DNA from: Candidatus Bipolaricaulota bacterium | GTDB taxonomy: Bacteria; Bipolaricaulota; Bipolaricaulia; RBG-16-55-9; DRXL01 | DNA: 64,000 nucleotides | Assembly: GCA_025060395.1 (NCBI GenBank) | Contig: JANXCC010000001.1 | Location: forward strand, 186,276 to 250,275 | Direction: 5' to 3' | In this document: positions 1-64,000 of the stretch, in pieces | How the letters are laid out: each line of letters opens with the position of its first letter | Numbering within the stretch: position 1 is the first letter of the stretch | Position numbers and translations under genes: made by a program | Notes under the pieces: generated by a model | What the model was told of the DNA's origin: nothing | The model's database searches: none | Seen by the model: only the letters and a program-made list of their open reading frames with translations

Positions 1-502
1 TCACGATGGGATCGAGATAGATTCTGTCGGGAGTCAGGCCAGCTTCACTTGCAACTGCAAAAATCTTCGCGCCAAGCTCGACTCTTCTGTCTATATCTTG
101 CGGGCTACCGCGCTCGTCCATCACAACCCCGATCAGCCCAGCGTTGTACTGCATCGCTAGCTCAACGAGAGGAATGAGCTTACTGTCTTCGGCCGTCGTG
201 CTATTAATAATCACAGGCCGCCCGCCACCAAACTCCCTGTACGCTTCCAAGCCCGCTTTTATCAAATCGAGCTTGTTGTAGTCAACGGCGATTGGCGTCG
301 GGACGGCCTCGCAGACAGTTTGGATGAGCCAGCGGAAGTCGTCCGCGCTCTTGGAGACCGCGCCCAAGTTGACGTCCAGGTAGTCCGCACCCGCTTCAGT
401 CTGCCTGCGCGCCCACTCTTGGATTGGAGCTTTATTCCGCTCCTTGATCGCCGCGCCGATGTCTTTAAAAGACCCGTTAATGCGCTCTCCGATCAAGATC
501 AT
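1..502 (-). CDS. acsE: Methyltetrahydrofolate:corrinoid/iron-sulfur protein methyltransferase, 3' part missing
   Basis: Transfers the methyl group of methyl-tetrahydrofolate to the cobalt of the corrinoid/iron-sulfur protein in the Wood-Ljungdahl methyl branch. About 167 N-terminal residues are visible, opening MILIGERINGSFKDIGAAI; the family pterin-binding TIM-barrel features follow (LDVNLGA near residue 43, INSTTAE near 99). The ATG overlaps the acsD stop as ATGA, and GGGAGA lies about 9 nt upstream inside acsD. The gene runs off the left edge of the window. Identity rests on the characteristic N-terminus and on its place as last visible gene of the acs operon; a general pterin-binding methyltransferase is the only alternative. 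Confidence 0.92.
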   Translation of the reverse strand, partial: MILIGERINGSFKDIGAAIKERNKAPIQEWARRQTEAGADYLDVNLGAVSKSADDFRWLIQTVCEAVPTPIAVDYNKLDLIKAGLEAYREFGGGRPVIINSTTAEDSKLIPLVELAMQYNAGLIGVVMDERGSPQDIDRRVELGAKIFAVASEAGLTPDRIYLDPIV

Positions 503-1479
503 TTCAGACCATCTCCCATCAATTGTTTGATCGCTTCTCGGACGCTCGCGACAGCCCGGGGATGGCGCAGGACTAAGATATCTGCCCCCGTCAAGAGATA
601 GACATATGCTGTTGTCGCCTCCCACAGCGGCCCGCGCTCTCGCTGAGGTCCCCACTCAGGAAGCTCCTGCTCGCTCGCTTTGGCCTCTTTCACGCCCCAA
701 ACTTCGATGCCAATATCGCAGATCATAGGCTGCGAGAGCATCTTGTCCCCACGCAACGCGGCTAACCGGGCACGCTCCATCACCGAGTAGACGTACTCCA
801 ACCCGTAGCCAAGTGCGGCACTTGTGGGGTACATCACAATATCTTCGGGCTTGAAGCCCATATCCGTAGCTAAAATGTTGACTTGCTTGGCAATGTTGAC
901 GTCGCAGGGCGATTCGGCAATCACTTTGTGCTTGTACGCTGTGCAGAGCGCAATGAGCGTCTTATAGTTATCTTCTGTGATCGTACCGAGCAGACAGTTT
1001 TCACCTGAGGCGGCTTCCGCGACAGCGGGGAAGATCTCGTTGTCTTTGTCGTTGTTGCCTGTGCCCCAGACGATCAACGGCACGCCCACGGACTCCAAGA
1101 CGCGCTTGACGGCTTGGGCAGCTTCCTGTGGGCCGCGGTTCTGTCGGACGGGATCGCAGCCGGCTAAGCGCAAGCAGATGAGATCGGCGCCGTACTGCTC
1201 AACGCACTTTTTGGCCCACAGCCCTGGATCGTGCCAGACGTCCTTAAAATGTTCCGCGAGCACCTCGGGCCAATCTTGGGGAGCCACGTCCCAAACTTCC
1301 ATGGCGATTGCTGGGGGATAGGGCATCGCGCCCTCGAAGTGATGGAAGGGCAACGACGTCGCTCCGCCGACGGTGACTTTTTTCGTCCGGGTGCCGCCTT
1401 CGTCTTTCGTTGCGCCGAGCGTCACCGTATTGATCGCGTTGGCCCAAGATTTTTTGACGTCGGGAATAGCGACGGGCAT
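499..1479 (-). CDS. acsD: Corrinoid/iron-sulfur protein small subunit
   Basis: Small subunit (about 326 aa) of the heterodimeric corrinoid/iron-sulfur protein, which with AcsC carries the methyl group from AcsE to acetyl-CoA synthase. The protein has the AcsD/CdhD TIM-barrel signature, with the early HHFEGAMPYPPAIAMEVWD stretch and the YPTSAALGYGLEY segment that in this family helps hold the corrinoid. The start at MPVAIPDVKK is chosen because GGAGGAGGAT lies 6-8 nt upstream; an in-frame ATG six codons earlier lies inside that ribosome-binding site. It sits 1 nt after the acsF stop and overlaps acsE by 4 nt, so translation is probably coupled. Confidence 0.94.
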   Translation of the reverse strand: MPVAIPDVKKSWANAINTVTLGATKDEGGTRTKKVTVGGATSLPFHHFEGAMPYPPAIAMEVWDVAPQDWPEVLAEHFKDVWHDPGLWAKKCVEQYGADLICLRLAGCDPVRQNRGPQEAAQAVKRVLESVGVPLIVWGTGNNDKDNEIFPAVAEAASGENCLLGTITEDNYKTLIALCTAYKHKVIAESPCDVNIAKQVNILATDMGFKPEDIVMYPTSAALGYGLEYVYSVMERARLAALRGDKMLSQPMICDIGIEVWGVKEAKASEQELPEWGPQRERGPLWEATTAYVYLLTGADILVLRHPRAVASVREAIKQLMGDGLK

Positions 1480-1480
1480 C

Positions 1481-2266
1481 TTACGATCCTCCTCCATTCC
1501 GTAAGATCTTCTCTAATATTTCTTTCACAGCGAGCTTAGCTGGGGAGGTTGGGGGCAGCTCACTGAGCGGCTTGCCTGCTAAGCTCAAGCTCCACACCAT
1601 CTCATCTATTGGGATCTCCCCGATGAGATCAAGCCCTGTCTGCGCGAGTCTTTCTCTGAAGGCTTCCATCCCCAACCGAGTTCGCATATTGTCGCTCATG
1701 TTGTTCAAGATTAAAAATCTCTTACGAACGCGTAGCTGCAGTTCATCAGCTAGTCTGTTGATGCGCGCTGCAGCTTGCAGCGCCACAGGATTCATATCGC
1801 TAACGACTAGAAGAACGTCGACGTCTTGGGTCGTGCGCCGCGATAGGTGCTCCAACCCCGCTTCGTTGTCCAAGACGACGTATTTGTAGTTCTTGCTGAG
1901 CAAATCCATATAGCGCCTCAAGACGTGATTGACAGCGCAATAGCAAAACGGGCCCTCGCCCCGCCCCATCGCCAACAGATCGATCCCGTTGCTCTCAACT
2001 AAGCACTGCTGCAGCCCATACTCTAAGTATTGATCTTTGGTGACCCCTGGAGGCAAGTCTTTAATTCTCTTTAACGTCTCTTCGCGCAACTCGCCGATGG
2101 TCCGCTCGACCTTCAGCCCCAAGACCTGATGAAAGTTCGTATTGGGGTCGGCGTCAATGGCCAGCACCGGGCCGCCGTGGCGCTCCAGGAGCAGGCGCAC
2201 GATCAAGCCCGCTACGGTCGTCTTGCCGACGCCGCCCTTGCCAGCAACAGCTATTGTGAACGCCAT
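1481..2266 (-). CDS. acsF: CooC/AcsF-type nickel-insertion ATPase
   Basis: P-loop ATPase of the MinD/CooC family, thought to help load nickel into CO dehydrogenase/acetyl-CoA synthase. The deviant Walker A VAGKGGVGKTT lies at the N-terminus, followed by IDADPNTNF, and a Cys-x-Cys pair (FCYCAVN) near residue 132 corresponds to the metal/dimer site of CooC proteins. The ATG at 2266 is preferred; a GTG at 2281 overlapping the acsV stop is the alternative. This start region lies within a copy of a palindromic repeat shared with other loci. A second CooC-like gene heads the same operon at 9727-10470, so the two paralogues may serve different metalloproteins. Confidence 0.87.
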   Translation of the reverse strand: MAFTIAVAGKGGVGKTTVAGLIVRLLLERHGGPVLAIDADPNTNFHQVLGLKVERTIGELREETLKRIKDLPPGVTKDQYLEYGLQQCLVESNGIDLLAMGRGEGPFCYCAVNHVLRRYMDLLSKNYKYVVLDNEAGLEHLSRRTTQDVDVLLVVSDMNPVALQAAARINRLADELQLRVRKRFLILNNMSDNMRTRLGMEAFRERLAQTGLDLIGEIPIDEMVWSLSLAGKPLSELPPTSPAKLAVKEILEKILRNGGGS

Positions 2267-2272
2267 GGCTCT

Positions 2273-2341
2273 GGCCCTCACCCTACCTTCGGCACCTCTC
2301 TCCCGTAAGTCACTAGGGGAGAGGGGCCAGGGGGGAGGGCC
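2273..2341. repeat. Palindromic repeat (GGCCCTCAC/GGGAGAGGGG family) across the acsV-acsF junction
   Basis: About 70 bp with arms GGCCCTCACCC and GGGGGAGGGCC and an inner CCTCTCTCCC / GGGGAGAGG stem. The same architecture occurs at 45211-45277, where it is intergenic and terminator-like, and shorter relatives lie at 12616-12639, 12921-12940, 42873-42909 and possibly 9700-9740. Here it encodes the last residues of AcsV (KALPPGPSPLV) and reaches to within a few nt of the acsF start. Confidence 0.75.
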
Positions 2342-4257
2342 TTAACTCCCTTCTCGGTTAATCGCTTCTGCACCGACGGAAATCGCTCCAGCTCTGTATG
2401 GGGCAAGAACTTCGCCGCGAGAAATTCTTCGTAGTAGTGCGGAAAGCTAATCAAATCATAATACGTCGCGCTCTGAGCAATCTCTTCGCATTTCTCCCAG
2501 GCCTCCCGTGACAGCAGCGCCATCTTCGCCCCAATAATAGACGTGTTCCCCACAAAGCGAATCTTCTCTAACGGCAAATCGGGAATAAGCCCGATCATAA
2601 TCGCTTTCTCTCGGTCGAGATAGTTCCCAAAGCCCCCGGCGAGAAAGACCCTGTCTATATCGGTGACATCAAGATTGAGCGATTTCATCAATATGACCGT
2701 TCCGGCGTAGATCGCTGCCTTGGCTCGTAAGAGATTCTCGATATCAGCTTGGGTGATCACGATATCTTTTTCTGTAGCAGAGCGTTGCGCTGGAACGACA
2801 ACGAACTCTAAGAGTCCATCGCGCTCGCGGATGCGCGAGCTCGCCTCGGGGATGAGCCTTCCAGAACGATCTATAAACCCGGCTTCTAAGAGCCCGGCGA
2901 CCAGGTCTATCAGCCCAGACCCACAGATCCCCTTGGGCTTGACATTGCCCACGGTCTTATAGAGCACGTTCCCGTCGTGGGAGATCTGGACCCTCTCGAT
3001 AGCGCCGCGGCTCGCTTTCATGCCACACTTGACGCCGGAGCCTTCAAACGCTGGCCCAGCCGACGCTGAGCACGTCACCATCCAACTGAAGCCGTCCTCA
3101 CGACGCCCGATGACGATCTCCCCGTTAGTGCCCACGTCTATGAGCATCACAGTCTTGTCGGACTCATAGAGCCCGGTGGCTAAGATCCCAGCGGTGACGT
3201 CGCCGCCGACCCAGCCGCCAATCGCCGGGACACAGTAGAGCAAGCCCCGAGGGTTGATGTGAATCCCGACTTCGGCAGCGCGCACCGGCGGGGGCGCCGT
3301 CGAACACGACACATACGGATCGCGCCGGATCGAGCTGGGGTCAAGCCCTAACAATAAGTGCATCATTGTCGTATTGCCTGCGCAGACGACCGCTGAGCAG
3401 TCGTGTAGCGCGATGTTATTGCGCGAGACCAGAGCCGTGATCAAGTTATTGATATCGTTGACAACAGTCTTCTGAAGCTGTTCCAATCCACCACGCTCAG
3501 CGTAGATAATCCTTCGGGTGACTTCTTCGCCATAAGCTCGCTGAGAGTTATACATCGCTTCAGCGTCTATCGTGCGCCCGGAGTTCAAGTCCACAAGATG
3601 AGCCACAACCGTAGACGTCCCGACGTCTACGGCGATCCCGTAATTGCGAGAAGACGTATCGCCGCCTTCAAGCTGCAAGATTTCGACGGTACCGCCGCGC
3701 AAGCCCAGCGTTGCCGTCACCTTCCAATCGTGCTGGCGCAGGAGCTTCGGTTGTGCCCGCAAGATCTTCAAGCCCATTTGCATGATCGGGTAATCTCTAT
3801 GGCGGCGAATCTCCCGATAGAGTCGTTGTTGATCGGCCAAGTTATCGTGCAGTGAGGGCGGTGGCAGTTCTAAATAGAGCTTCTGCACCAGGGGTTCGTG
3901 CCTGAATGAGACCCTCTCTTCTTGGTAGAGAGCACGAAAGCGTTGGGCATCTATGTCAATTAAGATCTGCCCCTCTTCAGCGCGGGTCTCTGGGGGAACT
4001 TCGACCTCGACGTTGCCCAGGACTTTCGTTTGACACGCTAGCACGTAGCCCCTTTGGATCTCCTCGCGATTTAAGAGCGTTGTCGGCGCCGCTTCGATAT
4101 GGCCGTTTTTGACGATGACGCGGCAGCGGCCGCAGATACCGTCGCCACCGCAGATGCTTGCTAATTCGACGCCGGCAGCCTTAGCAGCGGCTTGCAGCGT
4201 CACACCGCGCTCAACCTCGACGCTCACTTCGTCTGGGTGAAACGTCACTTTGGGCAT
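2278..4257 (-). CDS. acsV: Reductive activator of corrinoid/iron-sulfur protein (RACo)
   Basis: 659-aa ATP-dependent activator that re-reduces inactive Co(II) corrinoid protein to Co(I). The N-terminal plant-type 2Fe-2S ferredoxin domain has Cys36, Cys42, Cys45 and Cys75 (C-x5-C-x2-C-x29-C). A linker follows, then a DUF4445 ASKHA ATPase domain with YGIAVDVGTSTV near residue 206 and later phosphate/adenosine loops (VMLIDVGTNGEI, FLAGGFGNYL). It starts 3 nt after the acsC stop with GAAGGG upstream. Its C-terminal tail is encoded by the palindromic repeat at 2273-2341 and is probably not part of the conserved fold. Confidence 0.92.
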   Translation of the reverse strand: MPKVTFHPDEVSVEVERGVTLQAAAKAAGVELASICGGDGICGRCRVIVKNGHIEAAPTTLLNREEIQRGYVLACQTKVLGNVEVEVPPETRAEEGQILIDIDAQRFRALYQEERVSFRHEPLVQKLYLELPPPSLHDNLADQQRLYREIRRHRDYPIMQMGLKILRAQPKLLRQHDWKVTATLGLRGGTVEILQLEGGDTSSRNYGIAVDVGTSTVVAHLVDLNSGRTIDAEAMYNSQRAYGEEVTRRIIYAERGGLEQLQKTVVNDINNLITALVSRNNIALHDCSAVVCAGNTTMMHLLLGLDPSSIRRDPYVSCSTAPPPVRAAEVGIHINPRGLLYCVPAIGGWVGGDVTAGILATGLYESDKTVMLIDVGTNGEIVIGRREDGFSWMVTCSASAGPAFEGSGVKCGMKASRGAIERVQISHDGNVLYKTVGNVKPKGICGSGLIDLVAGLLEAGFIDRSGRLIPEASSRIRERDGLLEFVVVPAQRSATEKDIVITQADIENLLRAKAAIYAGTVILMKSLNLDVTDIDRVFLAGGFGNYLDREKAIMIGLIPDLPLEKIRFVGNTSIIGAKMALLSREAWEKCEEIAQSATYYDLISFPHYYEEFLAAKFLPHTELERFPSVQKRLTEKGVKALPPGPSPLVTYGREVPKVG

Positions 4258-4260
4258 CGT

Positions 4261-5604
4261 TTAACCCTTCCATTCGTTCCTTAAGTACGCTGGGATCCCC
4301 GCGGCCTCCTCCGGGCCGACCAAGACCTCCCAGCCTCCAAGCTCTTCGATCTCACCCTTGAGCACCGCTACTAAGCCTGGGATGATCAGCTTCTTATGGG
4401 CGACTTGCTCCATAACGCCATAAGTCTTTACAGCTTTGACGATCGCTTCTGCGGTCAGCTTGTCATCGGCATACGCGTTCAGCACCCCAAGCCCCCCCGT
4501 GTCGACTACGGCAATATACGATGGGACACGGCTGTTCTCGACCTCGCTCTCGACGGTGAAGTACGTGAGCGCAAAGTTTGTCGTCACTAAGACGGGCGAG
4601 TGCGGCCCTGGTTCACCGACTTTGTAGAGCTTAGCTTCGACGGCGTTGGGCACCTGCGGATCGGTGAAGATATTCTGGCGCACGGTCAAGATGGGCAACA
4701 CTTGCCAGCGCTCCGCACCATTCAGCACGATGAGACTCGCGTACTTGCATACGAACATCGCTGCATATGCTGTCTCCAAGAACGGATCGCTGCTCGTCAC
4801 GGAGACCATGACGGGGTAGCCCACAGCCCGGAAATTCTTTTCAAGAGCGAGCCGACGCAACTGCGTCAGCTTGGCTAAGCCATCAGCCAAACCAGAGATC
4901 TCCGGCTGAAGCACAAGATCTTCGACGCCAAGAGCTTTGACCTGTTGCGTCAGCTCAGCCAGCTCTTCGAGCGTCGCGGCGCGCACTGCAAGCGGACATT
5001 GAGCTTCTTTCGCCAGCGCGGCGAACTCTTTGAAATTCTCTTTAGTCGCCGCACAGAGCAGCGGGCGGCGCTCTGCACAGATCTCAAGAGCCGCCTTCAG
5101 CGCTTGGGAATCTGTACTGGAGAGCACAAGCGCCAACGGCGATCTCTCGGCTACAAGCTTGACCGTCTGCGCGAATCTGCTTGTCTCCCCGGCAGTGTGT
5201 TCGACAGCGATGGCGTTGACCCCGATGAGCTGCCCCACGCGCACAAACTGTAATTGATTGATCTTCTCGATGCGCTGAGCTAGCTTATCTTCTGAGAGAT
5301 CGTCCTGCACGCAAATAGCGATCACCGTGGGGTGGTGGAACTTCTCTTCATGACGGAAGAGTACGGTCTCACCCCCAAGCTTGAGGGCGCGATCGCCGGT
5401 CCCAAGCGTCACAGTGCGCATCGGCGGGGCTTGGGCTTCGGAGAGCGCTGCTTTGGCTTCCGCCGAGACGTGCGGGCACTGCTCCAGCCCAACTTTCTTG
5501 GCCGCGACCTGCATCGCAAAGGCCATGCACGTCGGAAAGTTGCAGTCCCCGCAGTTGGTCTTGGGTAGATGCTTATAGATCTCGATCCCCGTCAGCTTGG
5601 CCAT
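4261..5604 (-). CDS. acsC: Corrinoid/iron-sulfur protein large subunit
   Basis: Large subunit (447 aa) carrying the 4Fe-4S cluster and part of the corrinoid site. The N-terminal cluster motif is clear: TNCGDCNFPTC followed by Cys in LEQCPH (C-x2-C-x4-C-x16-C). A TIM-barrel domain and a C-terminal corrinoid-binding domain follow, ending in the conserved YAD/VLKGEIEELGGWEVLVGP region. Start MAKLTG is chosen for its distance (9-10 nt) from GGGAG just after the acsB stop; ATG at 5610 and TTG at 5613 are in frame. It partners AcsD, AcsE (methyl in) and AcsB (methyl out). Confidence 0.96.
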   Translation of the reverse strand: MAKLTGIEIYKHLPKTNCGDCNFPTCMAFAMQVAAKKVGLEQCPHVSAEAKAALSEAQAPPMRTVTLGTGDRALKLGGETVLFRHEEKFHHPTVIAICVQDDLSEDKLAQRIEKINQLQFVRVGQLIGVNAIAVEHTAGETSRFAQTVKLVAERSPLALVLSSTDSQALKAALEICAERRPLLCAATKENFKEFAALAKEAQCPLAVRAATLEELAELTQQVKALGVEDLVLQPEISGLADGLAKLTQLRRLALEKNFRAVGYPVMVSVTSSDPFLETAYAAMFVCKYASLIVLNGAERWQVLPILTVRQNIFTDPQVPNAVEAKLYKVGEPGPHSPVLVTTNFALTYFTVESEVENSRVPSYIAVVDTGGLGVLNAYADDKLTAEAIVKAVKTYGVMEQVAHKKLIIPGLVAVLKGEIEELGGWEVLVGPEEAAGIPAYLRNEWKG

Positions 5605-5617
5605 GACCATCAACTCC

Positions 5618-7840
5618 CTATTGAACGAGGGGTTCCATCTCGAGTGCCGGATGCCCCACGCGCTGTAAGAACTCCAACAGCTCTTCGCTGGTCGTCGCGT
5701 CTTGCTCGGTGGCGATCTTGTCGAAGAGCTCCGGCATCCCGATCTCCTCTAAGCGTTTCTGCAATCTCTCTTTGATCTCTTCCTTGAGCTCGCTGGGCAT
5801 CCACACTAATCGCTTGATGCCGCCCTCAGCGCTAATAAATTTCTCGCTCGTGAGATAGAGCTTGCCCACGCCCAAGAACCCCGGCGTCTGCACGCCGCCG
5901 CCGACTTCACCGGCCATCGTCGAGAATGTCATGCCGATGGGGGTCATCCCGTTGAACTCGCGGTTGACGACCATGACCCCATTGCACTCCGGCAGCACCG
6001 CAACCAGACACTCAAAGCACCCACACGACGTCTGCGGGTTCTGCATGATCGAATACATCGAGACTCTTTCTAAGTTTCCGTTGGACGCGACGCGCACGTA
6101 CTCGTTGACCCCTTGCCATTCACCGAGAACGGGGTCGAGGCAGACGCCCTTGGGCACGGGCTTGTTGGGACCATGCGGGTCCATCTCGTACGACGCGCCG
6201 CAGTCGAGCCACGTGTACGCGCCGCAGAGACCTAAGCGCTGCGGCGTCACAATGCACACGTGATTCGGCGCATAGCTTTGACAGAGAACACAGCTATAGA
6301 ACGTGTCCACGTCTTCGTCTTTCATGCCCATGACGCGCTCATCGCGAGCGCGATAGATCTCCCTAGCCTCCTTGATCAATGCGTCGACTTGCGCTTGATC
6401 AGTGACGATCTTCACCTGGACTTTGTCGACGAGCGCGCCGAAGTCTTCTTTGAACTTTGCGACCAAGACCTCACCGTAGTGCTTCAGGCGAAAGCCCTTC
6501 TGATACGCTTCTTTGGAGATGCGCACCCAGGGGATGTCGCGCTGCCCGATGTGCATCACCCCGTTGATGCAACTGATGAAGTGATGGATTCTGCGCTCTA
6601 AGACGGGCTCGAAGTCCGTCTTTAAGTTGCGCCCAGCGACGTCGACGATCACCCCCAGGGGCATCGCGCCGCCCTCTTGGGCCTGATCTATGTCAGGACC
6701 GATCAGCTCGATCTTGCCGTCTTCGACTTCATCCATGGGACGGGCGCGCAGTAGCTCAAACGCTGTACTATATTTCCCACCGAATTCGACATAGAGATTC
6801 TCTTTACGCACGCGCTCGCCCTCGAAGCTCGCCCCATAAGGTACAGGGATGGGAATCTTGGAGACCTTGATCTTGAGCCCACGGACTTCAATCGCTTTGT
6901 GGACGATCTTATCGAGCGGGACCCCGGAGACGACGTGCTCATACGTGCAAATGCCCCTGGGCAGAATTTGGGGAATGGGTACGTCGGCGATGACGGGGAA
7001 GCCAAAATTAATGGCGCCTGCGGCCGTCGCATATTTCTCGTCTGAGAGAAGCTGCCCTGTGCCGTCGACGCCGGGATCAGCTCCCAAAGCCAAGACAAAC
7101 GCAAAGACGCGCTCTTTGTTATAGAGCAGGATCTTGCGAGCTGTGTCGAGGCTCCCTGGCTTGATCCCACCAAACGTCATCGCGGCACGAGCCGCAAAAT
7201 TGAGTGCATAGACGGCCGCACCCACGTGCTTGCCGTAGGGGACAATATACGTATCCCAGCCCATCTCGACACCTTCTTCGTGGAGCTGCTCGGCCATGGA
7301 ACGCTCCTGGGACTCCCCGGCTATAAAGATCAAGATATTTCTCTCTTGCAAGGCACGGGCGAGTTCCACAGCCTCCTTGTTCGTCGGCAACGCCCCGACG
7401 CACGCCGCAAACCCCGGCATCCGTCCGTCTACAAGCTTGATCCCTTGAGTTCGTAAGATCGCATCGTCAGTGAAGCCGAGCCAGGGTGGCTCCGGCTTAT
7501 AGCTAGGATCTAAGTACTTCAACGCTTCGATGATCTCTTGAGCGATCAGCGTGGCGATCCCAGCATCAAGCGCATCCCCCAGGTACGGGAGCCAGAGCTG
7601 ATCTTGCGGGATTGGAGGCAGAAGCTCCTTGGCGTGCTGCAGCGCTTCTTGACAGTCCTTGAGCGTCTCGACTTTCAAACCCAGCAAAGCTAAGATCAAC
7701 GGCAAGTGATACGCCGTGTTAGGAAAGCCCACTTTCTTTTCGGGCCTATAAGCTTCTATGGCTTCCGTGAGCTTCTGCTCCGCCTCGGCGACATACTTGT
7801 GCGCACCGCGAATCGCTGCCGTCGCAATGATCTTCGACAT
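5618..7840 (-). CDS. acsB: CO-methylating acetyl-CoA synthase (bacterial type)
   Basis: 740-aa catalytic subunit that condenses CO, the methyl group from the corrinoid protein and CoA into acetyl-CoA. All A-cluster ligands are present at a constant +11 offset from the Moorella numbering as I recall it: Cys517, Cys520, Cys529 and Cys539 for the 4Fe-4S cluster (CVLCQSYAPNHVC...LGLC), and the CGC motif Cys606-Gly-Cys608 for the distal nickel. The N-terminal domain that docks on CO dehydrogenase in bacteria, missing in archaeal enzymes, is complete. GGGGGTG lies 6 nt before ATG, and the gene starts 3 nt after the upstream oxidoreductase. The partner AcsA is not in the window. Confidence 0.98.
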   Translation of the reverse strand: MSKIIATAAIRGAHKYVAEAEQKLTEAIEAYRPEKKVGFPNTAYHLPLILALLGLKVETLKDCQEALQHAKELLPPIPQDQLWLPYLGDALDAGIATLIAQEIIEALKYLDPSYKPEPPWLGFTDDAILRTQGIKLVDGRMPGFAACVGALPTNKEAVELARALQERNILIFIAGESQERSMAEQLHEEGVEMGWDTYIVPYGKHVGAAVYALNFAARAAMTFGGIKPGSLDTARKILLYNKERVFAFVLALGADPGVDGTGQLLSDEKYATAAGAINFGFPVIADVPIPQILPRGICTYEHVVSGVPLDKIVHKAIEVRGLKIKVSKIPIPVPYGASFEGERVRKENLYVEFGGKYSTAFELLRARPMDEVEDGKIELIGPDIDQAQEGGAMPLGVIVDVAGRNLKTDFEPVLERRIHHFISCINGVMHIGQRDIPWVRISKEAYQKGFRLKHYGEVLVAKFKEDFGALVDKVQVKIVTDQAQVDALIKEAREIYRARDERVMGMKDEDVDTFYSCVLCQSYAPNHVCIVTPQRLGLCGAYTWLDCGASYEMDPHGPNKPVPKGVCLDPVLGEWQGVNEYVRVASNGNLERVSMYSIMQNPQTSCGCFECLVAVLPECNGVMVVNREFNGMTPIGMTFSTMAGEVGGGVQTPGFLGVGKLYLTSEKFISAEGGIKRLVWMPSELKEEIKERLQKRLEEIGMPELFDKIATEQDATTSEELLEFLQRVGHPALEMEPLVQ

Positions 7841-7843
7841 AGC

Positions 7844-9166
7844 TTACACCCCCACGGTCTGCACCAATTCTTGGAATTCGCGCTCGACAAAGCGCTCTCT
7901 GTTCTCAGCGATTAAGGGCAGCAAGCGCCCCAATTCCGGCCCCAGCTCTAAGAGCTCTTCTTTTATAGAAGCGACGTTGACGCGCCGCTCCATCAAGATG
8001 CGCAACACCCCTGCGGCTTCAATGGGCACATCTCCAACGAGCACAAAGCCGACGATCGTCTCGTCTTTGAGAAAGATCTTTCTATAAATTCCTGGAGCGG
8101 GCTGGGACTCCAACGTCTCGTCATGCTCGCCAGGACGACCGCCTAACGGCCCTGGCGTGAGCACAGCAAGCCCAGCTGAGATCACAGGGACACCAAAGAA
8201 CTGCACGGAATTCATGCGCATCGAGCCACGATAGCGCGTCGCTATGCCAAGCATATTCAAAGCTGCGACGCGCCCTTGCTCAACGGCGCAGGGCCAGAGC
8301 GCGTTAATCCATGGTTCGCCGCGCACGACATCGCGCGCTTGCGCGACGTCCCCCGCCGCGTAAATGTTTTCGACGCTCGTGCGCAGATAGTCGTCTACCA
8401 GAACCCCATATTCTTTGCGGATTTGCGTGCCCTCGAGCAGCTCTAGACTGGGATCGACGCCCTTGCCCACGACGACGAGCTCACAGGGAAAGACCTCGCC
8501 CAAAGCGATCTGAACGCCCTCTATCTGTTGATCCCCCAGCACGGCGACGGGCTTCGCTCTGGTGCGAATCGCGACCCCATTCTGCTCAAAGATGCGTTCG
8601 AAAATTCGTGCTGAGCTTTCATCGAGCATTTGCGAGAGCGCATGGGGCGAGTCTATTAATACTGTAACAGCGACACCATGCTCTTTGAGCGCTGCCGCGG
8701 CTTTCAGGCCAACCAAGCCCCCGCCCAGCACTACGGCGCTTTTAGTCTTGGGCAGGCGCGCTAAGATCCCATGAGCGTCCTCGAGCTTGCGCAGCCCAAA
8801 GACCCCATCCTTGCGAATCCCTTCGATGTGGGGGAAGCGCGGTGCAGCCCCGGTCGCCAATAAAAGCTTATCGTATTTTAGCTTCTGACCGTCTGAAAGC
8901 TCGACGGTGTTCTTCTCCGGGAGCAGTCCTACTGCCCGCGCGTGAATTCTCTCGATCCCATGGCGCTCGTAAAAGTCAGGGGATCGGAAGAAGAGCTGCT
9001 CTTCTCCAAGCTTGCCCGCAAGATAATACGAGAGCAATGGTTTAGAATACGTGATCTTCTCGTCGGAGACGACGGTGACCTGAGCATCTGGGGCATAGCG
9101 GCGCAGAGTCTCCGCGGCGCTCGTGCCCGCCGCTGACGCCCCAATGATGAGATATCTGGGCTTCAT
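7844..9166 (-). CDS. NAD(P)/FAD-dependent oxidoreductase (FNOR type linked to CooF)
   Basis: 440-aa two-dinucleotide-binding flavoprotein. The FAD motif IIGASAAGTSAAE is at the N-terminus and the NAD(P) motif VVLGGGLVGLKAAAALKEHG lies near residue 145; the FAD-closing segment NIYAAGDVAQ is near 270. This is the family often found beside CooF ferredoxins in CO dehydrogenase neighbourhoods, where it passes electrons between ferredoxin and NAD(P). The ATG overlaps the ferredoxin stop (ATGA) with GGGAGGGA 5 nt upstream, so start MKPRYLIIG is well supported. Its place between ferredoxin and acsB suggests an electron-entry or electron-exit module for the acs system; exact donor and acceptor are inferred. 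Confidence 0.87.
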   Translation of the reverse strand: MKPRYLIIGASAAGTSAAETLRRYAPDAQVTVVSDEKITYSKPLLSYYLAGKLGEEQLFFRSPDFYERHGIERIHARAVGLLPEKNTVELSDGQKLKYDKLLLATGAAPRFPHIEGIRKDGVFGLRKLEDAHGILARLPKTKSAVVLGGGLVGLKAAAALKEHGVAVTVLIDSPHALSQMLDESSARIFERIFEQNGVAIRTRAKPVAVLGDQQIEGVQIALGEVFPCELVVVGKGVDPSLELLEGTQIRKEYGVLVDDYLRTSVENIYAAGDVAQARDVVRGEPWINALWPCAVEQGRVAALNMLGIATRYRGSMRMNSVQFFGVPVISAGLAVLTPGPLGGRPGEHDETLESQPAPGIYRKIFLKDETIVGFVLVGDVPIEAAGVLRILMERRVNVASIKEELLELGPELGRLLPLIAENRERFVEREFQELVQTVGV

Positions 9167-9684
9167 CGTGTTCCCTCCCATACGGCCGTGACCGGCTCAG
9201 CTAAAACTTTCTGAAATTCTTCAAACGTCCCGGCAAAGAGCGCCTCGGTGGGGCACGCCTCAATGCACGCATAGCGTGAGCGCCCTGTCTTCTCTTGCCG
9301 ATCCGGACAGAGATCGCACTTGAGGGCTTTGACTTTGGGCGTGATTGCCCCATAGGGACAGCTCATCACGCACATCCAGCAGCCGACGCACTTTTCGAGA
9401 TCGCAGACGGTCTGACCATCTTCTTTGTGCATCGCCCCAGTGATGCACGCATCGACACAGGGGGCCGGATCGCAGTGATGGCATCCCAATGAAAGCACGA
9501 CGCCGCCAATCGCTACACGATAGGGCTTCGCGCCGACGGTTTGGACACGCCGGCGCGGGGGCCCGAGTTCCCCGTTCAACACCGAAGCGAACAGATCTTT
9601 GCTGGGCGTGTGCTCGACCGCGCACGCGATCTCACATGCCCGGCAGCCGACACAGCGGCGCGGGTCGCAGAAGAGCCGCTCCAT
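9163..9684 (-). CDS. CooF-like polyferredoxin (four 4Fe-4S clusters)
   Basis: 173-aa cytoplasmic electron carrier rich in cysteine motifs: CVGCRACEIAC near the N-terminus, CHHCDPAPCVDAC in the middle, CVGCWMCVMSCPYG, and CDLCPDRQ with a final Cys in EACPTEAL. This is the DmsB/HycB/CooF pattern for four cubane clusters. AAGGAGG lies 6 nt before ATG. It is followed without a gap by the flavoprotein, and CooF/FNOR pairs normally accompany a CooS-type CO dehydrogenase. No CooS is seen here, so the electron source may be AcsA elsewhere or another oxidoreductase. Confidence 0.9.
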   Translation of the reverse strand: MERLFCDPRRCVGCRACEIACAVEHTPSKDLFASVLNGELGPPRRRVQTVGAKPYRVAIGGVVLSLGCHHCDPAPCVDACITGAMHKEDGQTVCDLEKCVGCWMCVMSCPYGAITPKVKALKCDLCPDRQEKTGRSRYACIEACPTEALFAGTFEEFQKVLAEPVTAVWEGTR

Positions 9685-9726
9685 GATGCCTCCTTCTTTG
9701 TCCCTCGCCTTGTCCCCTACCCTGCG

Positions 9727-10470
9727 CTAGGGGGAGAGAGGCTGAGGACGCATGATGCTCTCCAAGATCGCCTGAACGTGGTGACGGATCCCTGGATCAG
9801 CAGTGGGACCAGCGACGCGCAGCCGCTCGCTATAGGGCAGCGCCCCGATCACTTCTATCTCTTCTACATTCTCTTGGATAGCGTGCAGCTCCCCAGGCTC
9901 ACGAATCTTATTCGCTACGGCATAGATCCTTTTGACCCCGATCTGTTGCGCCAGCGTAGAGATACGCCGTGCCGTGACGACGCTTGCCCTGTCAGGCTCG
10001 ACGACGATCAGTAACGCATCGACTCCCTGAGCTGTCGCGCGTCCGAGGGGTTCTAGCCCCGCTTCAAAGTCTAAGAGAATCAGTTCATCGCGCTCGAGCA
10101 CAAGATGCTGCAAGAGACTCTTGAGGAAGGTATTTTGCGGGCAGGCACAGCCGCCTCCGCCCTGACGAATCGGTCCCATCACGAGCAGCTTAATCCCGTC
10201 TCGCTCGACTGCGAAGCGCTCCGGGATATCGTCGACTTTGGGGTTAAGCTTGAGAAATCCTTCTGGCGATCCCAGGCGCTCTTCTATCAACTCTTGCAGC
10301 TCTACAAGGGGTATGATACCTTCAGGAAAGCCGAGCATGAGGGCTAACGTGGGATTTGGATCGGCGTCCACAGCGAAGACGCGCTTTCCTTGCGAGGCGG
10401 CTTCTCGGGCGAGCAAGGCACAGAGCGTTGTCTTTCCCACTCCGCCTTTGCCGGAGATCGCGATCTTCAT
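9727..10470 (-). CDS. cooC: CooC-type nickel-insertion ATPase, first gene of the acs operon
   Basis: 247-aa P-loop ATPase beginning MKIAISGKGGVGKTTLCALL, with VDADPNPTLA and a Cys-x-Cys pair in GGGGCACPQN near residue 112, as in CO dehydrogenase accessory protein CooC. It is clearly diverged from the second copy at 1481-2266. No good ribosome-binding site precedes the ATG (a GAGGAGAT is 20 nt away). The 42-nt gap to the ferredoxin contains the small palindrome CCCCTA-N8-TAGGGG. The 128 bp upstream of the gene hold no promoter that I could call with confidence, although the operon should start here. Confidence 0.87.
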   Translation of the reverse strand: MKIAISGKGGVGKTTLCALLAREAASQGKRVFAVDADPNPTLALMLGFPEGIIPLVELQELIEERLGSPEGFLKLNPKVDDIPERFAVERDGIKLLVMGPIRQGGGGCACPQNTFLKSLLQHLVLERDELILLDFEAGLEPLGRATAQGVDALLIVVEPDRASVVTARRISTLAQQIGVKRIYAVANKIREPGELHAIQENVEEIEVIGALPYSERLRVAGPTADPGIRHHVQAILESIMRPQPLSP

Positions 10471-10598
10471 AGCTGCTGCATTTTAGGCGGATCTCCTCGG
10501 ATCCGACTATGATGAAGATCAGCTCAAGAGCTAGCAAAAATCAAAAATCTTCCCGCAAGATGTTGAATCTATAAAGAGCTATGGAGCTCATAAGTGAG

Positions 10599-10628
10599 TT
10601 GCTGTCATGCTTGCGCGATGCATATACT
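10599..10628 (+). promoter_or_regulatory. Sigma-70 promoter of hypF, apparently leaderless
   Basis: TTGCTG (10599-10604), an 18-nt spacer, then TATACT (10623-10628), followed after exactly 7 nt by the hypF ATG. Transcription would begin at or next to the start codon. Confidence 0.65.
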
Positions 10629-10635
10629 TAGAGAT

Positions 10636-12945
10636 ATGAAAGGGCAGCCGACGCGCCTCAAGATCATCATCCACGGCGCGGTGCAGGGTGTAGGCTTCCG
10701 CCCGTTCGTCTATCGTTTGGCCACTGAGCTCAATCTGACAGGCTGGGTACTCAATTCTACCCAAGGGGTCTTCATCGAAGTCGAAGGGGCCAAAGAGCAG
10801 CTCGAAGAGTTCTTGCGTAGACTCGAGCGCGACAAGCCCCCGCGCGCCTTTATCCAAAGCTTAGAAGCTTCGTGGCTCGACCCCGTCGGCTATGCACAAT
10901 TTGAGATCCGTCACAGCGACGAATCTGGCCAGAAGACAGCGTTCATCCTCCCCGATATTGCAACGTGTCCCGAGTGTCTGCGCGAGATCTTCGACCCCAA
11001 CGACCGGCGCTATCGCTACCCATTCACCAACTGCACCAACTGCGGCCCGCGATTCTCTATTATTGAAGCCTTGCCCTACGACCGCCCCAACACGACTATG
11101 AAGATCTTTCCCATGTGCCCTGAGTGCCAAGCGGAGTACGAAGATCCTACCAATAGACGCTTTCACGCCCAACCCAATGCATGTCCAAAGTGCGGGCCGC
11201 ACATAGAACTATGGGACCGCCAGGGCACCGTGCTTGCCCAGCACGACGATGCTCTTCGTAAAGCTGCTGAAGCAATTCGCAAGGGGCAGATTGTCGCCGT
11301 CAAGGGGCTTGGGGGATTTCATCTCATCTGCGACGCCCACAACGAAGCATCCGTACGAGAACTTCGACGACGCAAGCACCGCGAAGAGAAGCCATTCGCG
11401 CTCATGTACCCATCACTCGAGTTTGTCAAAGCCCATTGCGAAGTCTCCGAGCTAGAAGAGCGAGTCTTAACGTCGCCGGAAGCGCCGATTGTGCTCCTGC
11501 GCCGACGCGAGAGCGCTCCCCTAGCTCCCTCAGTGGCCCCGCGTAACCCCTATCTAGGAATAATGCTGCCCTATACCCCACTCCATCACTTATTGATGGC
11601 CGAGCTAGGTTTTCCCGTCGTCGCTACTAGCGGGAATCTCTCCGACGAGCCCATCTGCACTAACGAGCGCGACGCCTTGACACGACTGAAAGAGATCGCC
11701 GATCTCTTTCTTGTCCATAATCGCCCGATCGCGCGGCACGTCGACGACTCGATTGTGCGCATCGTTGGGGGTCGGGAGCTGGTGCTGCGCCGTGCTCGCG
11801 GGTTCGCGCCGCTGCCAATTCGAATCTCCCCTAGCACTTCCTCTTTATTAGGGCCGGGGGTTAGGTTAGCCGTCGGTGCCCATCTGAAGAACACTATCGC
11901 GCTCTCTGTCGGCTCAAACGTTTTTATCAGCCAACATATTGGGGATTTAGAGACTGCTGAAGCGTTCGAAGCGTTCCAGAGAGTCATTCGAGACTTCGAG
12001 CAGCTCTATGACGCTCGACCATCTCTGATCGCTCACGATCTCCACCCAGATTATCTTTCGACAAAATACGCCCAGCAGTGTGATCTTCCACAAGTCGGGG
12101 TGCAACATCACTACGCTCATGTGCTGGCATGCATGACTGAGAACGAGCTCGACGGCTCGGTGTTGGGGGTGTCATGGGACGGCACGGGCTATGGGCTCGA
12201 CGGCACGATCTGGGGTGGGGAGTTTCTGCTCGCCACGCGAGAGTCGTTCACACGAGTCGCTCACTTCCGAACATTTCGTCTTCCCGGCAGCGAACAAGCG
12301 ATCAGGGAGCCACGGCGCTCGGCGCTCGGCGTGCTCTACGAACTTTTCGGTGATGGGCTCACACGCGAGTGCGCGGATCTTGCCCTGATGGAGAGCTTCT
12401 CTCGGCACGAGCTGAAGCTCTTGCTTACAATGTTGCAGAAGAATCTCAACAGTCCCGTGACGTCGAGTGCGGGGCGGCTCTTCGACGCTGTTGCTGCGAT
12501 AGTTGGGCTGAGACAGATGAGTCGCTTTGAAGGACAAGCCGCGATGGAACTCGAATTCGCTCTGCACGGCGTCGAGACGAATGAGCACTACGTCTATCCC
12601 CCTCCCGTTCCGATGGAAGAGGGGCCAGGGGTGAGGGCCATACTCGACTGGGAGCCTATGATCCGCGCGATTCTCGATGACGTGCGGGCTGGCGTCTCAG
12701 TTGATAAGATATCAGCGAAGTTTCACAATACTTTGGTGGAGATGATCGTCGCTGTAGCTCAGCGGGTGGGAGAAGAGCGAGTCGTGCTTACAGGTGGCTG
12801 CTTTCAGAACAAATATCTGACCGAGCGAGCGATCGCGCGCTTGCGCGAAGAAGGCTTTCGCGTCTACTGGCACCAGAGAGTCCCGCCCAACGATGGGGGG
12901 ATCGCGCTGGGGCAGATCGTCAAGGCCCTCACCTCTAACCCTTGA
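10636..12945 (+). CDS. hypF: Carbamoyltransferase HypF (hydrogenase maturation)
   Basis: 769-aa enzyme that makes the CN ligand precursor of [NiFe] hydrogenase by transferring a carbamoyl group to HypE. Domains in order: acylphosphatase (GAVQGVGFRPFVYR near residue 15), two zinc-finger pairs (CPECLREIF, CTNCGP, CPECQAEY, CPKCGP between about 97 and 185), a YrdC-like domain, and a Kae1-like domain with HHYAHVLACM, WDGTGYGLDGTIWGGE and a late GGCFQN. ATG 10636 is chosen because it opens the family's usual N-terminus and fits a leaderless promoter; ATG 10618 and GTG 10594 are upstream. Two stretches (EEGPGVRAI and the C-terminal KALTSNP) coincide with fragments of a dispersed palindromic repeat. 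Confidence 0.95.
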   Translation: MKGQPTRLKIIIHGAVQGVGFRPFVYRLATELNLTGWVLNSTQGVFIEVEGAKEQLEEFLRRLERDKPPRAFIQSLEASWLDPVGYAQFEIRHSDESGQKTAFILPDIATCPECLREIFDPNDRRYRYPFTNCTNCGPRFSIIEALPYDRPNTTMKIFPMCPECQAEYEDPTNRRFHAQPNACPKCGPHIELWDRQGTVLAQHDDALRKAAEAIRKGQIVAVKGLGGFHLICDAHNEASVRELRRRKHREEKPFALMYPSLEFVKAHCEVSELEERVLTSPEAPIVLLRRRESAPLAPSVAPRNPYLGIMLPYTPLHHLLMAELGFPVVATSGNLSDEPICTNERDALTRLKEIADLFLVHNRPIARHVDDSIVRIVGGRELVLRRARGFAPLPIRISPSTSSLLGPGVRLAVGAHLKNTIALSVGSNVFISQHIGDLETAEAFEAFQRVIRDFEQLYDARPSLIAHDLHPDYLSTKYAQQCDLPQVGVQHHYAHVLACMTENELDGSVLGVSWDGTGYGLDGTIWGGEFLLATRESFTRVAHFRTFRLPGSEQAIREPRRSALGVLYELFGDGLTRECADLALMESFSRHELKLLLTMLQKNLNSPVTSSAGRLFDAVAAIVGLRQMSRFEGQAAMELEFALHGVETNEHYVYPPPVPMEEGPGVRAILDWEPMIRAILDDVRAGVSVDKISAKFHNTLVEMIVAVAQRVGEERVVLTGGCFQNKYLTERAIARLREEGFRVYWHQRVPPNDGGIALGQIVKALTSNP
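12616..12639 (+). repeat. Half-copy of the GGGAGAGGGG/GTGAGGGCC repeat inside hypF
   Basis: GAAGAGGGGCCAGGGG followed by TGAGGGCC matches the right arm of the repeats at 2273-2341 and 45211-45277. It is read through as EEGPGVRAI in HypF. A left-arm fragment (AAGGCCCTCACCTC) forms the end of the same gene at 12921-12934. Confidence 0.5.
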
Positions 12946-12971
12946 CAATTCCCCTTAAATTACGCTATGAT
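12942..12971 (+). promoter_or_regulatory. Sigma-70 promoter of the TAXI-TRAP operon
   Basis: TTGACA (12942-12947), 18-nt spacer, TATGAT (12966-12971). The -35 box overlaps the hypF stop codon. An AT-rich leader of about 115 nt leads to the transporter start. Confidence 0.85.
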
Positions 12972-13092
12972 TGCTTGACTTAAAGTGGCAATGAAAGAGA
13001 GGGAGGTGGGAAGCTCAAAGAGGCGTTCAGTGGGCAGACAAAGCCTAATTTTAAAGCCCAAAATTTTAAAAAAATAAGGAGGGAAGAAGACC

Positions 13093-14052
13093 ATGAAGAG
13101 ATGGATGTTAGTCGCAGCGGGATTGTTGATAGTAGGGCTACTTATGCTGGGAGTAGGTGACGAGATCTTAGCACAAAGGAGGATCTCTCTGGCCACCGGT
13201 GGGGTAGGTGGAGTCTACTACCCCTTAGGGGGGGCAATGGCTAAGCTCTGGACCGATAACATTCCCGGCATTATAGTCACGGCCGAGACGAGCGGGGCTT
13301 CAGTGGCTAACGCGCGGCTAATTCAAAAAGGAGATGTGCAGCTTGCCTTCATTCAAAACGACATCGCCAGCTACGCCTATCATGGGGAGGAGATGTTCAA
13401 AGCGGAAGGGGCCTTGAGAAAGGTGCTGGGCATGGCCATGCTTTATCCTGAAGTGATCCAGATCGTCACCCTCAAAGGGAAGGGGATCGCAAAGGTCGAG
13501 GATCTGAAGGGCAAGAGGGTAGCCGTCGGGGCTCCCGGCAGCGGCACAGAGGCCAACGCCCGCCAGATCTTAGAGGTCCATGGCCTCACCTACGCCGATA
13601 TTGATGAGCAATTCCTACCTTTTGCCGAGGCGGCCACAGCACTCAAGGACGGGCGTATCGATGCGGCGTTTTTGACAGCAGGTATCCCAACTGCCGCCGT
13701 GATCGATATAGCCGCCACCCACGATATCGCGCTGGTGCCTATTACTCGAGCGAAGGCCTCAGAGCTCGAAAAGCGCTGGACCTTCTATGATGCCTTCACA
13801 ATCCCCGCTAATACGTATAGGGGACAGACAGCACCGGTAGAGACGGTGGCCGTATTGGCCATGCTCGTTGCCCATGCTGAGCTGGATTCGGATCTGGTCG
13901 AGCAAATGCTCGACGTGCTCTTCTTGACTAAAAGCCTCGATACGCTGTGCAAGACTCATGTGCGTGGCTGCGATATCAAAAGGGAAAGGGCCCTCATCGG
14001 GATGCCCATCCCTTTGCATCCTGGTGCAGCACGTTACTACAGTAAGCGATAG
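13093..14052 (+). CDS. TAXI-family TRAP transporter solute-binding protein
   Basis: 319-aa periplasmic receptor of a TRAP transporter, TAXI (TRAP-associated extracytoplasmic immunogenic) type. A signal peptide covers about residues 1-28 (MKRWMLVAAGLLIVGLLML). The mature protein has the family features SLATGGVGGVYYPLGGAMAK, KGDVQLAFIQNDIA and LKGKRVAVGAPGSGTE. AAGGAGGG lies 9 nt before ATG. The substrate cannot be read from sequence; glutamate-like and C4-dicarboxylate ligands are known for some members. A hairpin after the gene probably lets it be expressed above the permease, as is common for binding proteins. Confidence 0.94.
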   Translation: MKRWMLVAAGLLIVGLLMLGVGDEILAQRRISLATGGVGGVYYPLGGAMAKLWTDNIPGIIVTAETSGASVANARLIQKGDVQLAFIQNDIASYAYHGEEMFKAEGALRKVLGMAMLYPEVIQIVTLKGKGIAKVEDLKGKRVAVGAPGSGTEANARQILEVHGLTYADIDEQFLPFAEAATALKDGRIDAAFLTAGIPTAAVIDIAATHDIALVPITRAKASELEKRWTFYDAFTIPANTYRGQTAPVETVAVLAMLVAHAELDSDLVEQMLDVLFLTKSLDTLCKTHVRGCDIKRERALIGMPIPLHPGAARYYSKR

Positions 14053-14068
14053 CGATATCTAGCATAAA

Positions 14069-14109
14069 GGCAGGGATGGGAAGGGCTTCACCCTCCCTGC
14101 CTCTCTTTT
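14069..14109 (+). terminator. Hairpin between TRAP receptor and permease (partial terminator)
   Basis: GGCAGGGA (14069-14076) pairs with TCCCTGCC (14094-14101), followed by TCTCTTTT. It probably attenuates read-through into the permease or protects the receptor mRNA. Confidence 0.6.
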
Positions 14110-14117
14110 GAATCTCG

Positions 14118-16142
14118 ATGGCACCACCGCCGGAGGTAAAAAGAGAAGAAGAGCCGGGGCGGGAGCGGCAGCTACGGGGCTTATGGGGCTTCATCGTAGC
14201 TGCATTGGCGATCTCTTTTTCCCTTTTTCAGATGTACAATGCCGGCTTTGGGCTGCTTCCAGCCCAAAAGTTACGCGCGGTACATCTGGCCTTCGTGCTC
14301 GCCTTGATCTTTTTACTCTATCCCCTCCGCAAGCGCTCGGCTAGGGACAAAGTCCCTCTCTATGATATAGTTCTGGCGCTCTTGGCCATTGTTGGTCCCC
14401 TCTACTTCTTCTTCAACTTCGAGGCCATGGTGCTCCGTGCAGGGGCTGAGACCACCCTCGATATCATCATGGGGGCTCTGACACTTGTGCTTGTCTTGGA
14501 GGCCGCGCGCCGGGCAGTGGGGCTTGCCCTGCCTATTGTGGCTATCGTCTTTTTGCTCTACGCCCATTTCGGCGCGTATCTACCTGAGATAATTGCCCAC
14601 CGCGGTTATTCGCTGGAGCGAATCATTAAACACCTCTATCCCACGACTGAAGGGATCTTTGGCATTCCCCTAGGGGCAGCGGCGACTTTCGTCTTCTTGT
14701 TTATTCTCTTTGGAGCGGTGATGCAGCGGACGGGGATCAGCGACTACCTCATCAAGCTCGCTTTTGCGGGTTTAGGGCACCTCAGCGGTGGGCCAGCCAA
14801 GGCCGCGGTCTTAGCCAGCTACACGATGGGAACCTTTTCGGGCAGCTCCACCGCCAATGTGGTTACCACGGGTCTCATGACCATACCCCTGATGAAGCGG
14901 GTGGGCTTTGCCCCAGAGGTGGCCGGAGGGGTCGAGACGGCGGCTTCGGCGGTGGGGCAGCTCATTCCCCCTGTCATGGGGGCTGCGGCCTTCGTCATGG
15001 TAGAGATGACGGGCATCCCGTATATTGAAATCATTAAGGCCGCGCTCATACCAGCCATTCTCGACATGTTTGGCCTGCTGTTCAGCGTCCACATGTATGC
15101 CGTCAAGCACGGGCTCCGAGGGCTGCCGCGCGAGCAGCTGCCGCCTCTGCTCCCGACTCTCTTCAGCCAGATCTACCTTCTCATCCCGATTGTGGGGCTC
15201 GTGATCATGTTGACGGTGGCCCAATTCAGCCCCATGAAGTCCGCCTTCTGGTCGATTCCCTTGGCCCTCATCATCGCGTTGATAGCCCGGAATACTCAGG
15301 TCGTCTGGCGGCTGATCAAGATGCAGCTGAGGGGGGATGACAATCCGGCTGGACTTCAAACGGTTCCTAACAGTAAAGTAATTACGCCCTTCGCTCGCAC
15401 GTGGGGTGATTTCGTCAAAGACCTGTTGGGGGCGCTGCAGGATGGGGCGCGCTACGCTGTGGGCGTCTCAGCGGCCTGCGCTTGTGCCGGGATTATCATC
15501 GGGGTGATTACTTTAACAGGCTTAGGGTTGCGCTTGACCGGGATCTTGATTGATCTCTCAGGGGGACAGTTATGGATTGCGTTGCTCTTGACCATGGTAG
15601 GGTGTATCATCCTCGGGCTGGGGATGCCCACCACGGCCAACTACATCATCACCTCGACGCTGATGGCCCCTACGCTTATAACCCTTGGAGTGCCGGTGAT
15701 CGCCGCGCACATGTTCGTCTTCTATTTTGGGATTCTGGCCGATGACACGCCTCCCGTTGGGGTCGGAGCCTATGCCGCAGCAGGCATCGCGCGCGCCGAT
15801 CCCATCAAGACAGGCATTCAAGGCTTCAAGTTCGATCTGAGCGCATTTCTAATCCCATACTTGTTCGTCTTCAACCCCATCTTGCTGCTCTATGGCCATG
15901 TGCAACCGTTGGAGTTGATTTGGGTTACTCTGTCTGGGCTTGTAGGGGTCTACGCCCTCTCCGTGACTAAAGAGGGCTGGTGGCGCACCTACGCGAACCC
16001 CCTCGAGAGGCTCCTTATGGCGGCGGCTGCTATCGCCTTGATCGATCCGGGTCTGATCGCTGACCTAGCCGGCTTGGGCCTTATGGCCCTGGTGTATCTC
16101 TGGCAGCTTTGGAAGGTGAGAAGAGCGACTCGTAGCGTATGA
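14118..16142 (+). CDS. TRAP transporter permease, fused 4TM/12TM subunits
   Basis: 674-aa integral membrane protein in which the small DctQ-like (4 TM) and large DctM-like (12 TM) subunits are fused, the usual form in TAXI systems. Conserved DctM segments are visible: GTFSGSSTANVVTTGLMTIP, AASAVGQLIPPVMGAAAFVM, CIILGLGMPTTANYIITST and ADDTPPVGVGAYAAAGIARA. The extreme N-terminus is charged and cytoplasmic. No clear ribosome-binding site precedes ATG 14118. The gene overlaps the following DUF1850 gene as ATGA. Together with the binding protein it forms a sodium-driven organic-acid importer (family knowledge). Confidence 0.95.
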   Translation: MAPPPEVKREEEPGRERQLRGLWGFIVAALAISFSLFQMYNAGFGLLPAQKLRAVHLAFVLALIFLLYPLRKRSARDKVPLYDIVLALLAIVGPLYFFFNFEAMVLRAGAETTLDIIMGALTLVLVLEAARRAVGLALPIVAIVFLLYAHFGAYLPEIIAHRGYSLERIIKHLYPTTEGIFGIPLGAAATFVFLFILFGAVMQRTGISDYLIKLAFAGLGHLSGGPAKAAVLASYTMGTFSGSSTANVVTTGLMTIPLMKRVGFAPEVAGGVETAASAVGQLIPPVMGAAAFVMVEMTGIPYIEIIKAALIPAILDMFGLLFSVHMYAVKHGLRGLPREQLPPLLPTLFSQIYLLIPIVGLVIMLTVAQFSPMKSAFWSIPLALIIALIARNTQVVWRLIKMQLRGDDNPAGLQTVPNSKVITPFARTWGDFVKDLLGALQDGARYAVGVSAACACAGIIIGVITLTGLGLRLTGILIDLSGGQLWIALLLTMVGCIILGLGMPTTANYIITSTLMAPTLITLGVPVIAAHMFVFYFGILADDTPPVGVGAYAAAGIARADPIKTGIQGFKFDLSAFLIPYLFVFNPILLLYGHVQPLELIWVTLSGLVGVYALSVTKEGWWRTYANPLERLLMAAAAIALIDPGLIADLAGLGLMALVYLWQLWKVRRATRSV

Positions 16143-16594
16143 GCGGTCGCGTCATGAGACTGTTTGGAGTAGCTCTCTTAGGAGCGGTGGCGGCGGGTTT
16201 TTTAGCCGTTCCCGTGCTCGTGGTAGAAGGCGAAAGCCAACGGTGGGTGCGGCCGATGCTGCCTGGTAGCTCGTTCTGTTTAGAGTTCCTGCACTCGGTG
16301 GAGCGCACCCCGGTGCAAGATTGCTTCAGAGTGAGCTGGAAGGGCGAGTTGGTTCTGATGAGAACAATCTATAGCTCGTATGGAGCCGGGCTGCCTGCCG
16401 AAGGCAAACTCACAGCGGGGCAGTTTGTGCTAGAACATAACAAGACCCCGATACCGGAACTCGTGGTGCGAGTCTCCCCAGAGGCTCAACTACAAGTCGG
16501 CGGAACCCGAGTGAGTCTGACGAAGCTGGCCCCACTAGCTGGTACGCTCCGACTTCGGGTGCTGCGTCCCTGGCACTTGCTCTTTGGGACTTGA
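16139..16594 (+). CDS. DUF1850 protein associated with TAXI-TRAP transporters
   Basis: 151 aa, with an N-terminal signal/anchor segment (about residues 7-29) and a short extracytoplasmic domain containing FCLEFLHSVERTPVQD and YSSYGAGLP, the conserved core of DUF1850. This family is commonly found directly after TAXI permeases; its role in transport is unknown. The start overlaps the permease stop (ATGA), so it is translationally coupled. It ends 20 nt before hypC. Confidence 0.82.
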   Translation: MSGRVMRLFGVALLGAVAAGFLAVPVLVVEGESQRWVRPMLPGSSFCLEFLHSVERTPVQDCFRVSWKGELVLMRTIYSSYGAGLPAEGKLTAGQFVLEHNKTPIPELVVRVSPEAQLQVGGTRVSLTKLAPLAGTLRLRVLRPWHLLFGT

Positions 16595-16614
16595 TATTAT
16601 AGAAAGCAAGAGCC

Positions 16615-16869
16615 ATGTGCCTTGCGGTTCCAGGAAAGATTCTCAGTATTATTGAAAACGACGACCCTCTCCTGCGTACTGGGAAGGTCAGCTTCGGCGG
16701 CATTGTCAAGGAAGTCAACCTCGCCTATGTCCCCGAGGCCCAAGTCGGGGATTACGTAATCGTGCACGTGGGCTTTGCCATCAGCAAGCTCAACGAAGCC
16801 GAAGCCCAGAAAGTATTTGAGTATCTACGTGAGCTGGGCGAGCTTCAGGAACTTGAGCCTCCCGTTTGA
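16615..16869 (+). CDS. hypC: Hydrogenase maturation chaperone HypC
   Basis: 84-aa HypC/HybG/HupF protein. It begins MCLAVPGKIL; the Cys2 exposed after removal of Met binds HypD and the iron centre, carrying Fe(CN)2CO to the hydrogenase large subunit. The beta-barrel core continues with VSFGGIVKEVNLAYV and VGDYVIVHVGFAISKL. It lies apart from hypF and hypDE, with a TRAP operon before it and a degraded region after it, so the maturation genes are scattered here rather than in one operon. Confidence 0.94.
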   Translation: MCLAVPGKILSIIENDDPLLRTGKVSFGGIVKEVNLAYVPEAQVGDYVIVHVGFAISKLNEAEAQKVFEYLRELGELQELEPPV

Positions 16870-17310
16870 CCGATTCAAAATCGGGAACTTCGAAGTTCTA
16901 CTGGTCTGGCTGGGTTACTGGCTTGGTCCCGTGTTGCTCTTTATCGCTTATGAGCGTTGGTTTCAGAGGTGGCGCTGGCCCGCCTCTAGGGAGAGAAGCT
17001 GCTATAGATCTTTCTTTCTGTGCTTCCGTATGTGGTGGTGGCGGTGCGGGAGGCTTAGGGGGCTGCTGTCCGCGCAGTGGGACCTGATCGGCTGGGATGA
17101 GTTCTTGAAGTGGGCGCCTATAGCTGTGCTGTGTGGGATAGCGCTCATGCCTACGAGCTTCATCTACCGAGTGCACGGGCTCTCTCTCACAGGCATTGGA
17201 TGCTGATATACCGCCTTAGTGTTGGCCTTGGTGCCGCCTGACTGGGTCAACTGGATTTTGATTACCGCCAGCTCGATAATGTCCTGCATTCCAGGGTTAG
17301 GACGGCTCTA
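16868..17310 (+). pseudogene. Remnant of a membrane protein gene
   Basis: An open frame overlapping the end of hypC encodes hydrophobic segments (VLLVWLGYWLGPVLLFIAY, then WAPIAVLCGIALMPTSFIYR) and ends at TGA 17204-17206. Reading past that stop gives a third hydrophobic stretch (ALVLALVPPDWVNW) up to TAA 17308-17310. There is no ribosome-binding site or convincing start codon. The best reading is a decayed small membrane protein that once lay before a winged-helix regulator; no family was recognised. Confidence 0.4.
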
Positions 17311-17469
17311 ATGAGTGCACTGCTTTCGCTGAAGGAGGCGGATTTCAACACGCTCAAAGATCTGTTAGATCTCACGGACGGATTGTTGGTTTATCGGTGC
17401 TGGCGGCCGGCATGTCGATCGGACATGGCTCAGTTCCACCTAATCCCAGGGTGGTGGGAAATCCCGTGA
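17242..17469 (+). pseudogene. Truncated winged-helix transcriptional regulator (HTH_34 / ArsR-like)
   Basis: The frame reads LDFDYRQLDNVLHSRVR and then LKEADFNTLKDLLDLTDG, a close match to the first half of PF13601-type regulators, which normally continue NLSxHLRKLEEAGYV. At 17383 similarity stops abruptly and an unrelated tail runs to TGA 17467-17469, so the wing and recognition half are lost. Upstream in frame there is a stop at 17239 and only weak start codons. The break suggests a deletion or rearrangement joining two unrelated pieces. Confidence 0.6.
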
Positions 17470-17725
17470 TCGTAGAGCCGGGCAGGTCTGGAGGCATGCT
17501 GAGCTTGGCAGATGAAACCCGAGGACGCTTAACCCCTACGTGTCCTCTACTAGTACCATTTTTTACCTGATGCATGCTGGGCTCATCGAAGTCAACCCCG
17601 TCTCTTATGCGCTTGAGCCCGCTGTAGCTGAGGGGCAACACCGCCGCGATCACCACGCCGGATGCCGTGTGAAGCCTCTTGAGACCCTGTGGCGCAAGGA
17701 TCAATAAGCTGAGGGGAAGAGTGCC
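17383..17725. other. Gene-free stretch with decayed coding fragments
   Basis: About 340 bp between the truncated regulator and the VKOR gene. Short open fragments are present on the plus strand (for example LAAGMSIGHGSVPPNPRV, and LMHAGLIEVNPVSYALEPA from about 17571), but none has a start, ribosome-binding site or recognisable family. It looks like the remains of one or two further genes. Confidence 0.3.
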
Positions 17726-18385
17726 TCAATCGTGAGAAATTCTTTGAGGAGCATCGCTATACTCTCGCACGACTTGGAGAGCCGGGCGCAGGCTCAGCAA
17801 CATCAGCAGAGTCATAATCACTGCTGAGCTCACACACCAGATACAGACCGCCCCAATCACGAACGGCTCTAAATACGTGAGATAGATCGAAAAGAGCACG
17901 CCAAAGAGCGTCATCCCTAAGACGAGAAGCGGCGCATACACCGAGAACCTCCCCCAGCCCCGCCGCCCCCACAGCCATACACCAAGAATTGCTATATACC
18001 CGATGAGCCCAAGCAGACCCACAGGGAGCACGCCGAAGAGTTTGGCGTACGGGCTGCTCTGCACGATATTGCAGTCCCCTATAGGACCACAGAATGCTGC
18101 TCCTGCTTGGGTCTCGACGTACGTCAGATACCCCGCTATGGCCATGCCTAGCACGGTCAACGCTATGAATGCTCTCGCGCGCCATCGTGAGGACGAACTC
18201 ACCGGAGCTCCTTGTATGACACGGACTATCTGCACGACAACATAAATGACAGCAAGAATCATCCCAACCAAGACGGCGATAGCCAACTCAAAGCCGCGGG
18301 AGAACCCCTCGTTGGGGGGCGGCAGGGGCACTTCGATGAACAGAATATCGAAAATCCCCAAGACAAAATTGCTGAGCAGACGCAT
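17726..18385 (-). CDS. Vitamin K epoxide reductase (VKOR) family membrane protein
   Basis: 219-aa, roughly 5-6 TM protein of the bacterial VKOR family, which reoxidises periplasmic thiol oxidases using quinone. The key cysteine pairs are visible: CGPIGDC in the first loop and the active-site CIWC in the last helices (GAVCIWCVSSAVIM), with YLTYVETQAG between. There is an extra N-terminal TM (FELAIAVLVGMILAVIYVVV). No fused thioredoxin domain follows. Start MRLLSNFVLG is chosen; in-frame upstream codons to 18460 lack support. It faces away from the barrel-protein gene at 18537. Confidence 0.87.
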   Translation of the reverse strand: MRLLSNFVLGIFDILFIEVPLPPPNEGFSRGFELAIAVLVGMILAVIYVVVQIVRVIQGAPVSSSSRWRARAFIALTVLGMAIAGYLTYVETQAGAAFCGPIGDCNIVQSSPYAKLFGVLPVGLLGLIGYIAILGVWLWGRRGWGRFSVYAPLLVLGMTLFGVLFSIYLTYLEPFVIGAVCIWCVSSAVIMTLLMLLSLRPALQVVREYSDAPQRISHD

Positions 18386-18487
18386 CGTTACTCTATGCAC
18401 AGTATATATTTTAACAAAGCCAGCCCGCCAAAGCCAGCGCATTCCAGCACTTGACCCCAAAACCGCTCGTCTCTAGAGATCAATAAG

Positions 18488-18516
18488 TTGACTCCCCCAA
18501 ACTGTTTAAGTAAGAT
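18488..18516 (+). promoter_or_regulatory. Promoter of the barrel-protein gene
   Basis: TTGACT (18488-18493), 17-nt spacer, TAAGAT (18511-18516), 20 nt before the start codon. Confidence 0.6.
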
Positions 18517-18536
18517 TAAACTAAAAGGAGGCGAAC

Positions 18537-19616
18537 ATGCGAGCATTACTCAATATATTCTTGATGGTGACCGTATTCGGTGGAATGGCTTTAGCACAAG
18601 GCGTGAACATTTGCGACTACACGCCCCCGCGCAACGAGCTGTTTGCTATAGGTCTGAGCGGCGATTACCGCTACTTTAACGATAGATATCTCGATAATCG
18701 CAGCAACGTGAGCGTGGGGCATCTGGCGATGCAAGGGGTGTCATGGCTGGCCGAGCCGGAGTGGGGCTACCGGATCGAGGGGATAGCGCGGCTGGAGCTT
18801 GGTCAAGCTCTACGATTCGATATAGCAGTCGCCAGCTCTGCTGACGTACGCCGCTACTTGGATGAGAATCTCTTTCTCTTTGGAGGACTCGCTTCGACAG
18901 GAGTACCAGGGCAGCCCGATCTCGCCGTCACTCTCCTAGGCGGTGCTGGTTGGGGCCGCTTCCGCGATGTCACTCCCTTGGCCAAAGCCATCAAAGTCTC
19001 CGAAGCCCTCCAGCAAGAGAAGATCATACCTCAACCGCTCTCCAGCGATCAACTCCAACAGATCGCCCAGATCATCGGGCGGCGCGCCGAGCTCGGCTTA
19101 TCTGGCGTTCTCGAAGAGATCGAGAAGGCCCTCGGCACGACTCTTGGGGTGCGCGGCGTGCTCGCGCTGCAGAGCGTGCTCATCGACGAGAGTCGTCGGT
19201 TCTGCGGCTTTGATCTTACGGCTTCTGTGGGTTACGAAGTCCTCGATCCGACAGGCACTAACAGTGCTGTTGTCCAAGTCGCGGCGAACCTGGCGCGCGC
19301 CCTGGATGCCGACAGCGGTTTGTTGGCAAATGCCCTCTGGCAGGCCGATCTCCCCTTCACCGGCTACGCCCGTCTCACGGCTTCGGCCAGCTATACTCGG
19401 CTGCTCTCTCCTACGGCGACCCTCACGGCTCTCTATGGCTTCTCTGGACGACAAAGCCCTGGCAGGATGACACAGCTCCATACGATCACGATTAATCTGA
19501 ACTTCCTTGTTTCCACTGCGTTGAGCTTGTTGATGCGCGTTGAGACCAGCTGGGGCAGTGGCTTTGAAGAACCAAGTTGGGGGCTGAGCGCGGGATTCAC
19601 ATATACGCTCTATTGA
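18537..19616 (+). CDS. Exported beta-strand-rich protein, probable outer-membrane barrel
   Basis: 359 aa, not assigned to a named family. A cleavable signal peptide covers about residues 1-20 (MRALLNIFLMVTVFGGMALA). The mature chain alternates hydrophobic and polar residues in many short strands and ends in an aromatic residue (GLSAGFTYTLY), the typical end of an outer-membrane beta-barrel. A central helical insert (residues about 145-200, EALQQEKIIPQPLSSDQLQ) may be a plug or periplasmic part. Two cysteines (Cys26 and one in RRFCGFDL) could pair. AAAAGGAGG lies 6 nt before ATG. It supports a diderm envelope. Confidence 0.75.
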   Translation: MRALLNIFLMVTVFGGMALAQGVNICDYTPPRNELFAIGLSGDYRYFNDRYLDNRSNVSVGHLAMQGVSWLAEPEWGYRIEGIARLELGQALRFDIAVASSADVRRYLDENLFLFGGLASTGVPGQPDLAVTLLGGAGWGRFRDVTPLAKAIKVSEALQQEKIIPQPLSSDQLQQIAQIIGRRAELGLSGVLEEIEKALGTTLGVRGVLALQSVLIDESRRFCGFDLTASVGYEVLDPTGTNSAVVQVAANLARALDADSGLLANALWQADLPFTGYARLTASASYTRLLSPTATLTALYGFSGRQSPGRMTQLHTITINLNFLVSTALSLLMRVETSWGSGFEEPSWGLSAGFTYTLY

Positions 19617-19655
19617 GACTCGACAAGGCGCGGCGTTTGTGATAAGCTCTTGGTG

Positions 19656-20753
19656 ATGCGCTTCATCGACGAGTATCGCGACGCCGCGCTCGCTCACCAG
19701 TACGCGCGCAGGATCGCCCAGATCACCACCAAGCCGTGGACGATTATGGAGGTCTGCGGCGGTCAAACGCACGCTATTATTAAGTTTGGGATAGACGAGC
19801 TGCTGCCCAAACAGATCACGTTAGTACACGGCCCCGGCTGCCCCGTCTGCGTCACCCCCATCGAGATCATAGATAAGGCGATCGAGATCGCTGCGCGCCC
19901 CAATGTGATCTTCTGCTCGTTTGGAGATATGCTGCGCGTCCCCGGCAGCACCACAGATTTGCTCTCGGTCAAGGCTCAAGGGGGCGACGTGCGCATCGTC
20001 TATTCGCCGTTAGATGCGCTTAAGATCGCCAAAGAGAACCCCGACAGAGAAGTCGTCTTCTTCGCCGTAGGGTTTGAGACGACCGCACCAGCAAACGCGA
20101 TGGCTGTTCATCAAGCGTATCTGCAGAATGTAAAGAATTTCTCACTCTTGGTCGCCCACGTCTTGGTGCCCCCGGCGATGGAAGCAATCCTCTCTTCGCC
20201 CAACAATCGCGTGCAGGGGTTCTTAGCTGCCGGGCACGTTTGCACCGTGATGGGCTACACCGAGTACGAGCCCATCGCGAAAAAGTACAGGGTGCCCATC
20301 GTAGTGACAGGCTTTGAGCCGTTAGATATCTTGCAAGGTATCTATATGTGCGTCAAGCAGCTTGAAGAAGGGCGCTACGACGTCGAAAATCAATATACGC
20401 GCTCGGTGCGCCGCGAGGGCAATAGAAAAGCCCAAGAGCTAATTCGCGAAGTCTTTCGCATTGTGCCAAGAAAGTGGCGTGGCATCGGGGAGATCCCTCA
20501 AAGCGGGCTGGGCCTCATGGAGAAATACCAAGAGTTCGACGCCGAGAGGAAGTTCGCATTGGCGGATCGCTCCGTGGAAGAAGCGTCAGAGTGTATAGCA
20601 GGTCTAGTGTTGCAGGGCGTGAAGAAGCCCCACGAGTGTCCAGCCTTTGGGATCCGCTGCACGCCGGAGCATCCTTTGGGAGCACCGATGGTCTCCTCGG
20701 AAGGCGCGTGTGCTGCGTACTATCGGTATCGGAGGGAGCGCAAAGATGAATGA
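19656..20753 (+). CDS. hypD: Hydrogenase maturation scaffold HypD
   Basis: 365-aa iron-sulfur scaffold on which the Fe(CN)2CO group of [NiFe] hydrogenase is built with HypC and HypE. Conserved motifs: MEVCGGQTH near residue 32, [11 protein letters not shown] near 66, [17 protein letters not shown]-like [11 protein letters not shown], and C-terminal cluster cysteines in [31 protein letters not shown] (residues about 328-358). ATG 19656 is chosen; GTG 19653 and TTG 19650 are directly upstream and no Shine-Dalgarno is seen. It overlaps hypE by 8 nt. Confidence 0.96.
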
Positions 20754-21789
20754 CAACTTCACGCTCAGTTGCCCTATCCCCATCTCCGAGTATCCCCAGA
20801 TTCTGCTCGCTCATGGTGGGGGCGGCAAACTCATGCACCATCTCATCGAGAAGCTCTTTGGCCCAGCGTTCGCTAATCAATATCTGGACGAGCGCCATGA
20901 TGGGGCGCAGTTCACCCTGAACGGGGCAAAGCTCGCGTTCACGACAGATTCTTATGTCGTGCGCCCGCTCTTCTTCCCCGGCGGCGACATCGGGAAACTC
21001 GCGATCTACGGGACAGTCAATGACTTGGCAATGTGCGGCGCGCGCCCGCTCTTCCTCAGTGCTGGATTTATCCTAGAAGAAGGGCTGCCCATGGAGACCC
21101 TCTGGCGCATCGTGCAGTCGATGAGAGAAGCCGCCCAAGCGGCTCACGTGCAGATCGTCACCGGGGACACAAAAGTCGTAGACAAAGGCAAGGGCGATGG
21201 GGTTTTTATAAACACGGCGGGGATCGGGATCATCGAGCATAATTTACTAATCTCCCCCAAGAGCGTCCGACCGGGAGATGCTATTTTGCTTAATGGGGAC
21301 GTGGGCCGGCACGGCATCGCCATTATGGCCGTGCGCGAAGGACTGTCATTTGAAAGCGAGATCGAGAGCGACTGCGCATCGCTCGCCCCTGTGGTGCTGA
21401 AGCTCATCGAAGAGCAGATCGAGTTGCATTGCTTGCGCGACTTGACCCGCGGTGGCTTGGCCAGCGCGCTCAACGAGATCGCCAAGACTGCTCAGGTCAG
21501 TATCGCGATAGACGAGAGCGCCGTCCCGGTCCGAGAAGACGTGCAAGGGGCGTGTGAGATCTTGGGGCTCGATCCCCTCTACGTGGCCAACGAAGGGCGC
21601 TTCGTAGCGTTTGTAGCCCCACACGATACCGAGCGCGCCCTAAAGATTCTGAGAGATTTTTCACCTGATGCCGCGCTCATCGGCAGCGTTCTCAAGGCCC
21701 CCCCAGCGAGAGTCACCCTGAAAAGCCGCATCGGTGCTCAGCGGATCTTAGACATGCTCAGCGGGGAGCAGCTGCCAAGAATCTGCTGA
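20746..21789 (+). CDS. hypE: Hydrogenase maturation dehydratase HypE
   Basis: 347-aa PurM/AIR-synthase superfamily enzyme that dehydrates the carbamoylated C-terminal cysteine to thiocyanate. The ATP-binding glycine-rich loop [15 protein letters not shown] is near the N-terminus, [20 protein letters not shown] near residue 65, and the chain ends with the diagnostic PRIC. GGAGGGAG lies 8 nt before ATG inside the end of hypD. A longer in-frame start at 20647 lies entirely within hypD and is rejected. It ends 5 nt before the 3' end of the opposing RNase P RNA gene. Confidence 0.97.
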
Positions 21790-21794
21790 AAAAA

Positions 21795-22250
21795 GACGAC
21801 GAAGAGGAGCATAAGCCGGATTCTGTTCCGACTCAACGAGTCGGCGAGGGCCATCTCTCTTGGCGACCTACCCGAGCGCGATTCGGGCGGGCCACCCTGC
21901 CGGAGCACCCAAAAAATCCCGAAGATCTTTTGGGGCCCCAACGCGCTCCTACTTGGTCTTGCTCCGGCCGGGGTTTGCCGTGCCCCCGACTCTCACGAGC
22001 GGGGCGGTGAGCTCTTACCCCACCGTTTCACCCTTGCCCGCACCCAAGCGGAGCTTGGGCCGCTGGCGGTCTCTTCTCTGTGGCACTTTCCAAGGATCGC
22101 TCCTTCTCGCCTTGCGGCGAGCGGCCTGCCCTGCGGAGTCCGGACTTTCCTCCCCAGGCCTCGTCTGGACTATACATCTTCGCCGGCCGTCAGCCGGCGA
22201 AGGCGAATGGTCCAGGCGAAGCCTGGGGCGGCCCTCTGCTCCTCTTCGCC
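21795..22250 (-). ncRNA. rnpB: RNase P RNA (bacterial type A-like)
   Basis: Catalytic RNA that trims tRNA 5' ends. On the minus strand the conserved blocks are clear: GAGGAAAGTCCGGACTCC (about 22136-22153), the GTGAAACGGTGGGGTAAGAG region (about 22012-22031) and the 3' ACAGAATCCGGCTTAT (about 21811-21826). P1 is GAAGAGGAGC near 22248-22239 paired with GCTCCTCTTC at 21810-21801. A T-run follows at 21794-21789. The P3 region is enlarged by an inserted palindromic cassette (22155-22227) that also occurs downstream of ndk. Confidence 0.96.
22155..22227. repeat. Palindromic cassette inside rnpB (copy 1 of GAA-loop hairpin family)
   Basis: Contains CCAGGC-GAA-GCCTGG (22212-22226), the long palindrome TTCGCCGGC...GCCGGCGAA (22179-22201) and an adjoining CTCGTCTGGACTAT. 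The same modules occur at 58632-58740 in another order. In the RNA it forms an extended P3 arm. Confidence 0.7.
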
Positions 22251-22255
22251 CAATT

Positions 22256-22261
22256 ATTATA
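22256..22261 (-). promoter_or_regulatory. -10 box of rnpB
   Basis: TATAAT on the minus strand, 5-6 nt before the inferred RNA 5' end (GGCGAAGAGG at 22250). No convincing -35 was seen. Confidence 0.6.
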
Positions 22262-22343
22262 CCATGAATGTAATGCCCATCATAGTCTTCTGTCCCTCCT
22301 ACACGTAAGATACGTCTGAGTAACACAAGGAGGCTGGCATCTC

Positions 22344-22595
22344 ATGGCAGAAGCAGAAGCTCGCTTGGTTGGTACCATCGAAGAATGGCAAGATTTAGGA
22401 AATGGCACGGAGCTCTCGTATATCCACGCTGCAGCCGAGCTCCTCGCCAACGATCTCGTTCAGCTCTTAGCTCATAACAAAGAGCTGCGGAATAAACTGC
22501 AAGCCGCGGGCAACAGATTAAGTCTCTCGTTAGTGATTCGGCTCGACACCGACGACGACGAACGGAAACGCCCTATCAAGGCAAGCTTAAACTAA
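22344..22595 (+). CDS. Small acidic conserved-looking protein, function unknown
   Basis: 83 aa, soluble, predicted mixed helix and strand (MAEAEARLVGTIEEWQDLG...). No family recognised. GGAGG lies 10 nt before ATG, and the gene is preceded by the divergent rnpB promoter region. It is followed, in convergent orientation, by the TPM-domain gene 7 nt away. Coding is supported by the ribosome-binding site and by protein-like composition; function is open. Confidence 0.6.
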   Translation: MAEAEARLVGTIEEWQDLGNGTELSYIHAAAELLANDLVQLLAHNKELRNKLQAAGNRLSLSLVIRLDTDDDERKRPIKASLN

Positions 22596-22602
22596 GGGAT
22601 TT

Positions 22603-23295
22603 CTAACGCAGGCGGGAGTAGCCACAGCGTGGGCAGCTCCGATAGGCCACGCGCAGGCCTTGCCGACTATATGTATAGTAGGAGCGCATGCGAGCGCCAC
22701 AGCGCGGGCAATAGCTTCTCATCACAGCTCGCACCCCCAACACTATCCCTCCCAGCCCAAGCACCCCTGCCATAACCCAGAGCCAGAGAGGCTGCCCTCG
22801 AGAGACCTGAGGGGGTGGCTGTCCATAGTTGCCTTCGAGCATGGCTTGGAGAGCCCTCACCGACTCTTCTATAGCTGTCTTGATGCGCTTCCGCTCTAAG
22901 TGATAGGCAAGCCCCGCACGCATGCGCTCCAGATGCTCTGGCAGCAAGCGCTCTCGAAGATTCTCGCCTAGGCGCAGCTCAAACGCCCACACCCCCTTCG
23001 TCTGCTCCTTGACGAAGACTAAGAGCACCGTGTCATCCCCGAGCTTCCAGGATTCCCAGATCTTTTGCGTATAGAGCGCGGCGTTATCGAACGGATCATA
23101 GATCGAGGCCAAGATCACGAGCCGAACATTGAACTGTTCTCTAATGGTCTCTATCTGGGCTTCGAGCTCAGCCCGGGCTCCCCCCAGGACCGCCGCATAA
23201 TCGTTAATTGCCCCCATCGGCCGTGGCAGGACAACTTCTTCGTCCTGACCGGAGATAGCCCAAAGCCATACTAGCGCCAACACCAGCGCGTGCAT
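22603..23295 (-). CDS. TPM-domain membrane protein with C-terminal zinc ribbon
   Basis: 230 aa. N-terminal signal or anchor (MHALVLALVWLWAISG), a TPM (DUF477) domain at about residues 27-150 (INDYAAVLGGARAELEAQI, WKLGDDTVLLVFV), a TM helix near 168-188 (WLWVMAGVLGLGGIVLGVRA) and a cytoplasmic zinc ribbon CPRCGARM...CPRCGYS. TPM proteins are linked to photosystem repair in plants and to membrane quality control in bacteria; the role here is unknown. It follows the coiled-coil zinc-ribbon gene by 3 nt, so the two are probably co-transcribed. Confidence 0.8.
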   Translation of the reverse strand: MHALVLALVWLWAISGQDEEVVLPRPMGAINDYAAVLGGARAELEAQIETIREQFNVRLVILASIYDPFDNAALYTQKIWESWKLGDDTVLLVFVKEQTKGVWAFELRLGENLRERLLPEHLERMRAGLAYHLERKRIKTAIEESVRALQAMLEGNYGQPPPQVSRGQPLWLWVMAGVLGLGGIVLGVRAVMRSYCPRCGARMRSYYTYSRQGLRVAYRSCPRCGYSRLR

Positions 23296-23298
23296 AAC

Positions 23299-23994
23299 TC
23301 ACTTCACGTATAATAGCCTTGAGCAGTTCTCGCACGTGACGATCTCCGCTCGGACGCGCTCTGTAGTGATCTCGCTGACGCGCAGGTTGCACCCGGAGCA
23401 GATCCCATGAGTGATGGGCACGACGGGATCTTCGTAGCGCGCTCGGAGTTCTTCATACCGGTGCAGCAGTTTAGGCTCGACGACGGCGGTGCGCAGCGGG
23501 CGCTCCCCCTGGAGCCGTTCTAGCTCCGCGATGTGCCCCGTGATTTCTGCGTCGATCTGGGCGATATCGTGCTCGATCTTGGCTTTCCAAGCGAGAAAGT
23601 CTTGCTCGGCCTTACGGATTAGGGGGGCTTGCTCTTCGACTTGAGTGATGAGCGCGAGGGCCTCGTCCTCTAACTGATCAATACGAGCACGAGCGTGCTC
23701 TACGCGGATTCGTAACGCCTCCATCTCTTTATAGCTGAGCAAGCCCGTGCGGAGCTTCTCAGTATCAGCGCGGATCTGAGCATCGAGGTCATCGACTTCA
23801 CGGGATTTTTCGCGGCTATGGCGCTGGAGCTCTTCAAACGCTCGCTTTTTGGCGAGAAATTCACTCTGTTCTCGGGCGATCGCGTCGAGGAGCGCCTGAC
23901 GACGCCGCTTCAGCCCTTCGATCTTGCGGGCTTGCTCGCGGATCGCCTTGTCGTGGCGGTCTAGCTCAAGAAGCGCCTCCAACTCTTGGGTCAT
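23299..23994 (-). CDS. Coiled-coil protein with C4-type zinc ribbon (zf-RING_7)
   Basis: 231 aa. Residues about 5-175 form a long heptad-rich antiparallel coiled coil (LEALLELDRHDKAIREQARK); the C-terminus has a zinc ribbon CSGCNLRVSEI...IVTCENCSRLLYV. This matches the widespread bacterial C4-type zinc ribbon family (nucleic-acid associated, exact role unclear). Start MTQELEALLEL is chosen because family members begin at this point; ATG 24018 is the alternative, and neither has a strong ribosome-binding site. The upstream region is shared with the divergent tRNA-Ala promoter. Confidence 0.8.
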   Translation of the reverse strand: MTQELEALLELDRHDKAIREQARKIEGLKRRRQALLDAIAREQSEFLAKKRAFEELQRHSREKSREVDDLDAQIRADTEKLRTGLLSYKEMEALRIRVEHARARIDQLEDEALALITQVEEQAPLIRKAEQDFLAWKAKIEHDIAQIDAEITGHIAELERLQGERPLRTAVVEPKLLHRYEELRARYEDPVVPITHGICSGCNLRVSEITTERVRAEIVTCENCSRLLYVK

Positions 23995-24034
23995 AAGATT
24001 TATGATACCAGATTTCATGGGCGCCGTACCATGC

Positions 24035-24063
24035 TTGACAGCTCCCGCCGACTCTGCTATGAT
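24035..24063 (+). promoter_or_regulatory. Promoter of tRNA-Ala
   Basis: TTGACA (24035-24040), 17-nt spacer, TATGAT (24058-24063), 10 nt before the mature tRNA. Confidence 0.88.
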
Positions 24064-24073
24064 TAAAATCCCT

Positions 24074-24149
<76 letters not shown>

Positions 24150-24157
24150 GAGACCTC

Positions 24158-24355
24158 CTAGAGCATCCCACGGACGCGCAGCGGCTCCAGGAATTGTTCT
24201 TCGGTGATCGTGGGAGCGACCTTGAACGCCTTCTCGAGGATCCGCCGGCGTTCAGCCTCAGAGGTCGCTCGTGCATACTTGAGCCGGAGTTTCCACAGCT
24301 TCTCCCGGCGATGGCGTCGCCGCGCGATCACTTTGGGATGTGTCGGTTTGCTCAT
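24158..24355 (-). CDS. Small basic protein, DUF6800-like
   Basis: 65 aa, strongly basic and helical: MSKPTHPKVIARRRHRREK, then KLRLKYARATSEAERRRILEK. It resembles the small DUF6800 family (RRR-x3-KLxKLRxxYA pattern), recalled from family knowledge and not searched. GGAGGTGATC, a full anti-Shine-Dalgarno match, lies just before the start. The composition suggests nucleic-acid or ribosome association. It converges on tRNA-Ala with an 8-nt gap. Confidence 0.6.
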   Translation of the reverse strand: MSKPTHPKVIARRRHRREKLWKLRLKYARATSEAERRRILEKAFKVAPTITEEQFLEPLRVRGML

Positions 24356-24477
24356 CACTGATCACCTCCGCAAGAGAGTTGGTCAGTTCTGAGTTGACAG
24401 TTTTTCAGTTGAGGAGAGTTATTATATTGTCAAACTGTGAGCTGTTCAACTCAATTGACAATCCTTGATATACCACA

Positions 24478-24771
24478 ATGATAATGAACGCCATGATAGA
24501 CCCAGCATGGAGCTGGCTGGTTCCCATTATCTGGGGGATAGGTGCTTTTATCATCGGAGTGGCTGTCGTCGCATTTGGCGAGTTATTGCTCTGCATTCGG
24601 GAGATCGCTCTCAACACCCGCAAAGAAGGGTCTGATAAGGAGCCTAAATACCATGCTCTACCCACGATAGCCTCTATTTTGAATGCTGCGGGATGGGCCG
24701 CTCTTGTGGGAGGGCTCATAGCTGTAATTGTAGGGGTTATTTCTCTCATAGTGTCACTACTCTCTCATTGA
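24478..24771 (+). CDS. Small two-TM membrane protein, unknown
   Basis: 97 aa with two strong TM helices (WLVPIIWGIGAFIIGVAVVA and AALVGGLIAVIVGVISLIV) joined by a polar loop (NTRKEGSDKEPKYH). No family recognised. No clear ribosome-binding site; ATG codons at 24478, 24484 and 24493 are possible. The upstream stretch 24380-24470 is AT-richer and has inverted TTGACAGTTTTTCAGTTGA-like motifs. It overlaps the end of tsaC on the opposite strand by 7 nt. Confidence 0.5.
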   Translation: MIMNAMIDPAWSWLVPIIWGIGAFIIGVAVVAFGELLLCIREIALNTRKEGSDKEPKYHALPTIASILNAAGWAALVGGLIAVIVGVISLIVSLLSH

Positions 24772-25775
24772 TGGGATTTTTCATCCTGCGCGGCTTTGCG
24801 GAGCCTGTCCATGATCGCCCGCCCTAGCCCACGCTCTTCGACTGTCTCGACGACGATCACGTCGACCCTGTGGGCATCGAGCTCGCGCAGCGCAGCAAAG
24901 AGCCGTCGTGCGTATTCTGATAGATCGAGGGGCATGTGAATCACGGAAAGCACGGAAGAGGGCGGAGAACACGGGAGATGGCTCTGTCTGACCATCACTC
25001 CAACCCGTTTCCCATCCTCGAGCAATTCGCGCACAATTTGCTCTAGCTTCGCTGACTCAACGAGCAGAAGCTGCGCCTGCGGAGCGTAATGCCGCCAGCG
25101 CGTCCCAGGGGAGCGTTTCGCGGCTTCTGATGCTGAAGAGCTCAACAAGCGCACCTCCCCCAAGATCTCCTGAAGTGCTTCGAGGGTGACTCCCCCAGGG
25201 CGCAAGATCATCGGAGGGTCTTGGGTTAAGTCTAAAACCGTCGACTCGACGCCGATGGGAGTGGGGCCACCATCCAAGACGAGATCGATTCGTCCGTCTA
25301 GATCCTCCAAGACGTGCTGTGCCGTGGTTGGGCTGGGGCGGCCAAATCTGTTCGCTGAGGGCGCGGCGATAGGACAGCCGCTTCGTTCGATGAGCTTTCT
25401 CGCAAGGAGGTGACTGGGCATGCGTACGGCGACTGTATCCAGCCCGCCGGTGGTAGTGCTAGGGACTCTGTCGGTTTTAGGCAAAACGAGCGTGAGCGGG
25501 CCGGGCCAGAATCTCTCTGTCAAATCCCAAACTCTTTGAGAGATATGCCGAGCTAAGAGCGCGAGCTGTTGAATATGGGCGATGTGAACGATCAACGGAT
25601 CATCGAAAGGGCGCTCTTTGGCGATGAAAATCTTTCGAACAGCACTCTCGTTGAGAGCATCGGCTCCTAAGCCATAGACAGTCTCCGTGGGAAAGGCGAC
25701 TAATCCCCCAGCGCGAATAATCCGAGCAGCGCGCTCGATAGCAGCCTCATCAGCGGGGAGAACAGCGGTGCGCAC
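24765..25775 (-). CDS. tsaC: L-threonylcarbamoyladenylate synthase (Sua5/TsaC, two-domain form)
   Basis: 336-aa Sua5-type enzyme making threonylcarbamoyl-AMP for the t6A37 tRNA modification. The YrdC domain (residues 1-205) shows GGLVAFPTETVYGLGADA, KERPFDDPLIVHI, FWPGPLTLVLPK and PIAAPSANRFGRPSPTTAQH; the C-terminal Sua5 domain begins after SPGTRWRHYAPQAQLL. GTG 25775 is chosen because it follows a strong promoter by 6 nt (leaderless); an ATG at 25868 lies within the upstream gene. A fragment of the dispersed CACGGAA repeat (24938-24974) is read through in the C-terminal domain. Confidence 0.94.
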   Translation of the reverse strand: MRTAVLPADEAAIERAARIIRAGGLVAFPTETVYGLGADALNESAVRKIFIAKERPFDDPLIVHIAHIQQLALLARHISQRVWDLTERFWPGPLTLVLPKTDRVPSTTTGGLDTVAVRMPSHLLARKLIERSGCPIAAPSANRFGRPSPTTAQHVLEDLDGRIDLVLDGGPTPIGVESTVLDLTQDPPMILRPGGVTLEALQEILGEVRLLSSSASEAAKRSPGTRWRHYAPQAQLLLVESAKLEQIVRELLEDGKRVGVMVRQSHLPCSPPSSVLSVIHMPLDLSEYARRLFAALRELDAHRVDVIVVETVEERGLGRAIMDRLRKAAQDEKSHQ

Positions 25776-25781
25776 AAGCCC

Positions 25782-25810
25782 ATTATAGCGTGAGAGTGTT
25801 CCTCTGTCAT
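25782..25810 (-). promoter_or_regulatory. Promoter of tsaC, leaderless
   Basis: ATGACA (25810-25805), 17-nt spacer, TATAAT (25787-25782), then 6 nt to the GTG start. The -35 box overlaps the stop codon of the upstream gene. Confidence 0.75.
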
Positions 25811-27345
25811 TCGTAGAGTTTCTTTGGCCGAGCGCAAGCAAGCACCACATGCACCCCGCGCTCCCCAAGGCGCCGCTCCACCAGCGCCTTCAGCTCATCA
25901 CGAGAGACGTGCTCCATCTGCACTTCGTCTATCGCGTCGACCCCGCACGCTTCGACCAACGCCCGCACTCGCCCCAGCCCTGGCACCGGCTGCGCTCCAG
26001 GAGTCATCGCCGAAGCCCTATTGTACAGAATAATGACGAGCAGATTGTGCTTGTGTTCGACAGCATCCAAGAGCCCCGTGATCCCTGAATGAATAAATCC
26101 CGTGTCTCCGATGATCGCCACGCCCTTGCGCCCAACAAGACTCATGCCCACGGCTGTCGAAATCGACGTTCCTAACGCATACGCCGTGTCAATCACTTGT
26201 GGGGGGAAATACCCGTGCAAGATCGAGCAGCCTACATCGCCCGCAACTAGATACCCTTCAGGTAAGATCTCGTCTAAGACTTCATAGAGCAGCTCGAATC
26301 CCCCGCAGGGCAAGTCCAGGATGCCACCGCTTACTTGGGTGGGAATGTCGAGATAGAGCTCACCGCCGGCGCGCCCCCATGCCTCAGCTATGTGTTGAGC
26401 TTCGAGCTTCCCGATTCTGGGCAAGTGCCCTGTCAGCCGCCCAAAGACCTTCGTCTTTAATCCATGCCGCGCCACCAAGGCGTTCACGGACTCTTCGACG
26501 ATAGGCGCGATCTCCTCGATCACTAACACTCTTTCTAAATTCTTCAAAAAATTCACGAGCGCCCGCTCCGGCAAGGGATGCGCATACCCCAACGCAAAGT
26601 GATTCTTTTCTGTAACTAGCGTTGAGACGAAGCCGCAGGAGATGACCCCGCAGGCCATCACCCCTATCCCCTCCCCCAGTGCCCCAGCTGAGGTGAGGTC
26701 CTCCGGTACCCGATGCAGCGGCGAATCTTCAACCAGCTCGCACAGTTGAGGGTAGATCGTCTGATAGTAATATTTATAGCGATCCAAGATGAGATTCTTC
26801 CAGGCACGATCTCTATCAAAGCGCGCTTCAACAGTGAGAGGAATCTCACTAAGGCGCCCTTCGCCCTCCAGGAGACGCCCGGTCACCTGCAACATTACGG
26901 GGATGCCGAGCGTCCCTGACAGCTGCAATCCCTCGATAGCGGCATCGCTGACGTACTGCGGGCCCGGTGGCGTCAAGACGGGTATATTAGCAAGCTTGGC
27001 ATACCAGCGTGAATCTTGCTCGTTCTGGGACTTGGCTGCGCCGGGGTCGTCTCCAGCGATCAGTAAGAGCCCCGCGCCGATGCCATGCGTCACAGCAGTG
27101 ACCAAGGGATCAGCCAAGACGTTAACCCCGACTTGCTTGACGATGACCACGCTGGGCAAGCCCGCAACCGAAGCGCCCAACGCTTGGGCAAACGCGACTT
27201 TCTCTTCGGTGCTGATCTCGACGTTTAGTCCTTGCTTAGCGCACTCATCTAAGAGCGCTGTGCAGGGATCGCCGTAGACTCCAGTCACCAGCGCGACCTT
27301 GTTCTTTTTGAGTGTTTTTGCAAGCGCTTCACGTGCAGTCTTCAT
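25807..27345 (-). CDS. IorA-like thiamine-diphosphate 2-oxoacid:ferredoxin oxidoreductase subunit
   Basis: 512 aa resembling the alpha subunit of indolepyruvate ferredoxin oxidoreductase. An N-terminal pyrimidine-binding domain (ALVTGVYGDPCTALLDE, SVVIVKQVGVNVLADPL) precedes a C-terminal TPP domain with GDVGCSIL, GDTGFIHSGITGLLDAVEHK and IILYNRASAMTPGAQPVP. The usual C-terminal 2x4Fe-4S ferredoxin domain of IorA is missing, and no IorB partner is adjacent, so electron transfer must use another protein. AAGGAGG lies about 7 nt before ATG 27345; longer in-frame starts lie in the preceding gene. It follows the DUF2299 gene by 13 nt. Confidence 0.8.
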   Translation of the reverse strand: MKTAREALAKTLKKNKVALVTGVYGDPCTALLDECAKQGLNVEISTEEKVAFAQALGASVAGLPSVVIVKQVGVNVLADPLVTAVTHGIGAGLLLIAGDDPGAAKSQNEQDSRWYAKLANIPVLTPPGPQYVSDAAIEGLQLSGTLGIPVMLQVTGRLLEGEGRLSEIPLTVEARFDRDRAWKNLILDRYKYYYQTIYPQLCELVEDSPLHRVPEDLTSAGALGEGIGVMACGVISCGFVSTLVTEKNHFALGYAHPLPERALVNFLKNLERVLVIEEIAPIVEESVNALVARHGLKTKVFGRLTGHLPRIGKLEAQHIAEAWGRAGGELYLDIPTQVSGGILDLPCGGFELLYEVLDEILPEGYLVAGDVGCSILHGYFPPQVIDTAYALGTSISTAVGMSLVGRKGVAIIGDTGFIHSGITGLLDAVEHKHNLLVIILYNRASAMTPGAQPVPGLGRVRALVEACGVDAIDEVQMEHVSRDELKALVERRLGERGVHVVLACARPKKLYE

Positions 27346-27358
27346 AAGATTTCCTCCT

Positions 27359-27850
27359 TTAGCTCGCCGCTGGGCGAAAGCCAATCCCAAAATCGTTCCC
27401 CGACTTGTGCTGCCCTCCCAGCTCCCTCTGCAAGAGCCATTGAGACTGCAAGAACGCTTTGTAGACATTCTGAATGGCTGTGAAAAGCGCATGCTTCGTG
27501 AGCCCATCAGAGAAGATCTCTTGCTGAAGTACCAACTGTCTAAGAATCCCTTGGGGATGGATCATTCCAAAGCTGATGGGGAAGCGATTGAGCTCCATGC
27601 TCAGCTCGCGTAGAATTCTCTCGCGCTGTGGCTGAGTGAGCCTTTGAAAGAGCTGCTGCACGTCGTCGGCTATGTTGACACTCACTTCGACCAAGATTCG
27701 GTCTGGGCTGATCTTGGGATTAATAATACTGACGGTTGTGGGTTGGTTTTTCGGATGATTGGCTAACAGGACCCAATTGGCGTTGGGGTGCTCGACGTAG
27801 CGATTGAACTGCCCTTCCTCAACGAGCCAGCTCTCGATCTTCTCTCTCAT
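27359..27850 (-). CDS. DUF2299-like protein, unknown
   Basis: 163 aa, soluble, mixed alpha/beta. MREKIESWLVEEGQFNRYV at the N-terminus and the NPKISPDRILVEVSVNI and RLTQPQRERILRELSMELN segments resemble DUF2299, a small family without known function (recalled, not searched). A TATAAT box (27863-27858, minus strand) ends exactly 7 nt before the chosen ATG, so the mRNA is probably leaderless; an ATG three codons upstream lies within the -10 box. Co-directional with the IorA-like gene. Confidence 0.65.
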   Translation of the reverse strand: MREKIESWLVEEGQFNRYVEHPNANWVLLANHPKNQPTTVSIINPKISPDRILVEVSVNIADDVQQLFQRLTQPQRERILRELSMELNRFPISFGMIHPQGILRQLVLQQEIFSDGLTKHALFTAIQNVYKAFLQSQWLLQRELGGQHKSGNDFGIGFRPAAS

Positions 27851-27863
27851 AATTTGCATTATA

Positions 27864-28123
27864 GATCAAAGGAAGGAGAATTGCACGCGGCTATGCGAGG
27901 GTTGTCAGTCGTTCCGAGCAATCCCTCCTGCAGCAAGGCGGAGCCGTCAACACTAGTGGGTGCTGCCAGAGATATCCGCACAAGATCCCCAAGCGCCACG
28001 ATACACCTTCCCTCTCAGGACGCTGGCTCTACCGAGCAAGCGACTTCTCACGCCCAGAATGCTAAGAGCCAGAAGCCAACTCCTAATGGAAGCGCTGATG
28101 TATTCGGTTACGAAGCTCGGTGA
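27864..28123. other. Intergenic stretch without recognisable gene
   Basis: About 260 bp between the divergent DUF2299 promoter and the truncated surface-protein fragment. Open frames on the plus strand have non-protein-like composition, and no start with a ribosome-binding site was found. It may be decayed upstream sequence of the following pseudogene. Confidence 0.3.
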
Positions 28124-28768
28124 AGAACAAGGCACCATCGTGATCTAAGCTTCGCCCTAACAAGCCTCGTCTGCGAAGACCCAGATAACGGCAGCAGCGT
28201 CGACTTAGACACACGCACTGCTACTGTTGACCTTGACCCAGGCGAGACCGTTACGTGTACTTATACCAATACCAAGCAAAACCCCTTGATTGAAGCGTAC
28301 AAGCGAGACAGCTTGTTCAGAGACATCAATAGCAATGGGGAAGCCAACCCCGGAGATATCTTGCTCTACACCGTGACGATCACAAACGAAGGGAACGCAA
28401 CTGCTACAGGCGTCACCTATAGCGACACGGTAGACGCGAATACCAACCTAATTTGCAGTGGACCCGATGCGCCGACTACCTCGCAGGGGAGTATTCTGAA
28501 TTGCACCGCGGGCGCCGGAGGAAGCCTCCAGGTCAATCTCGGTGAGATCGCTCCGGGCGGCTCCGCCACTATCACCTACAAGGTCGAGATTAGGAGGGGC
28601 AACTTCACCCAAGTCATAAACCAAGGCGTGGTGAGAGGTACTAACTTCCCCAATGAAGTGACGGATGATCCCGATACTATCCCCGAGGATGATCTGACAA
28701 TCGTGCCGGTACAAGGGACCGTCGGCGGGGACCCGCCGATCTGGGGAGATATCATGGCCTTCTTGTAG
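28124..28768 (+). pseudogene. C-terminal fragment of a DUF11-type surface protein
   Basis: The open frame encodes [14 protein letters not shown]...[20 protein letters not shown], the end of a prealbumin-like fold domain, then a complete DUF11 repeat ([20 protein letters not shown], then [18 protein letters not shown]). Such domains occur as tandem repeats in large secreted adhesin-like proteins. Here the frame is preceded by a stop (28121-28123), has no start codon before TTG 28286 and no signal peptide, so the 5' part is gone. It ends at TAG with no obvious sorting signal. Confidence 0.62.
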
Positions 28769-28902
28769 CCTTGGGGGAAGAGCTGGGCACCGACTGGGTC
28801 TTCACCCTTGACCGTCGTGGGGTCTCGACCTATCGGCTCCATGATAGAAAGCCCTTTCAGATTCATCCCGTGAGCCTAGCCATACTTGATGCTGCAGATT
28901 GA
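28741..28902 (+). pseudogene. C-terminal remnant of a PIN-domain (VapC-like) toxin
   Basis: In a frame overlapping the end of the DUF11 fragment the sequence reads [20 protein letters not shown] then YRLHDRKPFQIHP. This matches the end of PIN nucleases (ALAERLGxxxVxTLDRRxFxxYR...F.xxP), including the last acidic residue. The catalytic N-terminal two thirds and any antitoxin are absent. It is followed by the promoter at 28914. Recognition is by eye. Confidence 0.45.
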
Positions 28903-28913
28903 CCATTAGTCGT

Positions 28914-28943
28914 TTGGTCTTCTTCGTCTCTCTCAAGTACAAT
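28914..28943 (+). promoter_or_regulatory. Promoter for the secreted hypothetical at 28968
   Basis: TTGGTC (28914-28919), 18-nt spacer, TACAAT (28938-28943); AAAGGAGAT and the ATG follow. Confidence 0.62.
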
Positions 28944-28967
28944 AGCGAACGAAAGGAGATGACTCCC

Positions 28968-29906
28968 ATGCGCGCCCGCATCGCGATGCTCAGTCTCTTG
29001 ATAGGTATTCTTTTTGGCCCGCTGACGCTCCTCGCCCAGCAACACGCCCAAGTCGTCTTCCCCGACGACGCGAAATTCTCCGAGCTCCAAAGCGCCTTCC
29101 AAGAGAAGACGAAGATCACGGGCTCTGCGTGGGCTGACGAATTCCAAAAGCGCCAGCCCTTCGGGCAAGTCCGCAGCAGCACTGGTGTTACGGGGATTCT
29201 GTTTACCGAAGCCTTTGCGCTCGTGGCTCTCGTCGCTGGCCAAGTCCCGTATATCGTCTATGGGACGATTGACATCCCCCAAGGGGCAAAACTCGCAGGA
29301 CGAGAGTTTTCCGGCAAGTACGGGATCGTCGTCATAGCCAATCCGTTTGTAGCTGCGCTCTTGGACATCGCAACGGGCACTATTGGGGTGTTCGTGATAC
29401 TTCCGGTGAGCGGCACGACCCCGCTCTTCCCGATCTTCCCCGTTATGCCGTTTTTAGGGCCTGTGGGGATCTTCCAGATTCTCTTTTCGCTGATTACTAT
29501 TCCGACGCCGGCGCCTCCAGCGCCACCGGCTCCACAAGTCCCGCAAGGGCCCGCGCCGACTTGCCCGCAAGATCTGCCTAACAAGAGCGAGATCAACGCA
29601 CCAATGAACGCGGTCGCCGTCATCGCGACGATCTCTGACACCGCAAAACTCTTCGAGATCGGCGTGGCGCCCCCAGCGCTCTTGACTGTGCAGTCGTTCA
29701 CCCAAGCGCTACAGTTCTCATATACGACGGCTCTCTATCGCCGAATCGGGATCATCATTGGGCCAGGAAGCCAGCAGATTCCCGTGACCCTAGATCTTCC
29801 GTTCGCGCTCTTTGTCACCGCGGGGCAGAAAGCCGCGTGCCTTGCAGCAACTCCGAAACTTATCAACAGCGTCCCCACGATCGTCGGGACGCTCAGCACA
29901 AATTAG
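28968..29906 (+). CDS. Exported protein of unknown function with proline-rich linker
   Basis: 312 aa. Signal peptide at residues 1-22 (MRARIAMLSLLIGILFGPLT, cleavage near LAQQ). The N-terminal part (to about 160) is rich in hydrophobic strands; a linker near 170-195 is rich in Pro and Ala (PTPAPPAPPAPQVPQGP); the C-terminal part contains two cysteines (one in PTCPQDL, one in KAACLAA) that could form a disulfide. No family recognised. AAAGGAGAT sits 9 nt before ATG 28968; an ATG at 28959 is within that site. It may form an operon with the lipoprotein gene 8 nt downstream. Confidence 0.7.
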   Translation: MRARIAMLSLLIGILFGPLTLLAQQHAQVVFPDDAKFSELQSAFQEKTKITGSAWADEFQKRQPFGQVRSSTGVTGILFTEAFALVALVAGQVPYIVYGTIDIPQGAKLAGREFSGKYGIVVIANPFVAALLDIATGTIGVFVILPVSGTTPLFPIFPVMPFLGPVGIFQILFSLITIPTPAPPAPPAPQVPQGPAPTCPQDLPNKSEINAPMNAVAVIATISDTAKLFEIGVAPPALLTVQSFTQALQFSYTTALYRRIGIIIGPGSQQIPVTLDLPFALFVTAGQKAACLAATPKLINSVPTIVGTLSTN

Positions 29907-29914
29907 AGGTGCCT

Positions 29915-30373
29915 ATGAGAAAGATGCTCTCTCTGCTTTGGCTTCTGGTAATTCTTGCTTCGTGCACCCTCTTGGACCAGCGCGATGACATGGCTAGACT
30001 CGCTGAGCACCGGCAGCGATGGCACTCCCACCACATCACAGATTATCGCTATAGATTGCAGATACTCTGCTTCTGTCCGCCAGAGATACGACAACCCGTG
30101 GTCATCGAGGTGCGTAACAACGTAACGGTCTCTATAACAGCTGTGGAGAGCGGAGCCACTGTAGACTTGGAACATTTCAAGAGTTTAGATACCATAGAAA
30201 AGCTGTTCGATCTCATCGAGGCAGCTATTGTCGGCAAAGCTGCTCGTGTAGAGGTCAGCTATGATCCGACGTGGGGAATTCCGACCCGCATCAGGATTGA
30301 CCATCTCAAGGATGCCGTAGATGACGAGGTTGAGTACACAGTGACCGAGTTCACGGTCCTCAGTAAGTCCTAG
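29915..30373 (+). CDS. DUF6174-like lipoprotein
   Basis: 152 aa. A lipoprotein signal peptide MRKMLSLLWLLVILASC ends at Cys17, the lipidation site. The mature domain contains YRYRLQILCFCPPEIRQPVV, which resembles DUF6174 with its FCFCP core, and DLIEAAIVGKAARVEVSYDP. The Cys pair CFC may bind metal or form a disulfide; function unknown. AGAGGTG lies about 4-5 nt before ATG. It is co-directional with the previous gene and is followed by the thioesterase 13 nt later. Confidence 0.75.
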   Translation: MRKMLSLLWLLVILASCTLLDQRDDMARLAEHRQRWHSHHITDYRYRLQILCFCPPEIRQPVVIEVRNNVTVSITAVESGATVDLEHFKSLDTIEKLFDLIEAAIVGKAARVEVSYDPTWGIPTRIRIDHLKDAVDDEVEYTVTEFTVLSKS

Positions 30374-30386
30374 GGGTGTTTAGGCT

Positions 30387-30863
30387 ATGCACACTAAGGC
30401 GTTTCAAGACTACTATCCCGACAATCTCAGCTATTGTTACGGCTGTGGCCGGCTCAACGAGCATGGCTTACACATTAAGAGCTACTGGGACGGCGACGAG
30501 ACGGTCTGTACGTTCACGCCCAAGCCCTATCACATGGCAATCCCTGGCTATGTCTACGGGGGGTTGATCGCGTCTTTGATTGATTGTCACAGCACGGGGA
30601 CAGCCTCCGCTGCCGCGTACAGAGCGCAAGGGCGCGAGATGGGCACCGAGCCCCCGTTACGCTTCGTCACGGCATCTCTGAAAGTCGACTATCTGCGTCC
30701 CACCCCCTTGGGCGTACCGCTAGAAGTGCGCGCACGAGTGAAAGAGATCAGCGGACGCAAAGTGATTGTTGAATCGCGACTGATCGCCAACGGCGAGGTC
30801 TGCGCCCGCGGGGAAGTCGTTGCGGTGCAGATGCCGGAACATATGCTGCGCTCATCCGGCTGA
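30387..30863 (+). CDS. PaaI-like hotdog-fold thioesterase
   Basis: 158 aa with an N-terminal cysteine motif CYGCGRLNEHGLHIKSYWDG and the hotdog helix GYVYGGLIASLIDCHSTGTA, followed by LRFVTASLKVDYLRPTPLG, the pattern of PaaI/4HBT acyl-CoA thioesterases. The likely catalytic acid is Asp in SLIDCHS. Substrate unknown; a short-chain or branched acyl-CoA is plausible given the nearby methylcitrate genes. Its 3' end overlaps prpB, on the opposite strand, by 12 nt. Confidence 0.82.
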   Translation: MHTKAFQDYYPDNLSYCYGCGRLNEHGLHIKSYWDGDETVCTFTPKPYHMAIPGYVYGGLIASLIDCHSTGTASAAAYRAQGREMGTEPPLRFVTASLKVDYLRPTPLGVPLEVRARVKEISGRKVIVESRLIANGEVCARGEVVAVQMPEHMLRSSG

Positions 30864-31739
30864 GACCGTGCGATCGAAGGCCTCGTAGGCGTCGTAGTGA
30901 ATGAGCTGGTAGAGCTCGGCTCGCGTCTGCATCTGATCGAGAAATTCCTGGCTGGAGCCGTGTTGCGCCAAATGCTCGTAGAAGCGTTCCATCGCCCGTG
31001 CTGCCACGCGCAACGCCGACACGGGGAAGAGCACCATCTCGTAGCCAAGCTCAAAGAGTTCAGAGGCCTTCAGAAGGGGTGTCTTCCCAAACTCCGTGAG
31101 GTTCGCCAGTAGTGGAGCCGTGAGCGCCTGCCGCACACGGCGAAACTCTTCAAGGCTCTCGAGGGCCTCCGGAAAGATCGCGTCGGCTCCTGCCTCAAGA
31201 TAGAGTGTGGCACGAGCGAGCACTCCCTCGAGTCCTTCGAGCGCCCGCGCGTCGGTGCGTGCTAAGACAAAGAGCTTGGGGAAGACGCGCTTGATCGCGC
31301 GGATCTTCTCAGCCATCGCTTTCGGGGGAATGAGTCGCTTGCCGGATAGATGCCCACAGCGCTTAGGCATCTCTTGGTCTTCTATCTGCACGGCGGCCAC
31401 GCCGGCCTTGGTGAGCTCACGTGCTGCCCGGACTACGTTGAGGACCTCGCCAAACCCCGTGTCGATATCCACAAGCACGGGCAACTTCGTCGCGTGCACT
31501 AGCAGCTCTGCGCGCCGAGCTACTTCTTCAAGAGTTAATACTCCCAGATCGGGAAGCCCAGAGCTGGCCGAGAGCGCTGCCCCAGAAAGATACAGCGCGG
31601 CGAACCCAGCGCGCCGGGCCAAGAGCCCTGCCAAGGGATCATGCGCCCCTGGGATAATCAGATGCCCCCGAGCGACCAGCTGCCGAAAGCGTTCCGAAAG
31701 CTCTGGTTGTGATGGCATTGGCTCTAGCATCCATGCCAT
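30852..31739 (-). CDS. prpB: Methylisocitrate lyase-like enzyme (ICL/PEP mutase family)
   Basis: 295-aa TIM-barrel enzyme that would split 2-methylisocitrate to pyruvate and succinate in the methylcitrate cycle. The catalytic loop motif KRCGH occurs in DQEMPKRCGHLSGKRLIP; LVDIDTGFGEVLNVVR carries the metal ligands and LARTDARALEGLEGVL follows. GGAGGGACG lies 6 nt before ATG. Last gene of the prpC-prpD-prpB operon. Other lyases in this family (for example dimethylmalate or oxaloacetate lyases) cannot be excluded, but the neighbours favour methylisocitrate. Confidence 0.86.
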   Translation of the reverse strand: MAWMLEPMPSQPELSERFRQLVARGHLIIPGAHDPLAGLLARRAGFAALYLSGAALSASSGLPDLGVLTLEEVARRAELLVHATKLPVLVDIDTGFGEVLNVVRAARELTKAGVAAVQIEDQEMPKRCGHLSGKRLIPPKAMAEKIRAIKRVFPKLFVLARTDARALEGLEGVLARATLYLEAGADAIFPEALESLEEFRRVRQALTAPLLANLTEFGKTPLLKASELFELGYEMVLFPVSALRVAARAMERFYEHLAQHGSSQEFLDQMQTRAELYQLIHYDAYEAFDRTVSAG

Positions 31740-31750
31740 GAGCGTCCCTC

Positions 31751-33172
31751 CTAGGGGGGGAAGGCAAGCTCTGCCAAGAAGCGATCGACAGCCATCTCCG
31801 TGAGTTTGGGATCTTCTGCGATGAGCTTGTACAAGCGCTCGACCCGCGGCTCGGGATAGACGTGCCCTAACGCAGCGCGAAACTTCTCCTTCAGCAACGG
31901 CACGGCCTCGGCACGTCGCCGCCGATGCCCTATCGGATACTCGATCGTGACACGCTCGCTTGCACTGCCGTCGCGGAAGAAGACTTGTACGCTATTCGCT
32001 ATAGAACGCTTGTCTGGATCAAGATACTCTCGACTGAACTGAGGGTTCTCGCGCACCTCCATGGTGGCGATTAAGCGAGCGATCCGGTGATCGTTCGCTA
32101 TGGGTTCAAGATAGTGCTCATAGGTCAGCGTGCCGTAGAGCAACGCTACGGCCGTCATGTACTGCAACGAATGATCACGATCGGCGGGATTGCGGAACGG
32201 TCCAGGCTTGTTGATGATGCGCATGGCCGACTCTTGAGTCTCAATGACGATGCGCTCGATCTGATCGAGACGATCTCTCACTACTGGATGGAGCGCGATC
32301 GCCGCTTCGACCGCGGTCTGGCCGTGAAACTCCGCAGGATACGAGACCTTGAAGAGCACGTTCTCCATGACGTAGCTTCCCAAGGGGCGTCCAAGGCGCA
32401 GCGGCTCCCCGCCAAGAATAACAGTTTCAAAGCCCCACGTTGGGGCACTGAGGGCTGTAGGGTATCCCGGCTCGCCCTGTACTGCCAGGAGAGCCAGGCG
32501 CACGGCTCGGCTTGTCGCATCGGCGGCGGCCCATGACTTGCGCGGCCCGGTATTAGGTGCATGGCGATAGACGCGCAGAGCTGCGCCGTCGATTACAGCG
32601 TTTGAGAGAGCACTGAGCACTTCGGCTCTTCCCCCTCCCAGGAGCCGCGCGGCGACCGCTGCCGAAGCGATCTTCACAAAGTGCACATGGTCAAAGCCTC
32701 GACGATTCAGGCTGTTCTCCAACGCAAGCACTCCTTGGATCTCGTAGGCTTGGATCGCTGCGGTGAGCACGTCCTGAACGCGATAGGGAGGCTCTCCCCA
32801 GCGGCGCCGCAACTGACTATGATAGTCGGCTACGGCTAAGATCGCCCCAAAGTTGTCCGACGGATGCCCCCACTCCCGCCCTAGCCACGTGTCGTTGTAG
32901 TCGAGCCAGCGAATTAAGGCCGTCGTCGCGAAGGCTCCCTGGATGGGATCGACGACGAAGCTCGTCCCCGGTACGCGCGCTCCTACTGACATATACGTTT
33001 CTGGGACGACCGGGCCGATAAGCTTGGTGCACTCCGGATATCCTAGCGCCAAGAATGCGCAGGCAAGGGCGTCCATTAGGGCCAGACGAGCTGTCTCGTA
33101 AGCCAGCTCGCTCTCGATCTTGCCCTCAACGACATAGTCGGCGATCTCTTCAAGTATGGGATCGTATCTCAT
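31751..33172 (-). CDS. prpD: 2-methylcitrate dehydratase, MmgE/PrpD family
   Basis: 473 aa. N-terminal helical MmgE/PrpD domain (RLALMDALACAFLALGYPEC, IRWLDYNDTWLGREWGHPSD) and C-terminal domain (VSYPAEFHGQTAVEAAI, YMTAVALLYGTLTYEHYL). It would dehydrate 2-methylcitrate without an iron-sulfur cluster. The start overlaps the end of prpC by 23 nt with GAGG upstream. It is followed after 11 nt by prpB. Confidence 0.88.
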   Translation of the reverse strand: MRYDPILEEIADYVVEGKIESELAYETARLALMDALACAFLALGYPECTKLIGPVVPETYMSVGARVPGTSFVVDPIQGAFATTALIRWLDYNDTWLGREWGHPSDNFGAILAVADYHSQLRRRWGEPPYRVQDVLTAAIQAYEIQGVLALENSLNRRGFDHVHFVKIASAAVAARLLGGGRAEVLSALSNAVIDGAALRVYRHAPNTGPRKSWAAADATSRAVRLALLAVQGEPGYPTALSAPTWGFETVILGGEPLRLGRPLGSYVMENVLFKVSYPAEFHGQTAVEAAIALHPVVRDRLDQIERIVIETQESAMRIINKPGPFRNPADRDHSLQYMTAVALLYGTLTYEHYLEPIANDHRIARLIATMEVRENPQFSREYLDPDKRSIANSVQVFFRDGSASERVTIEYPIGHRRRRAEAVPLLKEKFRAALGHVYPEPRVERLYKLIAEDPKLTEMAVDRFLAELAFPP

Positions 33173-34277
33173 AGTGGAGCCCTCGAGGTCCGAGGTATCG
33201 AGCTCGGGGTCGGTAGAGTCGGTTCTCCCGATGTTGCTCTATAATATGAGCGAGAAGCCCTGCCGAGCGTGCCGCAAAGAAGAGCGGCGTATAGAGCTCC
33301 GTGGGGATGCCAAGGGCATAGTAGACGGGGGCGGCGTAATAGTCTAAGTTGGGATAGAGGTTCTTTTCGGTGCGCATGAGCTGTTCGCCGCGCTCGCACA
33401 AGGCCACTAGATCGAGTTCTCCAGTGCCCTTGGCCTTCACGAGATCTGCCAGGACTTCTTTGAGCAGTTGCGCTCGAGGGTCCATGCGCCGCATGTAGAC
33501 GCGATGTCCAAAGCCCATAATACGCTCTTTGCGCGCCAGCCGCTCTCGAATGAGGCGTTCTAAGCCATCGGGCGTCTTAGCTTCGAGCAACATCGCGATG
33601 ACAGCCTCGTTGGCCCCGCCGTGGAGCGGCCCCTTGAGCGAAGCTACAGCAGCTGTCAAAGACCCATAGAGATCGGAGAGCGTCGAGGCCACCACCCGCG
33701 CCGCAAACGTCGAGTTGGGCAACTCGTGCTCGCTGTACGCGATGAGCGCCTGCTCGAACGCCCGCACCTCCTGAGGGGTCACAGCACGCGTTACGATCGC
33801 GCGCAAGAAGTTCTCGGCAAAGGACCAATCCGAACGAAACGTCACGGGCGCTCTGCCTGCAGCGACGTGGGCGAGATTGGCCACGATCTGAGCGATCTGC
33901 CCGATCAGGCGCGGTGCCTTGGCCTGCTCGCGCTCGGGGTCGGCCGTGCTGGCCTCGGGGTCGAAACCCGCTAGCGCAGAGAGCGCTGTGCGCAGCCGAT
34001 CCATAGCGTGCATCGCCGGCGACAACATCGCCAAGATCTTATAGACCGGCTCTGGCACGGAAGCTCGAATCATCTCCTGCTCGAGCTCATGGCGGCGCTG
34101 GGCGTCGGGCAAACGCTCGTCGATTAGCAGCCCTACAACATCAGCGTAGCAAGCAGAGCGAATCAGCTCTAATAAGCTGTACCCCCGTACAATGATCTCT
34201 TCGTGCTCGACGTCCAGATAGGAGATCTGCGTCTCTGCCGCGATCACGTCCTCCAGGCCGGGTTTATAGGCTTCCAT
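33150..34277 (-). CDS. prpC: Citrate / 2-methylcitrate synthase
   Basis: 375-aa short-type citrate synthase. The catalytic histidines sit in LKGPLHGGANEAVI and IMGFGHRVYMRRMDPRA; the acidic catalytic residue lies in the C-terminal NLDYYAAPVYYALGIP region. With prpD and prpB directly downstream it most likely condenses propionyl-CoA with oxaloacetate, although short synthases are often bifunctional with acetyl-CoA. ATG 34277 follows GGAGGGCGACGCT and overlaps the flavin-reductase stop by 1 nt. A longer in-frame start at 34316 lies in that gene. Confidence 0.9.
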   Translation of the reverse strand: MEAYKPGLEDVIAAETQISYLDVEHEEIIVRGYSLLELIRSACYADVVGLLIDERLPDAQRRHELEQEMIRASVPEPVYKILAMLSPAMHAMDRLRTALSALAGFDPEASTADPEREQAKAPRLIGQIAQIVANLAHVAAGRAPVTFRSDWSFAENFLRAIVTRAVTPQEVRAFEQALIAYSEHELPNSTFAARVVASTLSDLYGSLTAAVASLKGPLHGGANEAVIAMLLEAKTPDGLERLIRERLARKERIMGFGHRVYMRRMDPRAQLLKEVLADLVKAKGTGELDLVALCERGEQLMRTEKNLYPNLDYYAAPVYYALGIPTELYTPLFFAARSAGLLAHIIEQHRENRLYRPRARYLGPRGLHYEIRSHT

Positions 34278-34831
34278 CAGCGTCGCCCTCCTGCACCGGA
34301 GACCTGCCGGGTCCATTCGACTAAAGCGATCAAGAATTTGCGGAGACGTTCGCGCGTCTCTTCGTCTGTGAGTCTGGCGTGAGAGTCGAACTTCTGCTCT
34401 GCTTGAGCGATGTAGAGCTCGGGCCGCGGCAGCACTATCATCCCTAAGGCAGCGCAGACCTCGCGCAGATGGAGCTGGGCTCGCACAGTGCCGAAGCGCC
34501 CCACGCTCACTCCGAAGACCCCTGCAGGCTTACCGGCACATGGCTCGTTGGAGAGCTGCGAGATCCAGTCGAGAGCGTTCTTGAGTACGCCGGGGATCGA
34601 GTAGTTGTACTCTGGGGTTGCGATCAGCAGCGCATCGCTCGCAGCAATGCGCTCTCCTAGCACCTGCACCGTCTCGGGAATAGGGCGGATGTCTTCGTTG
34701 TACAAGGGAATGGGAGCGAGATCGAAGATCTCCAGCATCACACCCTGAGGGAGCAGCTCTTGAGCTGCTCGCAGCGCCGCAGTGTTGTACGAGCCCTTGC
34801 GCAAGCTTCCTGATATCCCTAGAATCTTCAT
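34277..34831 (-). CDS. NADPH-dependent FMN reductase (flavodoxin-like)
   Basis: 184 aa. Phosphate-binding loop [17 protein letters not shown] at the N-terminus, the family signature [20 protein letters not shown] near residue 77, and [20 protein letters not shown]. It would reduce FMN, quinones or metals with NAD(P)H. It heads the prp operon and is coupled to prpC. A TATAAT box (34844-34839, minus strand) ends 7 nt before the ATG, so the message is probably leaderless; the in-frame TTG at 34837 is unlikely. Confidence 0.86.
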
Positions 34832-34838
34832 GCTCAAG

Positions 34839-34844
34839 ATTATA
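34839..34844 (-). promoter_or_regulatory. -10 box of the flavin reductase/prp operon
   Basis: TATAAT on the minus strand, exactly 7 nt before the ATG. No good -35 match was found 17 nt upstream. It lies 18 nt from the divergent purE start. Confidence 0.5.
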
Positions 34845-34861
34845 GCGCACGGAGGCCGACG

Positions 34862-35350
34862 ATGCAGCCGTTAGTTGGTGTGATCATGGGCTCGCGATCC
34901 GACTGGGAGACCCTCCAACATGCTGCTGAGACCCTGGAGAGACTGGGCGTCCCGTATGAAGTCCGCGTCGTCTCGGCCCATCGTACCCCGGATCTGCTCT
35001 TCGAGTACGCCTCGACCGCCGAGGAACGCGGGCTCGAAGTGATCATCGCCGGGGCGGGAGGAGCTGCGCACCTGCCAGGGATGACGGCGTCCAAGACCCT
35101 TGTGCCTGTCTTGGGCGTGCCCGTGCCCTCACAACTACAGGGCTTAGATTCGCTCTTGTCTATCGTGCAGATGCCCGCGGGCGTTCCCGTCGGTACGCTC
35201 GCTATTGGGAAGGCTGGGGCGATCAACGCAGCGCTCTTAGCAACGGCGATCATAGCCAATAAATACCCGGAGTTTCGCGAAGCTTTGAGAAGATATCGCG
35301 AGGCGCAGACGAAAGACGTGCTCGAGCATCCCGATCCGCGACAGCTATGA
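34862..35350 (+). CDS. purE: N5-carboxyaminoimidazole ribonucleotide mutase PurE
   Basis: 162-aa class I PurE, which moves the carboxyl group of N5-CAIR to C4 in purine synthesis. The conserved [26 protein letters not shown] and [14 protein letters not shown] motifs are present. GGAGG lies 6 nt before ATG. It overlaps purK as ATGA, and the two act in sequence. The chain ends in a slightly longer tail than usual (EHPDPRQL). Confidence 0.98.
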
Positions 35351-36459
35351 GAGTGGGTATTCTTGGTGGCGGTCAACTGGGCCGAATGCTCGCGCTGGCG
35401 GGAGTGCCCTTGGGCGTACGCTGCTGGGTGCTGGATCCCTCCCCAGAGGCTCCAGCCCGCGCAGTCGCTACCCATATCTGCGCTGACTATCACGATCGAA
35501 GCGCTCTCGAGCAGCTTGCCCAAGCCGTTGACGTCATCACATATGAGTTTGAGAACGTCCCCGTTGAGAGCGCCCAAGCGCTCGCCCAGCGCGTGCTGGT
35601 CTACCCTCCCCCACGCGCCTTAGAGATCGCTCAAGATCGTCTCAGCGAGAAGACGTTCTTTCAGAGCCTAGGGATTCCTACGCCGCGCTTTGTGCGCGTG
35701 GATACCTTCGAAGACTTAGGCAACGCTGTGGAACAGCTTGGGTTACCCGCCCTGCTCAAGACGCGACGCGGCGGCTACGACGGCAAAGGACAGTATCTCA
35801 TTCGCAGTTTAGATGATATAGAACGCGCCTGGAACACCTTGGGAGGCGTCCCGCTCATCGTAGAGGAATATATTCGGTTCGAGCGCGAGCTCTCGATACT
35901 ATCCGTGCGCGCACGCACCGGCGAGATCCGATGCTATCCGTTAGTAGAGAACTCTCACCGTGAGGGGATTCTGCGGCGCTCGCTGGCGCCAGCGCCTCAT
36001 CTTTCATCAATGCTTCAAGAGCGCGCTGAGCGCTATGCCCGCGCCATCTTAGAAGCTCTTCAATACGTGGGCGTGCTCGCCCTTGAGCTCTTTGAGCATC
36101 AGGGAGAACTCTTGGCCAACGAGATGGCTCCCCGGGTGCACAATTCAGGTCACTGGACGATAGAAGGGGCCGTCACCAGTCAGTTTGAGAATCATTTGCG
36201 AGCGATCCTGGGCTGGCCCCTCGGTCCCACAGAGGCACGGGGCCAGTGCGCGATGTTCAACATCATTGGAGAGATCCCGGCGATTGAGGCGCTCTTGCAG
36301 ATCCCTGGAGCCCGCGTGCATCTGTATGGGAAGAGCCCGCGGCCAGGACGCAAGCTCGGGCATGTGACGCTCTGCGAACCCTCGGAAGAATTACTCCTCC
36401 CTAAGCTCGCAAGAGCTCAGGCACTCCTTGGCCTTGACAAGAGAGATGAGGGCAAGTAA
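35347..36459 (+). CDS. purK: N5-carboxyaminoimidazole ribonucleotide synthase PurK
   Basis: 370-aa ATP-grasp enzyme that carboxylates AIR with bicarbonate. The N-terminus [19 protein letters not shown], the [11 protein letters not shown] segment, the ATP-grasp part [15 protein letters not shown] and the catalytic [18 protein letters not shown] are typical. Translationally coupled to purE (4-nt overlap). The TPP riboswitch begins 18 nt after its stop; AIR is also the precursor of the thiamine pyrimidine, which makes the adjacency meaningful. Confidence 0.97.
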
Positions 36460-36477
36460 AATGCCTAAGGTCCATAA

Positions 36478-36563
36478 GGGGAGCTCGGGGAACCGGGCTG
36501 AGAGGATCCCTCAATCCGGGGTCGACCCTTGGAACCTGATCCGGGTAATGCCGGCGGAGGGAT
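36478..36563 (+). promoter_or_regulatory. TPP riboswitch (THI element)
   Basis: Contains the conserved GGGCTGAGAGGATCCC, ACCCTTGGAACCTGATC and GGGTAATGCCGGCGGAGGGA blocks of thiamine-pyrophosphate riboswitches, with 5' GGGGAGCTC opening the P1/P2 region. The closing strand (GGAGGGAT) is itself the Shine-Dalgarno of the next gene, 3-4 nt before ATG 36565, so TPP binding should block translation directly. Confidence 0.96.
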
Positions 36564-36564
36564 T

Positions 36565-37338
36565 ATGGAACTTCGGATCGAAGACCTGCATAAGAGCTTC
36601 CCCCACGGAGCAAGCTCCCTCAGAGTCTTAAATGGAGTCTGCTTAGAAGCGACCTGCGGAGAGTTCGTGGCTATTCTTGGTCCTTCAGGCTGCGGTAAGA
36701 CCACGCTCTTGAACATCCTTGCTGGGCTAATCGAGCCAGATAGCGGTAGGCTTCTGCTTGACGGACATCAGGTGCCCGACTATCGCAGCCACATTGCTTA
36801 CATGCAGCAGAAGGATCTGCTCCTGCCCTGGCGCACCGTGCTCGACAACGCAATATTGGGCTTGGAACTCCAAGGACTTCCCCGCCAACAAGCACACGCC
36901 CAAGCCCAAGCGCTGCTAGAGCGCTTCGGCTTAGGGGGATTCGAACGAGCCTATCCCCATCAACTCTCCGGTGGGATGCGCCAGCGCGTGGCCCTAGTGC
37001 GCACGCTGTTACTGCAGAAGCCAATCTGGCTCCTCGACGAACCCTTTGGAGCCCTTGACGCAATGACTCGCTCCCAGCTTCATCACTATCTCCTGCAGGC
37101 GTGGCATGACCAGAAGGCCACCGTGCTCTTTGTGACCCATGACGTTGAGGAAGCCTTGGTGCTCGCAGATAGAGTCGTAGTGATGACGGCTCGGCCGGGT
37201 CGTATCAAGGCGATTCTCGACGTGGCGCTGCCCCGGCCGCGCCACGTTACCGATCCCCAGTTTGTGGCCCTCAAAGCAGAGCTTTTAGAGCTCCTGCACG
37301 CAGAGAGCTTGGAGGAGAGGGTCTATGAGAGTTCTTAG
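36565..37338 (+). CDS. thiZ: Thiamine-precursor ABC transporter ATPase
   Basis: 257-aa ABC ATPase. Walker A GPSGCGKTT near residue 38, Q-loop QQKDLLLPWR, signature LSGGMRQRVAL, Walker B IWLLDEPFGALD and switch His in VTHDVEEAL. It is of the nitrate/sulfonate/taurine type, which includes ThiZ. Controlled by the riboswitch, whose last strand provides the ribosome-binding site. It overlaps the permease by 14 nt. Confidence 0.88.
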   Translation: MELRIEDLHKSFPHGASSLRVLNGVCLEATCGEFVAILGPSGCGKTTLLNILAGLIEPDSGRLLLDGHQVPDYRSHIAYMQQKDLLLPWRTVLDNAILGLELQGLPRQQAHAQAQALLERFGLGGFERAYPHQLSGGMRQRVALVRTLLLQKPIWLLDEPFGALDAMTRSQLHHYLLQAWHDQKATVLFVTHDVEEALVLADRVVVMTARPGRIKAILDVALPRPRHVTDPQFVALKAELLELLHAESLEERVYESS

Positions 37339-38113
37339 GCAGCTTGGGCCACCGCTAGGACTGATACTTGCTTTCTTTGCTGGCTGGGAGACGCTCGTGC
37401 GCCTCTGGGAGATCCCGACCTATCTGCTTCCTGCTCCGACACAGATCTTCCAAGCTATTCCGGCTCATCTTGAGATACTCTGGCTCAACAGCGGCGTCAC
37501 TCTCGCTGCGGTAGGCTTAGGCTTTGGGATCTCGCTGCTAGGGGGTTTGGCCTTGGGAATTGCGATCTTCTACTCGCCTATGCTGGAGCGAGCGCTCTAC
37601 CCGATCTTGATAGCCTCGCGGAACGTCCCGCTCTTTACGATTGCTCCGCTGCTAATAGTATGGATGGGATTTGGCTTGCCTCCTAAGGTAGTTGTAGCTG
37701 TGATCATCGCTTTCTTTCCCTTGGTCGTGAGCACGTATGATGGGCTGCGAGCGCTCGATGCCGATCTTGTCAATCTCTTCCGGGCTTTGGGAGCCACGCG
37801 CTGGCAGATCCTGCGCAAGCTCCGCCTTCCTGCGGCTCTGCCCTTTATCTTCTCTGGAGCCAAGCTCAGCTTGGTCTACTCCATCATCGGGGCTGTCTTT
37901 GCCGAGATGGTGGTCGGCGGCCAGGTCTGGAGAGCTTCAGGGGTTGTGGCCGGGGGCTTGGGCTACTGGATCCGCCACGCGACGAACTTTGGGCACCTCG
38001 ATCTGGCGTTCGCCCTCATTTTGTGGCTCTCGGGACTCAGCTTGGTGCTCTTCGGATGCATCGTCTGGATAGAGCGTCATCTCCTGCGCTGGCAACGCGT
38101 GGAGCGAATCTAA
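37325..38113 (+). CDS. thiX: Thiamine-precursor ABC transporter permease
   Basis: 262-aa BPD-type permease with about six TM helices. The EAA-like cytoplasmic loop is DGLRALDADLVNLFRALGAT followed by RWQILRKLRLPAALP, where it contacts the ATPase. The N-terminal part has PTYLLPAPTQIFQAI, typical of the SsuC/ThiX group. Its start lies within thiZ with GGAGAGGG upstream. Function as pyrimidine-precursor permease is inferred from the riboswitch and the adjacent ThiY-like receptor. Confidence 0.88.
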   Translation: MRVLRQLGPPLGLILAFFAGWETLVRLWEIPTYLLPAPTQIFQAIPAHLEILWLNSGVTLAAVGLGFGISLLGGLALGIAIFYSPMLERALYPILIASRNVPLFTIAPLLIVWMGFGLPPKVVVAVIIAFFPLVVSTYDGLRALDADLVNLFRALGATRWQILRKLRLPAALPFIFSGAKLSLVYSIIGAVFAEMVVGGQVWRASGVVAGGLGYWIRHATNFGHLDLAFALILWLSGLSLVLFGCIVWIERHLLRWQRVERI

Positions 38114-38131
38114 AAAGGAGGGTGATCGCGA

Positions 38132-39130
38132 ATGACGACTCGCACCCTGGTGCGCTGGAGCACCGTTGGGTTGGTTCTAGTAGCTCTTCTATGGCTTATG
38201 GACGGCAAGAGTGGGGCTCAACCTCCCGAGAGTTTGAGCGTGCTGTTGGAATGGTTTGCCAACCCCGATCACGCCCCTCTCTATATCGCTCAAGCTAAGG
38301 GGTACTTCTCCCGCGAACGGCTTAGGGTCGAGATTCGCGAACCGGCCGATCCTAGCCAGGTCCCCTTCTTGGTCGCGGCCGGAGCTGTAGACATCGGGCT
38401 CACGTCGATGTTCAACCACGTCATCTTGAAGGCCACTCAGAACATCAACGCGATCGCTATCGGGGCGTTGTTGATGAAGCCGCTGGGAGCTCTCGTCGCC
38501 ATCAAGGAGCGCGGCATTGAGAAGATCACGGATCTCAAGGGGAAGAAGATCGGCTATTCGGTCGAACCCGTTGAACCCGCTGTCTACAGCACGATGCTGC
38601 GCGCGGCAGGGCTCGATCCCCAAAGAGACGTAACCTTCGTGAAGCTGGACTTCTTGAGCCTATTGCCCGCCTTGCTGGCCGGCACTGTGGACGCCATTGG
38701 AGCTTTCCGCAACTTCGAGCCCGTGCGGGTTGAGCTGGCCGGCCTCACCCCCGTCGTGTTCAATCAGGAAGACTATGGCGCTCCCGAGGCCTATCAGCTT
38801 ATCTTCATCGTACGCCGCGAGCTCCTCACCCGCAGGCCCGAAGCGCTCCAGCGCTTCCTGAAGGCCTTCACTCAAGGAGTGCTCTTCGTGCTGGCCTTCC
38901 CCCAACAGTCTAAAGAGCTCTTCTTCCAGACGCTGCCCCAGCTCAAAGACGAGCTGAACCTCAGGGCCTATGATCGCACTGTGCCCATCTTTGCCGGAGC
39001 CCCTTGCCATAATGACCCCAAACGATGGGAGATCGGCCAGAACTTTCTGTTTGAGCAGAAGATTATCCCTAGGACTCTGCCGCTTTCAGAGCTCTACACA
39101 GCGAGCTTCCTCCCGGAGGGATGCTTCTAA
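38132..39130 (+). CDS. thiY: Thiamine pyrimidine-precursor binding protein (ThiY/NMT1-like)
   Basis: 332 aa with an N-terminal signal/anchor (about residues 9-29) and an NMT1/THI5-like domain. The characteristic LEWFANPDHAPLYIAQAKGY motif opens the mature protein, followed by VAAGAVDIGLTSMF and the glycine-rich loop LKGKKIGYSVEP. ThiY proteins bind N-formyl-aminomethyl-aminopyrimidine, a thiamine degradation product, or HMP. AAAAGGAGGGTGATC lies 5 nt before ATG. Its stop overlaps the next gene's ATG (TAATG). Confidence 0.9.
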   Translation: MTTRTLVRWSTVGLVLVALLWLMDGKSGAQPPESLSVLLEWFANPDHAPLYIAQAKGYFSRERLRVEIREPADPSQVPFLVAAGAVDIGLTSMFNHVILKATQNINAIAIGALLMKPLGALVAIKERGIEKITDLKGKKIGYSVEPVEPAVYSTMLRAAGLDPQRDVTFVKLDFLSLLPALLAGTVDAIGAFRNFEPVRVELAGLTPVVFNQEDYGAPEAYQLIFIVRRELLTRRPEALQRFLKAFTQGVLFVLAFPQQSKELFFQTLPQLKDELNLRAYDRTVPIFAGAPCHNDPKRWEIGQNFLFEQKIIPRTLPLSELYTASFLPEGCF

Positions 39131-39861
39131 TGATGAAGCGAGGCCAGTCGGAGCCGTTCGTCCCCTGGTACATGCAGGAGGAGATCGTCACCCGCTACGA
39201 GAGCTGGTATCAAGGGCCGGAGGGCGAGCGCATGGACCGGCTAGAGAAGACCCTCCTCCGAAGGCTGCTCGCTGGATTTCCCACGGCCCACAGCTTGCTA
39301 GAGGTGGGATGCGGGACGGCTCACTTTACGCGTTGGTTTGCCACCGAGCTGGGCTTGAGCGCCACTGGTCTAGATCTGTCGCCGCTGATGATCCGCGAGG
39401 CGCGCAAGTACTGGCAAGGCCCCTTGGTGCTCGGCGACGCTATGGACTTGCCCTTTACAGACAAGAGCTTCGATCTTGTGGCGTTCATCGCGTCGTTTGA
39501 GTATATACCTGATCCCCGCCGAGCGCTGCGAGAGGCCGCTCGTGTAGCCCGTCAGGGGCTCATCTTGGGGTTGATGAATCGCTGGAGTCTGCCGACCCTG
39601 CGCCGGCGCCTCCAGGAGCTTTTTGGCAAGAACCCCTTCTATAAGAATGCCCACTTCTACTCGCTAGGGGAGATCCGACGGCTCTTGCACGACGCCTTGG
39701 GGGATAGGCTGATGAGAATCGAATGGCGCGCGACGCTCTTCCCTAGGTTCCTCCCCCTCGAAGAGGCGACAATCTCCGTTGGGGGGGCATTCCTAGGACT
39801 GGCGGTGCACCTGAAGGGAGGAGATCATGGCAGAGTTCCCGACCCTGGGCAAGATCGATAA
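39130..39861 (+). CDS. SAM-dependent methyltransferase in the thiamine operon
   Basis: 243-aa class I methyltransferase. Motif I is LLEVGCGTAHFTRWF near residue 56, motif II GLDLSPLMIREARK near 78, and motif IV DLVAFIASFEYIPDP near 115. Substrate unknown. It is transcribed from the TPP riboswitch between the ThiY-like receptor and an AIR-synthase-like enzyme, so a role in thiamine precursor handling or repair is an inference. ATG 39130 is chosen (GGAGGG 9 nt upstream); ATG 39121 is in frame. It overlaps the next gene by 35 nt. Confidence 0.72.
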   Translation: MMKRGQSEPFVPWYMQEEIVTRYESWYQGPEGERMDRLEKTLLRRLLAGFPTAHSLLEVGCGTAHFTRWFATELGLSATGLDLSPLMIREARKYWQGPLVLGDAMDLPFTDKSFDLVAFIASFEYIPDPRRALREAARVARQGLILGLMNRWSLPTLRRRLQELFGKNPFYKNAHFYSLGEIRRLLHDALGDRLMRIEWRATLFPRFLPLEEATISVGGAFLGLAVHLKGGDHGRVPDPGQDR

Positions 39862-40888
39862 GAAATTCTTTGATGAAGTGATCTACCCGCGCTTGGGGGC
39901 CGCGCGTCCGGAGGTGCTCGTCGGCCCCCGCCATGGCGCGGATACCGCGATTGTGAGGCTAGATCAAGGCCAAGTGCTAGTAGCTACTACCGATCCCGTC
40001 TCTGTCATTCCGGCCTTGGGGCTGGAAGACTCTGCTTGGCTTTCGGTCCATCTCTTGGCTTCGGATCTGGTGACCTCGGGGCTGCCGCCGGCCTATGCTA
40101 TCCTCACGTTCAACCTCCCACCCCATATGCCCGCCAGAGACTTCGAGATCTACTGGCACGCCATGCACCGGGAGTTCGCTAAGCTGGGCATCGCCGTCAT
40201 CGGCGGACACACGGGCCGATATATGGGCTGCGATTACACTATCATAGGCGCCGGCACATTAATCGCGGTGGGCCCAGAGGATCACTACGTATCGGGGCAG
40301 ATGGCCCAACCAGGAGACTCGCTTATTCTCACCAAAGGCGCCGCGATCGCTACCACCGGGCTTCTCAGTCGTGTCTTCCCCGAGACGATCAGAAGCCGTT
40401 TTGGCGAGGCGTTCCTAGCACGAGCCCAGGCGTTTTTCTCTCGGTTCTCTGTAGTAGAAGACGCGCTTACGGCCGTCTCGGTCGGGGTGCGCGAAGCCGG
40501 AGTGACGGCCATGCATGATGCGACCGAAGGGGGCGTCTTGGGCGCGCTCTACGAGTTCTCTTCGGCAGCCCGCTGCGGGCTGCGCGTCGATCTTGCTAAG
40601 ATCCCCATAGCCGAAGAGACGCGCCAGATCTGCGAGCTCTTCGAGATAGACCCCTATAGTAGCCTCAGCGAGGGGACCTTGCTCATTAGCGCGCGCCCTG
40701 CAAAGGCGCACGCCGTTGTAGCGACCCTCCAGGCCAAGGGCATAGCCGCTAGCATTATCGGGGAGATAACCCCGCCTGAGGAGGGATGCAAACTGATCAG
40801 TGACGATGGGATTCGCGAGCTGGAGCCGCCGCGAGAAGACCCCTACTGGAAGGCCTTCTGGCGCGCGGTGGACCAGGGCTGGAGATAG
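39827..40888 (+). CDS. AIR synthase/PurM-superfamily protein, possible ThiL analogue
   Basis: 353 aa of the PurM/HypE/ThiL/SelD superfamily. N-terminal LGKIDKKFFDEVIYPRLGAA, then HGADTAIVRLDQGQVLVATT with the Asp residues that bind metal-ATP; later GGHTGRYMGCDYTIIGAGT and the ATEGGVLGALYEF loop. Hydrogenase-formation-factor-like members of this type have no settled function. Because TMP kinase ThiL belongs to the same superfamily and no thiL or thiD is in this operon, it could phosphorylate thiamine-P or HMP-P; this is inference. GGAGG lies 5 nt before ATG. Confidence 0.77.
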   Translation: MAEFPTLGKIDKKFFDEVIYPRLGAARPEVLVGPRHGADTAIVRLDQGQVLVATTDPVSVIPALGLEDSAWLSVHLLASDLVTSGLPPAYAILTFNLPPHMPARDFEIYWHAMHREFAKLGIAVIGGHTGRYMGCDYTIIGAGTLIAVGPEDHYVSGQMAQPGDSLILTKGAAIATTGLLSRVFPETIRSRFGEAFLARAQAFFSRFSVVEDALTAVSVGVREAGVTAMHDATEGGVLGALYEFSSAARCGLRVDLAKIPIAEETRQICELFEIDPYSSLSEGTLLISARPAKAHAVVATLQAKGIAASIIGEITPPEEGCKLISDDGIRELEPPREDPYWKAFWRAVDQGWR

Positions 40889-40909
40889 ATCTGAAAGGAG
40901 GCATGAACT

Positions 40910-41524
40910 TTGACGCGCAAGCTGGGAGGACTCTATCTTGTGGTCTCTCCGGATGTTGCCATAGAGAGAGTTGAGGCCGCATTGCGGGGCGGGGCTGATC
41001 TCCTCCAGATCTGGAGCCCCGCTCAGGCCGCGCGCGACTGGGCCGCTCAGATCCGTAAGATCGCTCGCACGTATAACGTGCCCTTGCTCGTCAACAACGA
41101 CATCATCCTAGCAGCAGAGCTGGCCGCCGACGGCCTCCACCTCGACGGCAATGCCCCGACGCCCTCCAAGGTACGCCAGACTTTAGGCTCTCAGGCGATC
41201 GTAGGCTACACCTGTGGAACCAACCTCGAAAAAGTCCTGTGGGCCGAACGAGTGGGGGCCGACTACGTCTCGTTCTGCGCGGTCTTCCCTTCCCCATCGG
41301 TCCAAGCGTGTGATCTCGTGCCGCTAGAGACGATACGGCAAGCCAGACGCTTGGTAAGCATCCCCATCTTCGCCTCGGGAGGAATCACTCTAGAGAATGC
41401 CCACAAAGTGATCGAGGCAGGGGCCGATGGCATTGCCGTGATCTCAGCGGTCTTCCAAGCCCCTGATCCCGAAGAGGCTGTTCGACGTTTCAAGGCCCTC
41501 TGGACAGAGCAGAGATATGCTTAG
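40910..41524 (+). CDS. thiE: Thiamine-phosphate synthase
   Basis: 204-aa TIM-barrel enzyme joining HMP-PP and thiazole phosphate. GGLYLVVSPD at the N-terminus, NNDIILAAELAADGLHLDG, then a phosphate-binding FASGGITLENAHKVIEAGAD. Some ThiE residues are altered (for example QIWSPAQAARDW replaces the usual QLR-K region), so activity is likely but not certain. TTG start at 40910 with AAAGGAGG 8 nt upstream; the nearby ATG 40903 is out of frame. Last gene of the riboswitch operon; its stop overlaps that of the opposing CPBP gene. Confidence 0.88.
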   Translation: MTRKLGGLYLVVSPDVAIERVEAALRGGADLLQIWSPAQAARDWAAQIRKIARTYNVPLLVNNDIILAAELAADGLHLDGNAPTPSKVRQTLGSQAIVGYTCGTNLEKVLWAERVGADYVSFCAVFPSPSVQACDLVPLETIRQARRLVSIPIFASGGITLENAHKVIEAGADGIAVISAVFQAPDPEEAVRRFKALWTEQRYA

Positions 41525-42336
41525 CGCTCAGCTTCTCCCCCGGCTCGATGAAGCTTATACAGCGCAACGAGGAGCATAATCCCAGCTACCCCATAAGCCC
41601 ACCACGGATAGCCCGCGCTCAAGAGAATCTCCTTGGGACTCAGCTGGGGATTGAACGCTTGCCTCATGCTCGCCTCAAGAGTGGCCCAAAGGTTATTGAC
41701 CCCGTGAGCAGCGATCGCTGGATAGATGCTCCCAGAGCGCACCGTCAGATACCCCAGATAGAGCCCAGTGATGAAAGCTCCCAGTCCCTGTAGGGGATCG
41801 AGATGAATCACCCCAAAGAAGAGCGCCGAGAGCACAACGGCAGATACGGCTCCTAGACCGCTGCGTAGCCCCTGCAAGATCAGTCCGCGAAACGCAAGCT
41901 CTTCGCTGAGCGCTGGCCCCACACTCAGCGAGAGCGCATAGAAGAGATAGACTACTGGCGCGCTAAAGCGCGATAGCTGCACCAGAAACTCTAACTCCTT
42001 CGAGATAAGCCAAGGCATCGCTTCGATCACAGGCCAGAGGAGCACTCCACCGACCATCCCCACCGAAATAACGCCCACACTGGCCCACACGCACACGCCG
42101 AAGCGCACGCGCCGTAAGCCCAGCGTTGCCCCTAGATCGAGCCCCTGGTGCTGGGCAAAGACCACTAAGACAAAGATCATCAGCGCTGCCTGCAAAAGCC
42201 CGGCAACTCCAATGAAGACCTGCATATCCGCGATAATGCTCCGGAGCAGTGTCATGAAGAATGGCACTATCAGAATGACAAGCCACAGAAGAAGATAAAA
42301 ACCAATCGCTGTTCCAGGGCTCGGCAACAAGGCCAT
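41521..42336 (-). CDS. CPBP-family intramembrane metalloprotease
   Basis: 271-aa, roughly 8-TM protein of the Abi/CAAX-protease family. The three conserved motifs are EELAFRGLILQGL (Glu-Glu and Arg), FFGVIHLDPLQ (His) and HGVNNLWA (His, Asn). Substrate unknown. GAGGTGAG lies 6 nt before ATG 42336; an in-frame ATG at 42393 lacks support. It stands alone between thiE and the HU gene. Confidence 0.87.
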   Translation of the reverse strand: MALLPSPGTAIGFYLLLWLVILIVPFFMTLLRSIIADMQVFIGVAGLLQAALMIFVLVVFAQHQGLDLGATLGLRRVRFGVCVWASVGVISVGMVGGVLLWPVIEAMPWLISKELEFLVQLSRFSAPVVYLFYALSLSVGPALSEELAFRGLILQGLRSGLGAVSAVVLSALFFGVIHLDPLQGLGAFITGLYLGYLTVRSGSIYPAIAAHGVNNLWATLEASMRQAFNPQLSPKEILLSAGYPWWAYGVAGIMLLVALYKLHRAGGEAER

Positions 42337-42462
42337 CTGGCTCACCTCAGCCTCATCAGTATAGATAGAGACGTCACAGCGAGCAAATCGCATTTTTTCT
42401 CGAGAGCATCGAGATAATCCGCAACCACCTCTCCCTGGACATCGATGGAGAAGGCTTCCGAC

Positions 42463-42492
42463 TTGACTTTTGGGTGGCTTCTGATCTACAAT
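42463..42492 (+). promoter_or_regulatory. Promoter of the HU gene
   Basis: TTGACT (42463-42468), 18-nt spacer, TACAAT (42487-42492); ATG follows 35 nt later with AAGGGGGG upstream. Confidence 0.83.
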
Positions 42493-42527
42493 ACAGCCAT
42501 CCTAGCAACCACCAAGGGGGGTTCACT

Positions 42528-42851
42528 ATGAACAAAGCAGAGCTCATCGAGACCGTGGCTCAGAAGACGGGTATGCCCAAGCGGACCGCGCGTGAGGCCG
42601 TCAACACGATCTTCAACGCGATCTCCAAGTCAGTGGCTGAGGGCCAGACCGTGCGCATCACCGGGTTTGGCAGCTTCCTGCCGCGAGCACGCCGCAGCAG
42701 TAGCCGCATTAACCCGCAGACCGGCCAGCGCTTGATGGTCCCCAGCAAGGTCGTTCCGGCCTTCCGCGCCGGCCGCGAGCTCAAGGAGATGGTGCGCAAG
42801 CGCCTTAAGGTCGTTGAGGCCGGGGGCAAGCTCTCCGTCAAGAAGGCATAA
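42528..42851 (+). CDS. hup: HU/IHF-family DNA-binding protein
   Basis: 107-aa histone-like protein. The N-terminal helices MNKAELIETVAQKTGMPKRT and the GFGSFLPRARRSSSRINPQT beta-arm region with the Pro near the tip (NPQTGQRL) are standard. It has a basic C-terminal extension (KRLKVVEAGGKLSVKKA) some 15 residues longer than typical 90-aa HU. AAGGGGGG lies about 6 nt before ATG. A perfect 13-bp terminator follows. Confidence 0.96.
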   Translation: MNKAELIETVAQKTGMPKRTAREAVNTIFNAISKSVAEGQTVRITGFGSFLPRARRSSSRINPQTGQRLMVPSKVVPAFRAGRELKEMVRKRLKVVEAGGKLSVKKA

Positions 42852-42872
42852 CGGAAAACGGAAATAGATTAA

Positions 42873-42909
42873 GGCCCTCACTCCCTCAGCTGAGTTGGGA
42901 GTGAGGGCC
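42873..42909. terminator. Terminator hairpin after HU (repeat family member)
   Basis: GGCCCTCACTCCC (42873-42885) pairs perfectly with GGGAGTGAGGGCC (42897-42909) over 13 bp, followed by ATCTCTTTA. The arms belong to the GGCCCTCAC repeat family seen at 2273 and 45211. Confidence 0.85.
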
Positions 42910-42920
42910 ATCTCTTTACT

Positions 42921-43211
42921 TCACTTCAGAGGCCGCCCTCCCTTCAGCTCAGCTCGGCGCGGTGGGAAGGGTGCGCCGCGCTCGCGCTCGAGTCTCTCGA
43001 CGACTGCCGTGAACGCCTCTTCGGCAAGCCCAGCAAGTGTCAGCCCCGGCGTCCAGTAGACAGCATTCTTGACACGCTCGATCAGCTCAACAGGCAGATG
43101 GACCGTCAACCGTTCTTTGATGATCTTTTTCTTCTGCGGCGCTCCGGTAAGCGGCTGAGGTGGGATGACGGCGTCAAGCGGGTTTGTCCCGATTGTGCGT
43201 CTCTTAGCCAT
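42921..43211 (-). CDS. Small DNA-binding-like partner of ParA
   Basis: 96 aa. The basic N-terminus (MAKRRTIGTNPLDAVIPPQP) is followed by a possible ribbon-helix-helix: KERLTVHLPVELIERVKNAV and LTLAGLAEEAFTAVVERLER. This layout resembles small ParG/omega-type centromere-binding partners. GGGAGG lies 9 nt before ATG, directly after the parA stop, so the pair is one operon. Function as ParB-equivalent is inferred. Confidence 0.6.
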   Translation of the reverse strand: MAKRRTIGTNPLDAVIPPQPLTGAPQKKKIIKERLTVHLPVELIERVKNAVYWTPGLTLAGLAEEAFTAVVERLERERGAPFPPRRAELKGGRPLK

Positions 43212-43217
43212 TAACAC

Positions 43218-43982
43218 CTACCTCCCTCGTTCTTGACGAATGACTTCAGCCGCCAAGGCGCGATAGTCCTGCGCGCCATAGCTGCGGAGATCGTATTGAG
43301 TGATGGGCTTCCCAAACGACGGACACTCTGCCAGACGGACGTTCTCGCGAATGACCGTTTTATAGACAAGATTGCCGAAACGACTGCGCAAGTGTTCTAC
43401 GACTTCCTGGGCATGGCGCGTCCGCCCATCTACCCGGCACGCCAAGATCCCGCAGATCTTCAGCTCTGGGTTGAGCCGTTCTTTGACGACCTCGATGGTC
43501 TGCAAGAGCTGAGCGAGACCCTCCAGCGCCAATACGTGCGCTTCGACGGGCACGAGCACTTCGGTGACAGCGACAAGCGCATTAATAGTTAAGATCCCTA
43601 GCGCTGGTGGGCAGTCTATCATAAGGTAGTCCCAACGCCCATGCGGGAGGCTTTGGAGCTGACGGCGCAAGATCGTCTCTGCGCCCACTTCCCCGGCAAG
43701 GGCCTTGTCGGCCCCCACCAGCCACGGGCTGGCTGGGACCACCTCGACGTTGGGAACGTTTGTTTGGCTGATAATCTCTAAAACGTTCCCGTTTTCGACA
43801 AAGGCGCGAAAGATGCCCTTGTCAGGATTTTTGATGCCGAACCAGGAGGTAGCCGAACACTGCGGATCAAGATCGATGACCAGGACACGACGCTGCCTCT
43901 CGCCCAGCGTTGCGGCTAAATTGACCACCGTCGTGGTCTTGCCGGAGCCGCCCTTCTGGTTGGTGATCGCGATCCGTCGCAT
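43218..43982 (-). CDS. parA: ParA-family partition ATPase
   Basis: 254-aa deviant Walker ATPase. MRRIAITNQKGGSGKTTTVV at the N-terminus, switch region LVIDLDPQCSATSWFG and Walker B YLMIDCPPALGILT. It is the Soj/ParA type used in chromosome or plasmid partition. ATG 43982 is chosen because homologues start here; the longer in-frame start (44081) adds an arginine-rich tail without support. No ParB with a typical HTH is adjacent; instead a ribbon-helix-helix-like partner follows 6 nt after its stop. Confidence 0.9.
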   Translation of the reverse strand: MRRIAITNQKGGSGKTTTVVNLAATLGERQRRVLVIDLDPQCSATSWFGIKNPDKGIFRAFVENGNVLEIISQTNVPNVEVVPASPWLVGADKALAGEVGAETILRRQLQSLPHGRWDYLMIDCPPALGILTINALVAVTEVLVPVEAHVLALEGLAQLLQTIEVVKERLNPELKICGILACRVDGRTRHAQEVVEHLRSRFGNLVYKTVIRENVRLAECPSFGKPITQYDLRSYGAQDYRALAAEVIRQERGR

Positions 43983-44153
43983 ACGTTCCCGTTTCCCCCT
44001 TTCCCAACGTTGTAGCCTTCGGAGACGTATCATAGGCGAAAGAGTCCGGCAAGTCAAATCCTTCATAGAAGGACGAGTCAAGAGACTGTCAGCCTCCGCG
44101 TCTTCCGTGATACAATATCGCCTTGAAATATTCTTAGAAGGACGGTGTTCGCG

Positions 44154-45206
44154 ATGCGCACAAAGATCTTGGCCCTAGTTGCTCTTGCGCTCATAGCGCT
44201 TGTAGTCACGACGCACGCAACCGTGACAGGCGCCTATAAAGCCACGGTCGCCCCAGGGGAGCTCTATGAAGTCTCGTTCACTCCCACAGCACCTGGCCCA
44301 ATCCGCGTGCACTTTGAGGTCAGACCCTTAGAATTATGGGCTTCAGCACAGCTCTACAAGCCCAATCGGGATCAACCCGTCGCGTTCACCATAGGCCATA
44401 GCTCGTTCGATCTGCTCGCCGAAGTCGATCCGGAAAGTCGCAATCAGCCCTGGCGCGTCGTGCTCTTCCACACCAATAGCGTCGCGCTCACCGTCGAGCT
44501 TGATATTACCTTCCCCAAGGCGTTCTGCGTCGAGATCGCTTCCGAGCTGAGCATTCGCATCTCTTACGAAGAAGAAGCCGGGGAGCTCGAAGACTATCAC
44601 TGCGATCAGATGTGGCGGGCGCTGCGCTCCTTGGGGGTCAATCTGACAGAAGGGCTGCATCAGATTAAATTCTTGCCCCCATCAGACAAGTTCGAGGGGC
44701 GCTTCCTCTCCGCGGGACGCATCATTGAGATGTACCGCATGACGCCGGGGCGGCGCTTCACGGGGATCTTCTATCACGAGCTAGCGCACTTCATTCACAT
44801 TATTAAACTCGGCGCTTCCCTCAAGCGCGAGTGGGCCTCGCTGCACAGACAATCTGGGGCTGATATGGTCAATTACGTGCGTGAGCCGTTTGGCGGCCCG
44901 CCCACTTATGCCATGACCAACGAATACGAAGACTTCGCCGTGACGTTCTCAGCGTATATTCTCAACACAAAAGAGCTCTTTGAGCTGGGGATCGCGCGGC
45001 GTGACAACGTTGGCAAGCCAATTCTTCTAGAGAAAGCCAAGCTGATGGCCCAGGTCTTCTTACACTACAGGGATGGGAAGCCGTACACATATATCTATAG
45101 ATTTGGATTTGGGTATCCGGTCATCCCTATCGAGCGGGCGGGAGTGCTCTTGAAGCCAGAGGGCTTGCCTGATTTTACTGAGCCGATCCCCTGGGAGAGA
45201 TTTTAA
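44154..45206 (+). CDS. Secreted HExxH zinc metallopeptidase-like protein
   Basis: 350 aa with a signal peptide at residues 1-24 (MRTKILALVALALIALVVTT). The N-terminal domain (about 25-130) is a beta-rich fold; the C-terminal half holds the zinc motif FYHELAHFIHI near residue 211 and, about 50 residues later, MTNEYEDFAVTFSAYI, which can supply the third Glu ligand, as in anthrax-lethal-factor-like gluzincins. Substrate unknown. AAGGACGG lies 8 nt before ATG. It converges on hsp20 with a strong bidirectional hairpin between. Confidence 0.7.
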   Translation: MRTKILALVALALIALVVTTHATVTGAYKATVAPGELYEVSFTPTAPGPIRVHFEVRPLELWASAQLYKPNRDQPVAFTIGHSSFDLLAEVDPESRNQPWRVVLFHTNSVALTVELDITFPKAFCVEIASELSIRISYEEEAGELEDYHCDQMWRALRSLGVNLTEGLHQIKFLPPSDKFEGRFLSAGRIIEMYRMTPGRRFTGIFYHELAHFIHIIKLGASLKREWASLHRQSGADMVNYVREPFGGPPTYAMTNEYEDFAVTFSAYILNTKELFELGIARRDNVGKPILLEKAKLMAQVFLHYRDGKPYTYIYRFGFGYPVIPIERAGVLLKPEGLPDFTEPIPWERF

Positions 45207-45210
45207 AGCC

Positions 45211-45277
45211 CTCACCTCGGCCTGGCGGTCCCCCTCTCCCGTCCGTGAAGACGGGAGAGGGGTCAGGGTGAGGGCCT
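45211..45277. terminator. Bidirectional terminator formed by the palindromic repeat
   Basis: The inner stem CCCCTCTCCCGTC (45231-45243) pairs perfectly with GACGGGAGAGGGG (45250-45262); outer arms GCCCTCACC and GGTGAGGGC also pair. It lies between two convergent genes. Same family as the coding copy at 2273-2341. Confidence 0.8.
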
Positions 45278-45286
45278 TGAAGCGGC

Positions 45287-45745
45287 TTACTCAACCTTAA
45301 TCTCGATGGTCTTCTCCTTCTTCTTGAGCGACTCCCGCAGCGGCACCGTCACGCGGAGGATCCCGTCCTCAAAGGTCGCCTTGATCTTCTTGGGATCCTC
45401 GATCTGTTCGGGCAGCGGGAAGACCCGCTGGAACTTTCCGTAACGGCGGCCGATGCGGAAGTAGTTCTCGCGCTCGATGCGTTCATCGCGCTTGACCTCG
45501 CCGCAGATGATGAGCCGGCCGTCCTCGACCTTGATCTCGATGTCCTCCTTCTTGACCCCAGGCAGCTCCGTCTCGTAGACGAGTTTTCCGTCCTTCTCAT
45601 AGATATCGGTCCGCCCGAAGGTCTCGAAGGGTGTCCAGTCGAGGAACAGGCCCTGCTCGAAGTCAGCGAAGAGCTCATCCATCAAGCGGCTCAGCCGCGT
45701 CGAGAGCGCGAAGGGTTCCCTCCAGAGTTCCGGCAGTCTGGCCAT
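45287..45745 (-). CDS. hsp20: Small heat-shock protein Hsp20
   Basis: 152-aa alpha-crystallin-type chaperone that holds unfolding proteins. The alpha-crystallin domain spans about residues 45-140: RTDIYEKDGKLVYETELPGV, VEDGRLIICGEVK, and the C-terminal GILRVTVPL followed by a Lys-rich tail. GGAGG lies 8 nt before ATG 45745. Its promoter carries a CIRCE-like inverted repeat, so heat-shock control by an HrcA-like repressor is likely. Confidence 0.94.
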   Translation of the reverse strand: MARLPELWREPFALSTRLSRLMDELFADFEQGLFLDWTPFETFGRTDIYEKDGKLVYETELPGVKKEDIEIKVEDGRLIICGEVKRDERIERENYFRIGRRYGKFQRVFPLPEQIEDPKKIKATFEDGILRVTVPLRESLKKKEKTIEIKVE

Positions 45746-45788
45746 GTGACCCACCTCCTTTGCTCTTCTGTTCAGTCATTTCTCGAAA

Positions 45789-45848
45789 TTAGCAGACTCG
45801 ACTTTAGTCTGCTAACTGGATTATAGCAGCCAGGGGCGAGTTTGTCAA
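45789..45848 (-). promoter_or_regulatory. Consensus promoter with CIRCE-like operator upstream of hsp20
   Basis: On the minus strand: TTGACA (45848-45843), 17-nt spacer, TATAAT (45825-45820), then an inverted repeat TTAGCAGAC-N9-GTCTGCTAA (45815-45789). CIRCE is TTAGCACTC-N9-GAGTGCTAA, so arm spacing is identical and 7 of 9 arm positions agree. The operator covers the expected transcription start. Confidence 0.82.
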
Positions 45849-45874
45849 GTTTTCAGACTGGAAGCGAAAAAATA

Positions 45875-47158
45875 TTACTTGGCAGGCTGAGGTTGGGCCC
45901 GCAGCGCCGCCAGCTCCGCCTGGCGCGCGTAATCTATTGCTTCAGCCAATATCCGTGCGGCTTCTTGGGGGCTGTGAAACCCCATGCTGTTCTCAGCAGC
46001 GATGAAGTCCCAGCGCATCTGCGCCCTTCTCTGCAGCATTCGCGCTTCTTGGAGGGCTTCGTCACTGGCCCCGGCTTCTTTTGCCGCTTTGATCGCATCA
46101 ATCGCTGCGATGAGCGCCTCTTCGGCGCGCACCATCAGAGCATACGTTCGGTCTTGAATTCTCTCGATGCGCGCGCGCAGCTCTTGCTCCGAAGCCCGAT
46201 GACACGTCATGCACGAGCCAGCGATATTCAGCAAGGGGCTGCGCACCCAGTGATCGCTGATCTTAATAGCCCCCTCGCGCTTGTAGGGCATGTGACAGTC
46301 GGCGCATGAGACCCCCGCTTGGTAGTGAATCCCTGTGGTGAACAGCTCAAATTCCGGATGTTGCATCTTGAGTATCGGCGCGCCCGTCTCGGCGTGCACA
46401 AAATCTCTGAAGCCGTATTCGTCGTAGAACTTCTCGATGTCATCTACAGTAAAGCCCTTGTCCCACGGGAAGACGAGATATTTCCCCTCGCCGCGGAAGT
46501 AATACTCGACGTGGCACTGGGCGCAGACGAACGTGCGCATCTCCTGTCGGGTCGCCTGGGAGATATCTATGCCCCGGCGTTGCATCGCTTCTAAGAACGC
46601 TGGGCGCGAAATTCTCAGATTCATTGTTTTCGAATCGTGACAGTCTACACACGAGACGCCGTGCTGGGCTTTCGCGGCCCATTCGGCAAAGGGCGTCGCG
46701 TAGAACTGTGCGGGGCTGCCGGCTTCTTCTAAGAACTGCGAGACGTTGCCGCTCTTACACGTCATGCACGTGCCGGCTTTGGGTTCGCGCTTGGTCTCCT
46801 TGACATCAACCAAAGACCACCAGTGGCCACGCTCTTCTTTATAGTCTATGGAGAAGGGATTTCCCGCAAAGAGTCGCCTGAGTCTTGGGTTCTCGTCTGT
46901 TTTTTGATAGGGCACTGAGCCACCGTACTTGGTGCGCTCGGTGGATTCACGAGTGCGCAGATACCCTGCGTATTGTCTGGGCCAATTCTGGCCCCACACC
47001 GCCGGGTCGGGTTCGGTCTTGGCGATCTCGATCAAGCGACGGGTGGCTTCTTCGGCTTCACGCTTGCGCTCCATGATATTCACCAACAGAGCCGTCACCC
47101 CGGCTGTGACGCCGACGATCACCACGAAGAGCACCGCCCACAGTATGGTACGTCTCAT
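45875..47158 (-). CDS. nrfA: Cytochrome c nitrite reductase (ammonia-forming), catalytic subunit
   Basis: 427-aa pentahaem enzyme reducing nitrite to ammonia outside the cytoplasmic membrane. It has an uncleaved or signal N-terminal helix (about residues 5-28). The active-site haem uses the diagnostic CMTCK (131-135); the four others use CVDCH (170), CAQCH (212), CADCH (285) and CMTCH (316). CHVEYYFRG and TTGIHYQAGVSC carry the expected Tyr and His of the active site. It follows nrfH by 29 nt. Confidence 0.97.
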   Translation of the reverse strand: MRRTILWAVLFVVIVGVTAGVTALLVNIMERKREAEEATRRLIEIAKTEPDPAVWGQNWPRQYAGYLRTRESTERTKYGGSVPYQKTDENPRLRRLFAGNPFSIDYKEERGHWWSLVDVKETKREPKAGTCMTCKSGNVSQFLEEAGSPAQFYATPFAEWAAKAQHGVSCVDCHDSKTMNLRISRPAFLEAMQRRGIDISQATRQEMRTFVCAQCHVEYYFRGEGKYLVFPWDKGFTVDDIEKFYDEYGFRDFVHAETGAPILKMQHPEFELFTTGIHYQAGVSCADCHMPYKREGAIKISDHWVRSPLLNIAGSCMTCHRASEQELRARIERIQDRTYALMVRAEEALIAAIDAIKAAKEAGASDEALQEARMLQRRAQMRWDFIAAENSMGFHSPQEAARILAEAIDYARQAELAALRAQPQPAK

Positions 47159-47187
47159 TGCTCCCTCCTCACTGAGCTTTTACTATC

Positions 47188-47634
47188 TCATGGCCCATGT
47201 CCCACCCCGCGATGGCACGCAAAGCACGCCCGATCAGAGTTCGCATCGTGGACGATCTCGCTCACGATCAGGCTATGGCACTCTATGCAGTTTGCTTGCA
47301 GAATCTTATGATTGACCTCGCTGATACGAATCGGCTCCGGAAAATTTTGCAGCGTGAACGCGACGGCGTGATGGAAGCCGTTGCGCGCCTTGGAGAGCCA
47401 TTTGCTGAAAAAATCGTGTGGGACGTGACAGGCGTTGCAGGTTGCCACAGCTTGATGGCTGGAGCGCGACCACGAGTTATAGACGTCGTTCATGATATGA
47501 CAGTTGACGCACGCCTTTGGATCGTCGGAGAAGTACGAGCTTCCACGCGCATAGATGAAGGTGAAGACCCCTAAGCCCAGTAAAATTGCTAGAGCCGCGA
47601 ACACTGCGATCTTCAGCCCGACCCACAGGCGCAC
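47188..47634 (-). CDS. nrfH: Tetrahaem quinol dehydrogenase NrfH (NapC/NirT family)
   Basis: 148-aa membrane-anchored cytochrome that passes electrons from the quinol pool to NrfA. One N-terminal TM helix (LKIAVFAALAILLGLGVFTF) is followed by four haem sites CVNCH, CNACH, CIECH and CFACH. GTG start at 47634 with GAGG 7 nt upstream. NrfHA gives a respiratory or electron-sink use of nitrite, notable in a Wood-Ljungdahl organism. Confidence 0.94.
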   Translation of the reverse strand: MRLWVGLKIAVFAALAILLGLGVFTFIYARGSSYFSDDPKACVNCHIMNDVYNSWSRSSHQAVATCNACHVPHDFFSKWLSKARNGFHHAVAFTLQNFPEPIRISEVNHKILQANCIECHSLIVSEIVHDANSDRACFACHRGVGHGP

Positions 47635-47663
47635 ACGGATCCCTCGCGTCTGAGTCGGGATGT

Positions 47664-47692
47664 ATTATAACCGAAGGGCGTGCAGAGAGCAA
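47664..47692 (-). promoter_or_regulatory. Promoter of nrfHA
   Basis: TTGCTC (47692-47687), 17-nt spacer, TATAAT (47669-47664) on the minus strand, 29 nt before the GTG start. Confidence 0.6.
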
Positions 47693-47697
47693 CTCTG

Positions 47698-48558
47698 CTA
47701 ACTTTGAAACTTCCCCTCCAAAAACTCTAAGACCTTGGCATCTAAAAATTGAGGGTTTTTCTGTAAGCGCATCTCTAAGTTCTCGGTGTTGTGGAAATCT
47801 ATGAGCGCCTGGCGCGTGGCTGTGTCGAGCTTGCCGTGTATTGCGCCCGTATAGTATCCCAAGGCTTTGAGCATCGTCTGGACGCGCTTTGTCGTGGGCA
47901 CATCAAGCTTGACCCTTCTCTTCGTGGCACCGAAGTATAACTCGTGCAGCTCCAAGAGCCGTGCTAATTCTTCTATGGGCTGCGGGTGATCGTCGACTCT
48001 CAGGTCGATCATTCTATCGGTGAACTCTCCGTAGCCGCCCTTCTCTTTGACAACGAGAATGGCTGCCGACTGCTGGCCGCGCCGATCGCCCCCGGCACGC
48101 TGCCCTGCGCGCAATGATTCTAAAAGTCTCTTCCACAACGGGCCGCGTGTCTTTTCAAACGCCTCCGCCATTGCTGCAACTGTCTCTTGGCTGACTAAGA
48201 TATTGCCTTGCACGGCAAAATTTTTGCCCACAATATGCCCTGCCCAGGGATAGCACTCTTTGCCCGTGAACGCTGCGGCACGCCCCTGAGCGTCGACGAT
48301 CCCCACCTGGCGATGCTCGCGCCCCTCATCGGTCTCTAAGAGCTTTTTCAGCGTCTCTTCCGCAGAAAAGCCAAGCTTGAGCATTTGCAATCCCCGTGGG
48401 CCGTAGCTCGTGTTCGCGTATGCTTGCGTCGCGATCGCGCCGACGTTCGCCTCTGCCCAAGGGACTATTGGCCCCACAGCTAAGAACTTCGACTGGACTG
48501 CTACGCCCCACTCTTGCGCTTTGAGATCGCACGCGACTATCGAAAACGTCGAGAGCAT
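47698..48558 (-). CDS. DUF1028 protein with C-terminal peptidoglycan-binding-like domain
   Basis: 286 aa. The N-terminal Ntn-hydrolase-like DUF1028 domain has STFSIVACDLKAQEWGVAVQ, then VGAIATQAYANTSYGPRGL and a later FAVQGNILVSQETVAAM. The C-terminal part (about 220-260), RVQTMLKALGYYTGAIHGKL, resembles a peptidoglycan-binding domain 1. Function unknown; no signal peptide is evident. GGGGTGAAG lies just before ATG. Confidence 0.87.
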   Translation of the reverse strand: MLSTFSIVACDLKAQEWGVAVQSKFLAVGPIVPWAEANVGAIATQAYANTSYGPRGLQMLKLGFSAEETLKKLLETDEGREHRQVGIVDAQGRAAAFTGKECYPWAGHIVGKNFAVQGNILVSQETVAAMAEAFEKTRGPLWKRLLESLRAGQRAGGDRRGQQSAAILVVKEKGGYGEFTDRMIDLRVDDHPQPIEELARLLELHELYFGATKRRVKLDVPTTKRVQTMLKALGYYTGAIHGKLDTATRQALIDFHNTENLEMRLQKNPQFLDAKVLEFLEGKFQS

Positions 48559-48570
48559 TGCTTCACCCCT

Positions 48571-49920
48571 TTATTCTGTGCTTTCTATGCCCCTCCGCGC
48601 CTTCCGTGATTCTAGCGCTTGTGCCCGCAGTGCCTTCCAGCGCTCCAAGCGCTGCTTGATCTCGCGCTCGTAGCCCGCATCTCGTGGATGATAGTACGTC
48701 CGCCCCCGCAAGCTTTCAGGGAGACACTCCATCGGCGCGACGCCTTCAGGGAGGCTATGCGCATACTGATAGTCCTTCCCATAGCCGATCTCCCTCATAA
48801 GCTGCGTGACTGGGTTTCTCAGATGCAACGGGACCGGCTCGTTGCGCGTCGTCTCCACATCGTGCTGGGCCTTACCAAAGGCTTCGTAGACAGAGTTGCT
48901 CTTTGGTGCCGTTGCGAGATAGATAACCGTCTCTGCCAGAGCCACCTCCCCTTCAGGAGAGCCCAAGAAATCATAGGCATCCTTGGCCGCGACAGCGACC
49001 GCTAGGGCTTGGGGGTCGGCTAACCCAATATCTTCGACGGCCATGCGAATGAGCCTCCGCGCGATGTAGAGCGGGTCTTCGCCGCCGGCGAGCATCCGAG
49101 CAAGCCAATAGAGTGCCGCATCGGGATCAGAATTTCTCACGCTCTTGTGCAGCGCACTAATTAAGTTATAGTGCTCTTCGCCGGACTTATCGTAAATGGG
49201 GAGCTTGCGCTGAGCTACGTCTTGAACAGTTTTGAGATCGATAGACTCTTTTGTCGTCTCAGCGGCAAGCTCCAAGAGATTGAGCGCCCGTCGAGCGTCG
49301 CCGTCACAGTATTGGGCGATAAACTCTTCAGCATCGGGAGAGAGCTTTAAATTTCGTGCGCCCAGGCCACGCTCGCGATCTGTCAGAGCGCGTCTGAGAA
49401 TAGTCTTAATATGCTCTGAGCTGAGGGGCTTGAGCACAAAGACTTGCGAACGCGATAGCAACGGCGCGATGATCTCAAACGACGGATTCTCTGTCGTCGC
49501 ACCAACTAAAATAATCGAGCCTTCTTCGACGTAGGGGAGAAACGCGGCCTGTTGCGCTTTGTTGAAGCGATGGAGCTCATCAACGAAGATTAAATCGCGT
49601 GAGCCGTAGCTCTGAAATTTTCTTCTGGAGCGCTCCATGGCGCTTTGGATCTCTTTGATAGACGAGCGCGCCGCGCTGAACGCCAAAAACTCTGCGCCAC
49701 AAGATCGAGCGATGATCCAGCCTAACGTAGTCTTTCCCGTCCCCGGCGGGCCCCACAGCACGAGAGAGCGAATCTCGTTCCCCTCGATCATCTTGCGTAA
49801 GGGTTTCTCGGGGCCGACAAGCTCTTCTTGGCCCACAAATTCGTCTAAGCTCTGCGGGCGCATCCGTTCGGCGAGAGGGGCACGCTGCTTCTTTGTTGAT
49901 CCACTGAAGAGCTGGCTCAT
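48571..49920 (-). CDS. rarA: Replication-associated recombination AAA ATPase RarA/MgsA
   Basis: 449 aa. Clamp-loader-like AAA core with LAERMRPQSLDEFVGQEELV, Walker A WGPPGTGKTTLG, Walker B DLIFVDELHRF, sensor GATTENPSFE, and a C-terminal tetramer domain with YQYAHSLPEGVAPMECLPE and GRTYYHP. It acts at stalled forks. The ATG follows a TACAAT box by 7 nt (leaderless); the longer in-frame stretch to 50133 is rejected. The last residues (ESRKARRGIESTE) are encoded by a copy of the CACGGAA repeat (48573-48612). Confidence 0.94.
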   Translation of the reverse strand: MSQLFSGSTKKQRAPLAERMRPQSLDEFVGQEELVGPEKPLRKMIEGNEIRSLVLWGPPGTGKTTLGWIIARSCGAEFLAFSAARSSIKEIQSAMERSRRKFQSYGSRDLIFVDELHRFNKAQQAAFLPYVEEGSIILVGATTENPSFEIIAPLLSRSQVFVLKPLSSEHIKTILRRALTDRERGLGARNLKLSPDAEEFIAQYCDGDARRALNLLELAAETTKESIDLKTVQDVAQRKLPIYDKSGEEHYNLISALHKSVRNSDPDAALYWLARMLAGGEDPLYIARRLIRMAVEDIGLADPQALAVAVAAKDAYDFLGSPEGEVALAETVIYLATAPKSNSVYEAFGKAQHDVETTRNEPVPLHLRNPVTQLMREIGYGKDYQYAHSLPEGVAPMECLPESLRGRTYYHPRDAGYEREIKQRLERWKALRAQALESRKARRGIESTE

Positions 49921-49927
49921 CGCAGCT

Positions 49928-49956
49928 ATTGTATGGCTTTTTGTCTTGGTGGGCAA
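49928..49956 (-). promoter_or_regulatory. Promoter of rarA, leaderless
   Basis: TTGCCC (49956-49951), 17-nt spacer, TACAAT (49933-49928) on the minus strand, then 7 nt to ATG. Confidence 0.6.
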
Positions 49957-50044
49957 GGGTGTCAAGCCCCCACTTTGCCCAAGATGTGCACCTTTACGTG
50001 CGTTTGACGGGCAGACTGTCAGGCTATGAGTCATCACGAGTATT

Positions 50045-50620
50045 ATGTTCACGCCAAAGCGGGAAGGGATGGGCATGACCCGCGCTCCGGGGTGTGGCAA
50101 GGACTGCTTGCTGGAGGGGCTAGCATCCGACAAGCTCCCGCCATCTGAACTCTATGATGACCCTGAAGAGTTCCTGAATCCCAAGAACGGGCTCTTTGCG
50201 ATCTGCCGTGGGGGGCTGGTCTGTGAGTGGGGATCTGGGCCGGAGCACACATGCTTAGAGATTCTCGGGTTTGGGGATCGATTCGGAACGGTAAAGCTCG
50301 ATGATAAAGAGCTTAAACTGACCCCTCCTGCTGGTGCTAACGATATCTTAATAGTTGCTAGAGCAGAGTGGGTCATAAAAGAAGCATGGTGGACTCAAAA
50401 CGGCCAAAAGCTTTGCGACAAGCAGATAGAAGGCCTTACCGGCCAAAGATTTAAGTCCATCCATGCTGGAGTGACTAAGGAGGCAAAGGTACAAGTTACG
50501 ATTACGGTCGTCCCCACTCTCACTGAGTGGAGCTTGATTGCGCTGGCGGTGCTGCTGGCCGGGGGCATGGGCTATATGCTCTACCGCCGCCGCCCGGCCC
50601 TGTGCCCCGCCGCGCCCTAG
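50045..50620 (+). CDS. IPTL-CTERM protein, probable exosortase substrate
   Basis: 191 aa. The C-terminus has the tripartite sorting signal of the IPTL-CTERM class: VPTLTEWS, a TM helix (LIALAVLLAGGMGYMLY) and a basic end RRRP. The body (residues about 15-150) contains several cysteines (CGKDC, CRGGLVC, HTC, KLC). No signal peptide is visible at ATG 50045, so the true start may lie upstream in damaged sequence or this is an N-terminally truncated substrate. It lies 180 bp before an exosortase-H-like gene, the expected processing enzyme. The region upstream of it is shared with the divergent rarA promoter. Confidence 0.72.
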   Translation: MFTPKREGMGMTRAPGCGKDCLLEGLASDKLPPSELYDDPEEFLNPKNGLFAICRGGLVCEWGSGPEHTCLEILGFGDRFGTVKLDDKELKLTPPAGANDILIVARAEWVIKEAWWTQNGQKLCDKQIEGLTGQRFKSIHAGVTKEAKVQVTITVVPTLTEWSLIALAVLLAGGMGYMLYRRRPALCPAAP

Positions 50621-50651
50621 GACGGATCGGCTTACAGACCCTTGCACAGAC

Positions 50652-50680
50652 AAGCCCCCGCTCGCGGCAGGCGGGGGCTT
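50652..50680 (+). terminator. Hairpin after the IPTL-CTERM gene
   Basis: AAGCCCCCGC (50652-50661) pairs with GCGGGGGCTT (50671-50680), 10 bp with a 9-nt loop; the following T-tract is weak (CTCCATC). Confidence 0.62.
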
Positions 50681-50688
50681 CTCCATCG

Positions 50689-50778
50689 AATCACGGAACG
50701 CACGGAAGGGAACAGAGGACATGGAAGATAGCTTTCATTGAGTGTTTTCTGTGCTTCTCTGCGCCTTCCGTGACTCAA
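50689..50778. repeat. CACGGAA-type imperfect palindromic repeat
   Basis: The left arm (TCACGGAACGCACGGAAGGG) and right arm (TTCTCTGCGCCTTCCGTGA) are imperfect reverse complements. Related pieces lie at 24938-24974 (in tsaC), 44094-44110 and 48573-48612 (3' end of rarA). Confidence 0.65.
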
Positions 50779-50800
50779 ACGTCCACATAAAGGAGGTCTC

Positions 50801-51427
50801 ATGGCGCGCAAAAAGCACAAGCACGCGCACAAAGAGCATCCAGCTTTAGAGAAGAAGCTCGATGCACTCGTGACGTCTGCCGTGACGCGCGTGCAAGATT
50901 TCTGGCAGCGCAATAAGCTCATCATCCGCGCGTGGACGGTCTTCGCTCTTGTGATTGGAGCTTTCACGACGCTCTTGTTCTTCTTAAATCTCTACACGGG
51001 CTTTGAAGCCTGGCTCAATTGCATCACGGCTCTCATGCTCGCTGGGGCACTCTGGCTTTTGGGCGCTAATGGCCAAGCCGTGGGCACCGTCGTCACGTCG
51101 AAGATCTTCTCGGCCGAGATCATCACCGAGTGCACCGCGATCTTCCCCTTGATGATCTTCTTGGCGGCTGTCATTGCGTATCCATCGGGCTGGCGCAAGA
51201 AGCTCTGGGGGATTGTGCTGGGCGCGCCGGCGATTCTCCTTCGTCAATATCATTCGGCTGGTGACGCTGTTTTATATTGGCTATTGGTTCCCCAGCGTCT
51301 TCGAGACGGCGCACTTGTTAGTGTGGCAGTCGCTTATTATCTTCTTCGGTGGAGCTGGTTGTGCATCGTGGGCAGGTACGTCATGCGTGAGCTGGGGTGT
51401 ATCTCTACTCTGGGCTGCGGCCATTAA
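50801..51427 (+). CDS. xrtH: Exosortase-H-like transpeptidase, reading frame disturbed
   Basis: Multi-TM cysteine protease/transpeptidase expected to cleave IPTL-CTERM proteins. The main frame gives a basic N-terminus, TM helices and the catalytic-type Cys in IITECTAIFPLMIFLAAVIA (Cys111), then WRKKLWGIVLGAPAILL to about 51241. The expected continuation VNIIRLVTLFYIGYWFPSVF and ETAHLLVWQSLIIFFG, carrying the Arg and His of the triad, is in the +1 frame (51240-51350); the original frame then resumes sense-like WSWLCIVGRYVMREL to the stop. Two compensating indels, natural or from sequencing, explain this. GGAGG lies 7 nt before ATG. Confidence 0.7.
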   Translation: MARKKHKHAHKEHPALEKKLDALVTSAVTRVQDFWQRNKLIIRAWTVFALVIGAFTTLLFFLNLYTGFEAWLNCITALMLAGALWLLGANGQAVGTVVTSKIFSAEIITECTAIFPLMIFLAAVIAYPSGWRKKLWGIVLGAPAILLRQYHSAGDAVLYWLLVPQRLRDGALVSVAVAYYLLRWSWLCIVGRYVMRELGCISTLGCGH

Positions 51428-51506
51428 CCGTTGCCGTCTATTATCTGATGCCGCGGCTGCTAGTGGGTTTTATAGTTACCAAGCAAGCAAAGTGAGGTAC
51501 TCCTTC

Positions 51507-52052
51507 ATGAGACTGAGCGCGCGGAGGCTCGTAGTATTCGGTGCACAGTTCCTCATCTTCTTCGTGGCTTTTCTGCTTTTCTACCCTGTATTATTGCCTA
51601 TATATAATGGCCTGGCGCTCAGCTTGGCCAACGTAGTCCTCGCTCACTATTCGCCGCCACTGTATGTCCAAACTACTGCTGATCATAGCTGGATGATCTA
51701 TCGTTTGCCCGAGAAACGCCCACTATTCACCTTGGAGGGGAGTTATCTCAGCTTGATCTATCTCAACCTTGCCCTGCTGCCGGCATTGATACTGGCTACT
51801 CCCCTACCATCTCAGCAACGCTTGAAACTACTAGGCTGGGGAATGGCTGCACTGCTAGGGGTACATGCGCTCTCCGCCATCGCGCTCACTCGCGCTGAGA
51901 TTTGTGTTCATTATGATCCAGGCAACATGGGGTGTAACGTAGTAGAAGGCATATTCGGTACAGGGGGCCAGCTCTTCGCTGTGGCCTTATGGGCCGTGCT
52001 GACGTGGCGCGTGTGGCTTCCCATGAAGGCCCTCAAGAGAGGAATACCATGA
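51507..52052 (+). CDS. Exosortase-locus membrane protein A
   Basis: 181 aa. An N-terminal TM (VVFGAQFLIFFVAFLLFYPV) with PIYNGLALSLANVVL, a periplasmic beta segment, then three further hydrophobic helices and a C-terminal TWRVWLP motif. GTGAGG lies about 9 nt before ATG 51507. It shows the same plan as the next three genes: N-terminal TM, aromatic/Asn turn, about 40-residue extracytoplasmic part, two or three TMs, and a W-R-x-W-L-P end in the first two. It ends in an ATGA overlap with gene B. Possibly an exosortase-H-associated membrane protein; function unknown. Confidence 0.72.
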   Translation: MRLSARRLVVFGAQFLIFFVAFLLFYPVLLPIYNGLALSLANVVLAHYSPPLYVQTTADHSWMIYRLPEKRPLFTLEGSYLSLIYLNLALLPALILATPLPSQQRLKLLGWGMAALLGVHALSAIALTRAEICVHYDPGNMGCNVVEGIFGTGGQLFAVALWAVLTWRVWLPMKALKRGIP

Positions 52053-52585
52053 CTGCTAGCCGCATCTTGCTGCTAATAATAGGGGTTCTCATCTTAATAG
52101 GGTGGAACGTGGCAGTATGGCCTTACGTAGTGAATAGCTATGCCCAGCTTCTCGTATCTATTCTTCAGCCCCTAGTTAGCGATGAGACACAACTTCAGGT
52201 CACAACACACGAGGTTATCGTTTATGATCACAAGGGCACACCAATAGTACAAAAAAGCCTCGATAGCATGAACGAGTTCGGCTTACTCCTTGCTCTATTC
52301 CTCGCCGTTCCCCTCATGCCGTTTTCTCAACGTATGCAACGTCTGCTATTGGCTTTAGGCATCCAAATTGCTTTGCATATTGTGGAACTGAGCCTTTTGA
52401 TCTGGATCGCCTATGAGTTTTACTTCGGAATTAACAAACAAAGCTTTGCTTATTGGCTTCTTAACCTTCTTATGGCTGGGAATCTCATCTTCCCAATCCT
52501 ACTCTGGGCTCTACTCAGTTGGCGCTTCTGGCTCCCCAAGCTTGCCCCACAGCCCCACCAAAAACCCAAGGAGGCCCGCCCATGA
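52049..52585 (+). CDS. Exosortase-locus membrane protein B
   Basis: 178 aa. N-terminal TM (ILLLIIGVLILIGWNVAVWP) followed by YVVNSYAQLLVSILQPLVSD, an extracytoplasmic part with TTHEVIVYDHKGTP, then TMs (LLLALFLAVPLMPF, QIALHIVELSLLIWIAYEFY, AGNLIFPILLWALLSW) and the C-terminal SWRFWLP. The plan matches protein A. The start overlaps gene A's stop (ATGA) with AGAGAGGAA upstream; its own stop overlaps gene C (ATGA). No known family recognised from sequence alone. Confidence 0.75.
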   Translation: MTASRILLLIIGVLILIGWNVAVWPYVVNSYAQLLVSILQPLVSDETQLQVTTHEVIVYDHKGTPIVQKSLDSMNEFGLLLALFLAVPLMPFSQRMQRLLLALGIQIALHIVELSLLIWIAYEFYFGINKQSFAYWLLNLLMAGNLIFPILLWALLSWRFWLPKLAPQPHQKPKEARP

Positions 52586-53105
52586 GATTTTCTCCACGCG
52601 CACTCCTAGCGTTCCTTGGAAGGTTCTTCACATTGCTTGTGATCTTCTCCCTGATCTGGTACTGGCTCGCGCTCTTCTATGCTGGTCTCCTGGTCAGCAT
52701 CGGCAACGGCACCCTGAACGCTCTGGGGTATCCCCCGATGCTCCAGCTGAAAAACCGCGAGATCATACTGACCATCTTTGCTCAAAAAGTGCAGGTATCA
52801 ACGGGGATCTCTTCCCTCTATGGGGTCCACTCGTGCTCGCGCTCGTATGGGCCGCGCCGGGGCTGTCGCGCGCCAAGCGCTGGCGGCTGAGCACGCTTGG
52901 GCTGATTGGCATAGCCCTCTTGCACTGGCTGAACCTGCTCGGCCAAGCGGGGATGCTGCTCGCTCCTTATGGGCTGGGAAAGCTTCTTGCTGAGCGGCTC
53001 TTCTTGCTTGGCGCCCTCGCTGATATGCTCGTGCCTACCATAGTTTGCATAAGCTTGGTCCTGCGCGGCCAGCTCATGATCAGACTCCAGGAGGTTCTAT
53101 CATGA
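52582..53105 (+). CDS. Exosortase-locus membrane protein C, with homopolymer frameshift
   Basis: The first half in one frame reads MRFSPRALLAFLGRFFTLLV and WYWLALFYAGLLVSIGNGTL to LTIFAQK; the rest continues in another frame as SAGINGDLFPLWGPLVLALV, RLSTLGLIGIALLHWLNLLG and VPTIVCISLVLRGQL. The break lies at the run of five A at 52784-52788: one extra A restores a 175-aa protein of the same plan as A and B. As written, the first frame stops at 52890. A sequencing error, phase variation or -1 ribosomal slippage are all possible. It overlaps D as ATGA. Confidence 0.65.
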
Positions 53106-53323
53106 CACGCCTCTGGCTCTTCTTCTTGATAGCAAAAGTCTTGGCGCTCGTGCTGATCTTCGCTCTGATCGCTCCGGTGATCTTGCCCTTCTACAGCGGG
53201 CTGCAGATCGGCCTGGTGCGCCCCTTCGTCAGTTCAGATCTTGCGCTACGCCTGCAACCCGATGGCAGCATCGCCGTCTATTATAAAGATGGGGATCTCT
53301 GTCCGGCAGGTTTTAAGAGATAA
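53102..53323 (+). CDS. Exosortase-locus membrane protein D, 3'-truncated
   Basis: 73 aa. N-terminal TM (LALVLIFALIAPVILPFY) followed by SGLQIGLVRPFVSSDLALRL and an extracytoplasmic segment DGSIAVYYKDGD, corresponding to the first 70 residues of proteins A-C. It then ends abruptly (LCPAGFKR) 11 nt inside the opposing rpe gene. The C-terminal TMs have been lost, probably by a deletion that brought rpe next to the array. Start overlaps gene C's stop; GGAGG lies 8 nt upstream. Confidence 0.6.
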   Translation: MTRLWLFFLIAKVLALVLIFALIAPVILPFYSGLQIGLVRPFVSSDLALRLQPDGSIAVYYKDGDLCPAGFKR

Positions 53324-53963
53324 CAAGAGCGCGCAGTTGAGCAAGCGCTGTTCTGGGGTCTTTGTCTCCGAAGATCGCGCTGGCGGTTACTATAATATCT
53401 GCTCCGGCCCGCGCGATCTCTTTGATATTGTGGGCGTTCACGCCCCCGTCGACCTCAACCTCGACACTCAGCCCCTTCTTGTGAATGAGCTCCTTAGCGT
53501 GGCGAATCTTGTCCAGGGTCTCGACGAGAAAACTCTGGCCGGCAAACCCCGGCTCCACACTCATTATGAGCAAAAAATCTATCTGATCTAAGAGCCTCTC
53601 GATGGCGCTTAAGGGCGTCTTGGGGCGCAGTGCAATCCCCGCCCGCGCGCCCGTTGAGCGAACCGTCTCGATCACGCGGATGGGATCGGATACGGCTTCT
53701 ACGTGAAACGAGATGAGATCGCCAGGACGGACTTTGAACTGCGGCGCGTACTGCTGCGGGTCAGTGATCATCAAGTGAATATCGAAGGGGACAGAAACTC
53801 TGTCGCGCAGCGCGTTGACGACCACAGGCCCAAACGTTAAGTTGGGCACGAAGTGCCCGTCCATCACGTCCCAGTGTAAATAGTCTGCAAAAGGGGAGAC
53901 TGCTTGAGCCTCCTCAAGCAGTCTCCCAAAATCCGCAGCCAACAGCGAAGGGGCAAACTTCAT
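53313..53963 (-). CDS. rpe: Ribulose-phosphate 3-epimerase
   Basis: 216-aa TIM-barrel epimerase of the pentose phosphate pathway. FAPSLLAADFGRLLEE, YLHWDVMDGHFVPNLTFG, DIHLMITDPQQY, MSVEPGFAGQSF and VEVDGGVNAHNI motifs, including the metal-binding His and Asp residues, are all present. Its start overlaps the upstream zinc peptidase stop (ATGA). The 3' end overlaps the truncated membrane protein D by 11 nt. Confidence 0.97.
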   Translation of the reverse strand: MKFAPSLLAADFGRLLEEAQAVSPFADYLHWDVMDGHFVPNLTFGPVVVNALRDRVSVPFDIHLMITDPQQYAPQFKVRPGDLISFHVEAVSDPIRVIETVRSTGARAGIALRPKTPLSAIERLLDQIDFLLIMSVEPGFAGQSFLVETLDKIRHAKELIHKKGLSVEVEVDGGVNAHNIKEIARAGADIIVTASAIFGDKDPRTALAQLRALVIS

Positions 53964-54637
53964 CTCTGGGAGCTGCGCGCGATCAGCACCAGTCGGATGA
54001 GCTGTAAGATGGCCATTGCTGCTGCCGCGACATAGGTGAGGGCTGCCGCGTTCAGGACTTTCTGAACGGCCTCCAGCTCCGACTGGGCCACGATTATCCC
54101 GCTCTCGCGCAAGATCTGCACCGCTCGCCGGCTCGCGTCAAACTCCACCGGCAGCGTGATCAGCGTGAAGAAGACCACACCGGTGAAGAACAAGATCCCT
54201 GCAAACATTAAGGGCTCGATTGACGCTATCAGCCCTAGGAAGAAGAGCGGGATGGCCAGCCAGCTGCCGAAGCTGGCCACCGGGACTGCGGCATTGCGCA
54301 GCACCAGCGGGGCATAGCCGTGGGCGTCTTGGAGCGCGTGGCCGGCTTCGTGAGCCGCTACGCCAAGAGCTGCTACCGAACGGCTCTCCGGCGCTGAAAG
54401 CCGCAGCGTCTTCGTACGCGGATCATAGTGATCCGTCAGCTGGCCAGGGACGGCTTCGATCTGGACGTCATACAACCCTGCGCGATCCAGGAGCCGTCGT
54501 GCCGCCTGAGCTGCCGTTAGCCCCGACGCCGACCGCTCCTGTGCATATTGATTATATGTGGACCAAACGCGATACTGCGCATACAGCGAGAACGCAAGGG
54601 CCGGTACAATTAGAACCAAAAAGTATATGTCGAACAT
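53960..54637 (-). CDS. Membrane zinc metallopeptidase (Zn_peptidase_2 family)
   Basis: 225 aa. N-terminal TM (IYFLVLIVPALAFSLYAQY), then a cytoplasmic or lumenal domain with the zinc site AALGVAAHEAGHALQDAHGY, and three C-terminal TM helices. This matches the YugP-like family (PF04298), whose role is unclear. AGAGGTGATC, close to the full anti-Shine-Dalgarno, lies 3-4 nt before ATG. The promoter at 54663-54658 faces the tRNA-Gln/rnc promoter. Confidence 0.9.
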   Translation of the reverse strand: MFDIYFLVLIVPALAFSLYAQYRVWSTYNQYAQERSASGLTAAQAARRLLDRAGLYDVQIEAVPGQLTDHYDPRTKTLRLSAPESRSVAALGVAAHEAGHALQDAHGYAPLVLRNAAVPVASFGSWLAIPLFFLGLIASIEPLMFAGILFFTGVVFFTLITLPVEFDASRRAVQILRESGIIVAQSELEAVQKVLNAAALTYVAAAAMAILQLIRLVLIARSSQR

Positions 54638-54657
54638 CTGATCACCTCTGTAGGGTG

Positions 54658-54720
54658 ATTATAGCAACCTAGGAGGCCGGTGCAAGGGAGCTTGCACGAA
54701 CTTGCCTCGAACGGTATGAT
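54658..54720. promoter_or_regulatory. Back-to-back promoters sharing a palindrome
   Basis: Minus strand: TTGCAC (54685-54680), 16-nt spacer, TATAAT (54663-54658) for the zinc peptidase. Plus strand: TTGCAC (54692-54697), 17-nt spacer, TATGAT (54715-54720) for tRNA-Gln and rnc. The two -35 boxes form the palindrome GTGCAAGGGAGCTTGCAC. Confidence 0.78.
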
Positions 54721-54733
54721 TATAACGCTCTCT

Positions 54734-54807
54734 TGGGGTGTGGTGCAACGGTAGCACGCCGGCCTTTGGAGCCGTAAATGGAGGTTCGAATCCTCCCGCC
54801 CCAGCCA
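54734..54807 (+). tRNA. tRNA-Gln (anticodon TTG)
   Basis: 74 nt with encoded CCA. Acceptor TGGGGTG/CGCCCCA, anticodon loop CTTTGGA giving TTG, T arm GGAGG-TTCGAAT-CCTCC. The final A of CCA (54807) is also the first base of the rnc start codon. Confidence 0.97.
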
Positions 54808-55502
54808 TGACAGAGCTTGAACGCTTGCGAGAGCGCCTAGGGCTGGCTGAGCTCCCCTTGGAGGAGCTAGAGCGTCCCTTCCGGCATAGCTCGTACGTAA
54901 ATGAACAGCGTCCCGGGCTCGAGTCCAATGAGCGGCTCGAATTTCTTGGGGATGCCGTCATTGAGCTCGCTGTCGCAGAGTATCTCGTGAAGAACTATCC
55001 CAAGCGCAGTGAGGGTGAGCTGACGAAGATCAAATCCGTGGTCGTGAGTGGCTCGGTCCTCGCGGAAAAAGCCCGAGAGCTACACCTCGATCAGTGCTTG
55101 CTCTTAGGGCGCGGCGAAGAAGAATCCGGCGGACGCTCCAACTCGAAACTGCTGGGCAACGCCTTCGAAGCTCTCATGGGGTTGATCTTTGCCCACTTCG
55201 GCTATGAGCGTGCGTCCGCCCTAGTGCAGCAGCTTCTGCTGCCGGAGATCCTTCGTGTCGCCGAGGGACGCCATCGCCAGGACTACAAGACGCTCCTGCA
55301 AGAATGGGCGCAAGAGCAGCAGCAGAAGCCCGTCTACACCCTAATGAGTAGTGAGGGTGAGGATCACTGTAAAGAATTTACTGTCCGAGTCGAGGTGAAC
55401 GGCCTATGGGCGTTGGGGAGGGGGCGCAGCAAGAAGGCCGCTGAACAAGATGCGGCCCGCCGCCTCTACGCCCAGATCGTCGAACAGAGCTCGCGCCCGT
55501 AG
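54807..55502 (+). CDS. rnc: Ribonuclease III
   Basis: 231-aa double-stranded-RNA endonuclease. The signature ESNERLEFLGDAVIEL is near residue 40, with the second catalytic region LLGNAFEALMGLIFA near 115, and a C-terminal dsRBD (DYKTLLQEWAQEQQQKPVY to the end, AEQDAARRLYAQ). The ATG shares its A with the CCA end of tRNA-Gln, and the last 10 nt including the stop lie inside tRNA-Arg, so tRNA processing would remove part of the start and the stop of this mRNA. TTG 54825 is the only near alternative start. No Shine-Dalgarno beyond the tRNA T arm. Confidence 0.95.
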   Translation: MTELERLRERLGLAELPLEELERPFRHSSYVNEQRPGLESNERLEFLGDAVIELAVAEYLVKNYPKRSEGELTKIKSVVVSGSVLAEKARELHLDQCLLLGRGEEESGGRSNSKLLGNAFEALMGLIFAHFGYERASALVQQLLLPEILRVAEGRHRQDYKTLLQEWAQEQQQKPVYTLMSSEGEDHCKEFTVRVEVNGLWALGRGRSKKAAEQDAARRLYAQIVEQSSRP

Positions 55503-55569
55503 CTCAGTTGGACAGAGCAGCGGTTTCCTAAACCGCAGGTCGTGCGTTCAAATCGCACCGGGCGCACCA
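55493..55569 (+). tRNA. tRNA-Arg (anticodon CCT)
   Basis: 77 nt with encoded CCA. Acceptor GCGCCCG/CGGGCGC, anticodon arm GCGGT-TTCCTAA-ACCGC giving CCT, T arm with TTCAAAT. Its first 10 nt overlap the 3' end of rnc. No own promoter was seen, so it is probably made from the tRNA-Gln/rnc transcript. Confidence 0.97.
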
Positions 55570-55595
55570 GACTACATCTAAACACTTTTAAACCG

Positions 55596-57014
55596 ATGGC
55601 AAGCTCTTGGCACATGCTCGATCTGGGTCGGCTGCGCTTGCATGGCGTGGCCGTCCTTGCTAGCCTAGTCTTGCTAGGCGGGTTGCTCTTACCCTGGATT
55701 AACTTTGTACAGCTCGTCTTTAAATATAGAATACTGACGGGTGTATTCTTTGTGTTGGCTTTGCTTGTCCTGGAGCTGTCGGGATACTTTCTCCTCCGCG
55801 CGGTGCGGGAGCGTCCGGTGACTCTGGGGGAAGCGCTCATCCCGCTTTTCTATAGTGCTTCTGGAGTACTCAGCTTTATCTTCGGGTATTTTTTTATTGT
55901 GCCCATCAATCCCGTCGCGACCATCTATTTGATCGGGGCAGCGGGATTGGCTGGGGGCTCGCTCTTCTTCTGGCCTCAAAGCCCACAGATCCGAGCCCTC
56001 CTTACTGGAAGGTCTCTTCGCTATAGCGCTGTGAGCGCGGGGGTACTGACGCTGCTAGCTGGAGCCTGGCTCGTCTCTTCAGGATGGGCCCAACGTCCCA
56101 TCAGCATAAATCCTCCAATCGCTGAGTTTGTCGTCCTGTCACAAACGATACAGGTCGGCGAACCTATCGATTTCGACGCAAGCGCTTCGCGGGCTCGTCA
56201 GGGTAAAGTCGTCAGCTATGAGTGGGACTTTGGCGATGGGACTTGGTACGCCGCCCGCGACGGCACCCACGTCACCCATGTCTATGTCGAGCCCGGTCAG
56301 TACGAAGTGACGCTAAGAGTCACCGACGAGCGCGGGGAAGTGAGCCCAGCGTACAGGCTCTTCATCACAGTGCAGGGCGAATCGGGCTTTGAGACCATGA
56401 CGACGTTTCCTCACGAGATCTCAGGGATGGCCTGGGATGGCTCTCAGCTATGGGTTGTTCATGGGAAAGGGCTCTACTCTTCTCTAGGGTCGACCTGGAA
56501 GTATCATGCCTTTCCTGAAGAGATCGAATGGCCTGGAGGGCTTGAGTGGGACGGGGAGAGCTTCTGGGTGGCCGACAGCACAACGATGGCTCTCTATCGG
56601 CTCTCCCCGGAAGAGTTTAAGATCCTTGGGCGATGGGCGTATCCTGGAACCATTCCCGCCGACTTGGCTTGGGATGGGAGCCTCCTCTGGATTATAGACG
56701 GAATAGATTCGACCCTGTACGCGCTCGATCCAAGCGATGGACGTATCGTCAAAGAGATCAAGCTCGATCCTGAGATCTTCCCTCGGCCCGTTGGGCTCGC
56801 CTGGGACGGCATCGCCCTATGGGTGGCGGATATGCATTCTGGTATCCGACGTATCCACCCAGAGGACGGGCGTGTTTTGGGCACGATGGCTGCCCCTAGG
56901 GAAGGGCAGTATCCGATAGCGTTAGCGTGGGATCACGGCCATGGACGTCTCCTCGTAGCTGACCATGAGACGAAGAGGCTCTATCAGCTCAAGGTGAGAG
57001 CCTGGGCCCCTTAA
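55596..57014 (+). CDS. Membrane protein with PKD domain and beta-propeller-like repeats
   Basis: 472 aa. N-terminal half has five or so TM helices (VAVLASLVLLGGLLLPW onward). A PKD domain follows at about residues 185-275, with EPIDFDASASRARQGKVVSY, YEWDFGDGTWY and VTLRVTDERGE. The C-terminal 200 residues have repeats of the form GLAWDG-x-LWVAD (for example DLAWDGSLLWIIDGIDSTLY), like NHL or YncE propellers; about five blades are visible. Likely a surface binding or structural protein. No ribosome-binding site; ATG 55596 or 55614. It begins 26 nt after tRNA-Arg and may be on the same transcript. Confidence 0.76.
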   Translation: MASSWHMLDLGRLRLHGVAVLASLVLLGGLLLPWINFVQLVFKYRILTGVFFVLALLVLELSGYFLLRAVRERPVTLGEALIPLFYSASGVLSFIFGYFFIVPINPVATIYLIGAAGLAGGSLFFWPQSPQIRALLTGRSLRYSAVSAGVLTLLAGAWLVSSGWAQRPISINPPIAEFVVLSQTIQVGEPIDFDASASRARQGKVVSYEWDFGDGTWYAARDGTHVTHVYVEPGQYEVTLRVTDERGEVSPAYRLFITVQGESGFETMTTFPHEISGMAWDGSQLWVVHGKGLYSSLGSTWKYHAFPEEIEWPGGLEWDGESFWVADSTTMALYRLSPEEFKILGRWAYPGTIPADLAWDGSLLWIIDGIDSTLYALDPSDGRIVKEIKLDPEIFPRPVGLAWDGIALWVADMHSGIRRIHPEDGRVLGTMAAPREGQYPIALAWDHGHGRLLVADHETKRLYQLKVRAWAP

Positions 57015-57018
57015 CGCT

Positions 57019-58134
57019 ATGGACGCTCTTGAAGCCAAACGCTATTGGATAGCGCTCACGCTCATCCCCAGCTTAAGCCCAAGAAAATTCCACATTCTGC
57101 TTGAGAACTTTTCGAGCACCCAAGAGATCTGGGAAGCGCCTCTGGCAAAACTTAAAGAGATCCCTGGCTTCGCTGAATCTGCTCAGACGTTCTGCGCCTA
57201 CCGCGAGAAAGTCAACGTAGATAAAGCCCTAGAACAGATCGTACGGCTTGGCTTAACCGTCGTAACGCTCGAGGACGCGCAGTACCCTGAGCCCTTGCGA
57301 ACAATCCCTGATCCCCCGCCGGTGCTCTATCTCCGCGGGAAGTATCTCGAGAAAGACAAACTAGCTATTGCGATTGTGGGCACGCGACGGGCTGACAAAT
57401 ACGGCCGGAGCCTCGCCGCTTCCTTTGCAGAGGAACAGGGACGACTGGGGTTCACTATCGTCAGCGGGATGGCCTTGGGCATAGACACAGCTGCTCACAC
57501 AAGCGCGCTCAAGGCCAATGCCCGCACCATCGCTATCTTGGGTAGCAGCTTCACCAACATCTACCCACAAGATAATCTTGAGTTGCTCGAACAGATCATC
57601 GCATCCGGCTGCGCCATGACGGAGTTTGCCCCAGGAGTCAATCCAGCTCAGTGGACCTTCCCCCAGAGAAACAGAATCATTAGCGGGTTGAGCCGGGGTG
57701 TACTCGTCGTCGAAGCACCAGAAGACAGCGGTGCACTCATCACAGCACGCTGGGCGCTTGAGCAAGGGCGAGAGGTCTTTGTCGTGCCTGGGCCGATTAG
57801 CCCCGAATCCGCCTGGCGGCACCGAGGGAGCCACAAGCTCATCAAAAATGGCGCAAAGCTCGTCGAGAGCGTCACGGATATCTTAGAAGAATTCAAAGAT
57901 CTGAGAGCGCTCTTCACCGTGCGCCGCGAACGCCCTGCCCCAGTGCAGAAGCCAAAGCTCCCCCCGCTTGAAGAGAAGATCTTTTCCGTGCTAGAGTTTG
58001 AGCCAATGCACTTCGACGAGATCGTGAGCAAGACAGGGCTGTCTGTCGGCGAAGTCTCCAAGGGCTTGCTGACGCTGTCACTCCAGGGCCTTGTGCAAGA
58101 ACTTGAGGGCAAGCACTATGTGAAGCTGCCCTAA
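57019..58134 (+). CDS. dprA: DNA-processing protein DprA
   Basis: 371-aa DprA/Smf protein, which loads RecA on incoming single-stranded DNA during transformation. N-terminal HhH-like region (LKEIPGFAESAQTFC), then the Rossmann core with GTRRADKYGR, IVSGMALGIDTAAH and FPQRNRIISGLSRGVLVVEA, and a C-terminal winged helix (VLEFEPMHFDEIVSKTGLSV). It starts 4 nt after the propeller gene without a clear ribosome-binding site. The ndk promoter begins just after its stop. Confidence 0.96.
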   Translation: MDALEAKRYWIALTLIPSLSPRKFHILLENFSSTQEIWEAPLAKLKEIPGFAESAQTFCAYREKVNVDKALEQIVRLGLTVVTLEDAQYPEPLRTIPDPPPVLYLRGKYLEKDKLAIAIVGTRRADKYGRSLAASFAEEQGRLGFTIVSGMALGIDTAAHTSALKANARTIAILGSSFTNIYPQDNLELLEQIIASGCAMTEFAPGVNPAQWTFPQRNRIISGLSRGVLVVEAPEDSGALITARWALEQGREVFVVPGPISPESAWRHRGSHKLIKNGAKLVESVTDILEEFKDLRALFTVRRERPAPVQKPKLPPLEEKIFSVLEFEPMHFDEIVSKTGLSVGEVSKGLLTLSLQGLVQELEGKHYVKLP

Positions 58135-58137
58135 GCG

Positions 58138-58166
58138 TTGATTCGCCGCACTCGTTGCTGTACAAT
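58138..58166 (+). promoter_or_regulatory. Promoter of ndk
   Basis: TTGATT (58138-58143), 17-nt spacer, TACAAT (58161-58166); ATG 58206 follows AAAGGAG. Confidence 0.72.
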
Positions 58167-58205
58167 CAAGCCTAACTCTAGAAATTCCCCTGAAAGGAGC
58201 ACCCG

Positions 58206-58643
58206 ATGGAACGCACGTTTGTCATGCTCAAGCCCGATGCTGTGAAAAGACGGCTCATCGGCGAAATTATCAAGAGAATCGAGGCGAAGAATCTAAATAT
58301 CGTCGCCATGAAGATGATTCGCATCGACAGGAAACTCGCCGAGACCCACTACGGTGAACACCGCGAGAAGCCGTTCTTTAAAGAGCTAGTAGACTTCATC
58401 ACGAGCGGCCCTGCTGTTGCTATGATCGTCGAAGGTCCCAACGCGATCAGCGTTATACGTACGATGATGGGTGCAACTAACCCCTTTAACGCCGCGCCGG
58501 GGACGATCCGAGGAGACTTTGGGCTTGATCTCACCCAGAACTTGATCCACGGGTCTGACTCCCCCCAGTCAGCTCAGCGCGAGCTGGCCCTCTTCTTCCC
58601 TGAAGAGCAGGCTTCGCCTGCACCGTTCGCCGTGCCGCCGTAG
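58206..58643 (+). CDS. ndk: Nucleoside-diphosphate kinase
   Basis: 145-aa enzyme balancing NTP pools. [20 protein letters not shown] at the N-terminus, the active-site His in [16 protein letters not shown], and [18 protein letters not shown] are all conserved. GAAAGGAG lies 7 nt before ATG. The stop codon TAG sits in the loop of a perfect hairpin GTGCCGCC-GTA-GGCGGCAC, the first element of a palindromic cassette that follows. Confidence 0.98.
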
Positions 58644-58740
58644 GCGGCACGCACGATGGATAGTCCAGACGAAGTCTGGTTCGCCGGCTGTCAGCCGGCG
58701 AAGATGAAGGTCAAGCGAAGCTTGCCCAGATGAAGCCTGG
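58632..58740. repeat. Cassette of GAA-loop hairpins after ndk (copy 2)
   Basis: Successive palindromes: GTGCCGCC-GTA-GGCGGCAC (58632-58650), CCAGAC-GAA-GTCTGG (58665-58679), TTCGCCGGCTG-T-CAGCCGGCGAA (58680-58702), CAAGC-GAA-GCTTG (58712-58724) and CCAGAT-GAA-GCCTGG (58726-58740). The TTCGCCGGC palindrome and the ATAGTCCAGACGA block also occur inside rnpB at 22155-22227. Confidence 0.78.
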
Positions 58741-58744
58741 CCAT

Positions 58745-58773
58745 TTGCACGCTGGGGAACTTTTTGCTATACT
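58745..58773 (+). promoter_or_regulatory. Promoter of fmdB-rpoC
   Basis: TTGCAC (58745-58750), 17-nt spacer, TATACT (58768-58773), about 90 nt before the fmdB start. Confidence 0.75.
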
Positions 58774-58862
58774 TGTCAAACCGATGGCGGTCCATGGGTT
58801 TGACCCAGTGAGAACTCTTTCTTTCCCAAGGTGCTGTGTGTTTGTTCTCATGGAGGATTCCT

Positions 58863-59111
58863 ATGCCGTTGTATCGCTATCTCTGTGAATCATGTGGTCA
58901 TAGCTTCAGCGTGCTGGATTCATTCAATAGCCCGGACCAGCGCGAGTGTGCGGAGTGCGGAGCCCCTCAGGCACGCCGCCTCCCCTCGCGCGTCGGCATC
59001 CAATACAAAGGCTCTGGCTTCTACACCACCAACTACGGACGGAAACGCTCTCAGTCCCCGTCAACAAACGGTGCAGCGCAGCAGAAATCTCCCGACTCAA
59101 ACGATTCGTGA
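58863..59111 (+). CDS. FmdB-type small zinc-ribbon protein
   Basis: 82 aa. MPLYRYLCESCGHSFSVLDS and then CAECGAPQARRLPS form a CxxC-CxxC zinc ribbon typical of the FmdB/CxxC_CxxC_SSSS family; the tail is Ser/Gln-rich. Regulatory role suspected in the family but unproven. GGAGG lies 6 nt before ATG. It is the gene directly upstream of rpoC, where rpoB would normally lie. Confidence 0.85.
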   Translation: MPLYRYLCESCGHSFSVLDSFNSPDQRECAECGAPQARRLPSRVGIQYKGSGFYTTNYGRKRSQSPSTNGAAQQKSPDSNDS

Positions 59112-59159
59112 ATATCACGGCACAGCGGCATTCTTGAGCGCATAATAAGGGGGGTCACT

Positions 59160-62100
59160 GTGTATAGCGGCGATGATATTGCGAAGATACGTATTGGGTT
59201 AGCTTCGCCTGAGGAGATCAAAAGCTGGTCCCGCGGCGAGGTCACTGAATCCGAGACGATCAACTATAGAACACACAAGCCCGAACGTGGCGGCCTCTTC
59301 GCCGAGGAGATCTTCGGGCCGGAAAACGACTACGAGTGCGCTTGTCAGAAATATCGTGGGCGCAAGTACGAGGGGATCACCTGCGAAAAATGCGGGGTGC
59401 TCGTCACGAGCTCTGAGGTGCGCCGTTCTAACATGGCCCATGTGGAACTGGCCAGCCCCGTCGTCCACTTCTGGTATCTGAAGGGCATCGCCTCCCCCTT
59501 GAGCACGCTGTTGGGGATCAAGCGCGCTACCCTGAAAAAGATCGCCTACTATGAGACTACTCCCCTCGAAGAAGAGATGTACCTGGTCACCCAGTCTGAG
59601 TCTTCAGATTTCTCTCGAGGTGATATCCTCTATGGGACACAACTTCGGATCTTAGGGGAGAAGAAGAAGTTCACTGCTGAACGCCTCTACGCCCTGGAGA
59701 CCGATTTTGAGATCAGCGCCGAGGGCGATGGGAAAGTCTCGTTTGAGAAGCTCAAGCTCGATAACGGTGAGGAGATCAAGCTTATCAAGCTCTCCAACGC
59801 AACCAAGGCATTCCCAGTGCCCCTCAGCGCGGAGATGCTCGTTCAATCGGGCACTAAGGTCGAAGTCGGCCAGGCTCTAGCCCGCCTCCCCAAAGAAGAG
59901 TACCTCACCGAGACCATGTTTAATTTCCTCAAGAGCGTCTACCCAGATCTGAAGGGGAGGAAAGTCACTGAAGTCGTCGACAGCTTAATCTACCTGGTCA
60001 CGAGCGTGAAGAACCCCAACGTCCCCTTAAAAGTTGGGGATCGCCTGTGGGAGCTCGAAAAGAAAGCCTACGAGAAACTCTACCCAGGACAGTTTGAGGC
60101 TGAGACGGGGGCCGCGGGGATCAAAGGCGTCTTAGCGAACTTAGACTTAGCTGCCCTCGAAGCTGAACTGTATCAGCAGATCGCCCAAGAGCCCACCGAA
60201 GGCCGTCGCAAGCGGCTCTTAAAGCGCTTAGAGATCGTCCAGCAAGTGCGGCGCAGCGGCAATCAGCCCCAAAATATGGTCTTAGACGTTATCCCCATCT
60301 TGCCCCCAGATCTGCGCCCCATCGTGCAATTAGAGGGCGGCAAGTTCGCTACAACTGATCTGAATGATCTCTACCGGCGTATCATCAACAGAAATAATAG
60401 ACTCAAAAAGCTCATGGAGATGGGCGCGCCAGAGATTATCTTGCGCAACGAGCGCAGAATGCTCCAAGAAGCCGTCGACGCCCTCATCCACAACGAGAAG
60501 AAAGATAACCCCATCCTGGGACGCGATAACCGTCCGTTAAAATCGCTGAGCGAGCGCATCGCCGGCAAGCACGGGCGCTTGCGCAGAAATCTCTTGGGTA
60601 AGCGCGTCGATTACTCCGGGCGCGCGGTCATCGTCGTCAACCCAACGCTCAAGCTCCACCAATGCGGCTTGCCCAAGAAGATCGCGCTCGAGATCTTCAA
60701 GCCGTTTGTGCTTGCGCGGCTGGGCGTCAGCGCCATCTCCAATTACGACGACGTCAAGAACAAGGCCCTCTCTGGCGAGATGCCCGAGGTCTGGGATATC
60801 TTAGAACAGTTAGTCAAAGAGCATCCGGTCTTGCTCAACCGCGCCCCAACGTTACACAGATTGGGGATCCAGGGGTTCGAGCCCGTCCTCGTCGATGGCG
60901 AAGCTATTCAAATCCATCCGTTTGTCTGCCGGCCGTATAACGCCGACTTCGACGGCGACATGATGGCCGTGCACTTGCCCCTCAGCAAAGAAGCCATCCA
61001 AGAGACCCGCGAGATCATGCTCTCCACGAAAAATATCCTCTCCCCCGCCAACGGGCGCCCTCTGAGCGTTCCCACCCAGGACGCGATCTTCGCCTATTAT
61101 TATCTGACTATTGTTGATGAGAACGGCCCCGGCAAGGGCAAGGCCTTTGCCAGCCTCACCGAGGCGGAGCGCGCCTACGAGGAGAAGATCATCTCGCTGC
61201 ATACACCTATTAAGATCCGCATCGACGGGAAGCTCATAGATACCACCCTAGGACGCGCTTTGCTCAATAATATCTTCCCTCCAGATCTCCGGGACTATAA
61301 TAAAGTCTTCGACTCTGACGCGATCAACGACCTCATCATGGAGTGCTACTTCCGACACGGCCTGGAGCGCACTGTCCAACTCTTGGACGACCTGAAAGAG
61401 ATCGGGTTCTCATGGGCTACAAGGTCGGGTCTGACGATCTCTGTGAGGGATTGCCTCATTCCCAACGAGAAGGACGCGATCATCAACGCGGCCCGCGAGC
61501 GCGTCGCCAGGATCAACGAGCGCTACGAGCGCGGCTTGCTCACCGATGAAGAACGCCGGAGCAAGGTCATCGAGATCTGGATGGAGACCGTCGACAAGGT
61601 CGCCGAGGCGACCATGAATAACCTCGCTCAACATCCCTTCAACCCCCTCTACATGATCGTCAACTCTGGGGCACGCGGCAGTGCTACCCAAGTCAAACAG
61701 CTCTCCGGAATGCGCGGCCCCATGAGCGATCCCTCCGGCAGAATTATCGAGATGCCCGTCATCTCCAACTTTAGAGATGGGCTCAACGTTATTGAGTACT
61801 TCATCAGCACCCACGGTGGGCGCAAAGGTACGGCCGATACCGCCCTCAAGACCGCAGACTCTGGGTATCTCACCCGGCGCCTGGTCGATGCCACCGAAGA
61901 GCTCATCGTCAAAGAAGAGGACTGCGGTACCACCGAGGGCATCGAGATCGATCCCCTCTACTTCACCAAGCCCGATGAGGTCATGGAGACGATCCCAGAG
62001 CGCATCTACGGGCGCGTGCTCGCTCAAGATCTCGTCTTCCTAGGAGAGACGCTGATGAAGCGCGGCGAGATCTTCGACCGCGAGAAGACTCAACGCTTCG

Positions 62101-64000
62101 GCAATCTCACCGTTGAGCTCTCCCCTAGCGATCCTGCCTTCTTGGACAAGGTTGTAGGCACCAAGGCTGTTGAAGATATTCGCGATCCCAAGACGAATCG
62201 CGTGATTGTCGCCCAAGATGAGCTCATTACCCGGGCGCTGGCGGAGAAGCTGCGGGCTCTCGGGATTGCAACCGTGCGAGTTCGCCCGAGAATCGTGATT
62301 CGATCTCCTATGCGCTGCACCGTGCGCCGGGGTGTTTGCCAGCTCTGTTACGGCTACGACTTGAGCACCCATCAATTAGTCAAGCTCGGCACGGCTGTAG
62401 GAATCATCGCTGCCCAGTCGATTGGCGAGCCGGGCACTCAATTAACCATGAAGACGTTCCACACGGGCGGTGTGGCCGGGATAGATATCACTCAGGGTCT
62501 CCCCCGCGCCGAAGAGCTCTTTGAGGCACGCAAGGCGGTGCGCAGCTCCCAAGGCGAGATCGCTCCCATCAGCGGCGTTGTAAGAGAGCTGAAGGAGTCG
62601 CCCGAGACTGGACGCTTACAAGCCATCCTCCACGGCGATGAGAGACATCTCCGCGTGCCCAAGGCTCTCTTTGTCCCACCAGGACAGAGCGATGCGGTTC
62701 CACTCAGCGCCCTGCTTAACGGCCGCAGCCCACGCCGCGGCTTTGTGCACATCATCGAGACTGAAAAGTTCCGCAAGCTCTATATCCTCGATGAAGACGA
62801 TGCGGTCTATACCCTCCCGGAAGGGGTCAAGCCGCTCGTGCGCGACGGTCAGAAAGTGACTAAAGGCGAGCTCCTCGCCGAACCCTTCCATGAGCCCCCG
62901 GTCATCTCAACGGTCGACGGCATAGTTGAGGAGATCATCGAGAACGATGAGCGCGCCTTGATCATCAAAGAGCGAGAGACGGGAAACCGCGTACGCTATA
63001 AGCTCCCCTACGGCGCGCGGCGCTCCGTCAACATCGGCGATAAGGTGGTCAAGGGAGAACAGCTCTCCACGGCCTCCAAGCCCATCGAGCTCCGCGCTCC
63101 TTGCGACGGTATCACCCTCGTCACCAAGAACCGGATCGTAGTCTATCAACCTCAGGAGGGCAAGGCCTTCACGCTCACCGAAGATATCGCTGTGCTCAAG
63201 AGCGACGGCGATCGGATCGAGGCCGGGGAGCCGCTGTGTAACCTGGCTCTTAGCGACGAGCTCGTCAAGATCGACGCCGTCACGTCCCTTGATTCCGAAT
63301 TGGTCGAGATCACCTACCATCAAGAAGCTACTGTGGAACTGACTAATCCGCCCGTCGTTAGACCCGGTGACAAGGTCCAGAAGGGCGACCTTCTGTCTAA
63401 GGGCGTGATTTCACCCCACAGACTCCTCAGCATTGCCGGCCCGGATAAGACAAGAATCTATCTCTTGGAAGAGATCCATAAAGTCTACAAGAGCCAAGGG
63501 GTCGACATTAACGACAAGCACATCGAGCTCGTCATCCGCCAGATGCTCAACAACGTGCGGATCGTCGATCCTGGAGACTCGCAGTTCTTACCCAATGAGC
63601 TCATCTTACTAGAAGAGTTCCAGGCGGAGACCAAGCGTCTAGTTGAGGAGAACCGTCAGATTCGGCAGCAGCGCGAAGAGCTCATCGGGGTAACGCTCGC
63701 TGCCCCGGTGACGGACAAGACCGGAGCGATCATTGCTGAGAAGGGCAGCACCGTGACGCGTGAGCTGCTTGATACGGCCCTGAGCGCCGGTGTGACTGAG
63801 CTTGTCTTAGAGCGCGGTAAGGAGAAAGTCATCCAGCGCATCGCTGAGAAGCGCTTGCCCAGCGGCGAGCGTGTCTTGCTACGCATCTCCAAGGCAGCGC
63901 TTGAGACGAAGTCCTGGCTCTCAGCGGCGTCGTTCATGCGCACCACGACGGTGCTAGCCGAAGCGGCGCTCAAAGGAGCTGTAGATAGAATTGAGAGCCT
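59160..64000 (+). CDS. rpoC: DNA-directed RNA polymerase beta' subunit, 3' end beyond window
   Basis: At least 1613 codons. GTG start with AAGGGGGG 5 nt upstream; N-terminus [20 protein letters not shown]. First zinc site [19 protein letters not shown], then [14 protein letters not shown], active-site NADFDGD at residues 594-600, [19 protein letters not shown] bridge-helix region, second zinc cysteines ([17 protein letters not shown]) and the trigger-loop segment [19 protein letters not shown]. Compared with short forms such as Bacillus it has about 150 extra residues before the active site and about 200 extra between ELFEARK (about 1119) and [15 protein letters not shown] (about 1442), plus a smaller insertion near the end. 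The final visible block [18 protein letters not shown] lies near the usual C-terminus. Confidence 0.97.

Follow-up and report, generated by a model that had tools for sequence, protein, structure and literature searches.

Many diderm bacteria use exosortases to sort their surface proteins, and a mechanism by which the substrate is cut and anchored is established for relatives such as ArtA. The closest described system is that of exosortase H (XrtH) and its IPTL-CTERM substrates (TIGR04177, TIGR04174/PF18203), together with the "exosortase H-associated membrane protein" family (NF041730). It shares with the locus studied here an IPTL substrate, an XrtH with a Cys-Arg-His triad and an accessory protein of four transmembrane helices (TMs) encoded directly downstream. 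The differences are that four or five accessory paralogues, diverged beyond the NF041730 cut-off, stand here in place of one, and that the exosortase itself is broken in the DNA we analysed. Single-partner XrtH loci of other Bipolaricaulota, Acidobacteria, Methylomirabilota and Gemmatimonadota encode a member of the same accessory family immediately after XrtH, one per locus compared with the four or five in this genus. An example of an XrtH substrate is the abundant surface-layer protein of Methylomirabilis lanthanidiphila with its C-terminal IPTL-CTERM domain, from a different organism group and described in a paper in whose text the word "sortase" was not found (PMC8671808). The ArtA/PGF-CTERM system of Haloferax volcanii belongs to the exosortase/archaeosortase superfamily, uses a tripartite C-terminal signal and is modelled as cleavage with lipid anchoring; ArtA has two lipid enzymes, PssA and PssD, as its genetic partners (PMC7157517), whereas a putative pseudo-exosortase array is seen here instead. 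For the XrtH accessory proteins there is no Pfam model, and we found no account of them in the open literature.

The window is a stretch of 64,000 nucleotides from a Candidatus Bipolaricaulota bacterium, and the locus lies at positions 50045-53323 (Table 1). Where the locus is intact (genomes G005 and G001), the order is a Crp-like regulator, at least one secreted IPTL-CTERM substrate, XrtH, the accessory genes A-B-C-D and a secreted beta-helix protein. The window holds a decayed copy of this module. The four consecutive ATGA-coupled genes that the original prediction placed after an exosortase-H-like gene are present as A-B-C-D, joined by three ATGA overlaps, and the terminal W-R-x-W-L-P noted for the first two products forms the end of the conserved TM4 (WRVWLP in A, WRFWLP in B). 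Damage has reached the substrate, the enzyme and three accessories (C, D and E), so the window genome is losing the system. A DNA pattern search finds the repeat TTCCGTGAYTC 5 times in the window, where 0.22 copies are expected, and its exact core 9 times in the assembly as a whole.

Table 1 Features of the XrtH/IPTL-CTERM locus, in window positions.
Feature	Position	Strand	Description
Fused IPTL-CTERM ORF, 191 aa	50045..50620	+	Crp-like regulator N-terminal part and IPTL-CTERM sorting tail
Short interspersed repeat TTCCGTGAYTC, inverted pair	50688..50776	.	Between IPTL ORF and xrtH
xrtH (exosortase H), broken	50801..51390	+	TIGR04177 matches, tblastn pieces, DNA alignment
Accessory gene E, remnant	51383..51495	+	Start codon and C-terminus left; ~490 nt deleted, out of frame
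Accessory gene A, intact	51507..52052	+	181 aa, 4 TM; family HMM 62.5 bits
Accessory gene B, intact, ATGA-coupled to A	52049..52585	+	178 aa, 4 TM; family HMM 64.8 bits
Accessory gene C, frameshifted	52582..53105	+	One base missing at 52826/52827; tblastn match split between two frames
Accessory gene D, truncated to ~62 residues and fused	53102..53323	+	Ends in last codons (GDLCPAGFKR) of deleted beta-helix gene

The window xrtH is a broken member of exosortase H. Its coding sequence runs through 50801-51238, is shifted by one extra nucleotide at ~51239, continues at 51240-51347 and, after a 23-nt deletion, at 51349-51390. These pieces are 84%, 97% and 85% identical to the intact XrtH of G005 (tblastn). 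The Cys-Arg-His triad is invariant in 24 XrtH relatives; in the window all three residues are present, with the catalytic Cys in the first frame and the Arg and His in the second, so that the +1 indel keeps them from sharing one reading frame. The exosortase-H-like gene of the original prediction is XrtH-like sequence that does not form one reading frame: TIGR04177 matches it twice, in separate frames, at 46.1 and 29.4 bits, below the curated cut-off of 86 bits, a value exceeded by the XrtH of the same-genus genomes G001, G002 and G005. Programmed frameshifting was considered and rejected, as the relatives have a single open frame and the window combines the +1 with a 23-nt deletion and has no slippery site. 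A third apparent xrtH frameshift, which to begin with looked like an error, is in fact the C-terminus of the gutted fifth gene E.

The substrate fares similarly. The upstream ORF ends in an IPTL motif, a TM and a basic tail, and scores above both cut-offs (PF18203, 31.2 bits; TIGR04174, 26.8 bits), which bears out its naming as an IPTL-CTERM protein as far as the C-terminus goes. Its start, however, is that of a Crp-like regulator: a Crp-like gene of a relative (L034) matches 50093-50389 at 34% (tblastn, E 1e-9). The helix-turn-helix of the regulator is gone, and in relatives Crp_2 and IPTL are separate genes. The IPTL tail is 94% identical, and the 40 nt downstream 97% identical, to G009. In relatives the IPTL proteins carry a TM-type leader at their N-terminus (MRTIKVLAIIGLAVAL...); by inspection of sequence and hydropathy, with no dedicated predictor, no signal peptide was seen in the window ORF.

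Among the accessory genes, A is 84% identical to its G005 orthologue. In the window D runs into the final codons of the downstream beta-helix gene, a fusion that leaves it only 73 aa long; both genes are complete in G001 and G005. Residues 171-190 of E match 51400-51459 at 70%, and E is intact in front of A in G002 (L033:9898-10518). The count of four given in the original prediction describes the consecutive genes of the window; the full set numbers up to five.

As judged by profile comparison, A-D are true paralogues, as had been proposed, and distant members of the NF041730 family. With a hidden Markov model built from 24 single XrtH partners, A-E score 35-78 bits, against at most 18 for hydropathy-preserving shuffles, and profile-profile alignment (hhalign) of A, B, C, D and E with the solo family gives P values of 1e-10 to 4e-19. 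NF041730 itself matches 14 of 34 accessory family members. None of the array members checked passes its cut-off of 35 bits (only C_L034 matches, at 16.1 bits), and the single accessories of relatives score 19-23 bits against that cut-off. The array members adjoin xrtH directly and are homologous to single XrtH partners that themselves match NF041730. In the 34-sequence alignment Y33 is invariant and P99, R105 and H120 are near-invariant; the conserved residues are W26, P31, Y33, A93, L94, A97, P99, R105, H120, P158 and W162. A few Bipolaricaulota solo accessories carry a C-terminal SEC-C metal-binding motif.

Of 100 Bipolaricaulota genomes, 26 have XrtH and 27 have the accessory, and these are the same genomes except for one contig-end fragment. 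The expectation that an exosortase has at most one accessory holds elsewhere: every XrtH had exactly one accessory, both in these genomes and at four loci in other phyla, the latter located with a conserved pattern from a 10-sequence XrtH alignment. More than one is found only in this genus (four or five) and in a sister genome (two). The array beside xrtH is conserved in same-genus relatives. The local duplication series of the original prediction is not a recent event: A, B, C and D each form a clade shared between species; the sister of D is the single partner of a second XrtH locus. The dN/dS values are 0.12-0.14 for A, 0.08-0.21 for A and B, and 0.17-0.22 in full-length comparisons of C and D. 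The accessory duplications are old and under purifying selection.

Profile-profile comparison with deeper profiles relates this family to the exosortase itself, a link that the original prediction does not mention, with P 3.1e-6 and 88% probability over 123 collinear columns, a match equalled by none of 200 shuffles and none of ten unrelated TM families. A proline, an R/K and an H/N, spaced by 6 and 21 residues, occur in both families. The accessory family has no conserved Cys, and the triad is absent. Predicted elements follow the same order in the model of accessory A (AF2, pLDDT 93) and that of XrtH, which is of medium confidence (pLDDT 76). Accessory members also give stray matches to heimosortase, paceosortase and XrtX. 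Foldseek returned nothing for the accessory in PDB and BFVD or for XrtH in PDB, and a PDB sequence profile search gave only weak, implausible P4-ATPase matches; since no solved structure resembling either fold was found, the homology has no external anchor. On these computational grounds the accessories look like homologues of the exosortase core from which the Cys-Arg-His triad is missing. Tentatively, and at somewhat less than an even chance, the XrtH partners may be catalytically dead exosortase homologues, which one Bipolaricaulota genus would have expanded to four or five heteromeric pseudoenzyme subunits around a single active enzyme.

In the mechanism that we propose, XrtH would cut the IPTL tail as the protein leaves the Sec translocon and move the protein to a surface anchor. 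The accessory core is predicted to run through TM1, a three-strand meander, TM2, a proline, a long TM3 and TM4, as in exosortase but lacking the triad, and may pack against XrtH as a subunit with no catalysis of its own, shaping the site for the substrate or the anchor. A single subunit would have been duplicated early in this genus and specialised into four or five, plausibly serving different passengers or building a larger complex. The data show the paralogy, conservation, selection and lesions, and computation supports the homology to exosortase; this complex and its function we infer. The processing or anchoring complex put forward by the original prediction would be of this kind, its common role conjectural; the window copy, a decayed remnant, makes no working complex by itself.

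Three other readings were weighed. The accessories could be an unrelated 4-TM helper family (a scaffold, chaperone or lipid donor) whose likeness to XrtH is convergent membrane-helix composition. The conserved residues are indeed mostly structural (W, P, Y and A-L-x-x-A-T-P), neither B alone nor E alone matches XrtH significantly in profile-profile comparison, and a shallower comparison made at the start gave a probability of 38%. Against this, no shuffle preserving the hydropathy layout scores above 28 of the 45 units and none of the ten unrelated TM families above 15.4; taken by itself, the solo subset still matches XrtH (P 6.6e-5), as does the array subset (P 7e-6); and the same beta meander lies at the same place in both predicted models. 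We regard convergence as rather unlikely. Equally doubtful in our judgement is that each accessory is a receptor for one of several substrate types sharing one exosortase, as opposed to part of one heteromeric complex. Next to the array lie substrates whose passenger domains (VWA and others) are unrelated and whose signal peptides and tails hardly vary, and the position of D as sister to the partner of a second XrtH would suit this idea. However, the near-identity of the tails would leave a receptor little to distinguish there, translational coupling suggests a fixed stoichiometry, and G005 has four accessories with one recognised IPTL-CTERM protein over the cut-off.

It is more improbable still that the window locus is intact and only looks frameshifted and fused because of errors in the assembly or consensus of a metagenome bin. 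The bin is fragmented and 88% complete, the xrtH +1 and the base missing from C are single-base differences that a bad consensus could give, the base that C lacks is present in G004 (L053), whose sequence around it is nearly identical, and similarity to G004 falls abruptly after ~1 kb, which suggests strain mixing. But 6 lesions fall within the 3.3 kb of the locus, and no frameshift within ~14 kb of genes flanking it left and right; large deletions make up three of the six; the junction of the D fusion is identical in G004, a separate bin; and other genomes have lesions of their own (D in G002, A in G009). We lean slightly towards the reading as a whole, a decayed copy of a genus-specific XrtH/IPTL-CTERM module with duplicated pseudo-exosortase subunits.

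For annotation, the window "IPTL-CTERM protein" and "xrtH" are better marked as pseudogenes, and the window genome presents a sorting module that is being lost as one unit. If the accessory is an inactive exosortase, a family named for its neighbourhood would gain a testable mechanistic hypothesis (dimer interface, R105, H120), and the genus with four or five copies would be a natural experiment in pseudoenzyme specialisation.

Outside the window, one accessory membrane-protein gene follows XrtH in each of 24 other loci of the phylum. An HMM built from these 24 solo accessories matches the accessories of the array type (A, B, C, D and a fifth, E) at 35-78 bits; shuffles keeping the hydropathy layout gave at most 18 bits, and no significant match came from unrelated multi-TM ORFs in these loci. 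Profile-profile comparison relates each of A-E to the solo family (P 1e-10 to 4e-19) and the paralogues to one another (A-D, B-D, C-D, A-B and A-C, all P 2e-6 or better). By these sequence comparisons the four window proteins are paralogues; the original prediction of a paralogous array beside xrtH was right, and the arrangement is unusual. In the accessory alignment (n=34), Y33 is the sole invariant residue, with A93, L94, P99, R105 and H120 near-invariant. NCBIfam NF041730 ('exosortase H-associated membrane protein') is matched by 14 of the 34 members; none of ten individually checked proteins reached its 35-bit cut-off. In some solo XrtH accessories (L007, L015, L016 and L021) the TM4 side bears a SEC-C metal-binding motif (CPCGSGKKYKHCC) at the C-terminus.

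XrtH occurs in 26 of 100 Bipolaricaulota genomes and the accessory in 27; the two sets are identical except for G004, a separate same-genus bin whose accessory is a contig-end fragment. There is exactly one accessory per XrtH outside the window genus and its sister genome G009, and the same rule holds in loci from Acidobacteria, Methylomirabilota, Gemmatimonadota and one unassigned bin. Beside xrtH, the same-genus genomes G005 and G001 carry A-B-C-D, and G002 carries E-A-B-C-D over two contigs, with E intact; the array numbers up to five genes rather than the four first counted. The tree gives each of A, B, C and D a supported clade of its own with several species in it, so the duplications are old rather than recent. 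D clusters with the lone partner of the same family's second XrtH locus (support 98/90) and B joins that group (96/95); E sits on a long branch of unsure placement. The second locus type (L040, L041, L042, L038, L039) combines an exosortase and a single accessory with a secreted protein (about 170 aa) that has a C-terminal TM tail of its own and lacks an IPTL match. It was not found in the window's assembly.

XrtH locus features in the window and IPTL substrate genes with constant ends in relatives
Feature	Position	Strand	Remark
ORF with IPTL-CTERM tail at its end	50045-50620	+	IPTL-CTERM over Pfam and NCBIfam cut-offs
IPTL substrate, window	50501-50660		constant ends
XrtH-like sequence	from 50801	+	TIGR04177 match in pieces
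Accessory E remnant	51383-51495		start codon and C-terminus only
Accessory A, membrane protein	51507-52052	+	ATGA-coupled
Accessory B, membrane protein	52049-52585	+	ATGA-coupled
Accessory C, membrane protein	52582-53105	+	ATGA-coupled
Accessory D, membrane protein	53102-53323	+	ATGA-coupled
IPTL substrate, L032	3945-4460		constant ends
IPTL substrate, L033 (from G002)	6434-6928		constant ends
IPTL substrate, L034	7892-8389		constant ends
IPTL substrate, L035	134-709	reverse complement	constant ends

In the window genome (a 1.70 Mb, 88%-complete bin of phylum Bipolaricaulota) the locus is broken, a further correction to the original interpretation. XrtH is intact (203 aa) and above the TIGR04177 cut-off of 86 bits in G001, G002 and G005; the window copy yields only two pieces, of 46.1 and 29.4 bits, in two frames. 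Its xrtH has a +1 insertion at about 51239 and a 23-nt deletion at 51347/51349. The IPTL tail is joined to an N-terminal fragment of a Crp-like regulator; in relatives the HTH_Crp_2 regulator and the secreted IPTL proteins are separate genes. E is cut down to its two ends, and C is one base short at 52826/52827, where G004, almost identical in the rest of this sequence, retains the base. D ends after about 62 residues, fused to the final codons of the beta-helix gene that follows it in relatives, and this junction recurs unchanged in G004. An opposite-strand rpe marks the array's far boundary.

Some of the single-base lesions could be consensus errors. Eleven flanking genes, and 1,613 residues of a larger gene (59160-63998), are single unbroken frames against G005; six lesions in 3.3 kb versus none in about 14 kb of flanks is a pattern that uniformly poor assembly would not give. 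The array erodes repeatedly, since G002 D has a one-base deletion and G009 A has lost its N-terminal half. Purifying selection is still seen in the residual xrtH codons, A and B (dN/dS 0.12-0.21 in most comparisons), so the loss is recent. With enzyme, substrate and three accessories damaged, the window's XrtH module is probably non-functional.

Window 52815-53875 is nearly identical to L053 (G004:C157) 1-1060 over about 1,060 nt, then identity drops suddenly to 75-85%. The two sequences belong to different species of the genus, which may have recombined recently; mixing of strains across the bins is the alternative. An intact, genus-conserved NrfA/NrfH-like cytochrome pair (ammonifying nitrite reductase type, assigned by sequence motifs) lies upstream at 45875-47634. 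At 55542-57014, next to the locus and conserved there in the genus, is a protein with five TMs, a PKD domain and a C-terminus resembling a beta-propeller.

The IPTL substrates adjoining xrtH in the genus have unrelated passenger domains and nearly constant ends. The first 69 nt of their genes are 93-94% identical, and the last 93 nt 94-95%, among G002, G005 and G009; both ends are better conserved than neighbouring genes, whose synonymous divergence is about 0.7-1 (G002 versus G005, and in D for G005 versus G009). The pattern points to a cassette-like swapping of passengers or to gene conversion. A short, apparently intergenic repeat with a TTCCGTGAYTC core lies nearby at window 50688-50776, and also at 48596, 44097, 24938 and G000:C22:101709-101793, the last in the window genome; some copies form inverted pairs about 70-90 nt across. 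The window holds five copies versus 0.22 expected, and the genome nine exact cores.

The most interesting outcome concerns the exosortase fold, to which the accessory family can be linked. The accessory AF2 model (pLDDT 93) has a long helix, a three-strand meander, TM2 ending before P99, a long TM3 (102-136) and TM4; the G005 XrtH model (pLDDT 76) repeats this order, with long helices and then three short strands, a TM2 that stops before P128, a long TM3 (131-162) and TM4. Both share the spacing from P to R/K (6 residues) and from P to H/N (21 residues). Comparing shallow profiles gave P 3e-4; once out-of-phylum members were added, P was 3.1e-6, with 88% probability over 123 collinear columns. 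This score (44.7) was not approached by any of 200 column-shuffled controls (maximum 28.1) or by any of ten unrelated TM families (maximum 15.4). Solo-only (P 6.6e-5) and array-only (P 7e-6) subsets match XrtH separately; B alone and E alone gave no significant match to the XrtH profile. Single members weakly match heimosortase, paceosortase and XrtX, and PDB searches with accessory and XrtH found no solved relative. Profiles and models together argue that the family is probably homologous to exosortases. The XrtH triad C111, R152 and H171 is invariant; the accessory alignment has no conserved Cys, and accessory H120 occupies the position of XrtH N149. A role as pseudo-exosortase subunit is a more tentative proposal, for which the chances fall a little short of even.

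As established for archaeosortase A, an exosortase cleaves its substrate at a motif-TM-basic signal at the C-terminus, and the substrate is anchored (PMC7157517). Major surface proteins can be of the IPTL-CTERM type: the domain occurs in the surface-layer protein of Methylomirabilis lanthanidiphila (PMC8671808). We propose that the accessory would pack against XrtH, completing the substrate or anchor site. The window genus may divide this task among its four or five translationally coupled copies, whether these are joined in a single complex or used alternatively, according to the passenger.
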